Assembly (NCBI GenBank): GCA_902766825.1
Contig: CACXFB010000022.1
Span: 62,001 to 126,000 of the forward strand
DNA: 64,000 nt
Direction: 5' to 3'
Origin: an uncultured Lachnospiraceae bacterium
GTDB taxonomy: Bacteria; Bacillota; Clostridia; Lachnospirales; Lachnospiraceae
Shown here: piece after piece, positions 1 through 64,000 of the stretch
Layout: every line of letters starts with the position of its first letter
Position numbering within the stretch: the first letter of the stretch is position 1
Notes under the pieces: generated by a model
What the model was told of the DNA's origin: nothing
The model's database searches: none
What the model saw: only the letters and a program-made list of their open reading frames with translations
Position numbers and translations under genes: made by a program

Positions 1-161
1 TGGCGAACACCGCTCTTGCAACTGCAGGAGATCTGCCACTTATGGCATCAGCTTTCAGAAAAGCAATAGAAGCAGGAAGAAGCGCATACCTTTCAGGACT
101 TGGAAGAGTGCTGCAGCGAGGCGCAAGCGCATCAGACCCACTAACGGGATTTTTGAGATAG
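1..161 (+). CDS. thiG: Thiazole synthase ThiG, C-terminal fragment
   Basis: The left window edge cuts this gene; 53 codons remain, read from base 3 to a TAG at 159-161. The peptide begins [20 protein letters not shown] and closes with [11 protein letters not shown]. Both are typical of the ThiG C-terminus: the phosphate-binding NTA/ATAGD segment and the final ASxPLTGF helix. ThiG condenses deoxyxylulose 5-phosphate, dehydroglycine and the sulfur carried on ThiS to form the thiazole phosphate of thiamine. thiH follows after 15 bases in the same direction, which fits a thiGHE operon whose start and promoter lie outside the window. No lesion is seen in the visible part. Confidence 0.9.
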
Positions 162-176
162 GACAGTGGTGAAACT

Positions 177-1430
177 ATGGAAAACCAATTTTTTATTGAT
201 TCGGATGAACTATCAAAGGAAGCATTAGAAAGAAAGCACAGGCTTGAAAATGACCCTTCAGTAAGAACAAACCATATGGAATATATGGAGGGAATGGACA
301 TAATAGAATCTGATATCTGCAAGAAAGTTATGTCGCAGGTTGAAGAGTATGATTACGATTCTTTTACTGCAAAAGATGTTGTGGCGGCACTTGGTCACGA
401 GACATGTTCGGTGCGTGATTTTATGGCGTTATTGTCGCCGGCGGCACAGCCGTTTTTGGAAAAGATGGCCGAAAAAGCCAGAGTGCAGACAAGAAATCAT
501 TTTGGTAACAATGTATACATTTTTACACCTATTTATATAGCGAATTATTGCGAGAATTATTGCGTTTACTGTGGATTTAACTGCTATAACAAAATCAAGA
601 GAATGAAGCTTGATATGAATCAGATTGAAGAAGAGATGAAAGTCATTGCTAAAAGCGGCATGGAGGAGATTCTGATTCTTACCGGTGAGAGCAGAGCTAA
701 GAGTGATGTGAAATACATAGGGGAAGCCTGCCGTATTGCAAGAAAATATTTTAGAATGGTAGGCATAGAGGTGTATCCTCTTAACGTGGATGAATACAAG
801 TATCTTCATGAGTGCGGTGTGGATTATGTAACTGTATTTCAGGAAACTTACGACACGGATAAATATGAAAAGCTTCACCTTTTAGGACATAAAAGAGTGT
901 GGCCGTACAGATTTGATGCACAGGAACGTGCACTGATGGGAGGCATGCGAGGTGTTGCATTTTCGGCACTTCTTGGCCTTGCGGATTATCACAAGGACGC
1001 GCTTGCAACAGGGCTTCATGCATATTATCTGCAAAAAAAATATCCGCATGCAGAAATATCACTGTCGTGTCCGAGACTTCGTCCTATAATCAATAATTCT
1101 AAGATTAATCCTTTAGACGTTCATGAAAGACAGCTTTGCCAGATTTTATGCGCGTATAGAATATTCCTTCCTTTTGCCGGAATAACAGTTTCGTCAAGGG
1201 AAAGTGCAACGTTTAGAAATGGAATAGTTAAGATTGCGGCAACAAAAGTGTCTGCAGGAGTATCGACCGGAATAGGTGATCATGAAAGTAAGTACGAAGG
1301 AAAGGAGTCAGATAACAGCGGTGATGAGCAGTTTGAGATAAACGATTCAAGAAGCCTTAATAAAATGTATGAAGATATCAAATCTATGGGCTTGCAGCCG
1401 GTGTTAAATGATTATCTGTATGTTCAGTAA
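177..1430 (+). CDS. thiH: 2-iminoacetate synthase ThiH (radical SAM)
   Basis: ThiH cleaves tyrosine to dehydroglycine (2-iminoacetate) and p-cresol, supplying the glycine-derived part of thiazole to ThiG in anaerobes. The 417-residue protein has the family's usual length. The radical-SAM cluster motif CENYCVYC (CX3CX2C) is at about residues 123-130, and the following ILTGE segment is the expected SAM-contacting strand. The downstream SCPRLRP motif is also typical of ThiH. The start follows a GGTGAAA stretch close to the ATG. The gene sits 15 bases after thiG, and its last 23 bases overlap thiE in another frame, implying translational coupling. Use of ThiH rather than the oxygen-dependent glycine oxidase ThiO fits an anaerobe. 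Confidence 0.95.
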   Translation: MENQFFIDSDELSKEALERKHRLENDPSVRTNHMEYMEGMDIIESDICKKVMSQVEEYDYDSFTAKDVVAALGHETCSVRDFMALLSPAAQPFLEKMAEKARVQTRNHFGNNVYIFTPIYIANYCENYCVYCGFNCYNKIKRMKLDMNQIEEEMKVIAKSGMEEILILTGESRAKSDVKYIGEACRIARKYFRMVGIEVYPLNVDEYKYLHECGVDYVTVFQETYDTDKYEKLHLLGHKRVWPYRFDAQERALMGGMRGVAFSALLGLADYHKDALATGLHAYYLQKKYPHAEISLSCPRLRPIINNSKINPLDVHERQLCQILCAYRIFLPFAGITVSSRESATFRNGIVKIAATKVSAGVSTGIGDHESKYEGKESDNSGDEQFEINDSRSLNKMYEDIKSMGLQPVLNDYLYVQ

Positions 1431-2055
1431 CGATTTAAATGATGTGGTGTGTATCACCAACAGAAAAATTTGTGATATTGATTTTCTTGAGAGAATAAAA
1501 CTGGTGGCAGCAAGAAAACCTTACGCCATCATTTTGCGGGAGAAAGATATGGCTCCTGATGAGTATGAAAAGTTAGCTGTTAAGGTAAAAGAAATATGTG
1601 ACAGGGGAAATGTTACCCTTATCCTTCACACATATTATAAAACAGCAATCAGGCTTGGAATAAAAAAGATTCATATGCCATTGCAGGAATTGGAGAAAAT
1701 GCCACCAGAGGACATAGGTTTTTTTGAGGGATTAGGTGCGTCGTGCCACAGTGTTGAGGATGCAAAAAGAGCAACTGCGCTTGGATGCACTTATGTAATA
1801 GCAGGTCATATTTTTGCAACGGACTGTAAAAAAGATCTGCCACCACGAGGAATTGAATTTTTAAAAGAAGTTGTAAAAAGTGTGGATATCCCGGTGTATG
1901 CCATTGGTGGAATTCGTTTGCAGGATGAGTCAAAAAGAACCGTCCCCGCCGACTCATCGAACATGGCGCTGGCACTTGGCGCAGGAGCAAAAAAGGTGTG
2001 TATTATGAGTGGATTAATGAGTCAAAAAGAACCGTCCCCGTTGACTCAGCATTAA
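1408..2055 (+). CDS. thiE: Thiamine phosphate synthase ThiE, carrying two in-frame repeat insertions
   Basis: ThiE joins the pyrimidine and thiazole phosphates to make thiamine monophosphate. The 215-residue protein shows the TIM-barrel features of the family: a VxxAxxxGCTYVIAGHIFAT strand-loop region and the YAIGGI phosphate-binding strand near residue 165. It starts inside thiH with a 23-base overlap and no clear ribosome binding site, so translation is probably coupled. Just after YAIGGI, the segment LQDESKRTVPADSS is encoded by a hairpin repeat (1924-1958). The last residues, SQKEPSPLTQH, come from a second copy (2018-2048). Removing them would leave the more normal continuation NMALALGAGAKKVCIMSG. 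Whether the enzyme tolerates a 14-residue insertion next to its phosphate loop is unknown. Confidence 0.85.
   Translation: MIICMFSNDLNDVVCITNRKICDIDFLERIKLVAARKPYAIILREKDMAPDEYEKLAVKVKEICDRGNVTLILHTYYKTAIRLGIKKIHMPLQELEKMPPEDIGFFEGLGASCHSVEDAKRATALGCTYVIAGHIFATDCKKDLPPRGIEFLKEVVKSVDIPVYAIGGIRLQDESKRTVPADSSNMALALGAGAKKVCIMSGLMSQKEPSPLTQH
1924..1958. repeat. GAACCGTCCCC-loop hairpin repeat, copy 1 (inside thiE)
   Basis: A perfect 8-bp stem, GATGAGTC / GACTCATC, encloses a 19-base loop containing GAACCGTCCCC. It lies in frame within thiE. The same loop core recurs at seven other hairpins in this window with different stem sequences. Copy 2 lies about 60 bases downstream and shares the GAGTC/GACTC stem type. 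Confidence 0.85.
2018..2048. repeat. GAACCGTCCCC-loop hairpin repeat, copy 2 (3' end of thiE)
   Basis: A 6-bp stem, TGAGTC / GACTCA, encloses a 19-base loop that is nearly identical to copy 1 (AAAAAGAACCGTCCCCG core). It supplies most of the last 11 codons of thiE, and the thiE stop codon follows within seven bases. Confidence 0.85.
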
Positions 2056-2078
2056 CCCGCTGGCGGTAAATAATTTAA

Positions 2079-2108
2079 CGGCAGGATTGAAATATATCCT
2101 GCCGTTTT
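2079..2108 (+). terminator. Rho-independent terminator of the thi operon
   Basis: The 9-bp perfect stem CGGCAGGAT / ATCCTGCCG has an 8-base loop and is followed directly by TTTTGTG. It begins 24 bases after the thiE stop, closing the thiamine operon. Confidence 0.85.
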
Positions 2109-2135
2109 GTGAAAAAAATATATAAAGAACAGACG

Positions 2136-2156
2136 AAAGATAGATAAAAGATAGAT
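2136..2156 (+). promoter_or_regulatory. 11-bp-spaced direct repeat, candidate response-regulator site
   Basis: AAAGATAGAT occurs at 2136-2145 and again at 2147-2156, exactly 11 bases apart. OmpR/PhoB-type regulators usually bind tandem half-sites at this pitch. It lies 50 bases upstream of the response regulator start and just before an AT-rich possible -10 (TATTAT). Autoregulation is an inference. Confidence 0.45.
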
Positions 2157-2205
2157 TAAGGTATTATATTGTATTTGGATTTAAGGAAAAAGGAAGGAGC
2201 GGACT

Positions 2206-2883
2206 ATGTTTGATGTGCTGCTTGTGGAGGATGATGAGAGAATACGACAGGTTATATGCGATTATGTTGGAAGAAAAGATGAGATGGACATAAAACTTCA
2301 TATTGCAGTGGATGGCAATATGGGGCTGGATTTGATTTATGAAAATGAATATGACCTCGTGTTGCTTGATGTTATGATGCCGGGTGCTGATGGATTTGAG
2401 CTGTGCAGGGAGCTTAGAAAAAAGAGCAGTGTGCCTATAATTTTTCTCACCGCAAGAGGAAGGGAAGAGGATGTTATATACGGATACGATATCGGATGTG
2501 ATGACTACATAGTAAAACCATTTTCACTTGCAACATTGTATGTGAAAATGAGGGCACTTCTTAACAGATCAAAAGGAACCATTATTTCAAAAGAAATGAA
2601 AGCCGGTGAGATAACTCTAAACCCTGCGACAATGACTGTGAAAAATGGCGACGATACATTGGAACTGGCACAAAAGCAGTATTTGATTTTAAAAATCCTG
2701 ATGGAAAACAAAGGTGCAGTTGTGACCAGGGAGAAACTCATCCTTCGTATCTGGGGATACGACTACGACGGGGATGAACGAATACTTGATAACCACATGA
2801 AGAAACTTCGCAAGGCATTGGGCAGTAATGCCAAGCAGATAAAGACTGTTATAGGAAAAGGATATAAGATAACCGGGGACTAG
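2206..2883 (+). CDS. OmpR-family response regulator
   Basis: This 225-residue protein has an N-terminal receiver domain (about residues 1-120) and a C-terminal winged-helix DNA-binding domain (about 130-225). Receiver landmarks are the acidic pair VEDDE near the N-terminus, the phosphoacceptor Asp in LVLLDVMMPGADG, a switch Thr in IIFLTARG, and the Lys in IVKPF. The C-terminal TVIGKGYKI is typical of the OmpR wing. It should be phosphorylated by the intact histidine kinase two genes downstream. A strong AAGGAAGGAG ribosome binding site precedes the ATG. The next gene starts 15 bases after the stop, so regulator and sensors probably share a transcript. The regulated genes cannot be inferred. 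Confidence 0.93.
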   Translation: MFDVLLVEDDERIRQVICDYVGRKDEMDIKLHIAVDGNMGLDLIYENEYDLVLLDVMMPGADGFELCRELRKKSSVPIIFLTARGREEDVIYGYDIGCDDYIVKPFSLATLYVKMRALLNRSKGTIISKEMKAGEITLNPATMTVKNGDDTLELAQKQYLILKILMENKGAVVTREKLILRIWGYDYDGDERILDNHMKKLRKALGSNAKQIKTVIGKGYKITGD

Positions 2884-2898
2884 AAAGAGAGGAATGAT

Positions 2899-3801
2899 AT
2901 GAAGAATATTAAGGTTAGGTATCTAAGGCAGATGGTAACAAAGCCGGATAAAAAGAAGATATTTATTAAAGGGATTATAGTGTGTTTATTGTTGTATGGA
3001 ATCTTTGTTCATTCATCATATTCAAAAATTTATGAAGGATATAGACGAGTGCTTTTTGTCAGTTTATATGATGTTGCAGATAAAGAAGCAGTTGCGATGA
3101 ATTCCTTTTTTCAGACATATGATGGAAAGGTACAAAACATAGATATAACTGATATAGTGAAGGCAGCTGATTTAGCTGATTATAAAGTTCAAATAAGTGA
3201 TGAACAATACATTTACCCGATTGCAAGATTAGTTCTGCGTCTTAGTAATTTGGAGGAAAAAGAGCTGTATAATCATTTTATAATCAAATCATTTAGTCAG
3301 AAAATAGTTGCGACAAAATTGAAGGGTGAATATGAGTATAAGACGATAAAGGAAAATAATGAGGGAAAAGAGGCACTTAATTTAAGTGATTATTCAAGTG
3401 AAGAGCTAACATGGCGGGAGGTTGGACGTGATGGGGAGTATTACGATTTATACCTATGCTATTCCATTGATGGAATTTTTGAAGACATGGGGGTGACGAT
3501 TATTATATTTTTTGCAGTGGTTCTGCTTGCAATGATGGCGGTAACAATTTTAATTTGCAACAGAATCTACTACAAAAGAAAAGCGAGTTATGAAATATAT
3601 ACATACCGCAATGCTGTTATTAATGAAATTTCTAAAGGGACAAGGCAGCAGTTAAATGATATAAAAGAGAATGCACTTTTGGTACTAAATACTGATGATG
3701 AGGATGTTGTAAAGGAAAAAGCCGGTGAGATGATGCGTGGTGTTGAAAATGTTAACAGACAGATAATTGATGCACTTAAGAAAGGGAAAAAGTATGAGTA
3801 A
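2899..3801 (+). CDS. Membrane sensor with a histidine-less DHp-like domain (pseudo-kinase)
   Basis: The 300-residue protein has a transmembrane helix at about 24-38, an extracytoplasmic domain to about 195, a second helix at about 197-219, and a helical tail. The tail aligns without gaps to the dimerization region of the next gene: KRKASYEIYTYRNAV here against KRKAMYDIDLYKRTT there. The phosphoacceptor His of the downstream kinase corresponds to Lys246 here, and the Pro after it is also missing. The chain ends before any ATP-binding domain. It therefore cannot autophosphorylate, but could dimerize with or modulate the adjacent kinase. Its end overlaps the kinase start by 8 bases. No family name is recognised; the pseudo-kinase reading rests on this alignment. 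Confidence 0.75.
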   Translation: MKNIKVRYLRQMVTKPDKKKIFIKGIIVCLLLYGIFVHSSYSKIYEGYRRVLFVSLYDVADKEAVAMNSFFQTYDGKVQNIDITDIVKAADLADYKVQISDEQYIYPIARLVLRLSNLEEKELYNHFIIKSFSQKIVATKLKGEYEYKTIKENNEGKEALNLSDYSSEELTWREVGRDGEYYDLYLCYSIDGIFEDMGVTIIIFFAVVLLAMMAVTILICNRIYYKRKASYEIYTYRNAVINEISKGTRQQLNDIKENALLVLNTDDEDVVKEKAGEMMRGVENVNRQIIDALKKGKKYE

Positions 3802-5611
3802 AGATAGAGAAGCAAAAAAACTTGAAAAATATAAAAAACAGATTACGCTTAAACCAAGTTTTAAGAAAATTCTGCGTACTCCGCTTTTGATTGCAATATC
3901 CCTGACGGTAATAATATGTACTATTGTTGCATTTAGAATGTGGAATAGTTATGAGCAAACAAAAAAAAGAGTAATGCTGTGGAATCTTGAAAGCAATAAA
4001 TCAAGCTTGGAAGATGAAATTAAATTCTTTGAGGATGCCGGAATAGATGATAAAGAAAAAATGCGTAACTGTATTTTGTGGAACATGGATGACGGGCAGA
4101 GACATAAGGATTGTTTATTAATTAATGGGAAATCAACGTTGACTGATGATGATTTAAATGTTATTAACCCTTACTTAGCTTTTTCATATACACTGACTGA
4201 TAATACCGATGATTGCTTGGTTGGAAGTGAAAAAGAATATATTTACATGGCTAAAATAAAGGATACATATGTGACGTATTATAATTCTTGGGGCGGATAT
4301 GAGTTCTTTAGTGAATCTGATGTTTTTGCATATAAGCCGGATTCTAAGGTGTTAGATAAACTATATGAATGGAAAAAGATCGTTGATGAGGCTGAAGAAC
4401 ATTCGGAGAGGTCCTCTTACCTGAATTTTTACAGAGAAAAATATGAAATAAAATTATCAACGGATATGTACATTAAAGGTGATAAATTTGTACCGTGCAA
4501 ATTATATTTAGTATGTTATGGGGGGGATGAAAAAGATGACCCGATCGAAAAAGAAATTGATAGTATAGATATAGTAACAAACGCTGATGAATACGATGGA
4601 TGGGAATATGTAACTGTAGATGACAAAGATGATGTTGCAAGCTTTAGCCTGTGTTCTGATTCAGTGATTGGCAATTTTATAGAATATAAGAAAATGGGGG
4701 ATAGAATCGATGATGATAATCCTGACGTGGTAGTAAAGGAAAGTGTTATTGGATCTGATGGACACGAGTATGAAATTAAATTAACAGGTGACTATGATAT
4801 TTTTGCCGATTATGGAAAAAAGAACGTAATTAAATACCTTGAAATTTTGTATGGTGGCAGTGTTATTGGAATGGCTGCTGTGGTCGTTATCATATGTTTT
4901 ATTGTATATCGTAAAAGAAAAGCAATGTATGACATTGATTTATACAAAAGGACGACTGGTAATGCAATGGCGCATGATATTAAGAGTCCTTTGATGGCTG
5001 TGTCCGGATATGCAGAAAACATGAAAGAAAATATTAGCGAAGAGGAGAGAAAAGAATACGCCAAAAAGATTGTTGAAACTGTGGATGAAATGAATGAGAA
5101 CATAGGTTTTATGGATAATTTGGTGAAGGTTCAGGAGGGTGTTTTAATTAGGGACGGACAGGACGGTTTAAACAGGCAGGCCAGTTTTGGGGAGAAAAAA
5201 ATAAATGTATGGGAAGAAATAAATACATTTATTGAATCTAATAGCGGACTCATTAAAAACAAAAGATTAGATTTTAATATCCAGGGGGAATGCGCTGTTA
5301 AATGTAATGAAATGTGGATGGATCATTTGATAAACAATCTCCTGGGTAACGCAGTCAAGTACAGCAAAGAGGGCGGGCAGATTGATATACAATTAAACAA
5401 AAAAATGATAGTTGTAGCAAATGATTATGAAGGTCAGATTGATATAAAAGGCGATGAACTTAAGGAAGCATTTGTTAAAGGCGACAATTCGAGACACACC
5501 GAAGGAAGCGGCGTCGGATTATCCATAGTGGACAGCGTAGTAAAAAGGAACGGTTGGAAAATGAATATAGAAACCAAGGATGGCAGGTTTGTTGTAAAGA
5601 TAAAGATGTGA
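3794..5611 (+). CDS. Membrane sensor histidine kinase
   Basis: The ATG at 3794 is preferred because it follows AAGAAAGGG at a proper distance; an earlier in-frame ATG at 3767 has no such site. The 605-residue protein has a basic N-terminus, a membrane helix at about 30-49, a large extracytoplasmic domain rich in Asp, Glu and Tyr, and a second helix near 355-375. The DHp motif AMAHDIKSP follows, with phosphoacceptor His394. The ATPase domain shows an N box (LINNLLGNAVKYSKE) and a G box (EGSGVGLSIV). It is the only member of this cluster with complete catalytic parts and presumably phosphorylates the upstream OmpR regulator. Its TGA stop lies in the first bases of a hairpin repeat (5608-5636). 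Confidence 0.92.
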   Translation: MSKDREAKKLEKYKKQITLKPSFKKILRTPLLIAISLTVIICTIVAFRMWNSYEQTKKRVMLWNLESNKSSLEDEIKFFEDAGIDDKEKMRNCILWNMDDGQRHKDCLLINGKSTLTDDDLNVINPYLAFSYTLTDNTDDCLVGSEKEYIYMAKIKDTYVTYYNSWGGYEFFSESDVFAYKPDSKVLDKLYEWKKIVDEAEEHSERSSYLNFYREKYEIKLSTDMYIKGDKFVPCKLYLVCYGGDEKDDPIEKEIDSIDIVTNADEYDGWEYVTVDDKDDVASFSLCSDSVIGNFIEYKKMGDRIDDDNPDVVVKESVIGSDGHEYEIKLTGDYDIFADYGKKNVIKYLEILYGGSVIGMAAVVVIICFIVYRKRKAMYDIDLYKRTTGNAMAHDIKSPLMAVSGYAENMKENISEEERKEYAKKIVETVDEMNENIGFMDNLVKVQEGVLIRDGQDGLNRQASFGEKKINVWEEINTFIESNSGLIKNKRLDFNIQGECAVKCNEMWMDHLINNLLGNAVKYSKEGGQIDIQLNKKMIVVANDYEGQIDIKGDELKEAFVKGDNSRHTEGSGVGLSIVDSVVKRNGWKMNIETKDGRFVVKIKM

Positions 5612-5636
5612 AACGGGGGACGGTTCCTCGTTCCAC
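5608..5636. repeat. GAACCGTCCCC-loop hairpin repeat, copy 3 (3' end of kinase gene)
   Basis: GTGAAAC (5608-5614) and GTTCCAC (5630-5636) pair with one mismatch around a 15-base loop, GGGGGACGGTTCCTC, the complement of GAGGAACCGTCCCCC. The mismatched stem looks like a recombinant between the GTGAAAC and GTGGAAC stem types seen elsewhere. The TGA in GTGAAAC is the kinase stop codon. Confidence 0.85.
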
Positions 5637-5762
5637 CAGCCTATTTTAATGTTACTCTAATGAAAAAAGATTAATTTGGTTTAATATTGTTGTATAAAGT
5701 GATGCTGAACGTAAATCATTTTAACTATTTAACCATTATACATTAAAGAAAGGGAATGTGTT

Positions 5763-6959
5763 ATGAGTAAAGTGAATGACGATAGTATTAAAGAAAAAAA
5801 TATTCTTAAACCAAAGTTTTCAAAAATCTTTTTAAAGGGAGTTGCAATTGGACTCGTTGTAGCTATCATACTATGTGTGATAAGTACAGTAATATTAAAT
5901 CGATATTATAAGCTCGGAATAAAAAAATCGATGGAGCAATCAATTGACAATCAAAAAAATATTGTTGAAAATCAGTCGAGATTATTTGTTGATTCCGGCA
6001 ATGAAGATAAGAATGAGTTGTATAATGATATGTTGTTGCGTATGGAAAACACACAATTTCATACGGCGTGGAATGTGTTTGATAATTACTCGGATATGGA
6101 TGAGGGACATTATGTGCCAAAGATGGCAAATGGTTTATATGAATTTCTTGGAAAACATGGAATAATAGAACGCGTTAATGGCTACAATGTCATTTCATTT
6201 TCATTGAGCGATAATACATCAGGAGATGTTATAGGAACTGAGTGCGAAAAAATCTATATATCATTGTGGGACCAGGAAGATAGTGATAAATCATCCTATC
6301 TGACCCGGACAAAAGAGGATGAGACACAAGGAACTTACAGCGTATATTCGTATAAACCTTCATCAGAAGTTTTAGACAAGCTTATTGAATGGGAAAATGA
6401 TATTGAAAAAGAATATGAGAAAACAGAAGACTCCTTTGGTGTGCCGGAGAAAGTATATTACATAAAAATGTCTGATGATATATATGTTAAAGATCATGAA
6501 TTTGTACCAAGCCAGTTTGTACTTGGTTATTATGATTGGGATGGGAAAAATGATATAGAAGAAATTGTGGATAGTATTGATGTAGGAGTTGATAAGAAAG
6601 AAGATGAAAGCTTTAGACTTATAAGCAGAAGTAAGAATTCTGAGGATTTGGCTGATATTTTAAATACCAAGGAAGACAGATTTATGGACTATTACAACCA
6701 TAATGACAGAATTAACAGTGGTAATCCGGATGTTTTGGTAAAAGATACGGTACTTGCAGCTGATGGTCATGAGTATGAGATAAAGATAATCGGAGACTAC
6801 GATATATTTGCTGATTGGGGAAAGACCAACGTAATTATATACTTCGCATTTGTATATAATTTTATTATTTCAGGTGTACTGGTAATAGTTTTAGTTATCT
6901 CCTTGCTTGTGTATAAGCAGGTGAGTGGAACGGGGGACGGTTCTTCGTTCCACTTCTAA
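5763..6959 (+). CDS. Truncated paralogue of the histidine kinase, sensor half only
   Basis: The 398-residue product matches the kinase at 3794-5611 in layout and in local motifs: the N-terminal LKPKFSKI versus LKPSFKKI, and before the second helix DGHEYEIKIIGDYDIFADWG versus a nearly identical block in the kinase. It has a membrane helix at about 24-46, an extracytoplasmic domain, and a second helix at about 358-385. The homology stops at the cytoplasmic edge (LVYK). The final residues VSGTGDGSSFHF are encoded by a hairpin repeat, which also carries the stop codon. All DHp and ATPase sequence is gone. It may be a pseudogene or a surviving decoy sensor; a good AAGAAAGGGA ribosome binding site remains. 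Confidence 0.8.
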   Translation: MSKVNDDSIKEKNILKPKFSKIFLKGVAIGLVVAIILCVISTVILNRYYKLGIKKSMEQSIDNQKNIVENQSRLFVDSGNEDKNELYNDMLLRMENTQFHTAWNVFDNYSDMDEGHYVPKMANGLYEFLGKHGIIERVNGYNVISFSLSDNTSGDVIGTECEKIYISLWDQEDSDKSSYLTRTKEDETQGTYSVYSYKPSSEVLDKLIEWENDIEKEYEKTEDSFGVPEKVYYIKMSDDIYVKDHEFVPSQFVLGYYDWDGKNDIEEIVDSIDVGVDKKEDESFRLISRSKNSEDLADILNTKEDRFMDYYNHNDRINSGNPDVLVKDTVLAADGHEYEIKIIGDYDIFADWGKTNVIIYFAFVYNFIISGVLVIVLVISLLVYKQVSGTGDGSSFHF

Positions 6960-7019
6960 AACAAGAGATGTTTCCAATTGACTTTGGCTTTGGAACGAGG
7001 AACCGTCCCCCGTTCCACT
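6924..7019. repeat. Inverted pair of GAACCGTCCCC-loop hairpins (copies 4a/4b)
   Basis: The 29-bp arms 6924-6952 and 6991-7019 are inverted copies differing at one base and separated by 38 bases. Each arm is itself a hairpin: AGTGGAAC/GTTCCACT and GGAAC/GTTCC, with the 15-base loop GAGGAACCGTCCCCC or its complement (one variant base). The unit separates two convergent genes and supplies the end of the truncated sensor. The full structure could act as a bidirectional terminator. Confidence 0.88.
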
Positions 7020-7026
7020 GACTCGC

Positions 7027-7827
7027 TTAATTGTATTCAACTTTTTCAAGAAAAAGTCCGGTTGGCGCAACGCAAGGACCGGCAAGGGCTCGATTCTTTG
7101 AGGCTAAAATATCAGCTACGTCTGAAGCGGATATCTTATGCTCGCCTACAAGGATAAGTGTGCCGGTAAGAATACGAACCATATTATAGAGAAAACCGTC
7201 GCCGTTATAACGAATAACAAGTTCACTGCCTGAACTGTCAAATGTAATTGAATTGATAGTTCGGACGGTGGATTTTTTTGTTTTTGAATTGTTGGTAAAT
7301 GCCCTGAAATCATGTGTGCCTACAAGTTTGTCAGCGGCGCTCTTCATTGCCGTAACATCAAGAGGCTGTGGGTGAGAAAGGCTGTAGCGGACGTTAAAAA
7401 CGTCTGCTTTGGGGCGGGTATCGATATGATAAGCATAGGTCTTGCCGGTTGCATTAAGTCTTGCATGAAAACGATCGGCGGCCTTTGTAAGAGACAGAAC
7501 TGTTATGTCTGCAGGAAGATATGAATTAATATAATTCATAATGTACTCGTCAGAATAATTTGCGGCATTGATAAGCTTGAAATTAGCTACCTGTCCGAGT
7601 GCATGTACGCCAGCATCTGTCCTTCCGGAAGCATGAAGTTCCACGGGTGCGGTATCTGAATCTGCCCTGTCATCAAGTATGTTAAGTATGTTTTCTATCT
7701 TTTCACAGATTGTATTAGAGGTATTACCCTGCCTTTGAAAACCATTGTATCTTGTCCCGTCATATTGAAAAATCATCTTGTAGTTTGTCATTGATTTTGT
7801 CATTGATTCTGTTATTGACTCTGCCAT
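7027..7827 (-). CDS. truA: tRNA pseudouridine synthase A
   Basis: TruA converts uridines 38-40 of the tRNA anticodon arm to pseudouridine. The 266-residue protein contains the catalytic Asp motif GRTDAGVHALGQ, the N-terminal FQYDGTRYNGFQRQ, and the late segment GDGFLYNMVRI, all characteristic of TruA. The first ATG (7827) follows AGGCAGGG and is kept as the start. The added N-terminus ESITESMTKSMTN is encoded by about three 12-base tandem units, and ATGs at residues 9, 13 and 18 are possible alternatives, the last two nearer the usual TruA start. The gene converges on the truncated sensor across an inverted repeat pair. No operon partner is adjacent. Confidence 0.93.
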   Translation of the reverse strand: MAESITESMTKSMTNYKMIFQYDGTRYNGFQRQGNTSNTICEKIENILNILDDRADSDTAPVELHASGRTDAGVHALGQVANFKLINAANYSDEYIMNYINSYLPADITVLSLTKAADRFHARLNATGKTYAYHIDTRPKADVFNVRYSLSHPQPLDVTAMKSAADKLVGTHDFRAFTNNSKTKKSTVRTINSITFDSSGSELVIRYNGDGFLYNMVRILTGTLILVGEHKISASDVADILASKNRALAGPCVAPTGLFLEKVEYN

Positions 7828-7870
7828 TGTATCGTTGCCCTGCCTTGTGTTTCGGTATAGTATGTGTATT

Positions 7871-7896
7871 TTAACATATTTTAAATGGTATGTTAA
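7871..7896. promoter_or_regulatory. Palindrome upstream of truA
   Basis: TTAACATA (7871-7878) and TATGTTAA (7889-7896) form a perfect 8-bp inverted repeat with a 10-base spacer, 44 bases upstream of the truA start. It could be an operator or a small hairpin; nothing in the sequence decides. Confidence 0.3.
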
Positions 7897-8036
7897 AGTA
7901 ATGTTTGGGTGAGCCGTATTATATTAAAATCTTGGATGGCAGAAAAAAATAAATTTCTTAACTAAGTCTTGAAATGGTGTTTAAAGCAAATGGTTAAAAC
8001 TTGGCTCAAATATTTGAGAAAAAATCTCATATATAC

Positions 8037-8064
8037 TTGCTAAAATGAGAAAATGAGATATAAT
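8037..8064 (+). promoter_or_regulatory. Putative sigma-A promoter of the AAA ATPase gene
   Basis: TTGCTA (8037-8042) and TATAAT (8059-8064) are separated by 16 bases, with the start codon 25 bases downstream of the -10. Direct repeats of AAAATGAG overlap the spacer. Confidence 0.5.
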
Positions 8065-8088
8065 AATGGTAAAATGGAGGTGAAAGAT

Positions 8089-9330
8089 ATGCTATGTCAG
8101 TTTACTGTTAAAAATTACAAAAGCTTTAGAGATGAAGTGAGTTTTGATATGCAGGCTGCGGCAATCTCTGAACATGAAGATAGAGTAATAAAAGAGGAGG
8201 ATGGAGAAGGGTATTTGCCGGTATCTGTAATCTATGGACCTAATGGTGGGGGAAAATCCAATGTGCTCGAGGCGTTGAATACTTTGGTGACAAAGGTTCT
8301 TCGACCATTGTATGCCACTGAGGATGATGGAAAAAGATTATTTTTTCAGAAGAAAATTGTTGTGGAACCATTTGCTTTTTCTGAGAGTAAAAACGAACCG
8401 ACAGAATTTGAGTTGTTCTTTCGCACAGATTCAGCAGAATATAGATATAATATGCATGTAAAACGGGATGTTGTTATTTATGAAAGATTAGATAGAGTTA
8501 AACTTGATACTAAAAGACAATCTGCATTATTTAGAAGAGATGAAGGTGGAATAGAGTTAAAAGGCTCATTTGCAAAGTTAAAGGTAAGTGAGGATTTGTC
8601 AAAAAACCTCTCGTTACTATCTTATTTAGGCATTGCGTATAAAGAAAATATTGTGGTTAAGGATGTATTGAATTGGTTCAAAAATGGTATTGATTTTCTC
8701 AACTATGGAAATCCGATTCAAGAACTAGGAATGGCTGTTTCTACGTCAGAAGATGTGAAAAATATAATGCTTGAAATGATACAGGAAATGGACTTAGACA
8801 TTGTTGATTTCAGAGTAGAGGAAAAGGAAAATGATGCTATTGAGGTTTATACAAAACATTTGGTAGACAATGTGGAAACAGAGTTAAATTTATCAGATGA
8901 ATCAAGCGGAACAAGGAAATTGTTTGGTTTACTTCCATTTATTGCGGTAAGTTTACTTACCGGTACAGTGCTCGTAATTGATGAATTAGATGCGAAAATA
9001 CACCCCTTATTGTTACGACATATTATCATGATGTTTAATGACATGAATATTAATAAACACAAAGCTCAATTGATATTTACCTCTCATGATTTATCTACCA
9101 TGAATAGTGAAGTATTTCGTAGAGACGAAATATGGTTTGTAGCAAAGGGAAATGCACAAAATTCAAAGTTGTATTCTTTAGTGGAGTTTAAAAATGAAAA
9201 AGGCGAATCGGTCAGAAAGGATGCCAAGTTTGATAAGCAATATCTGGAGGGCAAGTACGGTGCGGATCCGTATCTTAGAAGAATTATAGATTGGGGGAAT
9301 TTTAATGGCGAAAAAAACAAGCAGAACTGA
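8089..9330 (+). CDS. AAA15/RloA-like (AbiLi-type) ATPase
   Basis: The ATG at 8089 is chosen because GGAGGTG lies 6 bases upstream; an in-frame ATG at 8053 lacks one. The 413-residue protein begins with FTVKNYKSFRDEVSFDM, typical of the AAA15/OLD-like family. It has Walker A GPNGGGKSN near residue 50, a signature-like ESSGTRKLFGLLP and Walker B VLVIDELDAKIHPLL, with a late FTSHD switch. Such ATPases pair with RloB proteins in RloAB/AbiL abortive-infection systems. An RloB-like reading frame does follow with a 26-base overlap but is broken. The ATPase itself shows no lesion. Defence function is inferred from family and partner; loss of RloB may have disabled it. Confidence 0.82.
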   Translation: MLCQFTVKNYKSFRDEVSFDMQAAAISEHEDRVIKEEDGEGYLPVSVIYGPNGGGKSNVLEALNTLVTKVLRPLYATEDDGKRLFFQKKIVVEPFAFSESKNEPTEFELFFRTDSAEYRYNMHVKRDVVIYERLDRVKLDTKRQSALFRRDEGGIELKGSFAKLKVSEDLSKNLSLLSYLGIAYKENIVVKDVLNWFKNGIDFLNYGNPIQELGMAVSTSEDVKNIMLEMIQEMDLDIVDFRVEEKENDAIEVYTKHLVDNVETELNLSDESSGTRKLFGLLPFIAVSLLTGTVLVIDELDAKIHPLLLRHIIMMFNDMNINKHKAQLIFTSHDLSTMNSEVFRRDEIWFVAKGNAQNSKLYSLVEFKNEKGESVRKDAKFDKQYLEGKYGADPYLRRIIDWGNFNGEKNKQN

Positions 9331-9478
9331 TTGGAAAAAGAAACGGCGCCAAGAATATTTGGAACTGAAGAAATATAGATATTACATCTTCTGTGAAGGT
9401 CAGCAGACAGAACCATTATATTTTGAAGGATTTAAGAAATGGTGGAGGAATTGGCAAAATATTTGCCTGGTGAAGTGA
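9305..9478 (+). pseudogene. RloB-like (AbiLii) partner, truncated remnant
   Basis: The reading frame starts inside the ATPase gene and encodes only 57 residues. Its YYIFCEGQQTEPLYFEGFK matches the conserved N-terminal CEGxxTExxYF motif of RloB-family proteins, which are usually about 200 residues long. After EGFKK the frame changes character (WWRNWQNICLVK, then stop). Shifting frame at the AAATGG gives MVEELAKYLPGEVKKNFID before another stop, which looks more like a natural continuation. This suggests one frameshift plus loss of the C-terminal two thirds. No further homologous sequence is visible before 9647. The lesion could in principle be an assembly error, but the missing C-terminus argues for real decay. 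Confidence 0.7.
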
Positions 9479-9500
9479 AAAAAAATTTTATTGATTAAAA

Positions 9501-9543
9501 AATCATGAACCCTGACGTATGAGATTACGCAGGGTTCATGATT
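9501..9543. terminator. Long palindrome after the AAA/RloB remnant
   Basis: AATCATGAACCCTG and CAGGGTTCATGATT form a perfect 14-bp stem. The inner CGTA/TACG pairs further around a TGAGAT loop with one bulged A. No T-run follows on either strand, so this is a strong hairpin of uncertain role: terminator, or the end of a lost element. Confidence 0.5.
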
Positions 9544-9646
9544 GATGTATTTGTGTTACATTACTATTCTCATATAATTTAAAATAACAATAGGTATCTG
9601 CTAATAATTTATATTCATTTAACTTACCAGACTGTTATCATAGCGT

Positions 9647-10523
9647 TTAATGAAGACTTTGAGAATTATCTGTGTTAAGGTTAATGGCCATATCAATATC
9701 TTCTTGTGTGTAACCAAGGTTAATAATAAAATCTGTGCCATAGCCTTTGCTTAGAAGGACTTTTATCACAGTAGCTACACCTTCGCGGCGTCCTTCCTCT
9801 ATTGCTCTGCGTTTGATACCCTGACTAATACCATTATGCATTGCGATCAACCTCCTGTCTATCTCTTCGTTCATTGGAATGTTAAATTTGTTATGTAATA
9901 TTTCTTTTTTCATCTCTACAGGTATTGTTTCACTAAAGACAGTCCCTAAAAATCTGTGTATATCTGAGTTGAAATGTACACATTTATCCATGTCTTTTGA
10001 AAGACAAATGTTAATAATGCTATTATTCTCATACTCATTAGTTCTGTCGGTTGGATTGCCGATAATATTATGCTGCGAATTACGAATCTCTGAAAGAGTG
10101 AGCTGGTCCGCTTCACTTGGCTCAGTAAAAATCCATATGCTTATGACTTGCTTTAAGTTATCATAATCGGAGTTTGAAAATTCTGTGCCTTGTTGTACAG
10201 ATATCATCCGACCTGAATAAAAAGTCTGTCGTTTTGGTATAGAGTAGCCCGGATTAAAACGGTTCAGTCAATACCACATTCATACCATTTATTTTTGGAG
10301 GAATATATTTGTCGGTGGTAATATTTTCGTTATCTAGTATAACGGTAGGCTCCCCTTCAATAAGAGGAATTATTTCCGATAAAGACATTCCCTTAAAAGC
10401 TTTGATGGTATGGGATAAAATAAATGCCAGCATGCCTTTGTCTGCCAAAATGCATTTTGCATTGTTGTCGAATTTTGCTTCATAGTCTGCATTGTCCAAA
10501 GTATCTGCAAGAGATGTTTGCAT
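9647..10523 (-). pseudogene. Rpn/PD-(D/E)XK nuclease-family (transposase-like) gene, frameshifted
   Basis: The N-terminal piece (10523 down to 10254, 89 residues) begins MQTSLADTLDNADYEAKFDN and includes SEIIPLIEGEPTV, as in PF12784/Rpn proteins common in this group. It runs out of frame at LTEPF. A second frame resumes with NPGYSIPKRQTFYSGRMISV and continues to 9647 with a C-terminal helical tail (GISQGIKRRAIEEGRREG). Intact relatives have about 80 residues between EGEPTV and PGY, containing the catalytic strands (FYVWLP, NIEAQ). Only about 25 unrelated residues lie there now, so both a deletion and a frameshift are inferred. The product would lack its nuclease centre. An AAAGGA ribosome binding site precedes the original start. 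Confidence 0.78.
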
Positions 10524-10761
10524 TAAATCCTTTATAATCTGTACCTCCTCTGTTTATCTTGTTTAATGTGTCAATGGTATTCATGTGTGCACCCTATGAA
10601 AAGAGTCTGATATAAAATGTATATATGAAAGACTTAAATGACACATATCTGTTATATCAATACAAAACAGAAGGATAAAATAATAAATGGTTATAGTAAT
10701 ATTGTAACACAAAAATACGTAATGTAAAGAGTGAAAATATCTGTTTGTAGAACAAAAATAA

Positions 10762-10790
10762 CCCCTATAAACAAGGCGTGTTTATAGGGG
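10762..10790 (-). terminator. Rho-independent terminator of the small XRE gene
   Basis: CCCCTATAAAC and GTTTATAGGGG form an 11-bp perfect stem with a 7-base loop. On the minus strand the hairpin is followed by TTATTTTTGTTC. Its right arm overlaps the stop codon of the gene. Confidence 0.75.
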
Positions 10791-10958
10791 CTCGGTATCT
10801 TCAAATAAAACAATGTCATTAGGAGTGCATTGGATAATAAAACACAGTCTTTCCAATGTTAACATCGTAATATTTTTATTCTTTCTCAAGCTGTCCAGCG
10901 TGCGGTTATCAATACCTTGCTGTAACAAGTAATATTGAGAGATTCTTTTTTGCTTCAT
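10782..10958 (-). CDS. Short XRE/Cro-type helix-turn-helix regulator
   Basis: A 58-residue reading frame runs from the ATG at 10958 to a TAA at 10784-10782. It encodes RISQYYLLQQGIDNRTLDSL followed by RKNKNITMLTLERLCFII and QCTPNDIVLFED, which fits the compact Cro/C1-type HTH of many Firmicutes (helix-turn-helix, then LxxLCxxLxCxPxDI). In such proteins a stretch like YAPLWETM precedes this ATG. Here the same codons lie upstream in frame, reading INYAPLWETMKQK, but with ATT instead of a standard start after an AAAGAAGTGG sequence. Either translation starts at ATT, or the native start has mutated and the downstream ATG is used. Its target is unknown; it sits alone in a decayed region. Confidence 0.7.
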   Translation of the reverse strand: MKQKRISQYYLLQQGIDNRTLDSLRKNKNITMLTLERLCFIIQCTPNDIVLFEDTEPL

Positions 10959-11053
10959 GGTTTCCCATAATGGTGCGTAATTAATAATGGTAATCCACTT
11001 CTTTCTATATCAAATTTAAGCTTATTATATCTATGAATCCCGCATTAAGATAT

Positions 11054-11089
11054 TGTGATAATATGCACTTTATAGTGAATATTATCACA
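11054..11089. promoter_or_regulatory. 36-bp imperfect palindrome
   Basis: TGTGATAATAT (11054-11064) and ATATTATCACA (11079-11089) are a perfect 11-bp inverted repeat. The interior CACT/AGTG also pairs around TTAT with one mismatch. It lies in the 360-base gap 10959-11318, between the divergent XRE gene and the lipoprotein gene, and could be an operator. Nothing else is recognised in that gap. Confidence 0.4.
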
Positions 11090-11318
11090 TAAGTAAGATG
11101 TTAATATCATATTTGTGTTGGTTATTTTTGTTCTGAAAATAAAAAAGATTCAGATGAAATATGATTGATAAAGTATTATCGCAAGCTCCTTTATTAGTAT
11201 AGTGTACGGATTGAAAAATAAAATAGCCATTTTTTGAATGATATAATAAAGAAAAGTGCTATAATGAGAACATAAAAATTCAAGTGTAGCCAATGAAATG
11301 TCGAAGGGATAAAACAAA

Positions 11319-12149
11319 ATGAAAATGGTTGGTTTAAAGAGATGTAGCAAATTAATGACAATAATGGTTTTGACCGGAATGACATTATCTTCATGTTCGG
11401 TAGGTACGGAAAATGACGAATCAACAGCGGAAAAAAAGATTGTGACGCAAAATACACCTGAAGAAGGTAAGGCTGAGAAGGAGATGTTATCTGAGAAAGG
11501 CAATCAGAAGTATGCATCATTGGAAATGTTGTTTCAGAAAACGGATTCCGAGTGGAATGAATCTCAGGACTATAAAAATGCAATTGAAGCGTATGGGGAT
11601 GCCTTAAACGATAAAACTTTGATAAAAGAAGAAAAGTTACAAGGCAGTGTACCTCATTTTACGGTGGGATACATAGATGATGACAACATTCCGGAATTGC
11701 TGGTTTCCTATGGAGGCGAACATGTATGTGGTGTATGTATCTATAAATATGATATTGAAAGTGGTAAAGCAATTAATCTTGGTGAGTTTGGCTGCTATGG
11801 AAATGTATCTTACAGCTACAAACAAGGAAATATAAAATACTCATATGGAGCCAACGGCTGCTATACAGTTTATATTTCTGAGATGAGTGGAAATAATATT
11901 GTATTAAAAGATGCATGGGGAATTGATGGCAGTGGGATGAAAAATGATGGATTTTTATATTATCACGGATTTGTGGAGCGTGATGAAACAGATGGTTCAA
12001 TAGATTTAAATAATAATCCGGTATATGATGAAAATGCATGGGATAGTAAATATGTTATTTCTGAAGATGAGTACATGAAAATTAAATCAGGATGGGAAGC
12101 TTCCGGGAAGTGGATAAATGTAGATTATGATGAGATGTACGCATATTAG
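11319..12149 (+). CDS. Putative surface lipoprotein, function unknown
   Basis: The 276-residue protein has a basic N-terminus, a hydrophobic stretch and a lipobox, TLSSC, with the lipidated Cys at residue 26. It should be exported and anchored on the outer face of the membrane. A linker rich in Glu and Thr follows, then a globular domain of about 200 residues with many Tyr and Gly residues (YIDDDNIPELLVSYGGEHV). The DDDNIPELLV pattern resembles VCBS/EF-hand-like calcium segments in other secreted proteins, but this is only a local similarity. A GAAGGGA site lies upstream of the ATG. The gene stands alone between non-coding repeat zones, so context gives no role. A first copy of the 167-base repeat begins just after its stop. 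Confidence 0.75.
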   Translation: MKMVGLKRCSKLMTIMVLTGMTLSSCSVGTENDESTAEKKIVTQNTPEEGKAEKEMLSEKGNQKYASLEMLFQKTDSEWNESQDYKNAIEAYGDALNDKTLIKEEKLQGSVPHFTVGYIDDDNIPELLVSYGGEHVCGVCIYKYDIESGKAINLGEFGCYGNVSYSYKQGNIKYSYGANGCYTVYISEMSGNNIVLKDAWGIDGSGMKNDGFLYYHGFVERDETDGSIDLNNNPVYDENAWDSKYVISEDEYMKIKSGWEASGKWINVDYDEMYAY

Positions 12150-12150
12150 C

Positions 12151-12317
12151 TATAATACCTGACTTTCGGGTTTGAGATGCACATTACAGTGCTTAATCCT
12201 AAAGACGGGTATTTTTCTGGTTTTTAAAATGAGTTCAACTTTTTGACCCGTTAAAGTTGAACTCATTTTTTATTTTGACGCAAAAATGGCGTTTTCATGG
12301 GATGAGTTTCACTTTTG
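12151..12317. repeat. 167-bp non-coding direct repeat, copy 1
   Basis: It starts TATAATACCTGACTTTCGGG and ends GATGAGTTTCACTTTTG. The second copy at 12758-12925 differs at only about ten positions. The unit contains a 14-bp hairpin, ATGAGTTCAACTTT / AAAGTTGAACTCAT, followed by TTTTTTATTTTG, a good rho-independent terminator on the plus strand. Copy 1 directly follows the lipoprotein gene and may end its transcript. Confidence 0.88.
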
Positions 12318-12334
12318 TCAGTTTTTTTTAACTT

Positions 12335-12361
12335 AAGAAAAAGCCAGCAATTAAGCTGACT
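12335..12361 (-). terminator. Minus-strand terminator-like hairpin
   Basis: AGCCAGC (12342-12348) and GCTGACT (12355-12361) form a 7-bp stem with one G-T pair and a TTAATT loop. On the minus strand it is followed by TTTTTC. It lies downstream of the candidate small transcript on the same strand. Confidence 0.45.
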
Positions 12362-12391
12362 TGAAGTAAATCATATATATTCAAACCTCTA

Positions 12392-12469
12392 AAGAATTAT
12401 AGTGCTAAATCCGAAAGATTGGTAAAATGATTATGGTTATAAAGCTTTAAGTTTAGAACTATAATTCTT
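12392..12469. repeat. 78-bp element with 18-bp inverted ends
   Basis: AAGAATTATAGTGCTAAA (12392-12409) is the reverse complement of 12452-12469 with a single mismatch, enclosing 42 bases. Part of the left end, AATTATAGTGCTAAATCC, is also present perfectly in repeat copy 2 at 12789-12806. It could be a miniature mobile-element relic or a structured RNA. Confidence 0.6.
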
Positions 12470-12470
12470 A

Positions 12471-12548
12471 AATAAAAAAGGCTTCGAGATAAATTCGCGA
12501 AAATCATCGAAGCCATTGTGTAACAACACATAAAAAACTAAGTGCCAT
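12471..12548 (-). ncRNA. Candidate small non-coding RNA, about 75 nt
   Basis: On the minus strand, an extended -10 (TGGTATACT, 12563-12555) with a weak -35, TTTTCA (12583-12578), at 17 bases would start a transcript near 12548. It would end at a strong terminator: GGCTTCGA / TCGAAGCC (12480-12514), followed on the minus strand by TTTTTTATTT. No convincing protein is encoded in between. The start position is inferred. Confidence 0.4.
12480..12514 (-). terminator. Rho-independent terminator, minus strand
   Basis: GGCTTCGA (12480-12487) and TCGAAGCC (12507-12514) form a perfect 8-bp stem. The loop contains TTCGCGAAAA. On the minus strand a run of TTTTTTATTT follows directly. Confidence 0.7.
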
Positions 12549-12757
12549 GGTTTAAGTATACCACTTTTTTCTCTATATGAAAACAAAAATTTAACCAAAA
12601 AAGAAAATTTTTATGAGTTTAAGAAAAGCAAAAAAGTTGTTCGTAAGATTATTTGTATTGTTTGTAGGTTATTTAATAAAATAAAGAGTTATTTGTTTAC
12701 ATTAAGAAGCATAAGTTTAGAAAATAGTCAGTTTTCAATGTATCATCTTGAAATTAT

Positions 12758-12925
12758 TATAATACCTGACTTTCGGGTTTGAGACGCAAATTATAGTGCT
12801 AAATCCTGAAGACGGGTATTTTTCTGGTTTTTAAAATGAGTTCAACTTTTTGACCCGTTAAAGTTGAACTCATTTTTTATTTTGACGCAGAAAAGGGCGT
12901 TTTCATGAGATGAGTTTCACTTTTG
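12758..12925. repeat. 167-bp non-coding direct repeat, copy 2
   Basis: It is the near-identical partner of 12151-12317, in the same orientation, 440 bases downstream of the first copy's end. It includes the same terminator hairpin. The stretch 12926-13057 after it holds only AT-rich sequence and no recognisable gene; the promoter of the large operon follows. Confidence 0.88.
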
Positions 12926-13057
12926 GTACGGAATAAGACTTATTTGGCAATTGTGAAAATATTTTTATAAAAACACAAAAAACTATTTGGCAATATACAA
13001 AGGAGAATTACATATTTATACATGATGCACAATAAAAAATGGAAATAAACATTTCTA

Positions 13058-13086
13058 TTGTGAAAAAATACACCATGTGATATAAT
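13058..13086 (+). promoter_or_regulatory. Sigma-A promoter of the phospho-signalling/Tad operon
   Basis: TTGTGA (13058-13063) and a perfect TATAAT (13081-13086) are separated by 17 bases. The phosphatase start lies 57 bases beyond the -10. No other good promoter is apparent in the short gaps of the following 22 kb, so this may drive the whole unit. Confidence 0.7.
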
Positions 13087-13142
13087 TCACTATATAATTA
13101 TTTATGCATGAACCCATTTTTTTAGAAGAGGTGATACGATAA

Positions 13143-13910
13143 ATGCGTTTTTTATCAGCTGTATATACAGATGTTGGTATAAAAAAATCAACTAATCAGG
13201 ATTCTCTTTTATTATTGGAAGCACAGACGGAAAGCGAGAATGTAATCTGTGCAGTTATTTGTGATGGAATGGGAGGCTTAGCAAAGGGAGAATTAGCAAG
13301 TGCGGTTGTAATAAAAGAATTGAGAAGATGGTTTATCGAAGATTTTTCAGATATTTATTATAGTGGCATGAGTGATGAAAATCTCAGACTAAGTCTTGAA
13401 GGCGTCATTTACAACATGAATAACAGAATTGGCAATTTTGGAAGAAGTCTTGGAATTAACTTAGGAACGACGGTTGTTTTATTAATTATAGTTGCCGGAA
13501 AGTATTACTGTTTAAATATAGGAGATTCACGATGTTACCACGTGAGAAGTGGTATGGAACAGATTACAAAAGATCAGACCTTTGTACAAAGAGAGATTGA
13601 TATGGGAAGAATGACAGAGCAGGAAGCTTTGACCCACCCAAAGAGGAGCGTATTACTTCAGTGTGTAGGGGCAAGTGAAAGAACTGTTCCTGATTTCTAC
13701 ACGGGCACAGTACAGCCTAATGAGGTGTTTATGATGTGCTCTGATGGATTTAGACATCTTATTACTTTGGACGAGTTCTATGAGTACCTTAATCCTGAGG
13801 TAATTACGGATGAGGATAAAATGCAGGAATATTTAAAATATTTTACGGATTTAAATAAGTATAGAAATGAGCAGGATAATATTTCTGCTTTGCTGATTAA
13901 GACATTGTAG
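13143..13910 (+). CDS. PP2C-family Ser/Thr protein phosphatase
   Basis: This 255-residue, metal-dependent phosphatase removes phosphate from Ser/Thr residues and normally opposes a Hanks-type kinase. The PP2C motifs occur in order: DVGIKKSTNQDS near the N-terminus, CDGMGG, GTTVVLL, NIGDSRCY, the DQTFVQREIDMG segment, MCSDGF, and a final DNISALLI. The metal-binding Asp residues lie in CDGMGG, CSDGF and DNIS. There is no signal or membrane segment, so it is cytoplasmic. A GAGGTGA site precedes the ATG, and a strong promoter lies upstream. The kinase gene begins 9 bases after its stop, the usual Firmicute phosphatase-kinase pairing. Here the pair opens a Tad pilus operon rather than sitting in the usual rsgA-rpe neighbourhood. 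Confidence 0.94.
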   Translation: MRFLSAVYTDVGIKKSTNQDSLLLLEAQTESENVICAVICDGMGGLAKGELASAVVIKELRRWFIEDFSDIYYSGMSDENLRLSLEGVIYNMNNRIGNFGRSLGINLGTTVVLLIIVAGKYYCLNIGDSRCYHVRSGMEQITKDQTFVQREIDMGRMTEQEALTHPKRSVLLQCVGASERTVPDFYTGTVQPNEVFMMCSDGFRHLITLDEFYEYLNPEVITDEDKMQEYLKYFTDLNKYRNEQDNISALLIKTL

Positions 13911-13919
13911 GTGAAGAAA

Positions 13920-15587
13920 ATGCTGGAGATAGGTTCATTAGTAGACGGTAAATATAAAATACTTAATAAAATAGGGCAAGGTGGCATGAGCGTTGTATAT
14001 CTTGCCATGAACGAAAAAGCAAATAAACAGTGGGCTATAAAAGAGATTCGTAAAGATGGAGTCAGTAATTACGAAGTAGTCAAACAGGGTCTTATAGTTG
14101 AAACTGATTTGTTAAAAAAACTGAATCATCCTAATCTGCCAAGTATTGTTGACGTTATAGACCGAGATGATACGTTTCTTATTGTTATGGACTACATTGA
14201 GGGAAATTCTCTTAGCAAGATTGTTAAGCACCAGGGCGCACTTCCGCAGGAGGACGTGGTGGAATGGGCGAAACAACTTTGTGATGTTCTGGGATATCTA
14301 CATTCAAGAGAACCAGCAATTATTTATAGAGACATGAAACCGGCGAATGTAATGTTAAAACCGGATGGAAATGTTACATTGATTGATTTTGGAACTGCAC
14401 GTGAGTTTAAAGAAACCAGTGTGGCAGATACCACATGCCTTGGAACAAGGGGATATGCTGCACCTGAGCAGTTTGGAGGACAAGGACAGACTGATGCCAG
14501 AACAGATATTTATTGTCTGGGTGCTACACTTTATCATTTATTAACCGGTCATAATCCAGCAGAACCTCCATATGAAATGTACCCAATCAGAAAGTGGAAT
14601 CCTTTGCTCTCTTCAGGATTGGAACAGATAATTGCAAAATGTACTCAGCAAAATCCTGAGGACAGATATCAGTCCTGTGCAGAATTAATGTATGACTTGC
14701 AGCATTATAAGGAATTGGATATTGAGAGTCAGAAACAGTACAGAAAAAGCTGGAGAATATTTGTTGGATCATGTGTAATGACGGTTATGTGTCTGGCGGG
14801 AGCAGTTGGGTGTTATGCAGCTCAAAGATATAACGTTAATCAATCTCATGATTCACATATGGAGAAAGCGGAGGATATTTCCAAGAGTGCTGACGATAAA
14901 GAACAGGTTAAAGAAGCTTTAGATGAATATATAAATGCGATAAATGTCGATGCGACTAGAGTGGATGCGTATCATGAGATGTTGAAGTTCATGTTTAATA
15001 ATGGATTGAATAACAAAGAAATAGTAAAGGAATACCTTAAGTATTTTCCGTATGATAATTCTAATTTGAAGAAACTAAAAAAGAAGTCAGAGAATAGTTA
15101 TGCGTTAATAATGTATGAAATTGGTTTGGTGTATTTTTTATGTGATGATGAAGGTGATGAACAAATATCGAGTCGCTATTTTGATGAGTTGAAAAATGAT
15201 GAATTAGATTTAACGGGTGATTATAAAAAGATATCAGATAAAGCTGAAAGTTTAAATGCCATTATATTAGAAAAAGATAAAAGTGAATTTTTGGATAAAT
15301 GGAATCGGATTATAGATGAACGAAAACCTACCCAGCTAGGCAGAGAAGACAAACGAAAGCTAAATGGGATAGCAGAGGAAGTGTTGAAATTTGATGTGAA
15401 AAATATTGACTTTAATATCGAAATTAGTGGTCTAAATAATGTAATCAAACCCGACAATAATATCATTAAAGAAAAAATAAAAAAAACTGTAGAACAAATT
15501 ATAAAAATATATGAGAGGAAAGACTTCGATAATAGCGATAAGTATTCCGATATAAAAATAATGTACGAAAGACTTAATAAGAACTAG
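13920..15587 (+). CDS. Membrane Hanks-type Ser/Thr protein kinase with non-PASTA ectodomain
   Basis: The ATG at 13920 follows TAGGTGAAG and is preferred to a GTG at 13911. The 555-residue protein has a kinase domain at about 10-270: glycine loop GQGGMS (19-24), catalytic Lys in WAIKEI (Lys41), YRDMKPANVM with Asp138, IDFGTARE, and YAAPEQF. A single membrane helix lies near 281-303. The outer 250 residues contain no PASTA repeats; their helical repeats (VKEALDEYINAINVDATRVD) look TPR-like. Such a domain would sense proteins rather than peptidoglycan fragments. Likely targets are the TTVL-bearing proteins of the same operon. Paired with the upstream PP2C phosphatase. The kinase identity is firm; ligand and targets are inferred. 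Confidence 0.93.
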   Translation: MLEIGSLVDGKYKILNKIGQGGMSVVYLAMNEKANKQWAIKEIRKDGVSNYEVVKQGLIVETDLLKKLNHPNLPSIVDVIDRDDTFLIVMDYIEGNSLSKIVKHQGALPQEDVVEWAKQLCDVLGYLHSREPAIIYRDMKPANVMLKPDGNVTLIDFGTAREFKETSVADTTCLGTRGYAAPEQFGGQGQTDARTDIYCLGATLYHLLTGHNPAEPPYEMYPIRKWNPLLSSGLEQIIAKCTQQNPEDRYQSCAELMYDLQHYKELDIESQKQYRKSWRIFVGSCVMTVMCLAGAVGCYAAQRYNVNQSHDSHMEKAEDISKSADDKEQVKEALDEYINAINVDATRVDAYHEMLKFMFNNGLNNKEIVKEYLKYFPYDNSNLKKLKKKSENSYALIMYEIGLVYFLCDDEGDEQISSRYFDELKNDELDLTGDYKKISDKAESLNAIILEKDKSEFLDKWNRIIDERKPTQLGREDKRKLNGIAEEVLKFDVKNIDFNIEISGLNNVIKPDNNIIKEKIKKTVEQIIKIYERKDFDNSDKYSDIKIMYERLNKN

Positions 15588-15596
15588 GAGAATAAC

Positions 15597-16091
15597 ATGA
15601 CTGATAATTCAAATCAATTGATTGCAATATTGGAAATTGGGTTTTATGTTTGTCTGGCTATGGGATTCGTTTTTTTGATTATATCTGTGATTTTGTTTTT
15701 TATGTTAGACATTAAACATATATTTTTGATGCGAACAGGTAAGGCAGCTAAAAAAGATATAAAAAGAATGAGCGAAGAAAACTTTAACACAGGTCAGCTT
15801 TCGAGGTTCGGAACCAGAAGATACAGACCAACATCATTTGATGCTACGTCATCTGATTTGTCGAGAACGGAAAAAATAGCAAAGAACAGGGGTGGAGCAA
15901 CGGTTGACGGACAAATAACGACTGTGCTTAACGAAGAAGCAACAACGGTTCTTTCACAGGAAGGAACGACAGTTTTGAACAGTTTTAATGGAGGGATAAC
16001 ACAAAATTCGTTGAGGGAAAAGAAGATTCCAAAGGGAAGATTTGAACTGGTTAAGGAAGTAATGTTAATAAATACAGATGAAGAATTGTAA
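15597..16091 (+). CDS. Membrane protein with three TTVL motifs, possible phospho-Thr ligand
   Basis: No named family is recognised. The 164-residue protein has one or two adjacent hydrophobic segments at about 9-40, then a basic cytoplasmic-type region and an acidic tail. Within about residues 107-128 there are three evenly spaced motifs: TTVLNEE, TTVLSQE, TTVLNSF. The same TTVL motif occurs twice beside the FHA domain of the operon's last gene. Twin Thr residues in an acidic setting resemble known kinase targets that FHA domains bind, such as the ETTS site of GarA-type proteins. It starts 9 bases after the kinase gene and ends 14 bases before the giant surface protein gene. A docking role between kinase, FHA protein and pilus is an inference. 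Confidence 0.65.
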   Translation: MTDNSNQLIAILEIGFYVCLAMGFVFLIISVILFFMLDIKHIFLMRTGKAAKKDIKRMSEENFNTGQLSRFGTRRYRPTSFDATSSDLSRTEKIAKNRGGATVDGQITTVLNEEATTVLSQEGTTVLNSFNGGITQNSLREKKIPKGRFELVKEVMLINTDEEL

Positions 16092-16105
16092 AGGAGCATT
16101 AAAAG

Positions 16106-19100
16106 ATGAAAAGGTTTATAACAGGTTGTAACAAAAGAGTTATTGCAGTAATACTGGTATTTGCTGTGACATTAGCTACGGTATGGAACGGAAGGGGGTT
16201 TTTATTAGATTCTATTAATGCGCATGCGGATGGTGCACCTAGACTGGAAGCCTCATACTATGATGAAGAAATACATGAAGGGGATATGATATGCGTTAGA
16301 GAGGCAGAAAAAAATATAATTAAAGTCTCAGTTGAGGATGCAGATTCCGTTTATTATTTATGTGATGATAGTGAAGCACAGTTCGCAACAAATGAAAACG
16401 GAAGTCCGTTAGAACCTGCAACAAATGAGAATGGAAGATTAATGACTCCGGCAACGGAAGAGAATGGATGTCAGGTATATTATATTTACATAAATACAAC
16501 TAAAGCTAATGTTGTATATAATTACAAATTAACTGCAATGAAGAGAGGAAGTTCATCTTCATTAAGCTTTTCTGTTTCAGTGCTGGATACGGAATCACCT
16601 GAATTTGATATTACTTATGATAAAAATACATGGACAAATGAACAGGTTGATGTAGTAGTTAATGAAATACATGATGCTACAAGTGGTGTTAAGTCTTTGA
16701 CCTATAAAATAGGGGATAATGATGAGGTTACAGAGAAAGTCAATACTGATAGTTTCACAATTAAAGCTAATGACTTACCTGACGGAGATTATAATGTATC
16801 AGTATATGTGACAGACGTAGCAGGAAACGTATCAGTAAATAAATACGTTAGAGTAATGAAGGATACTGTTGCTCCTTCATTTAATGCAACATATGACTTT
16901 GAAGGAATATTAACGAATGAAAATTGTGATATCACAGTTAGTGATATATATGAAAACACGTCTGAAATAAGCAGTATAAGCTATAAGGTTGGAAATGGAG
17001 CTGATACGGTTGTAGACAAGAATAGTGATAGTTTTACTATACCAGCTGATGAATTGTATGATGGTGAATATACTGTAATTGTTAAGGCAACAGATAAAGC
17101 AGGGAATGAGCTCAAACGCGAGATTGATATAAAGAAAGATACTACAGGCCCATCATATAAGGTTAATTATGATTCTGAAGGAGTGTTAACAAATGAAAAG
17201 CATGATGTAACGGTAAGCGATATAAATGATGTTACATCAGGAGTAAAAAGTATTAGTTATAAAGTTGGAAAAGAAGAAAGCATAATAGTAGATAAGAGTA
17301 ACACAGGTTTTATTATATCAGCAGATAAATTGTATGATGGTGAGTATGATGTAGTTATTAACGTAATTGATAATGCAGGAATGAACACTGAAAAAAAGGT
17401 ACGTATAAAGAAAGATACAGTGGGACCTGAATTTGCAATTGCGTATAATTCGGAAGGCGTGTTGACAAGCGAAAAACTTGATATCACAGTTAGTGACATA
17501 AATGATGTTACATCAGCTGTGAGCAATATAGTTTATCAGATTGGTGAGGGTGAAGCTGTAACAGTGGATAAAAGCAACAAAAGCTTTGTTATTCCGGCTG
17601 ATGAGTTATACGATGGAATATATTTTGTAACAGTCAAAGTGACTGACGCTGCGGGGAATGAAACAGAAAAGAAAATTGATATAAGAAAAGATGTAACAGG
17701 TCCTGCATTTAAAATCACTTATGATTCTGAAGGAAAGCTGACAAAAGAAGAACTGGATATAGTGGTAAGCGACATTAAGGATGCTACGTCAAAGGTAAGC
17801 AGCATAGTTTATCAGATTGGAAATAATAATCCTGTAACAGTAGATAGTAATAAGGTTGACTTTACTATACCTTCTGACCAGCTGGATGACGGACAATACT
17901 ATGTAACAGTTAAAGTTACAGATGAAGTTGGCAATGCTACAGAACAAAAGGTAGATGTCAAAAAGGATACTCTTCCACCGGAATTTAATGTATGTTATGA
18001 AAAAGATAATAAGAAATTTGATGGTGTATGGACTGATGAAGAAATAAATATATTAGTTGACGGAATAACTGATGCTTCATCTATAAAAAGTATAAGTTAT
18101 AAAATTGGAAATAAAGAAGAGGTATATCTTTCTGATAAAAATGTGGACAGCTTTACTATAAATGCATCAGAATTATATGTTGGCGACTATATAGTAAATA
18201 TAAAAATTGTTGATGAATTGGATAACAAGTCCGAGAAAAACATTAATGTTAAAAAAGACAAGGAAGATCCTGAATTCGAAGTAATATATGTTAAAGACAG
18301 CTTGAACTATGATGGAATATGGGCAAATGATGATATAGATATATCTGTGCAAAACATCAAAGATGATTATAAAGTTAGTTCTATTAGTTATAAAATTGGC
18401 AACAAAACGCCGGTTTCAATAGGAAAAGATAATGAGAGCTTTGTTATATCATCAACTGATTTAGATGATGGTGATTATAATGTGACTATCAGCGTTACAG
18501 ATAAATCGGGAAAAACTACTGATAAAACCGTTCATGTAATGAAGGATAAGGAAAAACCTGTTTTCAAAGCTATATATAATAACAAGGAATGGTCAGAGAC
18601 ACAAGAGGAAGGAGAATGGGTTAACGAGGATTTAAATATTGCTGTTACGGATATAGCAGATTCAACGGACAAATCAGAAGTTGTTTCTGGTATTAAGGAA
18701 ATAAAATATAGTTTTACAGGAGAAGAGTCGGTAATAGCTGACTCTAGTGATGCGAAAAGTTTAACAATTGATCTAAAAGAGGGAGATTATAAAGTTACAA
18801 TCACAGTAACAGATTATGCTGGTAACGTTACAACCAAAACTGTAAGCGTAAAGAAGGATATAACCAAACCGGATGTTGTAGTTGAATATAACGATAAGGA
18901 ATGGTCCGAAAAGATAGAAGAGAGTGAATGGATTAATAAGAATTTGGACATAAATATAAGTGGCATAAATGACTCTGTTTCAGGTGTTGAGGAAATAGCA
19001 TACAAAATTGGCGATAATGAAGTAAATAAGTTGGAAAATCCGAGTGATACAAACGAGTTTTCCGTTATAGCAAAGGAACTGGCAGAGGGAGATTACATAG

Positions 19101-22100
19101 TAGAAATTACTGTGAAAGATATTGCCGGAAATATAGCAATAAGGAACGTGACAATAAAAAAAGATTTATGTAAACCTGAATTTACTGTGAAATATAAGGA
19201 TAAAGAATGGTCTGAAGAAGTTGAGGAAGGAGAATGGACTAATAATAATCTTGATATTGTCGTTGACGGAATTGTTGATTCTGTTGATAAGACAGATGAC
19301 GTAGCAGGTGTGAAAGTTATTACTTATAGCATAGATGGTGGAAAGGAAAATACAATAAGTAATCCAACCAATACATCAGAATTCACAATTAAGAGTAAGG
19401 ATTTAAAGGAAGGGGATTATAAAGTAGTAATTACAGTTACAGATGATGCAGGTAACTCTACAAGCAAAACTGTTAGCGTTAAAAAGGATATAACTAATCC
19501 GTCTTTCGTTGTTAAATACAATAATAAAGAGTGGGGAGAAAAGGAAGAGGAAGGTAAATGGGTTAATAAGAACTTAAATATATCAGTTAGTGATATTGTA
19601 GATGCAGTGTCTGATGTGAAGGAAATCACCTACAGTATTGATGGAGTTAAGTTAGATGAAGAGATTCCTGTTAACACTACGGAGTTTACAATTGATGCCA
19701 AGGAATTAAAAGAGGGAAACTACAAAGTCAAGATAATGGTGACAGACAATGCAGATAATACAACAACCAAAATTGTAAGTGTAATGAAAGATTTACACAG
19801 ACCTGAATTTGATGTCAGCTACAATGACAAGGAGTGGTCGGAAAATGTTGAAGAGGGTCAATGGACTAATTCTGAGAAAGATATTTATATCAAAAACATA
19901 TCTTCAGGAGAATCTGAAATAAAGAGTATTAGTTACATTATTGGAAGTGATAAGTCTAAGACTGTAGATAATAAGAAGAATAGTTTTGTAATTAAATCAA
20001 GTGCTTTGAAAAATGGAGATTACAAAGTAAAAATATCTGTAACTAATAATGCGAATGTAACCGTTACCAAAACTGTAAGCGTAATGAAAGATACGGTAAA
20101 ACCTGAATTTAAATATAGTTACGATGCAGAAAATAAATGGTCTAATGATAAACAATTAAAGATTACAGTGTCAGATATAGCAGACAAAACATCCGGTATC
20201 AATGTTATAAAATATAAAATCGGATATTCTGAAGAAAAAAGTATTAAAAATACAAGCAAATCTTTCACAATAAAGTCTGCTGAATTACCGGAAGGTGAAT
20301 ACTTTGTTTTAATTACAGTTGCTGACAAAGCCAATAATAGCTTTTCACAGAAAATAAGAGTGAAAAAAGATACTACAAAGCCGACGTTTGAGTGGGATGT
20401 GATTGATGACAATGCTACTAATAAAGCAGGCGGATGGAGTAATAACAAAGGTATTAAGGTTGCAATCAAAGAAATACATGATCCTGACGGTAATGTAAAA
20501 AAAGCGATTCTTGGTAAGGACAGCGGAATATCTTCAGGAATATCTTCTGTTGTATATAAGATAGGTGACCAAAAAGAAACAACTCCTAAGTCTAAAAAGG
20601 CGTTTAACATAACTAATCTGCCTGAGGGTGATTATGATGTTGTAATAACAGTAACGGACAATGCGGGAAATAAGTACAGACAAAAAGTTAATATTAAAAA
20701 GGACACAAAAAAACCTAGTGCTGATTTATATATTGGTACAGGAGAAGACGAAGAAAAATGGAATAAGTGGAATGATAATATTTCTTATAGATTGTACTAT
20801 AAAGAACCAAAGGCAATAAAAATAGTAGGAAACGATGATAATAAGAATATTAAAACAAGTGGTATTAAAAATATCAAAGTATTAAATACAGATGTTATTT
20901 ATCGAACTACTGATGAACTAAGGAACGCCAGCGGATGGAAAAATTATAAGAATGCATATTATAGCGGAAAGCAGGTAAATACAATAGTTTATGTCTGGAT
21001 TACGGACAATGCAGGAAATGAAATATTTATTAATTCAGATGGAATTGTATTTGATGCAAAGTCACCAGTGGCAGATATAACAAAACCAGAGATAACAATC
21101 ACATCCTCACCTGCAATAAATGATATTTATGGAGACAGTGTAGATGTTACATTTACGGTAAAAGATCCTGATATGGTAACATCCGGCCTAGGCGTTGTGA
21201 CATATAGTATTGAAAGTGCTGACTTGGGCATAAAAGGCATAGAAGATGGATATGGAGAAAGTGTAGATGTACTTAAGAAGGTTGTTGGAAAAAAGGCCGT
21301 AACTACTGAATCTGATTTAAGCAAAGCAAGTGTCTGGACTAAAACGGTCAGAGTAGATAAAAAGAATTTCAACGCTAATGATGTGAGATTTATTGTAAAT
21401 GCTGAAGACAATGCAGGAAATAAAGCTAGGCAGCAGGTTTTAAATATTGAAATAGATACAACAGCTCCTGTTGTAACAGTTACAAGTACGGACAAGATTC
21501 AGGGTAATTATAATGGAATTTATAAAGATTCCCGTACAATGAATATCACAGTTCAGGAAAGAAATCTTGATGTATCTGATTTAAAGTTAATTATAACAAA
21601 GGATGGTAATACAATAAGCAGTCCTGTTCTTGACAATGCTTCATTAACAGTGGGAACAGGAAACCATGACAATGATGTTTATTCTATACCATATGTATTT
21701 GATGATGATGGAGATTACACATTTACGGTTGAATGTACAGACAAGGCAGGTAATAAATGTACTAACGTTACCTATGTAGGTGATGATATGAACAGCTTTA
21801 CCATTGACAAGACGGATCCTGTTATGAACGTTACACCTAATAATGAAGGAAGTAGATGTTATGAAAATAATATAACTTACAAGATTGTTATTAACGAGCA
21901 TAATTTTGATGAGTCCGATGCAAAGATAATCGTTAAGACTTTTGATGATAATAGCGTTGCGGATATGAGCAAGTACTCATTGGGGCAGTGGGTGACATCA
22001 GGAGATGAGCATACGATTGAAGTAAAGTTTGGCTCAGACGATGGCAGTAGTGATGGTGATTATAAGTTGGAAGTCGATTATTCAGACAAATCAGGTAGAG

Positions 22101-23527
22101 ATGTACTTGGGTTTAAGTCTAATGAGATTACTATCGACAACAAAAAACCAGAAATAAAATTGCTTGAAAAAGAATCTATTGTTAGTAATGATTACAAGAC
22201 TGGATTGTATAAGGATGATCTAAGTATAAAATATGAGTGTACGGATATCAATTTTGATAATAATAATTCATATAATACTGTAATATTTACAAACCTAGAG
22301 AACAGCGAGGATTATACATATGAGAGGAATACCAATTATTTTGATGTAGTTACAACAGAGGAAGGTTTAGCGTTAACTATTAAAGATGAGAAGGTTAAAG
22401 ATGAGAAGGACGGGAAGGATATATATGGTTTACCGGACGGAAGATATAAAATCTATATAAAAATGTACGACAAAGCAGGAAATTATAATGAAGTGGTAGA
22501 TGATAAATTTTATATTTGTAGAAAACCTGCAATTGCTACATGGAAGGAGGGCACAGAAATATGGAGTCGTGAAAAAAATACGAATGATGAAGAAAATACG
22601 GATGATTCAGAAAATACGAATGATACAAAGATAAAAAAAGATTATAAAGATATTAATAATATTGAAGTCGAACTAAAAAGTTATTCCAAATTAAAGTGTT
22701 TATATGTTGAAGTTGAACGCGAAGGTGCAGAAATGTACTTTATCTATGATGATGAAAAGGAAAAACTGTATATTAGCAATAAAGATATTAGAAATGAAAA
22801 AGATGAAGAAAAAGAAAAATATGAAGAAAAAGATGAAGAAAAAGATAAATATATCACTAAAAAAGAGGGTGACGGTAGCGATACATATACTTTACTTCTA
22901 ACGAAAGATTTAATAAAAGAATACTTTTTTGAAAAGAAAGATATGGGTGAAATACCATATGCAAAGATTGACTTTACATTATTTGCAGATGATTATTCTG
23001 CAAATAATGTAAATGATACACAAAGACACATTGTTTTGGATCAGGAGGCTCCTAAAGTAACAATCTATCCATATCAGAACGATGCAACTGGAGAACCACT
23101 TGTAAATGGAAAAAGTATAGATTTTGTTGAGAATAGTCAAAAATTCAAAGTTGTAATTAGTGATAATTATGAAATAAAAGAAGATATTAATATTAAAATC
23201 GGAAAGGATGATATTAAAGAATTATCATCTTTAGAGGAATTTGAACATAATTCCCCGGGTCAAGTATCTTTTGTAATCACGCTGAATGAAAGTAGAAGCA
23301 GACAAGCAATAACTATATCTGCTACGGATGCTGCTGGTAATGAGACCGGTGATTATAATTTCAAAGTTCTTGTTTCAACAAGTTTATTGGCGCGTATACT
23401 CAACAACCCACCGCTCCTTGCCGCTACCATTGCAGGAACCGTAGGAGTAATAGGTCTGATTATATTTGTTGTTATCAGAAGGAAGAAGAGAAAACAAAAC
23501 AATAGCAAAGCTGGAGAAAGCAAATGA
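16106..23527 (+). CDS. Giant (2473-residue) Ig-like repeat surface protein, membrane-anchored
   Basis: The N-terminus is a signal peptide (basic start, hydrophobic core, NAHADG near residue 41). From about residue 161 to 1531 there are 14 tandem modules of about 90-105 residues. Each runs PEFxVxY, then xITVSDIxD, SxISYKIG, FTIxAxxLxxGDYxV and VTDxAGNxTxKxVxVKKD, typical of bacterial Ig-like folds. Modules 8-12 share an extra KEWSExxEEGEW insert. Four or five more divergent modules follow, then a Lys/Glu-rich stretch near 2230-2250, a last Ig-like module, and a C-terminal membrane helix with a basic tail (RRKKRKQNN). No LPXTG motif is present. The protein should form a long stalk on the cell surface, likely an adhesin. 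It sits between the kinase group and tadZ, overlapping tadZ by 4 bases. Confidence 0.85.
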   Translation: MKRFITGCNKRVIAVILVFAVTLATVWNGRGFLLDSINAHADGAPRLEASYYDEEIHEGDMICVREAEKNIIKVSVEDADSVYYLCDDSEAQFATNENGSPLEPATNENGRLMTPATEENGCQVYYIYINTTKANVVYNYKLTAMKRGSSSSLSFSVSVLDTESPEFDITYDKNTWTNEQVDVVVNEIHDATSGVKSLTYKIGDNDEVTEKVNTDSFTIKANDLPDGDYNVSVYVTDVAGNVSVNKYVRVMKDTVAPSFNATYDFEGILTNENCDITVSDIYENTSEISSISYKVGNGADTVVDKNSDSFTIPADELYDGEYTVIVKATDKAGNELKREIDIKKDTTGPSYKVNYDSEGVLTNEKHDVTVSDINDVTSGVKSISYKVGKEESIIVDKSNTGFIISADKLYDGEYDVVINVIDNAGMNTEKKVRIKKDTVGPEFAIAYNSEGVLTSEKLDITVSDINDVTSAVSNIVYQIGEGEAVTVDKSNKSFVIPADELYDGIYFVTVKVTDAAGNETEKKIDIRKDVTGPAFKITYDSEGKLTKEELDIVVSDIKDATSKVSSIVYQIGNNNPVTVDSNKVDFTIPSDQLDDGQYYVTVKVTDEVGNATEQKVDVKKDTLPPEFNVCYEKDNKKFDGVWTDEEINILVDGITDASSIKSISYKIGNKEEVYLSDKNVDSFTINASELYVGDYIVNIKIVDELDNKSEKNINVKKDKEDPEFEVIYVKDSLNYDGIWANDDIDISVQNIKDDYKVSSISYKIGNKTPVSIGKDNESFVISSTDLDDGDYNVTISVTDKSGKTTDKTVHVMKDKEKPVFKAIYNNKEWSETQEEGEWVNEDLNIAVTDIADSTDKSEVVSGIKEIKYSFTGEESVIADSSDAKSLTIDLKEGDYKVTITVTDYAGNVTTKTVSVKKDITKPDVVVEYNDKEWSEKIEESEWINKNLDINISGINDSVSGVEEIAYKIGDNEVNKLENPSDTNEFSVIAKELAEGDYIVEITVKDIAGNIAIRNVTIKKDLCKPEFTVKYKDKEWSEEVEEGEWTNNNLDIVVDGIVDSVDKTDDVAGVKVITYSIDGGKENTISNPTNTSEFTIKSKDLKEGDYKVVITVTDDAGNSTSKTVSVKKDITNPSFVVKYNNKEWGEKEEEGKWVNKNLNISVSDIVDAVSDVKEITYSIDGVKLDEEIPVNTTEFTIDAKELKEGNYKVKIMVTDNADNTTTKIVSVMKDLHRPEFDVSYNDKEWSENVEEGQWTNSEKDIYIKNISSGESEIKSISYIIGSDKSKTVDNKKNSFVIKSSALKNGDYKVKISVTNNANVTVTKTVSVMKDTVKPEFKYSYDAENKWSNDKQLKITVSDIADKTSGINVIKYKIGYSEEKSIKNTSKSFTIKSAELPEGEYFVLITVADKANNSFSQKIRVKKDTTKPTFEWDVIDDNATNKAGGWSNNKGIKVAIKEIHDPDGNVKKAILGKDSGISSGISSVVYKIGDQKETTPKSKKAFNITNLPEGDYDVVITVTDNAGNKYRQKVNIKKDTKKPSADLYIGTGEDEEKWNKWNDNISYRLYYKEPKAIKIVGNDDNKNIKTSGIKNIKVLNTDVIYRTTDELRNASGWKNYKNAYYSGKQVNTIVYVWITDNAGNEIFINSDGIVFDAKSPVADITKPEITITSSPAINDIYGDSVDVTFTVKDPDMVTSGLGVVTYSIESADLGIKGIEDGYGESVDVLKKVVGKKAVTTESDLSKASVWTKTVRVDKKNFNANDVRFIVNAEDNAGNKARQQVLNIEIDTTAPVVTVTSTDKIQGNYNGIYKDSRTMNITVQERNLDVSDLKLIITKDGNTISSPVLDNASLTVGTGNHDNDVYSIPYVFDDDGDYTFTVECTDKAGNKCTNVTYVGDDMNSFTIDKTDPVMNVTPNNEGSRCYENNITYKIVINEHNFDESDAKIIVKTFDDNSVADMSKYSLGQWVTSGDEHTIEVKFGSDDGSSDGDYKLEVDYSDKSGRDVLGFKSNEITIDNKKPEIKLLEKESIVSNDYKTGLYKDDLSIKYECTDINFDNNNSYNTVIFTNLENSEDYTYERNTNYFDVVTTEEGLALTIKDEKVKDEKDGKDIYGLPDGRYKIYIKMYDKAGNYNEVVDDKFYICRKPAIATWKEGTEIWSREKNTNDEENTDDSENTNDTKIKKDYKDINNIEVELKSYSKLKCLYVEVEREGAEMYFIYDDEKEKLYISNKDIRNEKDEEKEKYEEKDEEKDKYITKKEGDGSDTYTLLLTKDLIKEYFFEKKDMGEIPYAKIDFTLFADDYSANNVNDTQRHIVLDQEAPKVTIYPYQNDATGEPLVNGKSIDFVENSQKFKVVISDNYEIKEDINIKIGKDDIKELSSLEEFEHNSPGQVSFVITLNESRSRQAITISATDAAGNETGDYNFKVLVSTSLLARILNNPPLLAATIAGTVGVIGLIIFVVIRRKKRKQNNSKAGESK

Positions 23528-24591
23528 AAATAAGAGTACTACTGATTGATAAAGATATAAATTATCTTGAAAGAATATCGACCACCGTCAGGGCTCTATA
23601 TGATGACAAATTAGAGTTACACACATTTTCCAAGGTGGATGCTGCCTTAGATGCAATGAACAACATACATATTGATGTTGTACTTGTTGATGAGGCAGTC
23701 GAGATAAGTGAGCTTAATATTAGTAAGAACATGGCATTTGCATATACATGTGCTATTCCTGACGCAGAAGAAATTCGAGGAAAAGATGCTATATGTAAAT
23801 TCCAGAACATTGAAAGAATATATAAGCAGATACTTGGCTTGTATGCAGACCTTGATGGCGCAGTAAAGGTTGCCAGAAAGTATGAAGGTGGTACAAAGAC
23901 GGTTGTATTTACGGCTCCTTCCGGCGGTGTTGGAACAAGCACAGTTGCTGTTGCCTGTGCAAGAGCCCTGGCGCAGACGGGAAAAAAGGTCCTCTATATG
24001 GATCTAAGTTCTTATGGTAACTGTGAGATGTTTCTTCAGGGAAATGGGCAGGGAACATTTTCGGATGTTATCTTTGCTCTTAAAAGCAGACGGTCGAATC
24101 TTGCACTTAAAATTCAGAGTGTAATGAAACAAGATGGATATGGAGTGTCGTATTTTTCAGCTCCTGAAGTTGCATTGGATATGAAGAATTTAAAAGAGCA
24201 GGAGATAGTGCAACTGATTGAAGAGATTAAGACGGAAGGAATATTTGATTTTCTGTTTATAGACATGGAAATGGTATTCAATGGACTTTTAGATGGAATT
24301 ATTGAGTATATTGATGAATTCATATTTGTTTGCAGTGGAAGAGATATTGCCAACAGTAAGTTTCGTCGCCTGCATGAATCTTTGAGAGTCATGGGAAACA
24401 GAGGAGAGCTGATGGCACAGGTACCAAGGTACCTTGTGTACAATATGTTCAGCAATAAGATGTCTGTCAGAATGGATGACCTGGATATAGAAGTTATATT
24501 CGGGGTTCCTCCATTTGAACATGCTACCACACAAATGTGTATAACAGAGATATCTAAGAAACGAGAAATATTAAGTCATTTTATGATGTAA
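23524..24591 (+). CDS. tadZ: TadZ/CpaE-like pilus localisation ATPase
   Basis: The 355-residue protein has an N-terminal receiver-like domain without a clear phosphoacceptor pattern (VLLIDKDINYLERIS, then VDVVLVDE-like strands). A MinD/ParA-like domain follows from about residue 125. Its nucleotide loop is APSGGVGTST at about 131-140, where the usual Lys of KGGxGK is absent. Such divergent loops are common in TadZ proteins. TadZ places the Tad apparatus at a site in the cell, often a pole, and works with the TadA motor. The start codon overlaps the stop of the giant gene as ATGA, so translation is coupled. The tadA gene follows 18 bases after the stop. Family assignment rests on domain order and context. 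Confidence 0.85.
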   Translation: MKIRVLLIDKDINYLERISTTVRALYDDKLELHTFSKVDAALDAMNNIHIDVVLVDEAVEISELNISKNMAFAYTCAIPDAEEIRGKDAICKFQNIERIYKQILGLYADLDGAVKVARKYEGGTKTVVFTAPSGGVGTSTVAVACARALAQTGKKVLYMDLSSYGNCEMFLQGNGQGTFSDVIFALKSRRSNLALKIQSVMKQDGYGVSYFSAPEVALDMKNLKEQEIVQLIEEIKTEGIFDFLFIDMEMVFNGLLDGIIEYIDEFIFVCSGRDIANSKFRRLHESLRVMGNRGELMAQVPRYLVYNMFSNKMSVRMDDLDIEVIFGVPPFEHATTQMCITEISKKREILSHFMM

Positions 24592-24609
24592 AAAACATGG
24601 GTGAAACTT

Positions 24610-25848
24610 ATGAACAAAGACAGAGTAAATGAACTGGTGGAACAGATAAGAGCATACGTTAAAGATAACCTTGTGCTCAGTCAGTTAAGTGATGAGGAAC
24701 TTGAAGACAGAATATCGGATATTGTAAGTGAAAGACTGGCAGGAAACTATGTTTCGATTGATGAAAAGATTGATATTATAGAGAAAGTTTACAGTTCTAT
24801 AAGAGGTCTTGGAGTTTTAGATACCATATTAAATGATGAGAGCATCACGGAGGTTATGATTAATGGACCGGACAATATTTTCATAGAAAAAGACGGAAGA
24901 TTAAGCAGAGTTGATGAGCATTTTGAAAGTAACGAACGACTAGAGGATATTATTCAAAGAGTTGTAAGCAGGGCCGGTAGAGAGGTAAATCAGGCTAACC
25001 CAATTTGTGATACAAGACTTCCTGACGGTTCCCGTGTAAATGTTGTTCTTCCACCAATAGCATTATGTGGTCCGACAGTAACCATACGTAAGTTTTCAAA
25101 AGAACCTATGACGATAGAAAGGCTTATCAGATATGGTTCCATTACCAGAGATATCGCAGACATTCTAAGTCTTTTGGTCAAAGCAAAATACAATATTTTT
25201 ATCAGTGGGGGTACAGGTTCGGGAAAGACTACTTTTCTCAATGCTTTATCGAACTATATACCTAAGGATGAACGTGTTATAACCATAGAGGATTCCGCGG
25301 AGCTCCAAATAACAGGAATAGATAATCTGGTTAGTCTGGAAACCCGTAATGCTAATGTGTCAGGAACGGGTCAGATTACAATACGAGATTTAATCAAATC
25401 TTCCCTTCGTATGAGACCGGAAAGAATAGTTGTAGGAGAGGTCAGAGGAGGAGAGGCACTTGATATGCTACAGGCCATGAATACAGGTCATGACGGTTCG
25501 CTTTCGACAGGACATGCTAACTCGACGGAGGATATGTTAAGCAGACTTGAGACTATGGTTTTACAAGGGGCAGACGGATTACCGTTAGATGCCATAAGAC
25601 AGCAGATTGCTTCAGCTGTGGATATAATAATTCACCTTTCAAGACTCCGGGATAAATCCAGAAAAACGATGCAGATTACTGAGGTGTGCGGAGTGGAGAA
25701 CGGAAGAATTAAGCTTAATCCACTGTATGTTTTTGAGGAAGATAGCAACAGTACCATGGAAAAGGTCAGTGGCTCACTAAAGCGTACAAACAACAAGTTT
25801 ATCAATGACTACAAGTTGAAGCTTGCCGGTCTGTACAGAGAGATTTGA
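24610..25848 (+). CDS. tadA: TadA/CpaF secretion ATPase
   Basis: TadA is the hexameric motor that powers Tad pilus assembly at the inner membrane face. The ATG at 24610 follows GGGTGA and is preferred over the GTG at 24601, which lacks a site. The 412-residue protein has the type II/IV secretion ATPase layout: an N-terminal three-helix region, [18 protein letters not shown], Walker [11 protein letters not shown] near residues 199-208, an Asp box [12 protein letters not shown], Walker B-like [16 protein letters not shown], and a His box [12 protein letters not shown]. Length and motifs are complete. A 69-base gap separates it from tadB, with no promoter or terminator evident. Confidence 0.96.
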
Positions 25849-25917
25849 TACATAATTAACACAAAAACATAAAGTGTGTTTGCAGGATAAGCATTTAGTC
25901 AGTATCGGAGAAAACAT

Positions 25918-26751
25918 ATGAAGAAAAAAAGAGGACCTAAGTATTATAAATCAATAGTTAATAATGATGTTCTTAATTACGATGAGTACTATATGTCTTT
26001 CAGGGAACGTCTGATATATACCACGGTTATTGTTGGGCTTGGTGGTCTTGCAGGAGAATTGTTTTACGGAGGATGGTTTAAAAACAATGGCACCCCGACA
26101 CTTCTTACCCACATAAGCAATATAGTTGTTTTCTGTGTTTTTGGATTTCTTGCCCTAAAAGTTTTTTATAAAAGAATTGTGGAGAAAAAACGTCTAAAAC
26201 GACAGGAGACGCTGCGAGGTCAATTTAGGGATTTTCTTTCTTCCATGTCAACTTCACTTTCAAGTGGCGCCAATATATACGATTCCATAAGAAATTCCTA
26301 TGATGACCTACAAGGTCAGTATTCGGAGAATTCTTATATAGTATCAGAAATATATGAAATATTAGAGGGAATTAACAACAATGTGACAGTTGAAAAAATG
26401 TTTGAAGAGTTTGGCACCAGAAGCGGTGTGGACGATATAAAGAATTTTGCAATCGTGTTCGCTACATGTAACAGGCGAGGCGGAGATATTAAGAAAGCGG
26501 TAAGAAGAACTTATGAAATTATATCCGAGAAGATTGTCATAGAAGAAGAAATTAAGACTAAAGTAACATCTAATAAAATGCAGCTTAACATGATGATTGT
26601 AATACCTTTTGTGATTGTTTTTATGCTTAGAAATTCAAGCTCGAGTTTTGCAGAGTCTTTTGCTTCTGTGATAGGAGTCATTGGTCTGACAATAAGTGCA
26701 GCTATTTATCTTGCAGCATACCTTTTAGGACAAAAGATCTTAAAGATGTAG
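25918..26751 (+). CDS. tadB: TadB-like inner-membrane platform protein
   Basis: This 277-residue protein has hydrophobic segments near residues 35-50 and 65-82, a cytoplasmic T2SSF-type helical domain (about 95-225), and a pair of C-terminal helices. The motif LRGQFRDFLSSMSTSLSSGA matches the start of the T2SSF domain in TadB. FATCNRRGGDIKKAVRRTYEII is its conserved second half. TadB and TadC form the membrane platform contacted by the TadA motor during pilin extraction. It is shorter than many TadB proteins, lacking an extra N-terminal domain. A GGAGAA site precedes the ATG, and tadC follows after 12 bases. Confidence 0.9.
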   Translation: MKKKRGPKYYKSIVNNDVLNYDEYYMSFRERLIYTTVIVGLGGLAGELFYGGWFKNNGTPTLLTHISNIVVFCVFGFLALKVFYKRIVEKKRLKRQETLRGQFRDFLSSMSTSLSSGANIYDSIRNSYDDLQGQYSENSYIVSEIYEILEGINNNVTVEKMFEEFGTRSGVDDIKNFAIVFATCNRRGGDIKKAVRRTYEIISEKIVIEEEIKTKVTSNKMQLNMMIVIPFVIVFMLRNSSSSFAESFASVIGVIGLTISAAIYLAAYLLGQKILKM

Positions 26752-26763
26752 GAGGGTATCAGG

Positions 26764-27618
26764 ATGAAGTTTATATGTATGATAGTTGGAACGATTATCA
26801 CTATCCTGTTCATTATATGCCTTCTAAAAGGGGGGACATATGATGAATGGGTAGAGGGACTTGAAAAGAAAATGTATCCGCTAAGAGGTATATATGGGGC
26901 TGGATTTGTTCTGGCAAATTCAAAAATAATAGCTATAAAAAACGTGAAATATGATGAATTAAACAATTATGCCAAGCTGTATTATGAGCCTAAGTATGCT
27001 GATTATTATGCACAGGTAATCTGGGCGCAGGTACTTTCATTTGTAAGTTTGATATTAGGTATAGGTTTAATACTTTCAGGCATTTTAAACTCTGGATTAT
27101 TTGTAATATTGACAGTTGGATTTGCTGCGGCTACAACTTATTTTTTTCTAACACAGCTAAAAAATAGACTTAAAAAAAGAGAAGAAGAATGTCTTGAGGA
27201 ACTGCCGGAGGTTGTATCTACAATGGCGTTGCTTATTAATTCCGGAATGATAATAACGGAAGTGTGGAATACGGTAGCATACAGTAAGGATGGGGAAATA
27301 TACAATCTGATGAAGGAGTCTTGTGAGGACATTAATAATGGGGTTGCGGTAGGAAATGCCATTCATAAATTTGGTGTATTGTCTAATTCACCAAATGTCA
27401 GGAAGTTTGCCAGCATGCTTGTGCAAAGTATAGATAAAGGAGGCAGGGAATTGGCAGAGTTTTTAGCGCAACAGTCCACAGAAATGCTGAACTTGAAACG
27501 GCAGATAATGTTGCAAAAGGGGGAGGCAGCAGCAAGTAAGCTTGTGTTACCTACAGGCCTGATTTTTCTAGGAATTATTTTTATGATTATTACAACTGCA
27601 GTTGGAACGCTAATTTAA
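26764..27618 (+). CDS. tadC: TadC-like inner-membrane platform protein
   Basis: The 284-residue protein starts with a membrane helix, has a paired hydrophobic region near 85-125, and then a T2SSF domain with the diagnostic LEELPEVVSTMALLINSGM (about 140-158). The conserved FASMLVQSIDKGGRELAEFL follows, and a terminal helix (LPTGLIFLGIIFMIITTAVG) closes it. This fits TadC, the partner of TadB. A GGAGGGTATCAGG site precedes the start. The gene follows tadB by 12 bases and precedes the small pilin gene by 74 bases, an intergenic stretch with a very strong AAAGGAGG site for the pilin. Confidence 0.9.
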   Translation: MKFICMIVGTIITILFIICLLKGGTYDEWVEGLEKKMYPLRGIYGAGFVLANSKIIAIKNVKYDELNNYAKLYYEPKYADYYAQVIWAQVLSFVSLILGIGLILSGILNSGLFVILTVGFAAATTYFFLTQLKNRLKKREEECLEELPEVVSTMALLINSGMIITEVWNTVAYSKDGEIYNLMKESCEDINNGVAVGNAIHKFGVLSNSPNVRKFASMLVQSIDKGGRELAEFLAQQSTEMLNLKRQIMLQKGEAAASKLVLPTGLIFLGIIFMIITTAVGTLI

Positions 27619-27692
27619 TGTGATATACAATCCGAAGGTGAGTATCTACATTAAAGTGTTAAATAAATTACAAAATAAAAGGAGGAACTACT

Positions 27693-27914
27693 ATGACTGG
27701 AGTAGCAGGTTTTTTTAATCAGATGTATATCAACACAAAAATCAGATTTAGTAATTTTATTAACGATGAGAGGGGAGATACGAACTTTATATCTATAGCT
27801 ATAATTTTAATAGTAATAATTGCTGTGGCAATTGTATTTATTACGTTTGGTCAAGATATAAAAGAAGCTTTTGAAACAAAAATTAATGAGCTTAAGACTG
27901 CTTTAGGTATTTAA
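27693..27914 (+). CDS. flp: Flp-type major pilin precursor
   Basis: The 73-residue protein has a 28-residue leader ending in a basic/acidic DERG, then DTNFISIAIILIVIIAVAIV, a hydrophobic helix that would form the pilus core, and a short charged tail. This is the size and layout of Flp pilins. Cleavage by the prepilin peptidase is expected after Gly28. The Glu usually found at mature position 5 is absent (Ile there), although two pseudopilins of this operon keep it. The ribosome binding site AAAGGAGG is the best in the operon, as expected for the most abundant component. It lies between tadC and the prepilin peptidase gene. Confidence 0.85.
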   Translation: MTGVAGFFNQMYINTKIRFSNFINDERGDTNFISIAIILIVIIAVAIVFITFGQDIKEAFETKINELKTALGI

Positions 27915-27931
27915 TAACAAAGGTGAACACA

Positions 27932-28684
27932 ATGAAACTACTTATCACAGGTCTGGCTGGAATTTATGCCATCATTATAACCGCTCTTTCTCTTTTTTAT
28001 CTTAGGGTTTCTTCGTCTGAAACAAAGATTTCAGATGAGGGTGAACCCAATGATAAAGGTGCCGATAAATCACAGTCACCTGTGAACTTTCATCCTTTAG
28101 GATTAGTAAAGAGCATGAGTAAGAAAGATTGCGTAATGGTGTTTGGATGTAGTGTGCTGACAATGATATCAGTATATTTGTTATATACGAGAAAAATCAT
28201 TGGTTTTGAATCAGAAAAAACTATGGCAAATACCATTATGTATATGCTTTTTGTTACGGTCACATTGATCGTCACAATGATTGATAAGGAAACAAGAAAA
28301 ATACCAAATAAAATCGTTGTAATATTTGCATTAGTAGGGGTTGTATTCAGAATATACCAAATGTATGCGCAGAAAACTTCAATTAAGGTTATGATTTTAA
28401 GTTTAGTACTAACCTTTGTTATCTCAGCCTGTGTGCTCTTTCTGGTTTCATTTGTATCCCGGGGAGGAATAGGATATGGCGATATCAAGTTTCTTATAGT
28501 ATGTGGAGTTCTTTTGGGAATATCCAAACTTTTATTAATGATGTCATTAAGTTTGATTAGCTGTCTGACTACGGCAATTTTTTTAGTTGGCACCCATAGA
28601 AAAACTTTAAAGGATACGGTGCCTTTTGGTCCATTTATGTTTATGGGATATATTTTAGGAACATGCATAGGTGTGCTTCCTTAG
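27932..28684 (+). CDS. tadV: Prepilin peptidase, TadV/CpaA (A24) family
   Basis: The ATG at 27932 follows AAAGGTGA and is preferred to a GTG at 27923. The 250-residue polytopic protein has the two catalytic Asp motifs of aspartic prepilin peptidases: MIDKETRKIPN (Asp near 117) and GGIGYGDIKF (Asp near 185, the GxGD signature). It should remove the leader from the Flp pilin and the TadE-like pseudopilins. An added N-terminal part with one membrane helix and a hydrophilic stretch (about 20-60) precedes the peptidase core. No methyltransferase Cys motif is seen, as usual for TadV. The next gene starts 16 bases after the stop. Confidence 0.9.
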   Translation: MKLLITGLAGIYAIIITALSLFYLRVSSSETKISDEGEPNDKGADKSQSPVNFHPLGLVKSMSKKDCVMVFGCSVLTMISVYLLYTRKIIGFESEKTMANTIMYMLFVTVTLIVTMIDKETRKIPNKIVVIFALVGVVFRIYQMYAQKTSIKVMILSLVLTFVISACVLFLVSFVSRGGIGYGDIKFLIVCGVLLGISKLLLMMSLSLISCLTTAIFLVGTHRKTLKDTVPFGPFMFMGYILGTCIGVLP

Positions 28685-28700
28685 CATCAGGAGGATACAT

Positions 28701-30344
28701 ATGAAAACAAGAATAATATTAACTGTGTTGCTTATTGCCTTTCTTATAGGTTCATGGACAGCTTTTATCCTTAGTTCTACAAAGGATGAAAGAGCATACA
28801 AGGCAAATATGAAGCAGGCACAAGAATGGGAAGAGGAGGGCTTATATCAGAGAGCGATTCTCAAATATAAAGAAGCAATAGAATATAATCCGGCACAAGA
28901 GAACTGGATGAAAATGATGTATGCATACGAGAAGAGAAAAAAAGAGGATTTTAGCGGAACTATCAAAGCATATATTTCTGATTTGGAAAGTGCAGTTGCT
29001 ATGTATCCTGATAACTTTGATTTTATCCGGACTTTAAAAGATCTATATGTTGAAGATAATAATCCTAAAAATGCGTGCAAGACCATAGAGACTGGAATAC
29101 AGGCACTTGAAAAAAAGATGGCAGATGCAAAAAAGAGTGACAAAGATGACATAGACGGGCAGATAGATGAATTAAAGGTATCTTTCAGAAAAATCAGATA
29201 TGGATTTAGTCCGATGAGCGTAATTGCAATAGAAAAGTATAAAGAAGACAAAGGATATCATGATGAGTGGGAAGGTACATATGCTCTGTATCAGAGCGTG
29301 AGTGAGTGGACTTTGGAAGAAGAGACAGAAGATAGTGAGGAAACAACAGAAAAAAAGGAATCAAAGCAGATAACAAAAGATGCGTGGAATTATTGGGGGG
29401 AATATTCAACAGACGTTAACGCTGATTATGTCAGTCCAATGTCGCCGGAGGGTATAAGTATTATAACGAAGGAATATACGGTGGCATTAGATGAAGAGAA
29501 TGACAAGGGTGATATAAAAACAAATAAGGAGCTGCAAAGCAGATTAATTAATACTGATAATTTTGTAATGGGTATTTTTGATAAGCCGGTATATAAAGCC
29601 GGACTGTATGCCGAGGGAAGAGTTGCTGTTGGCGAATACGATGAAAAAAATAAGGAATGGACATATCAGTATTATAACGAATTTGCCGAGGTTGCCATTA
29701 AAGAAGTATATGAGGAAGCGGGAACATTTTCAGATGGCAAGGCGGCTGTAAAGCAGGATGGTAAGTGGTTTATTATTGACACTGAAGGGAAAAAAGTTGA
29801 TAAAAATGATTACTATGAAATAGTGCTTGATAACCATGGCTATTATTTGCATAACAATATGATGATGGCTGCCAAAAAAGCTGGAGAGTTCTGTTTGTAT
29901 GATAAAAAGTTGAAAAAATTAGGTTCATATTATGAGGATGCCGGATTTATAAGTGATGATGGCCTGATAGCAGTGAAAAATGAAGATGGATGGGGATATA
30001 TAGATACAAAAGGAAATGAAGTAATAGAACTGTCATCTGATTGTGAAGAAGCAAAGAGTTTTGTCAATGGAGTTGCACCTGTAAAGGTAAATGACAGTTG
30101 GTGCTTTATTGACAAGGATGGAGAGATAGTTGTTGACGGATTAGTTGACGGATTAAATAGAAAAAAATTATTTGAGGATATAAGCTATGTAGACTCAGAG
30201 GGAAGATTTCTTGTGCTTGTACATGTCGATAATAGTAGTGAAAAAGATACAGAAGAAGAGTATATGAAAGATGCCGTAGAGAATAAAGATGAAGAAAAAG
30301 ACAAGAACGAATGGGTAATGATGAAGTTTGATGTTGTATATTAA
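28701..30344 (+). CDS. Membrane-anchored TPR and WG-repeat protein
   Basis: The ATG at 28701 lies 8 bases after AGGAGG; an earlier in-frame ATG at 28671 lies inside the peptidase gene without such a site. The 547-residue protein has an N-terminal membrane helix (about 5-25), helical TPR-like repeats (QAQEWEEEGLYQRAILKYKE and following, about 35-200), an acidic linker, then about five WG/KWG-type repeats (KQDGKWFIIDTEGKKV, NEDGWGYIDTKGNEV, NDSWCFIDKDGEIV). WG repeats form beta structures in extracellular or periplasmic proteins of many bacteria. The protein should face outward. Its role in the pilus is unknown; the TPR part resembles the outer domain of the operon's kinase in style. Confidence 0.75.
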   Translation: MKTRIILTVLLIAFLIGSWTAFILSSTKDERAYKANMKQAQEWEEEGLYQRAILKYKEAIEYNPAQENWMKMMYAYEKRKKEDFSGTIKAYISDLESAVAMYPDNFDFIRTLKDLYVEDNNPKNACKTIETGIQALEKKMADAKKSDKDDIDGQIDELKVSFRKIRYGFSPMSVIAIEKYKEDKGYHDEWEGTYALYQSVSEWTLEEETEDSEETTEKKESKQITKDAWNYWGEYSTDVNADYVSPMSPEGISIITKEYTVALDEENDKGDIKTNKELQSRLINTDNFVMGIFDKPVYKAGLYAEGRVAVGEYDEKNKEWTYQYYNEFAEVAIKEVYEEAGTFSDGKAAVKQDGKWFIIDTEGKKVDKNDYYEIVLDNHGYYLHNNMMMAAKKAGEFCLYDKKLKKLGSYYEDAGFISDDGLIAVKNEDGWGYIDTKGNEVIELSSDCEEAKSFVNGVAPVKVNDSWCFIDKDGEIVVDGLVDGLNRKKLFEDISYVDSEGRFLVLVHVDNSSEKDTEEEYMKDAVENKDEEKDKNEWVMMKFDVVY

Positions 30345-30391
30345 GCCCGGTGGGGATGATTACAGTTAGCTGATTCCGGAGGATACATAAT

Positions 30392-31093
30392 ATGAACAAC
30401 ACAAATATGATAAAAAAGTTCAGATTAAAGAAAAGACATGACGATGAACAGGGCGAGGTGATGTTAGAGGCTGCCATTATAATGTTTATTGTTATGGTTT
30501 TGCTGATGGTTCTGCTTGCTATGGGATTTGTGTTTTATCAGATGTCCATCATGGAGACAATTGCAGTAGAGGAAGCAGAGAATATTTCGCGAAATTATAA
30601 GTACATGTCTGATGGAAGTACATTTGATATTGCAGCCACTCAGGCAAAAAAAACAGATATTTCAAATATAAAAAAATACAGAAATTCATTTTATATGAAT
30701 AGATACAAATCAAATATAAAAAATAAAATGAGTTCTGTAATAGCCGACAGAATCGGACTATCCAGCCTTGGCATAACAGATGATGTGGGAGAGCCTGAAG
30801 TCGAGATAATAAGTGACAATTACGGACGCATGCATGCCAAGGTTGTTTTGTCGCTGAAATTCACCGTTATATTTTCTGAAATATTAGAATACACCGGAAT
30901 TACAGATGACAGTGAGATAACATTTAAGGCAGCAGGTTATTCGGAGATAAGGGATTTGACTGCACATAATTCTATAGTTGGATTGTCCGGATATCTGGTT
31001 AAAAAAGTGAAAGATAACATGAGTAATGTAAATAAGATAGTTAACAGCATTAACACGGCTATTAATTCCGTAAAACGGATTTTTAAATTATAG
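30392..31093 (+). CDS. TadE-like pseudopilin
   Basis: The 233-residue protein starts with a basic/acidic leader (KKRHDDEQG) and then EVMLEAAIIMFIVMVLLMVL. This is the TadE pattern: cleavage after Gly, Glu at mature position 5, and a hydrophobic helix of more than 20 residues. The remainder is a mixed alpha/beta extracytoplasmic domain ending in a short helix. TadE-type pseudopilins are processed by the prepilin peptidase and are needed for pilus biogenesis. A GGAGGATACATA site precedes the ATG. It begins the second half of the operon, with TadG-like and a second TadE-like gene downstream. Confidence 0.85.
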   Translation: MNNTNMIKKFRLKKRHDDEQGEVMLEAAIIMFIVMVLLMVLLAMGFVFYQMSIMETIAVEEAENISRNYKYMSDGSTFDIAATQAKKTDISNIKKYRNSFYMNRYKSNIKNKMSSVIADRIGLSSLGITDDVGEPEVEIISDNYGRMHAKVVLSLKFTVIFSEILEYTGITDDSEITFKAAGYSEIRDLTAHNSIVGLSGYLVKKVKDNMSNVNKIVNSINTAINSVKRIFKL

Positions 31094-31173
31094 ACATAGT
31101 AGTTATAAGTTGCGTCAATTATGCGATTTTGCAGCGTATCAAGGCAGCTTAACGGTAAAGGCAGGGAGATGTT

Positions 31174-33738
31174 ATGTGGAAAACCTTTAATAAAAAGATA
31201 AAAAAAAGAACTGAAGGTGTAATTTCTATTTTCTTGTGTCTTATTATTTCACCTTTTGTGATATTAGCATCATCTTTAGTTGAGCTTGCAAGATATCAGG
31301 AACAGGTTGAACTGCAACGTGAAATTATTGAATGCGCAGGAACCTCGACTCTTGCAGATTATGATAAATATCTTAATGACAGATTTGCTCTGCTGGGGTT
31401 ATCTAATGAGGTAAATATAAGTGATACATTTGCAAAGTATTATGCCGAAAATACAAATATATCAGAGACTCAGGCACAGTCATATATAAAAAGTATTATA
31501 GGTGAGTTATCGTTAGATAACAATGAGGTTTTAAAACAACAGATATTAGATTATTCGTCTACAGTCGGTATGGCCAAGTTTGTGGCGGAGGATTTAAACA
31601 TTGAAGAGCTATTGAGTAAACTCGATAAGATGGGCGGACTGGGAGATTTTGCTGACAAGGCAGAAAAGATTGCCAAGGCATGTGATGCATTGGCAGACGT
31701 GGTTGAAAAGGTTGAAGAATTAGAAAACCAGTTTAAAAAAATTAAAACATCGATAGAAACAGTTGAAACAAAAGTGAACGGTCTTGGAGGAGAACTTCAA
31801 AGTATATACAATGATGCTAAAGAGGTTTTTGGACTGACAGGCGATTTCGACATTAACAATATAGGTAGTCTTATAACCTCCGATAATGCCGGAAAAGTAC
31901 TTGCACTTGCAAACAGAATAAAGGGATTAAATAACTCGATTAATGGTATAAAAAGTGAGATAGATAACGTTAAAAGTAATATCAATGATTTAGAGACAAA
32001 GTACAATGATGTAATTACTGCATTAGATAATGCGAATAGTAAGATAAGGGCAATCAGAACATCAGGATCATCCAAAAGCACAGCTACTGCTGCATCAGAA
32101 AAGGTTGACACTGTTTCAGGCAATGAGGCAAGACAATATGAAAAAATGTCAGAAGCCATAAAAGGAGCAGTGGATGAAGCCTACAATGGATTTAAAAGAG
32201 ACTGCAAACAGACAATTGAAAACACTATGAATGACCTTGTAAGTGATTTGAATGATGCACTTACAATAGAGTTTTCAGATGATGCCACGTCATTGACCAC
32301 TTTAATAAGTGATATTAAAAAAATTAGTAATGAAGGGGTAAGTCCGCAGGATGCATTATCTGAGGAAAGTATCGAATTTATAAAAAAGATATGCAAACCG
32401 GTAATAGAAGAACTTAAAAAGCCATCGCCGAATTTAGCTGATATTTCTGTGAATGCAGTTAAAAACTTTGTCAAAAATGAAATTACAGGACTGAAAAATC
32501 AGGTTCAGCAAATACCGAATAGAATGATGGAAGCAGTAAAAGAAGCCACCAAGAGTCTGAAGGACGGAATTAATAACTCGTTAATTAAGCAGCTTCAAGA
32601 TTTGGTTAGTACATTAAAAAGCCTCACCGGGGTTAACCTGCTTGCTAATGATAAGCTCAATGCCAGGGTTACGGCATTAAGTGGTATTGACCCGGCAAGA
32701 GACGGCATAGATGAAATGCTTGAAGATATTGACAAAGCAATTAATCAATTGAAAAATTCTACAGCCAGTGGAAATATAGTAGGAATATTAAGGGCTATGG
32801 CAAGTTTCATGAATTCAGTCAAGGGCCTTTTTAAGCATTTGAATCAAACGATTAATGAAAAAATAACAGGATTGAAGGAACTGGCTACAGGAGGAATCAC
32901 AAATGCATATGATAAATTTCTGTTAATAGCTTATGCTACAGGTGTTTTTAGCTGCAGGTCTGATTTTGACTTGAAAGGTAACCTTAAAAACGGTAACGAT
33001 ACCATGATTACCGGTTATAAATATGCAGACATACCATTTGGGGGTAATAAGTCGAATAAGATGTTTAGAGGAGCTGAACTTGAATACCTGCTGTATAATT
33101 CGCAAGACGAAGTTGCAAATCAGGTTGCAGCATTCTGGGATATTTATTTTATTAGACTTGTATGTGATTTAATACCTGTTTTTATAGATCCAGATCCTCA
33201 GGTTGCGGCACTTGCAGGAGCAGCATCAATTGGTGCTTTTTTAGTGTATCTTATCGTGATTATGTTAGAACCTTTGTTGGATACAATGGTAATTGTCAAT
33301 GGTGGAGATGTGTCATTTATCAAAACAAAAGCATATTGTACAGCCACAGGAATTGGTGACTTTATTAAAGATATAGGGGATGGATTAAGTGATGTATTGA
33401 AAAATGAACTAAAAAACAGAATAAGTTCATTGGATGATGGTTCCTCTGCATCATTAGATAAATCAGATGATACAGGAGATAAAACTTCAAAACCTTTTGT
33501 TGTGAAATACAAAGGATACCTGGCGCTAAATATGTTTTTTAAACCCGAGAATAAATTGCTTGGCAATACTAAAAATCTGATTACTCTTGAGGCAAAGCAA
33601 AAGAACGGTGAAGGATTTACTTTGAAAAAATCCTATACCCAGCTTGGAACAGATATGAATCCTCAGTTGAGTTATCTTTTTAAGCTGTATGAGGAATATG
33701 TAAGTTCAGGAAACTTTAAAACAAGTGTTTCATATTGA
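31174..33738 (+). CDS. TadG-like membrane protein with long coiled-coil region
   Basis: The 854-residue protein opens with a basic leader (KKIKKRTEG) and VISIFLCLIISPFVILASSL, a TadE/TadG-type N-terminal helix with Phe rather than Glu at position 5 after the Gly. The next 30 residues (VELARYQEQVELQREIIECA) are typical of Gram-positive TadG-like proteins. Residues of about 140-610 are rich in Lys, Asn and Glu heptads and predicted coiled coil (LNNSINGIKSEIDNVKSNIN). A second hydrophobic segment lies near 680-705 (AGAASIGAFLVYLIVIML), before a C-terminal domain. It probably spans the envelope or packs along the pilus base. The preceding 80-base gap has a GGGAGATGTT site and no promoter-like motif. 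Confidence 0.78.
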   Translation: MWKTFNKKIKKRTEGVISIFLCLIISPFVILASSLVELARYQEQVELQREIIECAGTSTLADYDKYLNDRFALLGLSNEVNISDTFAKYYAENTNISETQAQSYIKSIIGELSLDNNEVLKQQILDYSSTVGMAKFVAEDLNIEELLSKLDKMGGLGDFADKAEKIAKACDALADVVEKVEELENQFKKIKTSIETVETKVNGLGGELQSIYNDAKEVFGLTGDFDINNIGSLITSDNAGKVLALANRIKGLNNSINGIKSEIDNVKSNINDLETKYNDVITALDNANSKIRAIRTSGSSKSTATAASEKVDTVSGNEARQYEKMSEAIKGAVDEAYNGFKRDCKQTIENTMNDLVSDLNDALTIEFSDDATSLTTLISDIKKISNEGVSPQDALSEESIEFIKKICKPVIEELKKPSPNLADISVNAVKNFVKNEITGLKNQVQQIPNRMMEAVKEATKSLKDGINNSLIKQLQDLVSTLKSLTGVNLLANDKLNARVTALSGIDPARDGIDEMLEDIDKAINQLKNSTASGNIVGILRAMASFMNSVKGLFKHLNQTINEKITGLKELATGGITNAYDKFLLIAYATGVFSCRSDFDLKGNLKNGNDTMITGYKYADIPFGGNKSNKMFRGAELEYLLYNSQDEVANQVAAFWDIYFIRLVCDLIPVFIDPDPQVAALAGAASIGAFLVYLIVIMLEPLLDTMVIVNGGDVSFIKTKAYCTATGIGDFIKDIGDGLSDVLKNELKNRISSLDDGSSASLDKSDDTGDKTSKPFVVKYKGYLALNMFFKPENKLLGNTKNLITLEAKQKNGEGFTLKKSYTQLGTDMNPQLSYLFKLYEEYVSSGNFKTSVSY

Positions 33739-33797
33739 TTATTTGATAGTAGATATTGTACAGGAATTATCGTTTTAATAAAGTTTGGAGATTATGT

Positions 33798-34358
33798 ATG
33801 AAAAAAGATAATGAATGCGGAGTGATATCTCTTGAAGCTTGTATTGTTGTACCGATATTTATGATGCTCATTATGTTTATATATGGGTTTATGCTGATGT
33901 TCACAGGAGATTTTCTTGTTTCACATGCACTATATCAGTCAGCAGAAAGCTTATCCTATGACGCATATGCAAATGATAAGCTTGCAAGTGCAGGAATGGG
34001 TGATATTTCGGGAATTGACAGTTTGCTGACCAATGTTATAAATCTATTTACCGAAACATCAGATGATGGTGGCTTTGTTAATACAACACAATGGTACAAA
34101 GGTGGAGACTCAGATGTGGAGCAAGCTGTTAAAGAAAGATTTATTGCTTATTTTTCCGGTGGTGATGAGGCGAAAATGAAGGATATGCTTCATGTATGTG
34201 GTATAGATGAAGATTCTCTGGATTTTAGCGAAAGTAGTATCGAAGGAAATGATTTAATAATAAAAATTAAATATAATCAGTCTTTTTTGTTTGATATTAA
34301 TGGTCTTGCATCTTTTGATTATACAAAAAAGGCGAGAGTAAGATTATTTACACACTGA
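33798..34358 (+). CDS. Second TadE-like pseudopilin
   Basis: The ATG at 33798 follows TTGGAG and places the leader properly; an in-frame start at 33756 is less likely. The 186-residue protein has the short leader MKKDNECG, then VISLEACIVVPIFMMLIMFI, with Glu at mature position 5 and a following hydrophobic helix, as in TadE/TadF proteins. The rest is a 150-residue extracytoplasmic domain. It would be processed by the operon's prepilin peptidase. Its position right after the TadG-like gene, 59 bases downstream, is the common E-G-F arrangement of Tad loci. The FHA gene starts 12 bases after its stop. Confidence 0.85.
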   Translation: MKKDNECGVISLEACIVVPIFMMLIMFIYGFMLMFTGDFLVSHALYQSAESLSYDAYANDKLASAGMGDISGIDSLLTNVINLFTETSDDGGFVNTTQWYKGGDSDVEQAVKERFIAYFSGGDEAKMKDMLHVCGIDEDSLDFSESSIEGNDLIIKIKYNQSFLFDINGLASFDYTKKARVRLFTH

Positions 34359-34370
34359 TGGAGGATTATT

Positions 34371-35849
34371 ATGAATAACTTTACATATGAGATGAACGGT
34401 AATACAAATAACCTGGTATACACATTAGATGAAACACAGAGCATGGATTCTGTAACAGTGGGAATGTTGAGTAATAATGATGTTGAAGGTTTTTGCAAGA
34501 TATATTTTCAGCAGATTGATGAAACACAAAAAGCATTTTATAATGTTACATCAAAGGTTACAGTCAATGATTATATAAAAAATGAAATGACAAAATCTAG
34601 TATTACAGATCTGTTTATACAAATACTTGATGCATTTTCAATTTCACAGAAATACATGTTGGATACTAAATCCATTGTTATTGATCCTGAGTATATGTTT
34701 ATTGATGTGAGCAGTAAAAAAATATCGCTTATATGTAAACCAATAATCTGTGATAAGAATGATGATTCGGATTTAAATGCATTTTTTAAGTCCATGCTAT
34801 TTTCGGCTATTTTTAATCAAAGTGAAAACAATTCCTATGTTGCAACGCTGATGAATTATCTGAACACCAGCAGTGTGGTAAATATAGCTGATTTTAAAAC
34901 AGTGCTGATGGAGATAAGGGGAGAAAAGTACATAAATAATAACAATAGTGCAGTTGAGAAAAAAACAGAGATAAAAAAGGAGCAAAGATTTGAAAGGCAG
35001 GAAATACAAAGAACACCGGTAGTACAGGCACCCATGACTCCTGTAAGCAGTCCTGCTGTAAGTGCTCCTGTTAAAAATACTCCAGGTGTACCTGTTTCAA
35101 AAAACATAAATGGAACAGTTATACCGGGAAAGAGTACTGCTATACCTGCAAAGAATAATGTGAATACAAAGAACTCCGGTTCGGATGATGAAATAAGCTG
35201 GCTGTATCTGATGCAGCATTATAATGCTGATAATGCCGCCAAATATAAAAAACAGAAGGAAAAAAAGAAAGAAAAGAAAAAAGGAGCAGACAGCGTACCG
35301 GTTGTGCCTGCTACACCAGTTGACACAACTTCAAATAGAAATGTTGGGCGTCCGAGTGCACCTATTGCGCCGCAAGCACCACAAGCACCTAAACCACCGG
35401 CAATTCCATCGCCTGTGGAACCAAGGAACATCAGCCAGCCGTCCCTTGCAGGTCCTAATTCTGTGCAAATGCCAATGGTGGGATTTGGAGATACAACAGT
35501 ATTGAATGATGAGGATCAGGGAACTACCGTGCTTGGACCATCAAGTGGAGTAAGTCAGACATATTTAATCAGAAAAAACAATAATGAACGTGTTGTAATA
35601 AATACGGATAATTTTAAAATTGGAAAAGAAAAAAGTTATGTTGATTATGTAATTACAAATAACTCAGCTATTAGTAGAAGCCATGCAAAAATAGTGAAAA
35701 AAGGTGATGAATGTTTTGTAGTGGACACCAATTCTACTAATAAAACATTTGTTAATGGGAAAATGATACCTAGTAATACCGAGGTCAAACTATCTCATGG
35801 TGACAAAATAATGTTTGCAAATGAAGAGTTTGTGTTTTACGCTTATTAG
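34371..35849 (+). CDS. FHA-domain protein with N-terminal DUF6382-like domain and TTVL motifs
   Basis: The 492-residue cytoplasmic protein has three parts. Residues of about 1-190 form an N-terminal domain resembling DUF6382 of Firmicute FHA proteins. Residues of about 190-370 are a Pro-rich linker. Residues of about 396-490 are an FHA domain, with FKIGKEKSYVDY, SAISRSHAKI and NSTNKTFVNGKMI, the conserved phospho-Thr binding loops (Ser, His and Asn present; the usual Arg of GRE is Lys). Just before the FHA, at about 375-389, are two TTVL motifs matching those of the protein at 15597. They could be phosphorylated by the operon's kinase and bound in cis or trans. It is the last gene of the unit. 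Domain calls are firm; the circuit is inferred. Confidence 0.87.
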   Translation: MNNFTYEMNGNTNNLVYTLDETQSMDSVTVGMLSNNDVEGFCKIYFQQIDETQKAFYNVTSKVTVNDYIKNEMTKSSITDLFIQILDAFSISQKYMLDTKSIVIDPEYMFIDVSSKKISLICKPIICDKNDDSDLNAFFKSMLFSAIFNQSENNSYVATLMNYLNTSSVVNIADFKTVLMEIRGEKYINNNNSAVEKKTEIKKEQRFERQEIQRTPVVQAPMTPVSSPAVSAPVKNTPGVPVSKNINGTVIPGKSTAIPAKNNVNTKNSGSDDEISWLYLMQHYNADNAAKYKKQKEKKKEKKKGADSVPVVPATPVDTTSNRNVGRPSAPIAPQAPQAPKPPAIPSPVEPRNISQPSLAGPNSVQMPMVGFGDTTVLNDEDQGTTVLGPSSGVSQTYLIRKNNNERVVINTDNFKIGKEKSYVDYVITNNSAISRSHAKIVKKGDECFVVDTNSTNKTFVNGKMIPSNTEVKLSHGDKIMFANEEFVFYAY

Positions 35850-35873
35850 TTTATTTTTTGTTTTCTCCCCCTT

Positions 35874-35925
35874 AAACGGTTCTGACGGTATTCTCTCCCC
35901 GGAATATTGACAGGACCGTTTTATT
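35874..35925 (+). terminator. Putative terminator of the Tad operon
   Basis: AAACGGTTCTG (35874-35884) pairs with CAGGACCGTTT (35911-35921), with one G-T pair, around a 26-base loop, and TTTATTATG follows. It begins 25 bases after the FHA gene. The loop is long, so the call is moderate. Confidence 0.55.
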
Positions 35926-35987
35926 ATGATATAACTACTAACAAGTTAGACGTAACTAACCAACATTCAGAATGTAGGAATCATACA

Positions 35988-36676
35988 ATGTCATTAGTTG
36001 AATTAAAAAACGTTTCAAAAATTTATAAAACCGGGGAGCATGAACTTCACGCACTTGATGATGTTTCCCTTAATCTTGAGGAAGGAAAGTTTGTAGTAAT
36101 ACTTGGTCCGTCAGGAGCCGGCAAATCCACGCTTCTTAACATGCTTGGGGGACTTGATAATCCCACTGACGGACAGATTGTGGTGGATGGCATGGACATA
36201 TCAAAACTGTCAGGAGACGAGCTGTCGGACTACAGAGCAGGAAAGGTAGGGTTTGTATTTCAGTTTTATAATCTTATTCCTACGCTGACGGTAGGTGAAA
36301 ATATTGAACTGGTAGGGGAGATTACCAGTGACCCGCTGCCGACAAAGGAGATGCTTAAGGAGGTTGATTTATTAGACCATATTGACAACTTTCCGGTGGA
36401 GAGCAGCAAAGGGTAAGTATCGCCAGAGCTCTTGCCAAGAACCCTAAAATCCTTCTTTGCGATGAGCCTACGGGAGCACTTGATTCCCAGACAGGAGTGC
36501 TTGTGTTAAAACTGCTTTTGTCCATGGCGAGAAACCGCAACAAAACCATAATAATAGTTACCCATAACCAGAACATAGCTAAGATGGCAGATGTTATCAT
36601 CAAAGTTAAAAACGGCAAAATAAAGTCTTATGAGGAACAGCCAAATCCAAGCAGTGTTGATGAAATCGACTGGTAA
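35988..36676 (+). pseudogene. ABC exporter ATPase (LolD/MacB type), frameshifted at the signature motif
   Basis: Translation from the ATG at 35988 gives a normal MacB/LolD-type start (MSLVELKNVSKIYKTGEHEL), Walker A GPSGAGKST, and Q-loop FQFYNL. It then runs into a stop after [10 protein letters not shown]. In another frame the gene resumes as [20 protein letters not shown] with Walker [12 protein letters not shown] and the H-loop VTHN, ending at 36676. Intact relatives read [12 protein letters not shown]. Here four codons and one base appear missing, consistent with a 13-base deletion between two TTTCC repeats. The product would lack its C-terminal ATPase half. Its permease partner follows intact. 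A sequencing error is possible but would have to remove 13 bases. Confidence 0.82.
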
Positions 36677-36739
36677 TACCCGGATTGTTTTAAGAGCAGA
36701 CAGTTTGACAAAAAACAGAGATTGGATGGTGCATGGAAC

Positions 36740-39097
36740 ATGTTAAAAAAGAAATTTTTCAGAACCATGAAGCTGTATAAAGCCCAGTTTATTTCCATGA
36801 TTATAATGATAGGAATCGGAATGGGAATTTTCATTGGCTTTAATGCTGAGTGGAAGACTATATCAGAGAATACCGCAAAGTTTAATGACGAGACAAACTA
36901 TGCCGATTACAGAATAATGTCTAACAGTATCGCGACTGGAAATGATTCTAAAGAAAGCGGTAATTCCCTGTTGGATATGCTTAAGGAACTGCCCCTTGCA
37001 GGTGCATTTTCAAAAGAGGATGTACAAAAGATTCAAGATATAGAAGGAGTAAAAGAGGTTTCAAGGTATATCTGTGTGCCGGCAGATGTGAAGGATATGG
37101 ATGGGGATGCCGTAAATCTTACGGTTACCGAGAATTTTAAAGTATCCGGATTTAAGCTTATGGGTGACGGCAAAGAATATGACCCGGAAGATGAGGATGC
37201 AGTGTGGCTTGGCGATAAATACGCCAATGCAAATGATATAAAAGCAGGGGATGAAATAACATTTGTCTATAACAACATGGAGATGACGGGAAAGGTGGCA
37301 GGTCTTGTCAAGGCAAGTGAACATCTCATATGTGTCAGGGATGAAACCCAGCTGATGCCGGATTATGATACTTTTGGTTTCGCTTATGTATCACCGGTCT
37401 TCTATAAGAAAAATGTGGGCTTTGAATATTATCCTCAGCTTAATGTGATAAGTGATGTGGAAGAAGATGAGTTTAAGGAACTGGTAAATGAGGCACTGGG
37501 AAGAACAATGATGGTGCTTACCAAGGACGAGACCATTTCCTATGCCGAAGCAAAAGGCGAGGAGGAAGAGGGAAAGACCATGGGCTCTGTACTGCCTGTA
37601 ATATTTGTTGCAATTGCAGTGCTTACCATGGTTACCACCATGCACAGGCTTGTCACAAAAGAGAAGACCCAGATTGGAATTTTAAAAGCCTTAGGTTTCA
37701 GGGACAGGGCTATATTAACTTTCTACACATCATATGCATTGTTTGTAGGGATAATCGGCTGTGTCATAGGTGTTATTATCGGAGTTGCCCTCAATTACAT
37801 GATAATGAATCCAAAGGGTGCAATGGGTACATACCTTGATATGCCGTACTGGAGAATGTATATTCCCTGGTTCTGCTATGTTCTTATTGTTGTAATGATT
37901 GTGCTTCTTACCGGTGTTGGATATATGTCAGTAAAGAAAATGCTAAGGGGAAGTGCGGCACAGACCCTTCGTCCTTATGTGCCTTCTAAGGTTAAAAATC
38001 TTTTGCTGGAAAGAACACCTTTCTGGAAGAAATTATCCTTTGGCACCAAGTGGAACTTAAGGGACATTTTCAGACACAAGTCAAGAACAGCTATGACCTT
38101 GCTTGGTATAACCGGATGTATGACAATCATTGTTGGCTCCTTTGGTATGAAGGATACGATGGATGAATATATAGACCTTTACTATAAGGAAGCTGCAATG
38201 TACACCTCCTGCATTAATCTTTCAGAAAATGTTGATGATGACACTGCGCAGGAGCTTGCAGAAAAATACGATGGTGATACCTGTGCTGCCATGAGCGTGG
38301 AACTGAAAGGGGATGCTGTGGGACTTGAAATATACGATATTAGTCATGACATGATTCGATTCATGGATACGGATAATAATTTCTTTGATATTGAGAGTGA
38401 CGGTGCGTATATATGTTCAAGAATATCAAAAAAATATGATGTAAAAGAAGGGGACACGATAGTTATAAGCCCTTATGGAACGGATGATGAGTACTCTCCT
38501 AGAGTGGCTGGTGTCATTTCCTCTATGACAGAAAGCATTGCAATAACCTCTCAGTTTGCAAAGAGTGAGGGAATCTCCACACCGGTAACTGCAATTTACA
38601 CTGCTACCCAAAAGGAGGATATTACCCAGGAGGATGCCATCAAAAATGTTTCCTCAAAGCAGACTATAATAGATTCCTTTGATGAATTCATGGTGATTAT
38701 GTATCTTATGATTGGGATGCTGATTGTGGCAGGTTCCATCCTTGCCATAGTTGTTCTTTACAATTTAGGAGTGATGAGTTACACAGAGCGTTATACTGAG
38801 ATGGCAACTCTTAAGGTGGTAGGATTTAAGGATAAAAGAATTGCTTCCCTGCTTATTAGCCAGAACATGTGGATTACGGTGGTAGGAATTGTGATTGGAA
38901 TGTTCACGGGAGTGGCTGCACTTTCGGGACTGATTGCCGCTCTGGCTTCCGAGTATGAACTTAACATCTACCTTGGACCGGTAACATACATTGCCGGAAT
39001 CGCCATAACCTTTGGAGTGTCTTTCTTAGTAAGCTTTATGGTTTCAAGAAAAAATAAAAATATAGACATGGTAGAGGCTCTTAAGGGTGCAGAGTAA
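36740..39097 (+). CDS. FtsX/MacB-type ABC transporter permease
   Basis: This 785-residue protein has a membrane helix near the N-terminus (QFISMIIMIGIGMGIFIGF), a large extracytoplasmic domain, and a first FtsX block (VLPVIFVAIAVLTMVTTMHR with GILKALGFRDRAI). A second extracytoplasmic part and a second FtsX block (YLMIGMLIVAGSILAIVVLY with MATLKVVGFKDKRI) follow. The two LKxxGFxD motifs are the coupling helices that contact the ATPase. This duplicated layout suits lipid, peptide or antimicrobial export or mechanotransmission. The start is uncertain: the ATG at 36740 is used, with a TTG at 36722 also possible. Its ATPase gene just upstream is frameshifted, so the transporter may be inactive or use another ATPase. 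A terminator follows at 39163. Confidence 0.85.
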   Translation: MLKKKFFRTMKLYKAQFISMIIMIGIGMGIFIGFNAEWKTISENTAKFNDETNYADYRIMSNSIATGNDSKESGNSLLDMLKELPLAGAFSKEDVQKIQDIEGVKEVSRYICVPADVKDMDGDAVNLTVTENFKVSGFKLMGDGKEYDPEDEDAVWLGDKYANANDIKAGDEITFVYNNMEMTGKVAGLVKASEHLICVRDETQLMPDYDTFGFAYVSPVFYKKNVGFEYYPQLNVISDVEEDEFKELVNEALGRTMMVLTKDETISYAEAKGEEEEGKTMGSVLPVIFVAIAVLTMVTTMHRLVTKEKTQIGILKALGFRDRAILTFYTSYALFVGIIGCVIGVIIGVALNYMIMNPKGAMGTYLDMPYWRMYIPWFCYVLIVVMIVLLTGVGYMSVKKMLRGSAAQTLRPYVPSKVKNLLLERTPFWKKLSFGTKWNLRDIFRHKSRTAMTLLGITGCMTIIVGSFGMKDTMDEYIDLYYKEAAMYTSCINLSENVDDDTAQELAEKYDGDTCAAMSVELKGDAVGLEIYDISHDMIRFMDTDNNFFDIESDGAYICSRISKKYDVKEGDTIVISPYGTDDEYSPRVAGVISSMTESIAITSQFAKSEGISTPVTAIYTATQKEDITQEDAIKNVSSKQTIIDSFDEFMVIMYLMIGMLIVAGSILAIVVLYNLGVMSYTERYTEMATLKVVGFKDKRIASLLISQNMWITVVGIVIGMFTGVAALSGLIAALASEYELNIYLGPVTYIAGIAITFGVSFLVSFMVSRKNKNIDMVEALKGAE

Positions 39098-39162
39098 TAT
39101 CGGTTCTACAGTAAAAAAGCATTAAAATATTCCTGCCGGGTACGTGCAGGGAAGGTATGGTC

Positions 39163-39211
39163 GCAAAAAGCGGTTGCAACATGGTTTGCAATCCGTTTTC
39201 TGCGGCTTTTT
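39163..39211 (+). terminator. Terminator after the ABC permease
   Basis: GCAAAAAGCGG (39163-39173) pairs imperfectly with CCGTTTTCTGC (39193-39203), and TTGCAA repeats pair inside. GGCTTTTTC follows. It separates the transporter from the next promoter. Confidence 0.6.
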
Positions 39212-39227
39212 CATTGTAATTATGCCA

Positions 39228-39256
39228 TTGAAAACACGATACAATTTCAGTATAAT
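39228..39256 (+). promoter_or_regulatory. Sigma-A promoter of the L,D-transpeptidase gene
   Basis: TTGAAA (39228-39233) and TATAAT (39251-39256) are 17 bases apart, 50 bases upstream of the start codon. Confidence 0.7.
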
Positions 39257-39306
39257 TAAAATCAGGGCTTATTGTGCCCTTTTGTAAGGAGGATTTAAAT
39301 TTAGGT

Positions 39307-40803
39307 ATGAAAAAGAAGAATAAACTGCTTGTTGCAGTAGGATGCTTTGTAGCAGCCGACGTTGCTGTCGGAGTTTTTCTTGCGGCCTTATTTAAGTATG
39401 ATAAGGCATGGTACCCTAATACAACATTTAATGGTGTGGATGTATCCGGAATGTCATATGAAGAGTCTGTTGAAGCAATAACCAAAGATATCTCAGATTA
39501 TTCGTTGACAATTAAGGGAAGAGATGGAGCAGGACTTGTTATCAAGGGTGAGGATATTGACCTTGAGCTGGCTAATGAGAGTGAGATTGCAAAAGTATAC
39601 AACGAAGAGCATGATACCTTTGCGATAGGAAAGATGACAGGAAGCAGGCAATACAGCGTTGATCTGGATGTTAACATTAATCAGGCAAAGCTTGCTCAGA
39701 TTGTTTCAAACAGCGAGATGGTTACCGGAAGCGATAAGTATCCGCTTAGAGAACCTGTTAATGCCAGGGTTGAATACTCAGATGAAAAGAAGACCGTGGT
39801 AGTGATTCCGGAGCAGGGCGGCAACATTATAGATGCTTCCGCTTTGATGGTAAAGACAAATGATGCTGTGTCACGTCTTGAAAAAGAGATGGACATAAGT
39901 GAAGACACAGGTGAGGACAGCGTGTATAAGCAACCGGCTGTTACATCCGAATCGGAAAGCATTTTAAAGGCGTATCATAATTACAATACTACATTGTACC
40001 AGTGGTTATCGTGGGATATGGGAGATGGTCAATACGAGACTATAACTCCTGATGACATACGCAAATGGATTAAGTTGTTGCCGGACGGAAGAGTAACTAT
40101 GGATAAGGACGGACTGTCTAAGTGGATAGAGGATTTCTGCTTAAAGTATAAGACGGTAGGAGCAACAAGAGATTTTACTACACATGATGGCAAGAAGATT
40201 CAGGTATCTGGTGGAGATTACGGTTGGCGTATTGATTATGACAAGACATTAGAAGCTGCTTATGAACAGCTTACAATGGAAAAAGAATGGGGAGCTGTTG
40301 AGCAGTATATTAACAGCCCGACATCAACAAGTCAGGATAATCTGACAACAACGTGGGAACCGGTATTCTCTAATACGGCATTTAAACTTGACTGTTCGAA
40401 CATTAATAACGACTGGGATCCTAAGAATTACAGCGAAGTTGATATTTCAGAGCAGAAAGTTTATGTATATAAAGACGGAAAGCTTGCACATGAGTGCATA
40501 TGTGTTACGGGACTTCCGTCAGACCCTGAGCGTAAGACAAAGCTTGGATGCTATTACGTAAAGGAAAAGAAAGAATCTTATGTGCTTACCGGTGATGACT
40601 ATTCGACACCGACAAAGTACTGGATAAGAATTATGTGGTCCGGAACGGGTTATCATTACATGAATCGTCGTGACTGGAGTTCATGGACAAAGGACCTTTA
40701 TAAAAGAAGAGGATCACACGGCTGCGTCAATCTGCAGTATGATGACGCGCAGGCACTGTACGGACTGATTAATTTCTACGATGCCGTGTTTATTCACGAA
40801 TAA
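39307..40803 (+). CDS. L,D-transpeptidase (YkuD) with PG_binding_4 domains
   Basis: The 498-residue protein has an N-terminal membrane helix (LLVAVGCFVAADVAVGVFLA) and an outer region with VanW/PG_binding_4-like domains (ITKDISDYSLTIKGRDGAGL and following). The C-terminal YkuD catalytic domain has the Cys motif SHGCVNLQ near residue 475. It should cross-link or edit peptidoglycan through 3-3 linkages outside the membrane. The same domain set is common in Clostridia. A strong AAGGAGG lies upstream of the ATG at 39307, but 14 bases away; no other standard start codon lies nearer, so the start has some uncertainty. It is monocistronic, with its own promoter. Confidence 0.9.
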   Translation: MKKKNKLLVAVGCFVAADVAVGVFLAALFKYDKAWYPNTTFNGVDVSGMSYEESVEAITKDISDYSLTIKGRDGAGLVIKGEDIDLELANESEIAKVYNEEHDTFAIGKMTGSRQYSVDLDVNINQAKLAQIVSNSEMVTGSDKYPLREPVNARVEYSDEKKTVVVIPEQGGNIIDASALMVKTNDAVSRLEKEMDISEDTGEDSVYKQPAVTSESESILKAYHNYNTTLYQWLSWDMGDGQYETITPDDIRKWIKLLPDGRVTMDKDGLSKWIEDFCLKYKTVGATRDFTTHDGKKIQVSGGDYGWRIDYDKTLEAAYEQLTMEKEWGAVEQYINSPTSTSQDNLTTTWEPVFSNTAFKLDCSNINNDWDPKNYSEVDISEQKVYVYKDGKLAHECICVTGLPSDPERKTKLGCYYVKEKKESYVLTGDDYSTPTKYWIRIMWSGTGYHYMNRRDWSSWTKDLYKRRGSHGCVNLQYDDAQALYGLINFYDAVFIHE

Positions 40804-40917
40804 TCAGACCCTTTTACATCAAGATTAATAATGATTTTGATGTCATAATATACACTATAATATATAGGTAACCATAATGTGTAACTAACGGTTGGTTGCC
40901 GGGAAAGAGGAGCAAAA

Positions 40918-42657
40918 ATGTCAGAAAAGAAGATTATGCTTGGTAATGAAGCCATTGCCAGAGGTGCGTGGGAAGCGGGAGTTAAAGTTTCAGCAGCTTA
41001 CCCTGGTACTCCAAGTACGGAAATCAGTGAAAATGTAGCTTTGTATGATGAGATTTATGCAGAGTGGAGCCCTAATGAGAAAGTTGCAACAGAGGTTGCC
41101 ATCGGAGCATCAATGAGTGGTGTTCGTTCAATGGTATCTATGAAGCACGTAGGTGTAAATGTTGCATCGGATCCGCTCTATACAGTTGCTTATATAGGTG
41201 TTAACGGCGGACTTGTTATGGTTGCAGCAGATGATCCTGGTATGTACAGCTCACAGAACGAGCAGGATACAAGATGCGTTGCAAGAGCTGCACAGGTTCC
41301 TGTAATTGAGCCTGCAGATTCATCAGAGGCAAAGGAATTTGTCAAGTTTGCTTATGATATAAGTGAAAAATACGACACACCTGTTATCGTAAGAACAACA
41401 ACAAGACTTGCACATTCACAGGGAATTGTTGAACTTTGTGACAGAGATAACCGTGAGGACAGACCTTACGTTAAAGATATTAAGAAAAATGTTATGATGC
41501 CGGGCAATGCAAAGCTTCGTCATATTGTTGTTGAAGACAGAATGAAGGCACTTGCTGCTGACGGATATGATTTCCCTATTAATAAGGTAGAATACAATGA
41601 TACATCAATAGGATTTATCACAAGCGGTATCCCTTATCAGTATGTTAAGGAAGCAATGCCCAATGCTTCTGTATTAAAACTTGGAATGGTTCATCCATTG
41701 CCTAAAAAGCTTATTGAAGAGTTCGCCTCAAAGGTTGATAAGCTCTACATCTTTGAGGAACTTGAGCCTGTAATCGAAGAGCAGGTTAAATCATGGGGAA
41801 TCAAGTGTGTAGGTAAAGAAATATTTACTCTTCAGGGTGAGTATAGTGCAACACTTTTAAAGAAAGCACTTCTTGGACAGCAGCCTGATGTTAAAGAGGC
41901 AGCAGATGTTCCTGCACGTCCACCGATTCTTTGCCCTGGATGTCCACATAGAAGTGTGTACACAGTACTTAAGAAGTTAAAGATTCATGCAGCAGGTGAT
42001 ATCGGATGTTATACACTTGGTGCCGTACCACCTCTTTCAGTTGTTGAGACTTCTGTATGTATGGGTTCTTCAATCAGTACACTTCACGGTATGGAGAAGG
42101 CAAAAGGAAAAGATTATGTTAAGGACTGGGTTGCTGTTATCGGAGATTCAACATTCCTTCATACAGGAATCAATTCACTTATGAATATGGTTTACAACAA
42201 AGGTGTTGGAACGGTTCTCATTCTTGATAACTCAACAACAGCCATGACAGGTCATCAGGATCATGCCGCAACAGGTAAGACTCTTAAAGGTGAGACAACA
42301 TACATGATTAACATTTATAACCTTTGCAAGTCACTTGGAATTGAGCATGTATATGAAGTAAGTTCATTTGATCTTGAAGGACTTGAGAACGCAGTTAAGG
42401 AAGAGACTAAGAGAGAAGAAGTATCGGTTATTATATGCAAAGCACCATGTGTACTTCTTAAAGGCAATGTATTTAAGACAAAATGTGAACCGGTTCCTGA
42501 AAAATGCAAGAAGTGCGGAGCATGTTTAAGACCGGGATGTCCTGCTATAACTAAGAACGAAGACGGAACAATTTCGATAGATGACACAATGTGTAACGGA
42601 TGCGGTCTTTGTAAGGGACTTTGCAAATTTGATGCCATCAAGGAGGTTGAAGCATAA
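40918..42657 (+). CDS. iorA: Indolepyruvate:ferredoxin oxidoreductase, alpha subunit
   Basis: IorA is the thiamine-diphosphate subunit that decarboxylates aryl pyruvates (from Trp, Phe, Tyr) to aryl-acetyl-CoA with ferredoxin as electron acceptor. The 579-residue protein begins MLGNEAIARGAWEAGVKVSA, has LCPGCPHRSVYTVL and GDIGCYTLG, the TPP-binding GDSTFLHTGI, and a C-terminal ferredoxin domain with two Cys clusters (CKKCGACLRPGCPA and CNGCGLCKGLCK). The length is usual. A GGGAAAGAGG site precedes the start. The stop overlaps the iorB start by one base. The enzyme also needs thiamine, and a thi operon lies at the left end of the window, though no link in control is visible. Confidence 0.96.
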   Translation: MSEKKIMLGNEAIARGAWEAGVKVSAAYPGTPSTEISENVALYDEIYAEWSPNEKVATEVAIGASMSGVRSMVSMKHVGVNVASDPLYTVAYIGVNGGLVMVAADDPGMYSSQNEQDTRCVARAAQVPVIEPADSSEAKEFVKFAYDISEKYDTPVIVRTTTRLAHSQGIVELCDRDNREDRPYVKDIKKNVMMPGNAKLRHIVVEDRMKALAADGYDFPINKVEYNDTSIGFITSGIPYQYVKEAMPNASVLKLGMVHPLPKKLIEEFASKVDKLYIFEELEPVIEEQVKSWGIKCVGKEIFTLQGEYSATLLKKALLGQQPDVKEAADVPARPPILCPGCPHRSVYTVLKKLKIHAAGDIGCYTLGAVPPLSVVETSVCMGSSISTLHGMEKAKGKDYVKDWVAVIGDSTFLHTGINSLMNMVYNKGVGTVLILDNSTTAMTGHQDHAATGKTLKGETTYMINIYNLCKSLGIEHVYEVSSFDLEGLENAVKEETKREEVSVIICKAPCVLLKGNVFKTKCEPVPEKCKKCGACLRPGCPAITKNEDGTISIDDTMCNGCGLCKGLCKFDAIKEVEA

Positions 42658-43235
42658 TGCAGACTAAAAATATTATGATCGTTGGAGTAGGCGGACAGGG
42701 AACTTTGCTTACAAGCCGTATATTAGGCGGAATTGCAATAGAAGGCGGATATGATGTAAAACTTTCAGAAGTTCACGGAATGGCACAGCGTGGAGGAAGC
42801 GTTGTAACATTTGTAAGATACGGCGAAACAGTAGCTGAGCCTATTGTTGAAGAAGGACAGGCTGATGTGCTTATCGCATTTGAGAGACTTGAAGCATTAA
42901 GATATATTCATTTCCTTAAAAAAGACGGGGTGCTTATAGTTAATGACCAGAAGATTGAACCGATAACAGTTGTTACCGGAATGGCACAGTATCCTGAAGG
43001 TATCATTGAAAAGCTTGAAGAAGAACATAAAGTTCTTAAGGTTGATGCCATGACAGAAGCTAAGAAACTTGGTAACTCAAAGGTATTTAATATTATTGTT
43101 CTTGGACTTGCAGCTGCACATATGGACTTTACAAAAGAGCAGTGGATTAAGGTTGTGGAAAACACAGTTCCAAAGAAGACAATAGAGATTAATACAAAAG
43201 CATTTGAACTTGGATGGGAGATTGGAAAAAAATGA
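42657..43235 (+). CDS. iorB: Indolepyruvate:ferredoxin oxidoreductase, beta subunit
   Basis: This 192-residue subunit carries the pyruvate:ferredoxin oxidoreductase gamma-type fold: an N-terminal GVGGQGTLLTSRILGGIA, the conserved EVHGMAQRGGSVVTFVRYG, and LIAFERLEALR. It assembles with IorA and helps bind CoA. It overlaps iorA by one base, and its own stop overlaps the ATG of the next gene (ATGA), so the three genes are translated as a coupled block. The length is normal and no lesion is seen. Confidence 0.95.
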   Translation: MQTKNIMIVGVGGQGTLLTSRILGGIAIEGGYDVKLSEVHGMAQRGGSVVTFVRYGETVAEPIVEEGQADVLIAFERLEALRYIHFLKKDGVLIVNDQKIEPITVVTGMAQYPEGIIEKLEEEHKVLKVDAMTEAKKLGNSKVFNIIVLGLAAAHMDFTKEQWIKVVENTVPKKTIEINTKAFELGWEIGKK

Positions 43236-44530
43236 TCTGGAATGAAGCAAAAGAATGTATGTCGCGCGATGAGATGGCAGCACTTCAGAGTGCACGTCTT
43301 GTCAAGACTGTAAACAGGGTTTACCACAACGTAGAGTTTTACAGAAAGAAGATGCAAAAGGTTGGTATAGAGCCTGGTGATATAAAAGGAATAGAAGATA
43401 TTACAAAACTTCCTTATACAACAAAGGCAGACCTTAGAGACAATTATCCGTTTGGTCTATTTGCCGTTCCAAAGTCAGAGATTGTCCGTGTTCACGCATC
43501 GAGCGGTACAACGGGTAAGGCAACGGTTGTAGGATATACAAGAAGAGATATCGATATCTGGGCTGAATGTGTTGCAAGAATTCTCTACATGGCAGGATTG
43601 AGAAGAGAAGATATTATTCAGGTAGCATACGGATACGGACTTTTCACCGGTGGTCTCGGACTTCATTACGGTGCCGAGAATCTTGGCGCAACAGTTGTTC
43701 CTATGTCTACAGGTAACACTAAAAAGCTTATCACAATGATGCTCGATTTTGAGGCAACAGGTATCGCATGTACACCTTCATACCTTCTTCACATTGCAGA
43801 GACAATCAAGGAGATGGGTGTAAGAGATCAGATTAAGCTTAAAACTGCTGTGTGTGGTGCGGAGCCTTGGACAGAGCAGATGAGACTTCAGATAGAAGAA
43901 GAACTTGGAATCAATGCTCATGATATTTACGGACTCAGTGAGATTATGGGACCTGGTGTGGCAGCAGATTGCGAGTTCCACAAGGGACTTCATGTTCATG
44001 AAGATCATTTCTTCCCAGAGATTATTGCTCCTGATACACTTGAGCCGGTTGCACCTGGAGAGGTTGGAGAACTTGTATTTACAACTCTCACTAAGGAAGG
44101 TCTTCCAATGATAAGATACAGAACAAAGGATCTTACAAGTATCACATATGATAAATGTGAATGTGGAAGAACAACTGCAAGAATCAGCAGATTCAAAGGC
44201 CGTTCTGATGACATGCTTGTTATCCGCGGTGTTAATGTATTCCCTTCACAGGTTGAGGCAGCTCTCCTTGAAATGGGTGAGACAACACCTCACTATATGA
44301 TGATTGTTGATCGTGTAAATAATCTTGATACTCTTGAAATCAAGGTTGAAGTTGAAGAGAAATTCTTTACTGATGAGATTAAACAGCTTGAACAGCTTTC
44401 TAAGAAAATCGGACATGTTATTCATCAGGCACTTGGAATTCAGGCAAAGATTACTCTGGTTGAACCAAAGAGCATTGAAAGAAGCATGGGTAAAGCAGTT
44501 CACGTTATTGATAACAGAAATCTTGTTTAA
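43232..44530 (+). CDS. Phenylacetate-CoA ligase-like aryl-CoA ligase
   Basis: The ATG at 43232 overlaps the iorB stop and follows GGGAGATTGG. The 432-residue AMP-forming enzyme has the PaaK hallmarks: LPYTTKADLRDNYPFGLFAV, the AMP-binding SSGTTGKATVVGYT, YGLSEIMGPGVA and the late GRSDDMLVIRGVNVFPSQVE. In anaerobes, such ligases next to iorAB interconvert aryl acetates and aryl-acetyl-CoA, in the CoA-to-acid direction conserving energy. This fits amino-acid fermentation. It could also activate aryl acetates for reductive synthesis of aromatic amino acids; direction cannot be read from sequence. The ACT-domain gene follows after 21 bases. Confidence 0.93.
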   Translation: MIWNEAKECMSRDEMAALQSARLVKTVNRVYHNVEFYRKKMQKVGIEPGDIKGIEDITKLPYTTKADLRDNYPFGLFAVPKSEIVRVHASSGTTGKATVVGYTRRDIDIWAECVARILYMAGLRREDIIQVAYGYGLFTGGLGLHYGAENLGATVVPMSTGNTKKLITMMLDFEATGIACTPSYLLHIAETIKEMGVRDQIKLKTAVCGAEPWTEQMRLQIEEELGINAHDIYGLSEIMGPGVAADCEFHKGLHVHEDHFFPEIIAPDTLEPVAPGEVGELVFTTLTKEGLPMIRYRTKDLTSITYDKCECGRTTARISRFKGRSDDMLVIRGVNVFPSQVEAALLEMGETTPHYMMIVDRVNNLDTLEIKVEVEEKFFTDEIKQLEQLSKKIGHVIHQALGIQAKITLVEPKSIERSMGKAVHVIDNRNLV

Positions 44531-44551
44531 CATGAAAGAGGAGGTATGGGT

Positions 44552-44974
44552 ATGCTGACAAAACAGGTATCGGTATTTGTGGAAAACAAAAAGGGAAGAA
44601 TGGAGCAGGTAAGTAAGTGCCTCTCGGATGGTAATATCAACATTGCATCAATGATTCTTGCAGATACAAGTGAGTATGGTCTGCTTAGAATGATAGTTTC
44701 AGATGCACCTAAGGCAAAAGAGGTTCTTGAAGCAGCCGGATTTTCAGCTATAATCACAAAGGTTTTAGTTGTTAAATTCCCTAACATTGCAGGAACACTT
44801 GATAAGCTTATGGGATTATTTAATGAGCTTGACTTAAGCATTGAGTACATGTACGGAATTTCAACATCTGCCGACAGTGCTACACTTGTTGTTAAGACAT
44901 CCGATAATGATGCAGCTGCAAAGGTAATCAGCGAAAAAGGTGCAGAAAGTGATATAAGCGTAATATGCATGTAA
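44552..44974 (+). CDS. Tandem ACT-domain protein
   Basis: The ATG at 44552 is preferred because GAGGAGG lies 7 bases upstream; the ATG at 44546 is too close to it. The 140-residue protein is two ACT domains: QVSVFVENKKGRMEQVSKCL at the start and KFPNIAGTLDKLMGLFNELD in the second half. ACT domains bind amino acids. Proteins of this type are typical companions of iorAB and aryl-CoA ligase genes and probably sense aromatic amino acids. The gene ends the coupled block and overlaps the start of tcdA by 10 bases. Confidence 0.9.
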   Translation: MLTKQVSVFVENKKGRMEQVSKCLSDGNINIASMILADTSEYGLLRMIVSDAPKAKEVLEAAGFSAIITKVLVVKFPNIAGTLDKLMGLFNELDLSIEYMYGISTSADSATLVVKTSDNDAAAKVISEKGAESDISVICM

Positions 44975-45738
44975 CAGATAATTGTTCCGATGCGTGCAGT
45001 GATAGATCAGGCAGTGATGCAACGCTTGTAAGAACAAAACTTCTGATAGGTGATGAAGCACTTAACCGCCTTGCAAAAGCCAAAGTTGCAGTCTTTGGCA
45101 TCGGCGGTGTGGGCGGTTATGTGTGTGAAGCCCTTGCAAGAAGCGGTATAGGTTCGCTTGAACTTATTGATGATGACAAGGTTGCGCCAAGTAATATTAA
45201 CAGGCAGATAATTGCGACTGTTAGCAGTGTCGGAAAATATAAAACAGAAGTTATGCGTGATCGCATAAAGGATATAAATCCTGATATTGATGTTACCGTA
45301 CATAATAAGTTTTTTCTTCCGCAGACAGCAGATGAGTTTCCTTTTGAGGAATACGATTATGTAGTAGATGCGGTTGATACGGTAACTGCAAAACTTGAGC
45401 TGGTAATGCGGGCAAAGCAGGCAAATGTGCCTGTAATAAGCAGCATGGGGGCCGGTAACAAGTTAGATGCAACGGCATTTGAGGTGGCTGATATTTATGA
45501 GACCAGCGTATGTCCGCTTGCAAAAGTAATGCGCCGCGAATTGAAAAGACGAGGCGTGGATAGTCTGAAGGTAGTTTATTCGAAGGAAAAACCAATTGTA
45601 CCGCAATCTGATGAAGAGAGCGAAAGTTTGGATGGAGGTAGTCACAAAAAAAGGGTAACACCGGGAAGCATTGCATTTGTTCCGTCGGTGGTGGGGCTTA
45701 TTATAGCCGGAGAAGTTGTAAAAGACTTGATAAAATAA
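44965..45738 (+). CDS. tcdA: tRNA threonylcarbamoyladenosine dehydratase TcdA (ThiF/HesA family)
   Basis: TcdA cyclises N6-threonylcarbamoyladenosine at tRNA position 37 to the cyclic form, using ATP. The 257-residue E1-like protein has the nucleotide-binding VAVFGIGGVGGYVCEALARS, LIDDDKVAPSNINRQI, YDYVVDAVDTVTAK, and the ISSMGAGNKLDATAF motif specific to TcdA. Its RRELKRRGVDSLKVVYSKE and VTPGSIAFVPSVVGLIIAGE are also characteristic. It has about 18 extra polar N-terminal residues arising from the overlap with the ACT gene, so a later start is possible but no better ribosome site was seen. Location after the ior block is probably incidental. Confidence 0.9.
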   Translation: MHVTDNCSDACSDRSGSDATLVRTKLLIGDEALNRLAKAKVAVFGIGGVGGYVCEALARSGIGSLELIDDDKVAPSNINRQIIATVSSVGKYKTEVMRDRIKDINPDIDVTVHNKFFLPQTADEFPFEEYDYVVDAVDTVTAKLELVMRAKQANVPVISSMGAGNKLDATAFEVADIYETSVCPLAKVMRRELKRRGVDSLKVVYSKEKPIVPQSDEESESLDGGSHKKRVTPGSIAFVPSVVGLIIAGEVVKDLIK

Positions 45739-45770
45739 TAAAAAATTACAAAAAGCAAGAGGTAATTGCC

Positions 45771-46925
45771 ATGAAAAACGTAACGGATTTTGTGAAAAAA
45801 GAAATAGTATTATGCGTAGCGGTTGTTCTGGCAGCGGTCTCCTGCTTTTTTGTTTCTCCGGACAGGGAATATGCAAAATACATAGATTACAGAACACTTG
45901 CAGTACTTTTTTGCCTTATGATCGTTGTGGCAGGTTTTGATAAGATCGGTTTGTTTAAAAAGCTTGCTAGTGAACTGCTTGAAAGAACGACAAAGATTAA
46001 CCAGGTTGTAATAGTTCTTGTAATGCTTTGTTTTGTTCTTGGAATGTTTATAACAAATGATGTTGCATTAATAACATTTGTCCCATTTACCTTTACGGTA
46101 TTAAAGTTAATGGGAAAAGATAAGATAAAACACTGGATTGTGCCGATAGTGTGTCTTCAGACAATGGCGGCAAATCTCGGAAGTATGTTGACCCCGCTTG
46201 GCAATCCACAAAACCTTTATCTTTTTGAAGTGTCACAATTTAGTCTTTTAAAGTTTATTTTGACTGTTTTACCATACAGCGCTCTTTCTCTTGCAATGAT
46301 ATTTTTATTTATATTTATTATATTTCTTATAAGAGATGATGAGCACAATACATTTACTTACAAGCCACAGAATAAAATTGAAAAGGACAATAAGAAAAAG
46401 GCAAAGACGTTAAAACTTACAGTCACGTATTCTATATTATTTGTACTTTGCATACTGACTGTTGTAAGACTGATTGACTACAGGATAGTATTTGTTACGG
46501 TGATAATCTGTGCGATTGTTCTTGACAGGGAAGTGTTAAAAAAAGCGGATTACTCTCTGCTTCTTACGTTCACGGCATTGTTTGTTTTTATAGGAAACAT
46601 GGGAAGAATAGAGAGCTTTAGTTCATTTATCAAAGATATGGTTAACGGGCATGAGGTAATTACGAGTATTTTAGTAAGCCAGGTGACAAGCAATGTTCCG
46701 GCAGCCCTGTTGTTGTCGGGATTTACTGACGAATATGAAAAGCTTATTGTAGGAATCAACATTGGTGGGTTGGGAACGCTCATTGCATCCATGGCAAGTC
46801 TTATTTCATTTAAACTTCTTGCCAATGAGATGCCTGAAAAGAAAAAGGAGTATATTGCGTGGTTTACCGTAATGGGAGTAGTGATGTTAATAGTTCTTTA
46901 TGTGCAGACGATTATTATGATGTAG
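45771..46925 (+). CDS. SLC13/ArsB-NhaD superfamily membrane permease
   Basis: The 384-residue polytopic protein has about ten membrane helices. Motifs such as VLGMFITNDVALITFVPFTF and LTPLGNPQNLYLF are typical of the ion transporter superfamily that includes ArsB, NhaD and the Na+/dicarboxylate carriers; the second half repeats the theme (SQVTSNVPAALLLSGF). Substrate cannot be assigned. No ars genes are near, so arsenite export is not supported. A CAAGAGG site precedes the ATG. It has no evident operon partner except a possible read-through from tcdA 32 bases upstream. Confidence 0.82.
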   Translation: MKNVTDFVKKEIVLCVAVVLAAVSCFFVSPDREYAKYIDYRTLAVLFCLMIVVAGFDKIGLFKKLASELLERTTKINQVVIVLVMLCFVLGMFITNDVALITFVPFTFTVLKLMGKDKIKHWIVPIVCLQTMAANLGSMLTPLGNPQNLYLFEVSQFSLLKFILTVLPYSALSLAMIFLFIFIIFLIRDDEHNTFTYKPQNKIEKDNKKKAKTLKLTVTYSILFVLCILTVVRLIDYRIVFVTVIICAIVLDREVLKKADYSLLLTFTALFVFIGNMGRIESFSSFIKDMVNGHEVITSILVSQVTSNVPAALLLSGFTDEYEKLIVGINIGGLGTLIASMASLISFKLLANEMPEKKKEYIAWFTVMGVVMLIVLYVQTIIMM

Positions 46926-46951
46926 CATACAACGATTAAACAGGAGAAGAA

Positions 46952-47569
46952 ATGACAGTTAAAAAACAATTTAAAAATATAATATTTGATGTGGGAGATG
47001 TTCTTTTATCTTACCGTTGGAAAGAGATGCTCATGGACTATGGTCTTGATGAAAATGAGGCGCAAAAGGTCGGAGAACTTATATTTGATGATGATGAAAA
47101 GCTGTGGACATTTTTTGACCTTGGAACTGTAAGTGAAGAAGAACTTATTGCAATGTATGCAAAAAAACATCCAGCTTTCGGTGAAGTAATAGGCTGGTTT
47201 ATTCGTCACGGGGAATTTATGCACGTGCCAAGACCTAAAGTGTGGAAAAGAGTGCATGAATTGAAACAAAAAGGTTACGGAATATACATATTATCAAATT
47301 ATTCAGAGGTCTTATTTAATAAGCACACACGTTATGCGGATTTTCTTGAAGATGCTGACGGGATTTTAGTGTCGTATATGGTTAATAAGATTAAGCCTGA
47401 TTTTGCAATTTATGAGGAGCTTCTTAACCGTTTCTCGTTAAAGAAAGAAGAGTGTATCTTCTTTGATGACAGAAAAGAAAACGTGGATGCCGCTAATGAT
47501 TTTGGCATCCACGCTGTAAGAGTTCTATCTCAGGAAGGACTTCTAAAAGACCTTGAAATGTTCGGGTGA
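46952..47569 (+). CDS. HAD-superfamily hydrolase (YihX-like)
   Basis: The 205-residue protein begins with KNIIFDVGDVLLSYRW, the HAD motif I in its DxG form as in YihX and related phosphatases. Motif II is ILSNYSE, motif III includes NKIKPDFAIYEEL, and motif IV is FFDDRKENVDAA. The nucleophile is the Asp in FDVG. Phosphorylated sugar or cofactor substrates are likely but not known. Its stop codon TGA lies inside the first bases of a hairpin repeat (47566-47593), a pattern also seen for the kinase gene at 5611. An AGGAGAAGAA site precedes the start. Confidence 0.85.
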   Translation: MTVKKQFKNIIFDVGDVLLSYRWKEMLMDYGLDENEAQKVGELIFDDDEKLWTFFDLGTVSEEELIAMYAKKHPAFGEVIGWFIRHGEFMHVPRPKVWKRVHELKQKGYGIYILSNYSEVLFNKHTRYADFLEDADGILVSYMVNKIKPDFAIYEELLNRFSLKKEECIFFDDRKENVDAANDFGIHAVRVLSQEGLLKDLEMFG

Positions 47570-47593
47570 AACGAGGAACCGTCCCCCGTTTCA
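47566..47593. repeat. GAACCGTCCCC-loop hairpin repeat, copy 5
   Basis: TGAAAC (47567-47572) and GTTTCA (47588-47593) form a perfect stem around the 15-base loop GAGGAACCGTCCCCC. It sits between two convergent genes, ends two bases before the minus-strand stop, and provides the HAD gene's stop codon. Confidence 0.88.
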
Positions 47594-47594
47594 T

Positions 47595-49004
47595 TTATTC
47601 TTCACCGTTCCAACAGTATGTACAAAGTTTGCAGTGGTCAATTCCTACTGCATCTAACATATCATCAAGTCTGTTGAATCTAAGTGATGTGAAGTGAAGT
47701 TCTTTACATATCTCATCGACCATCTTCTCGTATTTTGGAGAATCAGGGTCGGCGTATTCTTTTAATACTTCATCGGTAACGTTACCGTGTTCAAGTCTTT
47801 CAATAACTCGTCTTGTAATAAGATCCATCTCAGAAGTTGATCTTGAGAAGTTAAGGTACTTGCATCCGTAAAGTAATGGCGGACATGCAGGACGAATGTG
47901 AACTTCTTTTGCACCGCTTTCGTAAAGGAACTGTGTTGTTTCACGAAGCTGTGTTCCACGAACGATTGAGTCGTCTATAAGAAGAAGACTTTTATCTTTA
48001 ATAAGATCATCTACAGCTAAGAGCTTCATTTTGGCGATGAGATTTCTCTTTGACTGCATTGTAGGCATAAATGAACGTGGCCATGTTGGTGTGTATTTTA
48101 TAAATGGTCTTGAGAATGGGATACCTGATTCGTTAGAATATCCAACTGCATGTGCTGTTCCTGAATCAGGAACACCTGCAACTACGTCAGGTGAAACATT
48201 ATCTCTTCCTGCCATCTTCTGACCACAGTTGTAACGCATTTTTTCAACACTGATTCCTTCGTATGAACTTGCAGGATATCCGTAGTAAACCCAAAGGAAA
48301 GTACATATTTTCATCTCACTGCCCGGCTTAACCAAAGTAACGCAGTTGGTACTTGTAATAACATCAATCTCTCCCGGTCCTAATTCTTTGTAATCCTTGT
48401 AACCAAGATTTTTATATGCAAAGCTTTCAAATGATACACAAAAAGCGTCTACTTTTTTACCTATAACAACAGGTGTTCTTCCATACTTATCTCTTGCCGC
48501 ATAAATACCCTGTTCATTAAGAAGAAGCAAAGAGAGCGAACCGTCAATGCTGTCAATGGCATACTTAATTCCGTCGATAAGATTATCCTTCTGGTTAATG
48601 AGAGCAGCTACAAGTTCTGTTGAATTAACTTCACCGCTGCTCATCTCAAGAAAGTGTGAGCAACCGTTATCGAAAAGCTGCTTTGTTAGTTCATCCACAT
48701 TGTTAATCTTACTTACGGTTGTAAGTGCAAATGTTCCGTGATGAGAACGAACCAATAAAGGCTGTGGTTCATAATCGGAAATACAGCCGATGCCAAGAGT
48801 TCCCTTCATTGTGTTGGCTTCTTTGTCAAATTTAGTTCTAAAAGGTGCATTTTCAATATTGTGAATTGCACGATCATAACCAGTCTCTTCGTTGTAGACT
48901 AACATTCCGCCTCTTCTTGTTCCAAGATGAGAGTGATAGTCAATTCCGAAAAATAAATCAAATACGCAGTCTTCTTTAGCTGCAACTCCAAAAAATCCGC
49001 CCAT
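47595..49004 (-). CDS. PurF-like amidophosphoribosyltransferase homologue lacking the catalytic Cys
   Basis: The 469-residue protein aligns in layout with PurF: an N-terminal Ntn-type glutaminase domain (DYHSHLGTRRGGMLV, GIGCISDYEPQPL) and a C-terminal phosphoribosyltransferase domain (VAGVPDSGTAHAVGY, LLLIDDSIVRGTQLRE, the PRPP loop). In PurF the mature chain starts with a catalytic Cys (CGxFG). Here the start is MGGFFGVAAKEDC, so Gly replaces it and glutamine hydrolysis should be lost unless another residue substitutes. The PRPP-binding half looks intact, and the C-terminus has a CKLCTYC cluster. It may use ammonia or do something else. Similar proteins are found in other Clostridia, where they are usually labelled amidophosphoribosyltransferase. 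An AGGAGGC site precedes the ATG. Confidence 0.8.
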   Translation of the reverse strand: MGGFFGVAAKEDCVFDLFFGIDYHSHLGTRRGGMLVYNEETGYDRAIHNIENAPFRTKFDKEANTMKGTLGIGCISDYEPQPLLVRSHHGTFALTTVSKINNVDELTKQLFDNGCSHFLEMSSGEVNSTELVAALINQKDNLIDGIKYAIDSIDGSLSLLLLNEQGIYAARDKYGRTPVVIGKKVDAFCVSFESFAYKNLGYKDYKELGPGEIDVITSTNCVTLVKPGSEMKICTFLWVYYGYPASSYEGISVEKMRYNCGQKMAGRDNVSPDVVAGVPDSGTAHAVGYSNESGIPFSRPFIKYTPTWPRSFMPTMQSKRNLIAKMKLLAVDDLIKDKSLLLIDDSIVRGTQLRETTQFLYESGAKEVHIRPACPPLLYGCKYLNFSRSTSEMDLITRRVIERLEHGNVTDEVLKEYADPDSPKYEKMVDEICKELHFTSLRFNRLDDMLDAVGIDHCKLCTYCWNGEE

Positions 49005-49113
49005 GGCTTTGCCTCCTGTATATGAATTTTCAATATTAAAATCGTTAAATTAAAAATAAAAGAAAAACATTACTATTGTAACACCATATATACATAAAAT
49101 TCAATCTAATTTT

Positions 49114-51216
49114 TTAACAATGCTCAAACTCTTTAGCAACCTTTTCAACCTGTGGTCTTGAGGAAAGGAACGCATTTACAACATCAGGATCAAAATGCGT
49201 GCCGGATTCTTCCTCGATTATCGAAAATGCTTTTTCAAGTGAGAATGCATCTTTGTAATAGCGCTTTGAAACAAGGGCATCAAATACATCCGCAACAGCC
49301 ATTATTCTGGCACAAAGAGGTATTTCTTTACCTTTAAGTCCATAAGGGTATCCTCTGCCGTCCCAGCGTTCATGATGTAGACCTGCAAGCTGTTTGGCCT
49401 GTAAGAGGTAGTCTGCGTCCGGCATTGTTGCTATTGTCTGGTCTATGATTTTTTCACCGGCGGTAGTATGAGTTTTCATTATCTCAAATTCCTCGTCGGT
49501 AAGCTTGCCCGGTTTATTTAATATTGCATCCGGAATTTTAATTTTACCAATATCATGTAAAGGAGCAGACAGGACAGTGTCTGAGATGTATTCATCAGTC
49601 AGTATGTCGAGGTGACAACAGTCTTCCCTCATTTTTTGCATGATAATATTAACGTATGCGGCGGTTTTCTTAATGTGGTCACCCGTTGATTCGTCCCTGT
49701 TTTCTACAATGTCCGCAAGAACCATGATAAGACCGCTTTGTAACTCAGATATCTTCTGGGTTTTAGACTGAAGCGCACTAAAGTAATCCATGCTGTCCTG
49801 GGTTGTTTTAACCATCGCTTTATACAGGTTTTCTATCTCATCTCCCGTATGGATGTTGAGATTCTTCAGACGGGAAACGTTGTTTTCGCGTGCCTCCTCG
49901 GTATTGTAAGCAAAGTCACTTGCCGAAGCTGCCATAGTATTAACCGGGTAGATAAGGCGGTATCTTGCAAGCCACATACCGATTGCCATAACAAGAATAA
50001 AGAAGCCTAAGAATAACGATATGAGTTTTACAAGGAATTCATATTCGTAGTTACGCAAATCTTTCATCTGTATATCAACAGCTGCAAAACATACAATATT
50101 TCCTTTGCTGTCATATACAGGTTCATATTCCGTCAGAAGCTATCCAAAAGTATCATCGGTAATAATGGCATCAATATCATTTCCGGACATAAGCGTATCG
50201 ACATATGGGAGGAAGGACTCATCAAAAGGAACTACCTCGCCGAGCTTTCCACCCGCCAGTTCTTCCGTATCAAGATCGAATATTACATGGCATCCGTCGG
50301 CCATTACCTTATACACATAGACAAATTCAATAATCGGTGACGAATCACGTATGTCATTTAACTTTTCTTTTGTTTCATTGTAGTCGAGTACTTCACCTTC
50401 ATTAAGGTAGCGTTCCACATTATCGCCGTTAACAAATGTTGCAGCAAGAGCGGCACTGCTTTTGGCTATTTGCTTGTGCTTGTCCAAAGAATAGTTCTTG
50501 AAAAGCAAAAGGCTTATTAATGCAGCTATTAGCGATATTGAAATACATGCAAACGAGAGCATAAAGATAATGCTTGTTTTTAACGAGATAGAGCGGCAAC
50601 TGACTGAATCTATAGCTTCATCATCACTGATAGGAGTCTGACGCCATCCGTTTAACACAAGAGAATTCCTCAGTTTTAGCGGGAGAACCTTGATTATTGC
50701 AAAACAAACAGGAAGAATAATTAGTTTGTCGATTGTATTGATAAGAGAGATAACTAACACTTTCGATGCTGTTTTGTTTATATGGTGTTTTGTATAAAAA
50801 TTAAATGCAAGTAAATTAATCCTGCTCCATTTCACTGCAGATGGAAAGAAATGAATGAAACATAAGTCAAACATTATTCCTGTTATTATTATTGTGGCAA
50901 ACAGTAAAAACAGACGCAGATATTTGTTCTTGTTGCGGTCGTGTCTGCCAAAATAATGTGCACTGCACACGGCAACAACAATATCTGTAATTCCAAAATA
51001 AATAAGGGAGCTCTCAAATAACGCACCTTTGATAAGACATGATGCTAGAGCAACGAAAATTCCCGGCAGATATCCGCTTAGGGCAGAAATTAGAATGGTG
51101 CCGGTACTGTCAAGATATATTGGGAGGTTAAAATGTTGTGTTAACACATGAAGCAAAAGATTAATCACAACACATAACACTCCTGCGATGAAAAGTGTGA
51201 TGTGGTTTTTTCTCAT
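49114..51216 (-). pseudogene. Membrane HD-GYP cyclic-di-GMP phosphodiesterase interrupted by an in-frame amber codon
   Basis: A single frame of 701 codons runs from the ATG at 51216 (after TGAGGA) to 49114, broken only by a TAG at 50142-50140. Upstream of it are about six membrane helices, then an extracytoplasmic sensor domain ending ITDDTFG. Downstream the same frame continues LLTEYEPVYDSKGNIVCFAA, a membrane helix, a HAMP-like linker, and a complete HD-GYP domain: LHDIGKIKIPDAIL, HHERWDGRGYPYGL and VADVFDAL. A Trp codon (TGG) most likely became TAG. Without read-through only a sensor and, perhaps from the ATG at 50067, a separate HD-GYP piece would be made. HD-GYP enzymes hydrolyse cyclic di-GMP. 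Confidence 0.85.
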
Positions 51217-51253
51217 GCTAAAAATCCTCATTTCGTAAAAAAAATACATATCA

Positions 51254-51262
51254 ATTATACCA
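51254..51262 (-). promoter_or_regulatory. Extended -10 promoter of the HD-GYP gene
   Basis: On the minus strand TGGTATAAT (51262-51254) is an extended -10, about 38 bases upstream of the start at 51216. The -35 region is weak (TTAATT), as is common with TGnTATAAT promoters. Confidence 0.5.
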
Positions 51263-51388
51263 TTTTACAAGAAAAAATTAATATGTTTTGAGAATTAATC
51301 GGATGTTTTTTTGTGAAAACGAAGGACTGTAAAAATTCATAATTTTGTTGTAGTATTATTAGGGAGTAAAAATACGGAGACAATACAT

Positions 51389-51766
51389 ATGAAATATTTA
51401 AAACAATTTATGATTATTTTAGCAATATCATTTGCAGGAGAAATTTTGAAATTATGTCTGCCGCTTCCGATACCCGCAAGCATATACGGAATGTTACTTA
51501 TGCTTGTTGCTTTATTAACGGGAATTCTTAAGCTGCGGCATGTAAAAGAAACGGGAAGATTTCTTATAGAGATAATGCCTGTTATGTTTATTCCGGCAGG
51601 TGTTGGTCTGATTGATTCATGGGGACAGCTATGTGGCATAATTGTGCCGGTCAGTATTGTGACTGTGGCGGTGCTTATCATAGTGATGGTTGTAACCGGA
51701 AGAGTAGCCCAAAGAGTAATTATTTTTACACAAAAGTTTTCAGGGCATACAGATAAAACAAATTAA
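51389..51766 (+). CDS. lrgA: LrgA/CidA-family holin-like protein
   Basis: The 125-residue protein has four predicted membrane helices and the family motifs PLPIPASIYGMLLML near the N-terminus and IMPVMFIPAGVGLI in the middle. LrgA/CidA proteins affect autolysis or export of small metabolites such as pyruvate, acting with LrgB. The start follows ACGGAGACA. lrgB begins 26 bases after its stop. No LytTR-type regulator is seen nearby. Confidence 0.9.
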   Translation: MKYLKQFMIILAISFAGEILKLCLPLPIPASIYGMLLMLVALLTGILKLRHVKETGRFLIEIMPVMFIPAGVGLIDSWGQLCGIIVPVSIVTVAVLIIVMVVTGRVAQRVIIFTQKFSGHTDKTN

Positions 51767-51792
51767 ATTATGGTACAAACAGGAGAAATCAG

Positions 51793-52485
51793 ATGAATGA
51801 GTTGATTAATGACAGTGCATATGCAGGAGTCGCAATAAGCCTGTTGATTTATTTTGCTACCACGACTCTGAAGAAAAGGATTAATTTTGCCTTGTTTAAT
51901 CCACTGCTTATAACTATAGCGGTGACGATAGCAATTCTTGTGGCAGCAGATGTTGATTATGAAGTTTATAACAAAGGAGCGAAGTATCTTAGCTGGCTTC
52001 TGACACCGGCTACGGTTTGCCTTGCAATACCTTTGTATGAAAAATGGCAGGTCTTAAAGGATAATCTTGCAGCGATACTTCTTAGCGTTTTTGCGGGTGT
52101 GTTTACAAGTCTTACTTGCGTTTTTGCCATTTCAAAAATAATGGATTTGTCTCACAGGGAATATGTGACTTTACTACCCAAATCGATAACTACCGCAATC
52201 GGAATAGGCGTAAGTGAAGAACTTGACGGATATGTTACCATAACTGTTGCGGTAATTGTTATAACGGGTGTTCTTGGAAATATGTTTGGTGAGGTTATAT
52301 GTAAAATATTCAGAATAGTTGAACCGGTTGCAAGAGGACTTGCGTTTGGTACCGCTGCCCACGTTATGGGAACATCAAAGGCTATAGAGCTTGGTGAGAC
52401 AGAGGGTGCAATGAGCAGTCTTGCTGTCGCGGTTGCAGGACTTATGACGGTTGTTATAGTACCGTTCTTTGGAAATCTCATGTGA
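51793..52485 (+). CDS. lrgB: LrgB-family membrane protein
   Basis: The 230-residue polytopic protein carries the LrgB core: KRINFALFNPLLITIAVTIA near the N-terminus, LPKSITTAIGIGVSEELDGY in the middle and RGLAFGTAAHVMGTSKAIEL late, followed by a terminal helix. It is the usual partner of LrgA and is likely a transporter subunit for pyruvate or glycolate, or a modulator of cell-wall hydrolases. An AGGAGAAATCAG site precedes the ATG. The phosphatase gene downstream starts 15 bases after the stop; if its product makes glycolate, a shared role with a glycolate/pyruvate-type LrgAB permease is possible. Confidence 0.92.
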   Translation: MNELINDSAYAGVAISLLIYFATTTLKKRINFALFNPLLITIAVTIAILVAADVDYEVYNKGAKYLSWLLTPATVCLAIPLYEKWQVLKDNLAAILLSVFAGVFTSLTCVFAISKIMDLSHREYVTLLPKSITTAIGIGVSEELDGYVTITVAVIVITGVLGNMFGEVICKIFRIVEPVARGLAFGTAAHVMGTSKAIELGETEGAMSSLAVAVAGLMTVVIVPFFGNLM

Positions 52486-52500
52486 AAGGAAATGATTTTG

Positions 52501-53148
52501 ATGAAATATAAAATAGCTGTTTTTGATATGGATGGCACAATACTTGATACGCTTGATGATTTGGCTGACAGCACTAATTACGCACTCAGAACCAATGGGC
52601 TTCCACAAAGAACAGTGGATGAGGTAAGAAGATTTGTCGGTAACGGTATAGGAAAACTCATAGAGAGGGCGGTGCCACAAGGGACAGACGATGCCGTAAG
52701 ACAAAAGGTGTTTGATACATTTACGACATATTATAAAGACCATGCTGCAATTAAAACAAAACCCTATGATGGAATAAAGGAAGTAGTGCAAAAATTAAAA
52801 GAAGCGGGTGTGATAACTGCGGTTGTGTCCAACAAAGCCGATTTTGCGGTGCAAAGTCTTTGCAGGGATTACTTTGACGGATTGTTTGATATGGCGGTAG
52901 GAGAGAAAGAAGGAATAAGAAGAAAACCTGCGCCTGACAGTGTGCTTGCAGTTCTTGAAAGATTCGGGCTGCAAAAAGAAGATGGTATTTACATAGGCGA
53001 TTCTGATGTGGATTATAATACTGCGATAAATTCAGGACTGGCGCCGCTTATGGTGGGATGGGGATTTCGTGAGGAAAGCTTTCTTATGGAAATCGGAGCA
53101 CCATTTGTTATACATAAACCGGAAGAAATGATTGATATAATATTGTAA
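52501..53148 (+). CDS. Phosphoglycolate phosphatase-like HAD hydrolase
   Basis: The ATG at 52501 is chosen for its distance from GAAAGGA; an ATG at 52492 is too close. The 215-residue protein has HAD motif I FDMDGTILDTLDD, a helical cap domain, motif II VVSNKAD, the motif III Lys in RRKPAPDSVL, and motif IV YIGDSDVDYNTA. This arrangement is that of the Gph/PGP family, which hydrolyses 2-phosphoglycolate or other small phosphoesters. The gene lies in line with lrgAB upstream and with an ABC exporter downstream, 25 bases away. Substrate is not certain from sequence. Confidence 0.87.
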   Translation: MKYKIAVFDMDGTILDTLDDLADSTNYALRTNGLPQRTVDEVRRFVGNGIGKLIERAVPQGTDDAVRQKVFDTFTTYYKDHAAIKTKPYDGIKEVVQKLKEAGVITAVVSNKADFAVQSLCRDYFDGLFDMAVGEKEGIRRKPAPDSVLAVLERFGLQKEDGIYIGDSDVDYNTAINSGLAPLMVGWGFREESFLMEIGAPFVIHKPEEMIDIIL

Positions 53149-53173
53149 AAATGGAAGGAGAAAGACTGGTACT

Positions 53174-54112
53174 ATGAGTAACGTTATTGAGGTTAAAAAC
53201 CTGACAAAGAGTTATAAGGAAATTAAGGCGCTTAACGACCTTTCCTTTGAGGTAACAGAGGGTGAGATACTTGGCCTTTTAGGACCAAACGGAAGTGGAA
53301 AGTCAACGACAATTAACTGCATATTGTCACTGCTTAAATATGATGAGGGCAGCATTACCGTGTTTGGTAAGGACATGAAGCCGGATTCGTATGATATTAA
53401 AGCAAAGCTTGGAGTTGTATTTCAGGATGTTGCAGTGTTTGACGAGCTTACTGTATATGAAAATATAGATTATTTTTGCGGACTTTATATCAAAGACAAA
53501 GCAACCAGAAAAAAATATGTTGAGGAGGCAATTGATCTTGTAAGCCTTTCGGAGTTTAAGAAGTTCTATCCTAAGAAGCTGTCGGGCGGACTTTTAAGAA
53601 GACTTAACATTGCCTGTGGAATAGCACACAAACCGAAACTCATTTTCCTTGATGAGCCGACGGTTGCGGTTGACCCACAGAGCCGTAATTCAATTCTTGA
53701 AGGAATTATGAAGCTTAGAGACATGGGAGCAACGATAGTGTACACAACCCACTACATGGAAGAGGTTGAGATGATTTGTGACAGGGTAATCATTATTGAT
53801 AAAGGACATGTGCTGGCGTCCGGAACAACCGATGAGCTTAAAAGACTTGCAAAGATTGATGAGAAGATTATAGTCGAAGCTAATTCATTTGACAGCAAAT
53901 ACATAGAGGAAATAAAGAGCTTTAAGGCTGTTCACAGTGCGGATTACAAGGAAAGAGTTCTTACCGTTTCTTACAAAGAGGGAGCAGATAATCTTGTTAA
54001 GATTATCGAGTATCTTAAGAAGAATCATATTAAGTATAGCAGGGTATATTCGGAAAGACCGACGCTTAATGACGTATTTCTTGAACTTACCGGAAAGGAA
54101 TTACGTGATTAA
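53174..54112 (+). CDS. ABC-2 exporter ATPase (DrrA-like)
   Basis: The 312-residue ATPase has Walker A GPNGSGKSTT near residue 40, Q-loop VVFQDVAVFDEL, a signature in LSGGLLRRLNIACGIA, Walker B LIFLDEPTVAVD, and H-loop VYTTHYMEE. The C-terminal 90 residues form the extension typical of DrrA/NatA-type exporters. It pairs with the two permeases that follow: its TAA ends at 54112 and the first permease begins at 54113. A GGAAGGAGAAAG site lies upstream. Likely substrates are drugs, peptides or lipids. All catalytic motifs are present. Confidence 0.94.
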   Translation: MSNVIEVKNLTKSYKEIKALNDLSFEVTEGEILGLLGPNGSGKSTTINCILSLLKYDEGSITVFGKDMKPDSYDIKAKLGVVFQDVAVFDELTVYENIDYFCGLYIKDKATRKKYVEEAIDLVSLSEFKKFYPKKLSGGLLRRLNIACGIAHKPKLIFLDEPTVAVDPQSRNSILEGIMKLRDMGATIVYTTHYMEEVEMICDRVIIIDKGHVLASGTTDELKRLAKIDEKIIVEANSFDSKYIEEIKSFKAVHSADYKERVLTVSYKEGADNLVKIIEYLKKNHIKYSRVYSERPTLNDVFLELTGKELRD

Positions 54113-55303
54113 ATGTTTGTACATAATTTTAAGTATTCACTCAAAGCATTGTTTAGAAATAAGACGCTGATTTTCTGGACATTAATGTTTCCGATAATAC
54201 TGGGGACGTTTTTTAAGATGGCGTTTTCAAATGTAACAAGTTCGGAGGCGTTTAAAGCGATAAATTTTGCGGTTGTTGAAGATGATAACTTTAAAAATGA
54301 TGAAGTGTTTGTAACTGTAATTAAAGAGCTGTCTGACGAAGATGGTGATAACAGGATTTTTGACACAACCTACGTTGAAAATGAGGATGAGGCAAAGGAA
54401 CTTTTAGTTGACGGTAAAATTGACGGCTATCTTGTGATGCCGGACAAAAAAGATGACACACCGGGAGTTACATTTATAAATAACGGAATTAACCAGACCA
54501 TTATCAAAAATGTTGTCGAGGAAATTGCACTTAACGAAAAAATCGGTAATGAAATCGGTGAGACAATTGTTAAGGATGAAATGGCTAAAGGGAACTTTAA
54601 TATAGACATTGACGGTATATATGAGAAGGTTATGGAGAAAATGTCGGATGAGACAAATCTTTTGGATAAATCGGCTAACAAGCTTGATTATTCAATGATA
54701 GAGTTTTATACGCTTATCGCCATGACATGTATTTACGGTGGTATGTTATCAATAGCTTCAATCAATAACAGCCTTGCAAATATTTCTCAAAAAGGAAAAA
54801 GAGTCAGCGTGGCACCGACAAGAAAACTTGTGACGGTTCTTAGTAGCCTTTTAGCAAGCTACGTTATACAGCTTGTTGGACTTGCGTTGTTGTTTGTATA
54901 TACTATCTTTGCACTTAACATAGATTATGGTGATAATATCGCAAAAGTAATTTTGCTTGGAGCAGTAGGTTCGCTTGCGGGACTTGCAATGGGACTTTTT
55001 GTAGGAACCGTATTTAAGGCGGGCGAAAATGCTAAGACAGGTATTCTTATTGCAATAACAATGTTTTTCTGCAACTTTGCAGGAATGTTTGGAATAACAA
55101 TGAAATACATAACAGACACAAAGATGCCGTGGCTTACAAAGATTAATCCGGTTGGACTTATAACAGACGGATTGTATGCGTTGTATTATTACAACACAAC
55201 TGACAGATTTAGTGCAGACATTATTAATCTTATAATTTTAACACTAGTCCTTACGGCAGTGTCATTCTTTAGTATAAGGAGGCGCAGATATGACAGTATT
55301 TAA
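54113..55303 (+). CDS. ABC-2 type transporter permease
   Basis: The 396-residue protein has an N-terminal membrane helix (NKTLIFWTLMFPIILGTFFK), an extracytoplasmic domain of about 170 residues, and five to six C-terminal helices (MIEFYTLIAMTCIYGGMLSI and following). This is the ABC-2 exporter permease layout. It starts one base after the ATPase stop and overlaps the next permease by 14 bases. Translation is probably coupled, since the nearest purine-rich site (GGAAAGGA) is rather far upstream. Confidence 0.88.
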   Translation: MFVHNFKYSLKALFRNKTLIFWTLMFPIILGTFFKMAFSNVTSSEAFKAINFAVVEDDNFKNDEVFVTVIKELSDEDGDNRIFDTTYVENEDEAKELLVDGKIDGYLVMPDKKDDTPGVTFINNGINQTIIKNVVEEIALNEKIGNEIGETIVKDEMAKGNFNIDIDGIYEKVMEKMSDETNLLDKSANKLDYSMIEFYTLIAMTCIYGGMLSIASINNSLANISQKGKRVSVAPTRKLVTVLSSLLASYVIQLVGLALLFVYTIFALNIDYGDNIAKVILLGAVGSLAGLAMGLFVGTVFKAGENAKTGILIAITMFFCNFAGMFGITMKYITDTKMPWLTKINPVGLITDGLYALYYYNTTDRFSADIINLIILTLVLTAVSFFSIRRRRYDSI

Positions 55304-56456
55304 GACGTTTTTACGAATCCTTAACAAGAATAAAATGATTATAATGCTCTATACTGGAATATTACTTGGATTTGGCGCACTTAATTCAAGGACTACATCG
55401 CAGGATATGAATTTTTCAGATACAAAACCGGCACTTGCCATAATAAATGATGACAAAGACGGTGAACTTGCAAAAGATTTAGTCAGATACCTTGATGAGC
55501 ATGGTGAATTAACAGAATATGATTTGGATTTATCAGATAGTGATGACAGCAAAGTGGTAGATGATGCTTTGTTTTACAGACAGATTCATTATCTGGTATA
55601 TATACCAAAAGATTTTACCGCGCGTTTTATGGCGGGAGATGATGTAAAACTTACGACAAAATCTACAGGTGATTTTAAGGCAGAACTTTCAAAGATGCTC
55701 GTTGAGCGTTATATGAAAACTGCAAATACTTATAAGAACTTAGATGTGACAGATGCCGGGGAACTTGTAGAAAAGATTGATAAAAATATCGATATCACGG
55801 CAGATGCCACAATAACATCCAAACTTGACACGGAAGCACTCGAGCTTGCAGGTGTGTATTTTAACTTTGAAAGTTACAGTATACTTGCATGTCTTATATA
55901 TGTAATCTGCATCGTAATGTCGGTGTTTAATACGAAAAAAATAAAAGACAGAACCAACATAAGCAGTATGGATTTTAAAAAACATAATACAATACTGTTG
56001 CTTTGCAACTGCATGTACTCAGTTGTTGCATGGGCATTCTATTTTGCCTTTGGTTACGTGCTTTTTGGAAAGACAATTATAAGCACACATGGAATGTTGT
56101 TTGCATTTAATTCATTTTTATTTACAATATGTGCTGCAACAATTGCATTTTTCATCGGAAGTATTGTGAGCAACAAAGATGCAATCGGTGGAATTGTAAA
56201 TGTTGTGTCGTTAGGCTCGAGTTTTCTTTGCGGAGCATTCGTGCCGGCGACGTGGCTCCCTGACGGGGTGCTTGCAATAGCGCATGCGCTTCCAACTTAT
56301 TACTATATCAATGCAAATGACAGAATAAAGCAGATGGAAACCTTTGATATGACATCTCTTAAACCTGTATTTATTGATATGGGAATAGTGATGGCATTTG
56401 CCCTTGCATTTGTGATAATGACCAACGTTGTTAGCGCTAAAAAGAGAAGAGCGTGA
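55290..56456 (+). CDS. ABC-2 type transporter permease, second subunit
   Basis: The 388-residue protein has the same layout as the preceding permease: an N-terminal helix (KMIIMLYTGILLGFGALNS), an outer domain with DTKPALAIINDDKDGELAKD, and five or six C-terminal helices ending VMTNVVSAKKRRA. The pair would form a heterodimeric membrane channel with the upstream ATPase. An AGGAGGCGCAG site lies inside the preceding gene. A paired hairpin repeat starts 10 bases after the stop and may end the transcript. Confidence 0.87.
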   Translation: MTVFKTFLRILNKNKMIIMLYTGILLGFGALNSRTTSQDMNFSDTKPALAIINDDKDGELAKDLVRYLDEHGELTEYDLDLSDSDDSKVVDDALFYRQIHYLVYIPKDFTARFMAGDDVKLTTKSTGDFKAELSKMLVERYMKTANTYKNLDVTDAGELVEKIDKNIDITADATITSKLDTEALELAGVYFNFESYSILACLIYVICIVMSVFNTKKIKDRTNISSMDFKKHNTILLLCNCMYSVVAWAFYFAFGYVLFGKTIISTHGMLFAFNSFLFTICAATIAFFIGSIVSNKDAIGGIVNVVSLGSSFLCGAFVPATWLPDGVLAIAHALPTYYYINANDRIKQMETFDMTSLKPVFIDMGIVMAFALAFVIMTNVVSAKKRRA

Positions 56457-56465
56457 AACAGGGGC

Positions 56466-56563
56466 GGGTGAAACGGGGGACGGTTCTTCGTTCCAAATCT
56501 GAAGGCAAGCAGTGAGATTTCTTGTTTTGGGATTGGAACGAGGAACCGTCCCCCGTTTCACCC
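56466..56563. repeat. Inverted pair of GAACCGTCCCC-loop hairpins (copies 6a/6b)
   Basis: The 31-bp arms 56466-56496 and 56533-56563 are inverted copies with one mismatch, 36 bases apart. The loop core is GGGGGACGGTTCTTC in one and GAGGAACCGTCCCCC in the other. Outer ends are GTGAAAC-type and inner ends TTGGAAC-type. The spacer shares TCTTGTTTT with the spacer of the pair at 6924-7019 read on the opposite strand, so the two about 97-bp units are relatives. Confidence 0.88.
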
Positions 56564-56654
56564 CCTAGACTTTACTATATGGATATGTTATCCTATTTAG
56601 GTGGGCCGTGACGGCAGATGCTTGTGCGGTTTACACAAATAATACAAAGGTTTG

Positions 56655-56675
56655 AAGCGTTATTTAATAGCGCTT
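56655..56675. promoter_or_regulatory. Small palindrome before the acyl-CoA ligase gene
   Basis: AAGCGTTATT and AATAGCGCTT form an imperfect inverted repeat 16 bases upstream of the ligase start codon, just before its ribosome binding site. It could be an operator or a translation-affecting hairpin. Confidence 0.3.
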
Positions 56676-56691
56676 AGGATTGGAGAATGTT

Positions 56692-58332
56692 ATGCCTGTT
56701 ACAGAGTATTTAGAGAGAAATGCGAAGCTCTACACGGATGAGATTGCGTTGGTGGAGCTTAACCCGGAAGAGAAGGATACAAGAAGGGTTACCTGGAAGG
56801 AATATGACCTTATTGAGTCAAGTACATTTGCACCTTACAGGAGAGAGATTACCTGGGGAGTTTTTGATGAGAAAGCCAACAGATTTGCAAATATGCTTCT
56901 TGGACGTGGAATCAAGAAAGGAGATAAGGTAGCAATCATTATGTACAACTGTCTTGAATGGCTGCCTATATATTTTGGTGTGTTAAAGACAGGAGCGATT
57001 GCAGTTCCTTTTAACTTCAGATATGATGCTGAGGAGATTTTATATTGTGCTGAGCTTGCCGAGGTTGATGTTATAGTATTCGGTTTTGAGTTTATAGGAA
57101 GAATTGAGGCTAATGCGGCAAGACTTAGCAAGGGAAGACTGCTTATCTATGTAGGAGATAACTGCCCTAGATTTGCAGAGAGCTACAGAGAACTTGTTGC
57201 CGATTGTTCAAGTCAGGCACCTGATATTACTCTTAGCGAAGATGATGATGCAGCAATTTATTTTTCATCAGGAACAACAGGATTCCCAAAAGCTATTTTG
57301 CATAAGCATTTAAGCCTTACACAGGCAGCCGAGATGGAGCAGAAGCACCACTCAACATCAAGAGAGGATAATTTCCTTTGCATTCCGCCACTTTATCATA
57401 CAGGTGCAAAGATCCACTGGATGGGAAGTCTTGTCGCAGGAAGCAAGGCTGTACTTCTTAAAGGTGCAAAGCCGGAGACAATTCTTTCGGCCGTATCTAA
57501 TGAAGGATGTACGATAGTATGGCTTTTAGTTCCTTGGGCACAGGATATTCTTGATGGATTTGAATCAGGATTATTTAAGATGGAAGACTATAAACTTTCA
57601 CAGTGGAGACTTATGCATATAGGAGCACAGCCTGTTCCACCTTCACTTATTAAGAGATGGAAGGAACTCTTCCCTAACCATCAGTATGATACCAATTATG
57701 GACTTTCAGAGTCTATCGGACCTGGATGTGTACACCTTGGAGTTGAGAACATCCATAAGGTTGGAGCCATCGGTGTTCCAGGATACAGATGGGAATGCAA
57801 GATTATCGATGAGAACGGTGAGATTGTTAAGCAGGGAGAAGTAGGAGAGCTTTGTGTTAAAGGTCCTGGAGTAATGACTTGTTACTATAACAATCCTGAG
57901 GCAACTAATGAGGTATTAAAAGATGGCTGGCTTCTTACCGGAGATATGGCAATGCAGGATCCTGACGGATTCATTTACCTTGTTGACAGAAAGAAAGATG
58001 TAATTGTCAGTGGTGGTGAGAATATATATCCTGTTCAGATTGAAGATTTCCTTAGAAGACATAATAAGATTAAAGACGTTGCGGTTATCGGACTTCCGGA
58101 CAGAAGACTTGGAGAAAAGACAGCAGCAATTATTGAGTTAAAAGACGGTATGGAATGTACCAGACCTGAGATTGAGGAGTTTTGCATGGAACTTCCAAGA
58201 TATAAGAGACCAAAGGAGATTATCTTTGAAGAGATTCCGCGTAATGCAACAGGAAAGATTGAAAAGCCGAAGCTTCGTAAGAAGTACGGCGCAGACAATC
58301 TTGTTGCAAAAGAAATCGAAGAAGAAATCTAA
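56692..58332 (+). CDS. AMP-forming acyl-CoA synthetase/ligase
   Basis: The ATG at 56692 follows TTGGAG. The 546-residue enzyme has an N-terminal domain with ANRFANMLLGRGIKKGDKVA, the AMP-binding loop YFSSGTTGFPKAIL near residue 190, YGLSESIGPGCVHLG, the hinge GWLLTGDMAMQDPDGFIYLV, DRKKDVIVSGGENIYPVQIE, and the catalytic Lys region PRNATGKIEKPKLRKKYG. This is a fatty-acyl or related carboxylate:CoA ligase. Chain length preference cannot be told. It ends in a 4-base overlap with the convergent amidohydrolase gene. A palindrome lies just before its ribosome site. Confidence 0.92.
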   Translation: MPVTEYLERNAKLYTDEIALVELNPEEKDTRRVTWKEYDLIESSTFAPYRREITWGVFDEKANRFANMLLGRGIKKGDKVAIIMYNCLEWLPIYFGVLKTGAIAVPFNFRYDAEEILYCAELAEVDVIVFGFEFIGRIEANAARLSKGRLLIYVGDNCPRFAESYRELVADCSSQAPDITLSEDDDAAIYFSSGTTGFPKAILHKHLSLTQAAEMEQKHHSTSREDNFLCIPPLYHTGAKIHWMGSLVAGSKAVLLKGAKPETILSAVSNEGCTIVWLLVPWAQDILDGFESGLFKMEDYKLSQWRLMHIGAQPVPPSLIKRWKELFPNHQYDTNYGLSESIGPGCVHLGVENIHKVGAIGVPGYRWECKIIDENGEIVKQGEVGELCVKGPGVMTCYYNNPEATNEVLKDGWLLTGDMAMQDPDGFIYLVDRKKDVIVSGGENIYPVQIEDFLRRHNKIKDVAVIGLPDRRLGEKTAAIIELKDGMECTRPEIEEFCMELPRYKRPKEIIFEEIPRNATGKIEKPKLRKKYGADNLVAKEIEEEI

Positions 58333-59201
58333 TTGATTTTTAAAAGCCTTTTGGCATTCAGTCCAAGGATGAGGTCACATTCCCTGTCGGTAAGAGAGGT
58401 TTGACGGATGGCATCAGCAGATACATCCTGACGATTCCATGGGCTGTCACTACCAAAGAAAACATTTTGAGCGCCTGCAAGCCTGACCATTTTACAAAAC
58501 ATTTCATTGGTCAGCTTGCGATAATCAAGGCGCTCTTTTTTTGCGCCTGTAAGTACGTCTGTGTCGTTGCCAGTTGGCGTAGGTACTGTAAGTGCAAATG
58601 ATGTGTCCATCATGATCTTATATTCTGAAAGCAGAGGAATAATATCCTCCCAGAACCCCCAGGCTCCCATATGCGCCATTATCATGTTAACAGGTCTGAC
58701 GTCGCGAAGAACATTTTCAATTTCTTTGTGAGTGACGAGCTTGACGCCCGGAAAACTTGCATCGTATCCGCCATGAACCAATATCGTAAGGTTGTAGTAG
58801 CAGGCAGCCTCAACTATTCGCATGTATCTTATGTCGTCAAAAGGTATTCCCTGAAAAACAGGATGGAGCTTGATTCCCTTTACCCCATTTGCTGCTAACT
58901 GACGACACACCTGACGGTAAGAGGTATTGTCGGGATGGATACTTCCAAATGAAATTATGTGGTCACTTTCGTATTTTTCATTTGTTTCTATAGCGACACG
59001 ATTGATTGTTTCAAGTTGGGACGGCTTTGTTACGATGGGCAAAATAACGCTGTAATCAATGCCCTGTTCTTTCATGGAAGCAATAAGACCATCTATTGTT
59101 CCGTCGGTTGCAGGCATCATGCCGCTGCTGTTTTTTAGTGTGTTAATTGCATGTGCTGCAATTGTATCCGGAAATGTGTGTGTGTGAATATCTACTATCA
59201 T
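58329..59201 (-). CDS. Amidohydrolase-family TIM-barrel metal-dependent hydrolase
   Basis: The 290-residue protein has the amidohydrolase metal motif VDIHTHTFPD at its start, GIKLHPVFQG in the barrel, ILVHGGYD, MIMAHMGAWGFW, and the late Asp motif VFFGSDSPWNRQ. These match the ACMSD/2-pyrone dicarboxylate hydrolase-like branch. The substrate is unknown. The start is a GTAATCC-distant ATG at 59201 that overlaps the PAP2 stop by 4 bases, so the two minus-strand genes are coupled. The 3' end overlaps the end of the acyl-CoA ligase gene on the other strand by 4 bases. Confidence 0.85.
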   Translation of the reverse strand: MIVDIHTHTFPDTIAAHAINTLKNSSGMMPATDGTIDGLIASMKEQGIDYSVILPIVTKPSQLETINRVAIETNEKYESDHIISFGSIHPDNTSYRQVCRQLAANGVKGIKLHPVFQGIPFDDIRYMRIVEAACYYNLTILVHGGYDASFPGVKLVTHKEIENVLRDVRPVNMIMAHMGAWGFWEDIIPLLSEYKIMMDTSFALTVPTPTGNDTDVLTGAKKERLDYRKLTNEMFCKMVRLAGAQNVFFGSDSPWNRQDVSADAIRQTSLTDRECDLILGLNAKRLLKIN

Positions 59202-59743
59202 TTTTGTAATCCTTTTTTGCTGTTATATTTTTTGGTTATAAATTCATATATTGGTGCACTCAAAATTCCAAAGACAATACCGATTATCATGCCGGCAAAT
59301 ATGTCGGTTGGAAAATGCACATACAGATACAGTCTTGTAAATGCAATCAATACTGACAGTATGAGCGTCATGACAAAAAGCTTTTTCTGCTTTGCTGCAA
59401 GCAGGGCAAATGCAACAGCAAATGAAGCTGAGGTGTGCCCGGATGGAAATGAGTAATCTATCTGTCGTCCTATAAGGAGCTTAACGGATGTGTTGATGTC
59501 ATAAGGCCGTGTTCTTGCCACAATCGGTTTTATCAAAAGATTGCATACAATGGATTCCGTAACTAAAGCAATGGCAACAAGTACGCCGGCTCTTCGCGTC
59601 TTTGGGAAAATTAGAAGTGCTATACAAAGAACTATCCATATGATTCCGCCGTTAGCAAGTTTTGTGATTAAAGGAATTATAAAATCAAGTTCGTCGGTTC
59701 TTATGTTTTGTATGTAATCTAAAATGTCAAATTCCCAGTTCAT
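59198..59743 (-). CDS. PAP2-family membrane phosphatase
   Basis: The 181-residue membrane protein has the three PAP2 phosphatase motifs: KPIVARTRP, FPSGHTSAS and TRLYLYVHFPTDIFAG, with catalytic His in the second and third. It probably dephosphorylates undecaprenyl pyrophosphate or phosphatidic acid-type lipids at the outer membrane face. Several helices are predicted. A GAGGA site lies upstream of the ATG. It is the first gene of a two-gene minus-strand unit with the amidohydrolase. Confidence 0.9.
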   Translation of the reverse strand: MNWEFDILDYIQNIRTDELDFIIPLITKLANGGIIWIVLCIALLIFPKTRRAGVLVAIALVTESIVCNLLIKPIVARTRPYDINTSVKLLIGRQIDYSFPSGHTSASFAVAFALLAAKQKKLFVMTLILSVLIAFTRLYLYVHFPTDIFAGMIIGIVFGILSAPIYEFITKKYNSKKGLQK

Positions 59744-59788
59744 AAGTTGTCCTCATTTTCAATAAAATATTCAAATTCGGTTCTTTCC

Positions 59789-59818
59789 ATTATAGTTCAT
59801 ACAATGAAAAATAATCAA
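59789..59818 (-). promoter_or_regulatory. Sigma-A promoter of the PAP2/amidohydrolase unit
   Basis: On the minus strand TTGATT (59818-59813) and TATAAT (59794-59789) are separated by 18 bases, 45 bases upstream of the PAP2 start. Confidence 0.5.
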
Positions 59819-59891
59819 TTGCACAAAGTATAAAAATTAAGGGATTACAGATAATAAGTTTATAAAAAACGAGGTAAATGGAGGAAATATA

Positions 59892-60443
59892 ATGAAGGCT
59901 ACAGGTGTAGTAAGAAGTGTTGACAGTCTTGGAAGGATTGTCATACCAAAAGAATTACGTCGGGTGATGAAGATAAGGGAAGGAGATCCTATGGAGATTT
60001 ATACAGAAACCGACGGAGAGGTCGTATTAAAAAAATACTCTCCGGTTGGGGAAATGGCTGATTTTGCAAAACAGTTCGCAAAGGCTCTCTCTAAAAGTTC
60101 AGGCATGAATGCGGTCATAACCGATACCGAAAAGGTAGTTGCATATGCCGGAAAAGATAAGGATATGAAGGACACACCGATAAGTGAGCAGCTGTATAAT
60201 CTTATGGAAGAAAGAAAGGCGCTTAAGGCCTCTAAAGGAGAGAAAAATTTTATACCGGTAATAGATAAAAATGAGGATGATAAGTATGATTACGACCATG
60301 AAATTATCAGTCCAATTCTGGCTGACAGCGAGGTAATCGGGTCGGTTATGCTGTTAACCGGTGAAGGGAAGGCAAAGGTTACGGATGCGGAGCTTAAAAT
60401 GGTCGCCTGCGGAGCGTATTTTTTCAGTCTTCAGGTAGGCTGA
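59892..60443 (+). CDS. spoVT: Stage V sporulation regulator SpoVT
   Basis: SpoVT is a DNA-binding regulator active in the forespore. The 183-residue protein has an AbrB-like swapped-hairpin domain at 1-50 (MKATGVVRSVDSLGRIVIPK, then ELRRVMKIREGDPMEIYTE) and a C-terminal GAF-like domain (about 55-183), ending ELKMVACGAYFFSLQVG. Length and both domains match the family. A TGGAGGAAATATA site lies upstream. Its position at the head of the hup-rqcP-yabP-yabQ-divIC-spoIIE block resembles the Bacillus arrangement, which supports the assignment and spore formation in this organism. Confidence 0.95.
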   Translation: MKATGVVRSVDSLGRIVIPKELRRVMKIREGDPMEIYTETDGEVVLKKYSPVGEMADFAKQFAKALSKSSGMNAVITDTEKVVAYAGKDKDMKDTPISEQLYNLMEERKALKASKGEKNFIPVIDKNEDDKYDYDHEIISPILADSEVIGSVMLLTGEGKAKVTDAELKMVACGAYFFSLQVG

Positions 60444-60445
60444 AA

Positions 60446-60468
60446 AGGGGCAAAAATGCCCTGTTTTT
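60446..60468 (+). terminator. Putative terminator of spoVT
   Basis: GGGGCA and TGCCCT form a short stem around AAAA, followed by GTTTTTGG, three bases after the spoVT stop. Confidence 0.5.
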
Positions 60469-60532
60469 GGGGCAAAACTAACTATATTGGATGGAGATTT
60501 TCGTGAGAAATAACAGAAAAGTTCATAATGTC

Positions 60533-60561
60533 TTGACAAAAAAATCGCATGAGTGTATAAA
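60533..60561 (+). promoter_or_regulatory. Sigma-A promoter of hup
   Basis: A perfect -35, TTGACA (60533-60538), and TATAAA (60556-60561) are 17 bases apart. The hup start is 75 bases downstream, giving a leader of about 70 bases. Confidence 0.75.
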
Positions 60562-60636
60562 TAAACTTGTAATTTTAAGGTTTTGCCCTTAAAAACAGCG
60601 AAAATACTAGAAAAACTCTCAGAGGAGGAGTCTTCC

Positions 60637-60912
60637 ATGAACAAGACTGAATTAATCGCAGCAATCGTAGACAAGACAGATTTAAAGAAGAAGGATGCTG
60701 AGGCAGCATTAAAGGCATTCATCGATGTAGTAACAGAAGAGTTACAGAAGGGTGAGAAGATCCAGTTAATCGGATTCGGAACATTCGAAGTAGCTGAGAG
60801 AGCTGCAAGAGAAGGAATCAACCCACTTACAAAGGAGAAGATCAGCATCGCTGCTTCTAAGTCTCCTAAGTTTAAGGCAAGCAAGGCTTTAAAGGATTCT
60901 ATCAACGCTTAA
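60637..60912 (+). CDS. hup: DNA-binding protein HU
   Basis: The ATG at 60637 follows AGAGGAGGAG and gives the standard HU N-terminus MNKTELIAAIVDKTDLKKKD. The 91-residue protein has the HU core GEKIQLIGFGTFEVAERAAR, then a flexible arm with GINPLTKEKISIAASKSPKF and KASKALKDSI at the end. HU binds and bends DNA non-specifically and compacts the nucleoid. Codon use (GCA, AAG, ATC, TTA-rich) looks biased, as expected of an abundant protein. It has a strong promoter and a clear downstream terminator, so it forms its own transcription unit. Confidence 0.97.
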   Translation: MNKTELIAAIVDKTDLKKKDAEAALKAFIDVVTEELQKGEKIQLIGFGTFEVAERAAREGINPLTKEKISIAASKSPKFKASKALKDSINA

Positions 60913-60970
60913 TTTGATAGGACGTTTATAGTTATTACTAGGGTTGAATGCAATTTCAATGAATTAAAAA

Positions 60971-60996
60971 GGCATATGTTTATCATATGCCTTTTT
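60971..60996 (+). terminator. Rho-independent terminator of hup
   Basis: GGCATATG / CATATGCC is a perfect 8-bp stem with a TTTAT-type loop. It is flanked by AAAAA before and TTTTT after, so it works in either direction. Confidence 0.9.
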
Positions 60997-61016
60997 AAAC
61001 TTTAAAGGAGAATTAT

Positions 61017-61256
61017 ATGAGATTAGATAAATACCTTAAGGTATCAAGGTTAATTAAGAGAAGAACAATAGCAAATGAGGCGTGCGACAGCGGAAGGGTA
61101 ACAGTTAACGATAAGGTCGCAAAAGCGTCTGTGAACGTAAAAGAAGGGGATATTATCAATATTAAGTTTGGTAATAAGGAGATAACGGTCGAGGTCACAA
61201 ATGTGGCTGAAACGGTTAAAAAAGAAGAAGCGCAGAATATGTATAAAGTACTGTAA
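61017..61256 (+). CDS. rqcP: S4-domain ribosome-quality-control protein RqcP (YabO)
   Basis: The 79-residue protein is a single S4 RNA-binding domain: MRLDKYLKVSRLIKRRTIAN, then DSGRVTVNDKVAKASVNVKE and GDIINIKFG. RqcP works with RqcH on stalled 50S subunits to add C-terminal Ala tails to incomplete peptides. Size and position next to yabP match the Bacillus gene formerly called yabO. An AAAGGAGAA site precedes the start. yabP follows after a short gap. Confidence 0.93.
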   Translation: MRLDKYLKVSRLIKRRTIANEACDSGRVTVNDKVAKASVNVKEGDIINIKFGNKEITVEVTNVAETVKKEEAQNMYKVL

Positions 61257-61283
61257 GGAGTCATAATATATATCAAAGGGTGT

Positions 61284-61568
61284 ATGTGTGAGGCAGCTAT
61301 GGAAAACGGGCATTCATTTAGTCTTACAGACAGGGCAAGGGCAACATTTACCGGAGTTAACGATGTCAAATCTTTTGATGAGACGGAGGTTGTCTTAAGT
61401 ACAAAACAGGGTATGCTTACAATTCAGGGGTCATCACTGCATGTAAAGAGGCTCAGCCTTGAAAAAGGAGAGGCGGATATTGAGGGGCAGGTAGATAAGA
61501 TGATGTACTCGTCTGCGGATAAGATAAAAGACGGTTATAAATCCTTTGCCGCAAGGATATTCAGATAG
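61284..61568 (+). CDS. yabP: Sporulation protein YabP
   Basis: The 94-residue protein shows the YabP pattern: RARATFTGVNDVKSFDETEV, then VVLSTKQGMLTIQGSSLHVK and RLSLEKGEADIEGQVDKMMY. YabP and YabQ are needed for spore cortex formation in Bacillus. The start is uncertain: the ATG at 61284 has AAAGGG only 3 bases away, and the ATG at 61299 (MENGHSFSL) has TGAGG at a better distance. It lies between rqcP and yabQ in the conserved order. Confidence 0.9.
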   Translation: MCEAAMENGHSFSLTDRARATFTGVNDVKSFDETEVVLSTKQGMLTIQGSSLHVKRLSLEKGEADIEGQVDKMMYSSADKIKDGYKSFAARIFR

Positions 61569-61569
61569 T

Positions 61570-61932
61570 TTGGAGGCGTTTTTTGATGAATGCACTCTGG
61601 CGATTAACTGCCTTTGGTTTGGGTTTTGCGTGGGGCTTTGTTACGATATATCTGCCGGTATGGGGGGGCTTAATAAAAATTCAATTCTTATGTGGATAAA
61701 AGATATTGTGGCAGGTGCACTTGTCGGACTTTTATGGTTTTTGATGCTTCTTAGAAGCAATAACGGTAATATAAGAATCGTATATATTGTAATCACATTT
61801 TTTGGAGCGTGGATTTATACACATTTATTTTCTGACAGCGTCAGACAAACGTTTGGAAGAAAGAGCAGGAAACGCAACAGTAAAAAACATAAAAAACATA
61901 TACTACAGTTGTTGAAAAAAGCAAAATCATAG
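61570..61932 (+). CDS. yabQ: Spore cortex protein YabQ
   Basis: The 120-residue protein has about four membrane helices (NCLWFGFCVGLCYDISAGMG, VAGALVGLLWFLMLLR, IVYIVITFFGAWIYTHL) and a basic tail (GRKSRKRNSKKHKKH), as in YabQ. There is no in-frame ATG before the first helix. TTG at 61570, two bases after the yabP stop, is the likeliest start, with AAGGA about 12 bases before it. An ATG near 61585 is in another frame and does not give a YabQ-like protein. Together with yabP it supports spore cortex synthesis in the mother cell. Confidence 0.8.
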   Translation: MEAFFDECTLAINCLWFGFCVGLCYDISAGMGGLNKNSILMWIKDIVAGALVGLLWFLMLLRSNNGNIRIVYIVITFFGAWIYTHLFSDSVRQTFGRKSRKRNSKKHKKHILQLLKKAKS

Positions 61933-61995
61933 TATACAATAATAGTATGCTTGCGCACAGCCTTAAAAGGTCTAATTTGCGCTTAGGAGAATCGG

Positions 61996-62298
61996 ATGGA
62001 ATTAAGCAGACTACATAGAATAAAAAGAAAAATATATTTGCTTGTGACTGTAATAGCATTTTTAGGTGTATGTGCTGCACTATACTATAAGACCACAAGA
62101 CTTCAGAAAGAAGAGGCGCAGGTCGAGGTACAGATAGATAAAGCTAATGATAAATATACATCTGAAAAGGAAAGAGAAGAAGAGATAAAGGAACGAAAGG
62201 CTTATGTCCAGACAAAGAGATTTGCCGAAGATGTGGCTCGTGAGAAGTTCGGCATGGTTTACAAGGATGAAGTAATATTTAAGCCGGAAGAGAATTGA
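61996..62298 (+). CDS. divIC: Septum formation protein DivIC/FtsB-like
   Basis: The 100-residue bitopic protein has a short cytoplasmic N-terminus, a membrane helix at about 14-32 (IYLLVTVIAFLGVCAALYY), a coiled coil (LQKEEAQVEVQIDKANDKYT) and a C-terminal motif VAREKFGMVYKDEVIF typical of DivIC/FtsB. DivIC joins FtsL and DivIB at the division septum. A TTAGGAGAATC site precedes the ATG. It follows yabQ by 63 bases and precedes tRNA-Met, as in Bacillus. Confidence 0.92.
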   Translation: MELSRLHRIKRKIYLLVTVIAFLGVCAALYYKTTRLQKEEAQVEVQIDKANDKYTSEKEREEEIKERKAYVQTKRFAEDVAREKFGMVYKDEVIFKPEEN

Positions 62299-62347
62299 TG
62301 ATTTGAATTAATGTTTCGCCTGCAAAAAAAAATATTTAAAAAAGTGC

Positions 62348-62376
62348 TTGACAATATGTGCATGTGTTATTATAAT
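62348..62376 (+). promoter_or_regulatory. Sigma-A promoter of tRNA-Met
   Basis: A perfect TTGACA (62348-62353) and a perfect TATAAT (62371-62376) are separated by 17 bases, 34 bases before the tRNA. This is the strongest consensus promoter in the window. Confidence 0.88.
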
Positions 62377-62410
62377 TATTTTTGTTGTCAGCGAATGTGG
62401 CAAGTAATAT

Positions 62411-62484
62411 GGCGGAATAGCTCAGTTGGCTAGAGCACACGGTTCATACCCGTGGTGTCGAGAGTTCGAATCTCCCTTCCGCTA
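62411..62484 (+). tRNA. tRNA-Met (anticodon CAT)
   Basis: The cloverleaf is clear. The acceptor GGCGGAA pairs with TTCCGCT (one G-T pair at the end), the D-arm is GCTC/GAGC, and the anticodon stem CACGG/CCGTG carries the loop TTCATAC, with anticodon CAT. TTCGAAT is the T-loop; the T-stem GAGAG/CTCCC has one A-C mismatch. The 3' CCA is not encoded. The acceptor pairing at positions 1-72 indicates elongator rather than initiator Met, though tRNA-Ile with a modified C34 is not fully excluded. Confidence 0.93.
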
Positions 62485-62496
62485 TTATCTTATAAG

Positions 62497-62527
62497 GATT
62501 CAGGTTTTTGCCTGAATCTTTTTTTGT
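62497..62527 (+). terminator. Rho-independent terminator after tRNA-Met
   Basis: GATTCAGG / CCTGAATC is a perfect 8-bp stem with a 6-base loop, followed by a run of nine T residues. Confidence 0.92.
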
Positions 62528-62550
62528 TTATACAACGAGCCAAATCTTTT

Positions 62551-62583
62551 TTGACAAAATAATTGTTCTTGTGGTGTTATAAT
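62551..62583 (+). promoter_or_regulatory. Putative Spo0A-dependent promoter of spoIIE
   Basis: A perfect TTGACA (62551-62556) and a perfect TATAAT (62578-62583) are separated by 21 bases rather than 17. The spoIIE promoter of Bacillus subtilis has the same unusual 21-base spacing and needs Spo0A. TTTGACA here is one mismatch from the inverted 0A box TTCGACA. Confidence 0.6.
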
Positions 62584-62615
62584 CTTTCATTACTAATCTA
62601 GGGGAGGATTTAGCA

Positions 62616-64000
62616 GTGAAAAAGACAGATATGAGGAAACTGTTGTTGATTATGTTGTTGTTTATATGTGGACAGGCATACTTTGGAGGATTTAACGTTG
62701 TCACACCGGCAGTGTTTGCAAATCTCATAAGTTGCGGCTGTAATACAATGTATTTAGTTTTTGCAGCTGTAAGCGGATGTGTGGCGGGATGGTTTTATGA
62801 TGGCGATGTGTCAGTGATGAGTCTTTTTTGTTCGGTAATGCCCGTTTTTATTACTGCATTGATTATTAATTCCGGACGCATAAAGGTAAAAGCTGCAGGG
62901 AGAACGACAGTGATATCCTACATATGCTGTGCGGTTACATTCTGGAGTGCCTATACAGTTATGTATGGTTTTAATCTGATGGGATTTGCCTATGCGGTGC
63001 TTTTGATTGCAATGTGTGTACTTCTGGAAAATGGGATACATAGAATTATGTATGGAGGAATAATTAGCTCGACAAAAGAAGAAGTAATAAGCTTTATTGT
63101 GCTTGCCTGTATCGGGCTAAAATGTATACCCCCCGTATATAACAGATATTTTTCAATCAAACTGACAATAATAATGTTTATTGTCCTGTGGCTGTCTTAC
63201 AACTATTCATTCGGATACACGGCACTGGTGGCAGTATGCCTGTTTGCAACACAATCGGGTAATCTTAGGTATTTCTTTGTGTATTCAACTGTTGCGGTTG
63301 CTGCCTGTATGACGGCAATGACTGTTAATGAGCTTGGAAAGACCGTCTGCGCCGTTATTTTTGTGTTTGTGACAGGAATATTTCATATGATACTGAAAAT
63401 GAATATTCAGTACATAGGTGTGGCAGATATACATGTGCCGGCAGCTGCAGCCTCAGCCGCCATTTTGCTTATTTTTCTGCCTGTTAAGAAAAAGGGAATA
63501 CGAGAATATAATGAACTTGAAAATGATTTTGTGAATTATCAGTATCGCCTTGGAATCAAGAAGATGCTTGGAAACCTCTCTCATGAACTTATGTCGTTGG
63601 CATCTAAGATGCAAAAAGGATGTGATCTTATTAAAGCTGATGAGGAGGATGTGGGCACAAAAATGCTTGAAGGGGTGGCTGTGACCGTGTGCAATGCCTG
63701 TGATAAAAGACAGGTATGCTGGCAGAATAATTACGACAAAACAGTTGATGGCATAGAGCAGGTTATAGAAAATGTATATTACAACAAGAATGCGTATGAT
63801 GTGATGAACTGTATGGACGAATGCATCAACACAACAGGGATTGTTCAAAGCGCCGTTGAGGGTGCGCTGAATTTTAAAAATAATATAAGAGTGACCAACA
63901 ACCTTCTTAAGATGAGGGAAGCTATGGGAATACAGATGCAGGAGGTTGCGGGAATTATAAATGATTATGTTGCAGGTCTTGATAATCCGGTAAAGATTTC
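62616..64000 (+). CDS. spoIIE: Stage II sporulation protein E, N-terminal part
   Basis: The frame opens at a GTG (62616) placed 8 bases after GGGGAGG and runs off the right edge after 461 codons. The first about 290 residues are a polytopic membrane region with about ten helices. A cytoplasmic region follows that includes LGIKKMLGNLSHELMSLASK, VCNACDKRQVCW and ENVYYNKNAYDVMNCMDECI, matching the central domain of SpoIIE. The C-terminal PP2C phosphatase domain, which activates sigma-F by dephosphorylating SpoIIAA, lies outside the window. Position after divIC and tRNA-Met is the Bacillus order. Its promoter spacing suggests Spo0A control. Confidence 0.92.
   Translation, partial: MKKTDMRKLLLIMLLFICGQAYFGGFNVVTPAVFANLISCGCNTMYLVFAAVSGCVAGWFYDGDVSVMSLFCSVMPVFITALIINSGRIKVKAAGRTTVISYICCAVTFWSAYTVMYGFNLMGFAYAVLLIAMCVLLENGIHRIMYGGIISSTKEEVISFIVLACIGLKCIPPVYNRYFSIKLTIIMFIVLWLSYNYSFGYTALVAVCLFATQSGNLRYFFVYSTVAVAACMTAMTVNELGKTVCAVIFVFVTGIFHMILKMNIQYIGVADIHVPAAAASAAILLIFLPVKKKGIREYNELENDFVNYQYRLGIKKMLGNLSHELMSLASKMQKGCDLIKADEEDVGTKMLEGVAVTVCNACDKRQVCWQNNYDKTVDGIEQVIENVYYNKNAYDVMNCMDECINTTGIVQSAVEGALNFKNNIRVTNNLLKMREAMGIQMQEVAGIINDYVAGLDNPVKI

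Follow-up and report, generated by a model that had tools for sequence, protein, structure and literature searches.

A histidine kinase-like membrane protein without phosphoacceptor histidine and ATP-binding domain, encoded between a response regulator and its putative partner kinase in a Lachnospiraceae bacterium

Between the genes for a response regulator (RR) and a sensor histidine kinase (HK), the genome of an uncultured Lachnospiraceae bacterium carries a gene for a membrane protein, here called A, whose C-terminal end is predicted to be a degenerate DHp hairpin. Judged from its sequence, A would be a catalytically dead, DHp-ending partner kinase, most likely a silent partner that adjusts HK. 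The reading we prefer, to which we assign a probability of roughly 0.55, is that A diverged from a copy within the HK lineage, is co-produced with HK, pairs with it through TM2 and the DHp region, and shifts its kinase/phosphatase balance.

The locus and its genes

The window, i.e., the whole stretch of 64,000 nucleotides that was analyzed (G000:C22:62001-126000), belongs to a genome of 2.87 Mb in 117 contigs. The genes discussed here all lie on the + strand in the order RR, A, HK, and T, and they follow genes that we take to be ThiH- and ThiE-like. The features are:

2206-2883, +: RR, OmpR-type response regulator, 225 aa (Pfam Response_reg, 88.8 bits; Trans_reg_C, 79.4 bits)
2899-3801, +: protein A, 300 aa (TM1, extracellular region, TM2, and degenerate DHp hairpin at the C-terminal end)
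3499-3690, +: TM2 of A continuing into DHp helix 1, residues 201-264 (hydropathy; AF2 helix 191-264; profile match 204-246)
3634-3636, +: Lys246 codon AAA of A, opposite His394 of HK (ungapped blastp alignment; coordinate computed from the ORF start)
3700-3795, +: predicted DHp-like helix 2 of A, residues 268-299 (AF2)
3794-3801, +: 8-base overlap ATGAGTAA of the HK start and the A stop (sequence)
3794-5611, +: HK, sensor histidine kinase, 605 aa (Pfam HisKA, 34.5 bits; HATPase_c, 45.9 bits; Foldseek match to HK853, E 3e-11)
5763-6959, +: T, HK-sensor paralogue that stops right behind TM2 (a dispersed repeat contains its final residues and stop codon)

Because the stop of A and the start of HK overlap by eight bases, translation of the two proteins is suggested to be coupled. 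The preferred HK start is the ATG at 3794, not the TTG at 3767; AAAGGG sits upstream of this ATG, from which the HK residue numbering (e.g., His394) is counted. Codon usage in the A frame resembles that of the neighboring genes (0.138 in frame, -0.71 and -0.85 out of frame). A promoter and terminator scan of 2040-7040 gave matches no commoner than those in shuffled sequences (23 versus 23.2 and 3 versus 2.2, respectively).

Several repeats are scattered over the region. Copies of a dispersed repeat with the core GAACGGGGGACGGTTC are found in the window at 5608-5636, 6925-6953, and 6990-7018, one at the end of HK and another holding the last residues and the stop of T; at one mismatch or less this core has 65 places in the genome, while the reversed control has 0. 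A similar repeat, AAGAACCGTCCCCG, occurs in two copies (1925-1956 and 2017-2048) within the 3′ part of the ThiE-like ORF, the C-terminus of which is therefore partly repeat-encoded.

HK looks like a normal kinase. The best Foldseek matches are HK853 structures (E 3e-11), and the matches listed are kinases, aligned mostly over their kinase part. HK carries NLLGNAVKY, presumably the N-box, and the glycine-rich GSGVGL, while a clear DxGxG box is absent, as it is in the seven of ten relatives whose region was compared. An earlier note on this DNA had described the cluster as one regulator, one active kinase, and two catalytically dead sensors, all of them membrane proteins. This description stands for A, which appears dead, and in part for T, which is a truncated paralogue; RR is not a membrane protein, and HK is probably active, to judge from its domains.

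Register and lost catalytic parts of protein A

In a blastp comparison, A175-289 aligns with HK319-437 (E=4e-9, 35/120 identical); the DHp part is gap-free and K246 faces H394, just as the earlier note had placed them. Where the H-box of HK reads HDIKSP, A has KGTRQQ (starting at K246), such that positions 0, +1, +4, and +5 are replaced and the Lys at +3 has become Arg. The phosphoacceptor His is absent, with Lys246 in its place. Also absent is the CA (HATPase_c) domain; the protein ends at residue 300, before any ATP-binding domain, as had been proposed. A Pfam search of A returned neither HisKA nor HATPase at E<=1, whereas HK has both above the cut-off; neither A nor T has any Pfam match above it. 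A has two TM segments (about 21-39 and 201-219), and a motif just before the second is common to A (DGEYYDLYLCYSIDGIFEDMG), HK (DGHEYEIKLTGDYDIFADYG), T, and a protein of another genome of the family (G369, see below); this motif identifies A as a paralogue of both HK and T. On this sequence evidence, A can be classed as a kinase homologue in which catalytic function appears to be lost, both the His and the CA domain being gone.

The register was also assessed against other kinases. Setting K246 opposite the His was the best of 18 registers in 13/13 comparisons with TM2-to-DHp segments (12 other H-box proteins and HK), one unrelated kinase among the 13 scoring negative in this register. The A tail after K246, compared with 34 distinct DHp segments, had a mean score of -2.4 in the K=His register and of -20.5 or less in the 17 others. 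Its best partner was a CA-less protein of another genome (G190, see below) with a score of 60, followed by a second best of 20, while none of 300 shuffled tails reached a panel score above 18. Moreover, a profile of TM2, juxtamembrane, and DHp regions from kinases of other genomes gave A 21.7 bits over an aligned stretch of 204-246 only, compared with 10.5 bits for the best of 500 copies shuffled over residues 223-300. A juxtamembrane and DHp profile gave 7.9-10.7 bits, below the shuffle maxima of 12.8-14.0, and a DHp-only profile without TM2 did not recognize A (0.4-0.5 bits versus shuffles of up to 12.9-13.8).

Piecewise identity tests (30 comparisons over six proteins) show that the likeness of A to HK is unevenly distributed: 9/23 residues are identical over A 223-245 (0/20,000 shuffles as good), 7/33 over 263-295 (p=0.02, which is weak), and 2/16 over 247-262 (shuffle p=0.12), the least conserved piece. 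The last value bears on the idea that A is a sink or antagonist of RR, its degenerate DHp still docking the regulator without phosphotransfer. In kinases the RR docks on the DHp helices, as this idea would have it; residues 247-262 are, however, part of the docking surface, and their poor conservation makes such a role highly improbable.

The hydrophobic core of the DHp hairpin is mostly preserved. After K246, A is hydrophobic in 9/13 core columns relative to 9/36 other columns (Fisher p=0.007), a count that register +4 also reaches (9/13), tying register 0. AF2 modeling of A (15 sequences; mean pLDDT 62.6) gives high values in TM1 and over 201-300 (74-97 in blocks of ten) and values <50 over 56-189, the extracellular part. 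The predicted structure has a helix at 191-264, a turn, and a helix at 268-299, i.e., TM2 running into the two-helix hairpin that the earlier note had expected of the tail. VIA-align 2 matches cover 209-300 and are headed by two-helix proteins, designed and unrelated (Z 9.1 or lower). Kinase chains are among the matches: 8vc9 (Z 8.7, rmsd 3.8, 89 aligned), the DHp chain 4kp4 (Z 8.2, rmsd 1.7, 66 aligned), 9p6i (Z 7.3, rmsd 2.4, 69 aligned), and the DHp chain 6paj (Z 7.2, rmsd 2.0, 68 aligned). The Z of the DHp-chain matches falls in the range common to helical pairs and the match is not specific, so that the modeled fold is compatible with, rather than proof of, a DHp. Taken together, the tail looks like a DHp hairpin with the buried face kept and the catalytic face lost, with good confidence for the register and moderate confidence for helix 2.

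The extracellular part of A differs from that of HK in length and sequence, and nothing in A clearly corresponds to the longer extracellular part that HK and T have. This difference, together with the lost H-box face, would fit a self-standing accessory membrane sensor, the hairpin of which forms a homodimer and the contact of which with HK is limited to TM or extracellular regions. DHp hairpins normally homodimerise, and YycH and YycI are accessory proteins that touch WalK in this manner. The TM2 and juxtamembrane region of A is, however, most similar to that of HK (25/97 identical, the best of 13 segments compared), as expected of a common pairing surface, and we consider the self-standing sensor unlikely.

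Distribution of A and of CA-less sensors in the family

A appears to be restricted to its own lineage. Among 98 related genomes a match to A was found in one, its own. In 397 genomes of the same family, nine had any match at E<=0.01, and the eight foreign ones were weak (E>=0.0015). Of these eight loci (L037-L044), two (L041 and L042) contain full RR-HK pairs, L040 encodes the CA-less G190 protein, and L044 has another type of sensor kinase; nothing recognizably related to A was found in the remaining four. A pattern scan of genome_contigs (about 85,000 species), which detects close relatives only and from which records very near the window genome may be left out, gave no A orthologue, and a search of viral_contigs gave none beyond weak matches to other proteins. 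The genus of the source is represented by this genome alone.

The earlier note had proposed a search for the RR/pseudo-HK/HK triplet in relatives, and the triplet does not recur in the 27 related RR loci that were read. The 10 closest full kinases (nine from eight genomes among 299; one, L041/L065, from the 397-genome search) all directly follow their RR. A survey based on RR gave 28 foreign matches in the 299 genomes at E<=1e-55, and 27 of these loci were read. A kinase is next in 23 (L091, split by an in-frame stop, included), an unrelated 300-aa multi-TM ORF stands between RR and HK in one (L084), and no kinase was found next on that strand in three (L085, L089, and L094). An A-like gene was found in 0/27, and the RR-A-HK triplet is consequently not a general architecture. 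As to single loci, the kinase in L091 (3000-6400, -; offset about 1628) carries a single in-frame stop codon that separates the sensor from TM2, reflecting a pseudogene or a sequencing error, and the ORF between RR and HK in L084 (G110; 2500-6200, -) has a CxxC zinc-ribbon-like start and several TM segments.

That A is found in one genome only in these data, that its H-box is gone, and that relatives manage without it (10/10 RR-HK relatives; 0/27 RR loci with an A-like gene) would be expected if A were a decaying kinase copy without output, tolerated since its frame carries the ribosome to the HK start. Set against such a leftover are the full-length frame with codon usage like that of the neighbors and the DHp core pattern and register, which are kept although the catalytic residues are lost. 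We consider a leftover rather unlikely.

Sensors that end at the DHp do occur in related genomes, which belong to two other genera. In G190 (241 aa) and G327 (297 aa), a TM-TM-DHp gene overlaps the RR gene and stops at the DHp end with HDLKTP intact; no HATPase or full kinase gene follows in the stretch read. G435, of the same genus as G327, has a CA-less sensor 91% identical to that of G327 and ending at the same residue:

L066:6550-7275, -: CA-less sensor of G190
L083:5481-6374, +: CA-less sensor of G327
L104: CA-less sensor of G435

Pairwise comparison of the G327 and G435 genes over 289 codons (Nei-Gojobori) gives a dN/dS of 0.085, with 0.05 for the DHp part, and the pair is under purifying selection. 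Therefore, DHp-ending sensors can be selectively maintained in the family; this raises the plausibility of a function for A but is no proof of it. A resembles these three proteins in its layout (TM, extracellular part, TM, and DHp) and in ending at about the same point, and the G190 DHp is the best match to its tail (14/49 identical). In contrast, the three keep HDLKTP, whereas A has no His and adjoins a full kinase gene. A common family of A and the G190 and G327 proteins was considered and dropped: the A tail fits the G190 DHp well, but its juxtamembrane piece does not fit that of G190 (3/23, p=0.08), and the tail also has good scores against further DHp segments from this kinase group. Convergence after CA loss is as likely an explanation.

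A as a presumed partner of HK

In the reading preferred here, A would derive from a copy in the HK lineage from which the ATP-binding domain and the H-box disappeared, while TM2, the juxtamembrane helix, and the hydrophobic DHp core were retained. It would be produced together with HK from an RR-A-HK operon and may pair with it in the membrane through TM2/DHp. The extracellular part of A, different from that of HK, may sense a signal of its own and would shift the kinase/phosphatase balance of HK towards the single RR, in the direction of either attenuation or activation. Such a pair would contain a single His and a single CA domain. With phosphorylation by HK in trans, the effect of A would be to silence HK; with phosphorylation in cis, HK may stay active and only the response to the signal would be changed.

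This reading bears on the proposal of the earlier note that dead partners tune one kinase within a multi-sensor complex. For A the proposal holds up in that it is encoded between RR and HK and overlaps the HK start, and is therefore well placed to pair with HK. For T the case is weak, since T has no DHp and the only relative found adjoins an ABC transporter gene. Aligned with HK over 389 columns, T shows 32% identity (E=4e-56), and its sequence stops after TM2. One relative was found in the 397 genomes of the family (G369, 39%), and the same G369 record was the only match in the genome_contigs scan; this relative also ends after TM2. It lies 3′ of a gene for a 999-aa ABC transporter (L028:267-4850) on a 6.8-kb contig that carries no kinase gene, hinting at a transporter-linked role. 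T probably acts apart from the kinase complex, with no cytoplasmic domain to speak of. Truncation of T by the repeat at its end was also considered; the idea is weakened by the G369 relative, which ends at about the same place with no repeat copy seen.

A bolder version is that A and HK, by virtue of translational coupling, always or preferentially form an asymmetric dimer in which there is just one CA domain and one His, and that DHp-ending sensors free of an ATP-binding domain, with Lys in A and with His in G190 and G327/G435, have repeatedly evolved in the family as real signaling parts, served by a kinase in trans or acting as pure partners or phosphatases. We offer this version as speculation and think it doubtful.

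Related arrangements are known. RocA of group A Streptococcus is, like A, a membrane sensor-kinase homologue without kinase function that acts through a real kinase; it is reported to interact with CovS and to do without its H246, and overexpression of a form lacking the CA domain is enough for complementation (PMC7028121). RocA differs from A in its six TM segments, its degenerate CA domain, and its His246; in A there are only two TM segments, the CA domain is missing, and Lys occupies the His position. Unlike RocA, A is encoded beside its presumed partner. The FasBCA locus of the same organism likewise combines one regulator with two kinase-like membrane proteins; FasB and FasC heterodimerise, the kinase domain of FasC is dispensable, and FasC is proposed to be a pseudokinase (PMC12675982). 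FasC, as described there, needs its His246; A has none and thus cannot be a phosphate carrier like FasC. The Fas regulator is ComE-like, whereas the regulator here is OmpR-like. RetS of Pseudomonas is presented in the same source as a kinase-like modulator of another kinase (PMC12675982). DivL of Caulobacter resembles A as a kinase-like partner modulating another kinase. A few searches of the open-licence literature surfaced RocA, FasBC, DivL, and RetS, and none of the titles and abstract openings listed describes a DHp-ending partner with Lys. DivL and RetS keep a CA-like domain and further domains, and neither is known as an RR-HK insert that ends at the DHp.

Partner pseudokinases have been described in a small number of well-studied bacteria, and RocA, FasC, DivL, and RetS retain a catalytic remnant. 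If the preferred reading is true, A would be a natural partner trimmed to membrane helices and DHp with no reactive His, separating dimerisation from catalysis within one operon, and the tuning of a live kinase by a dead subunit would be testable without engineered mutants.
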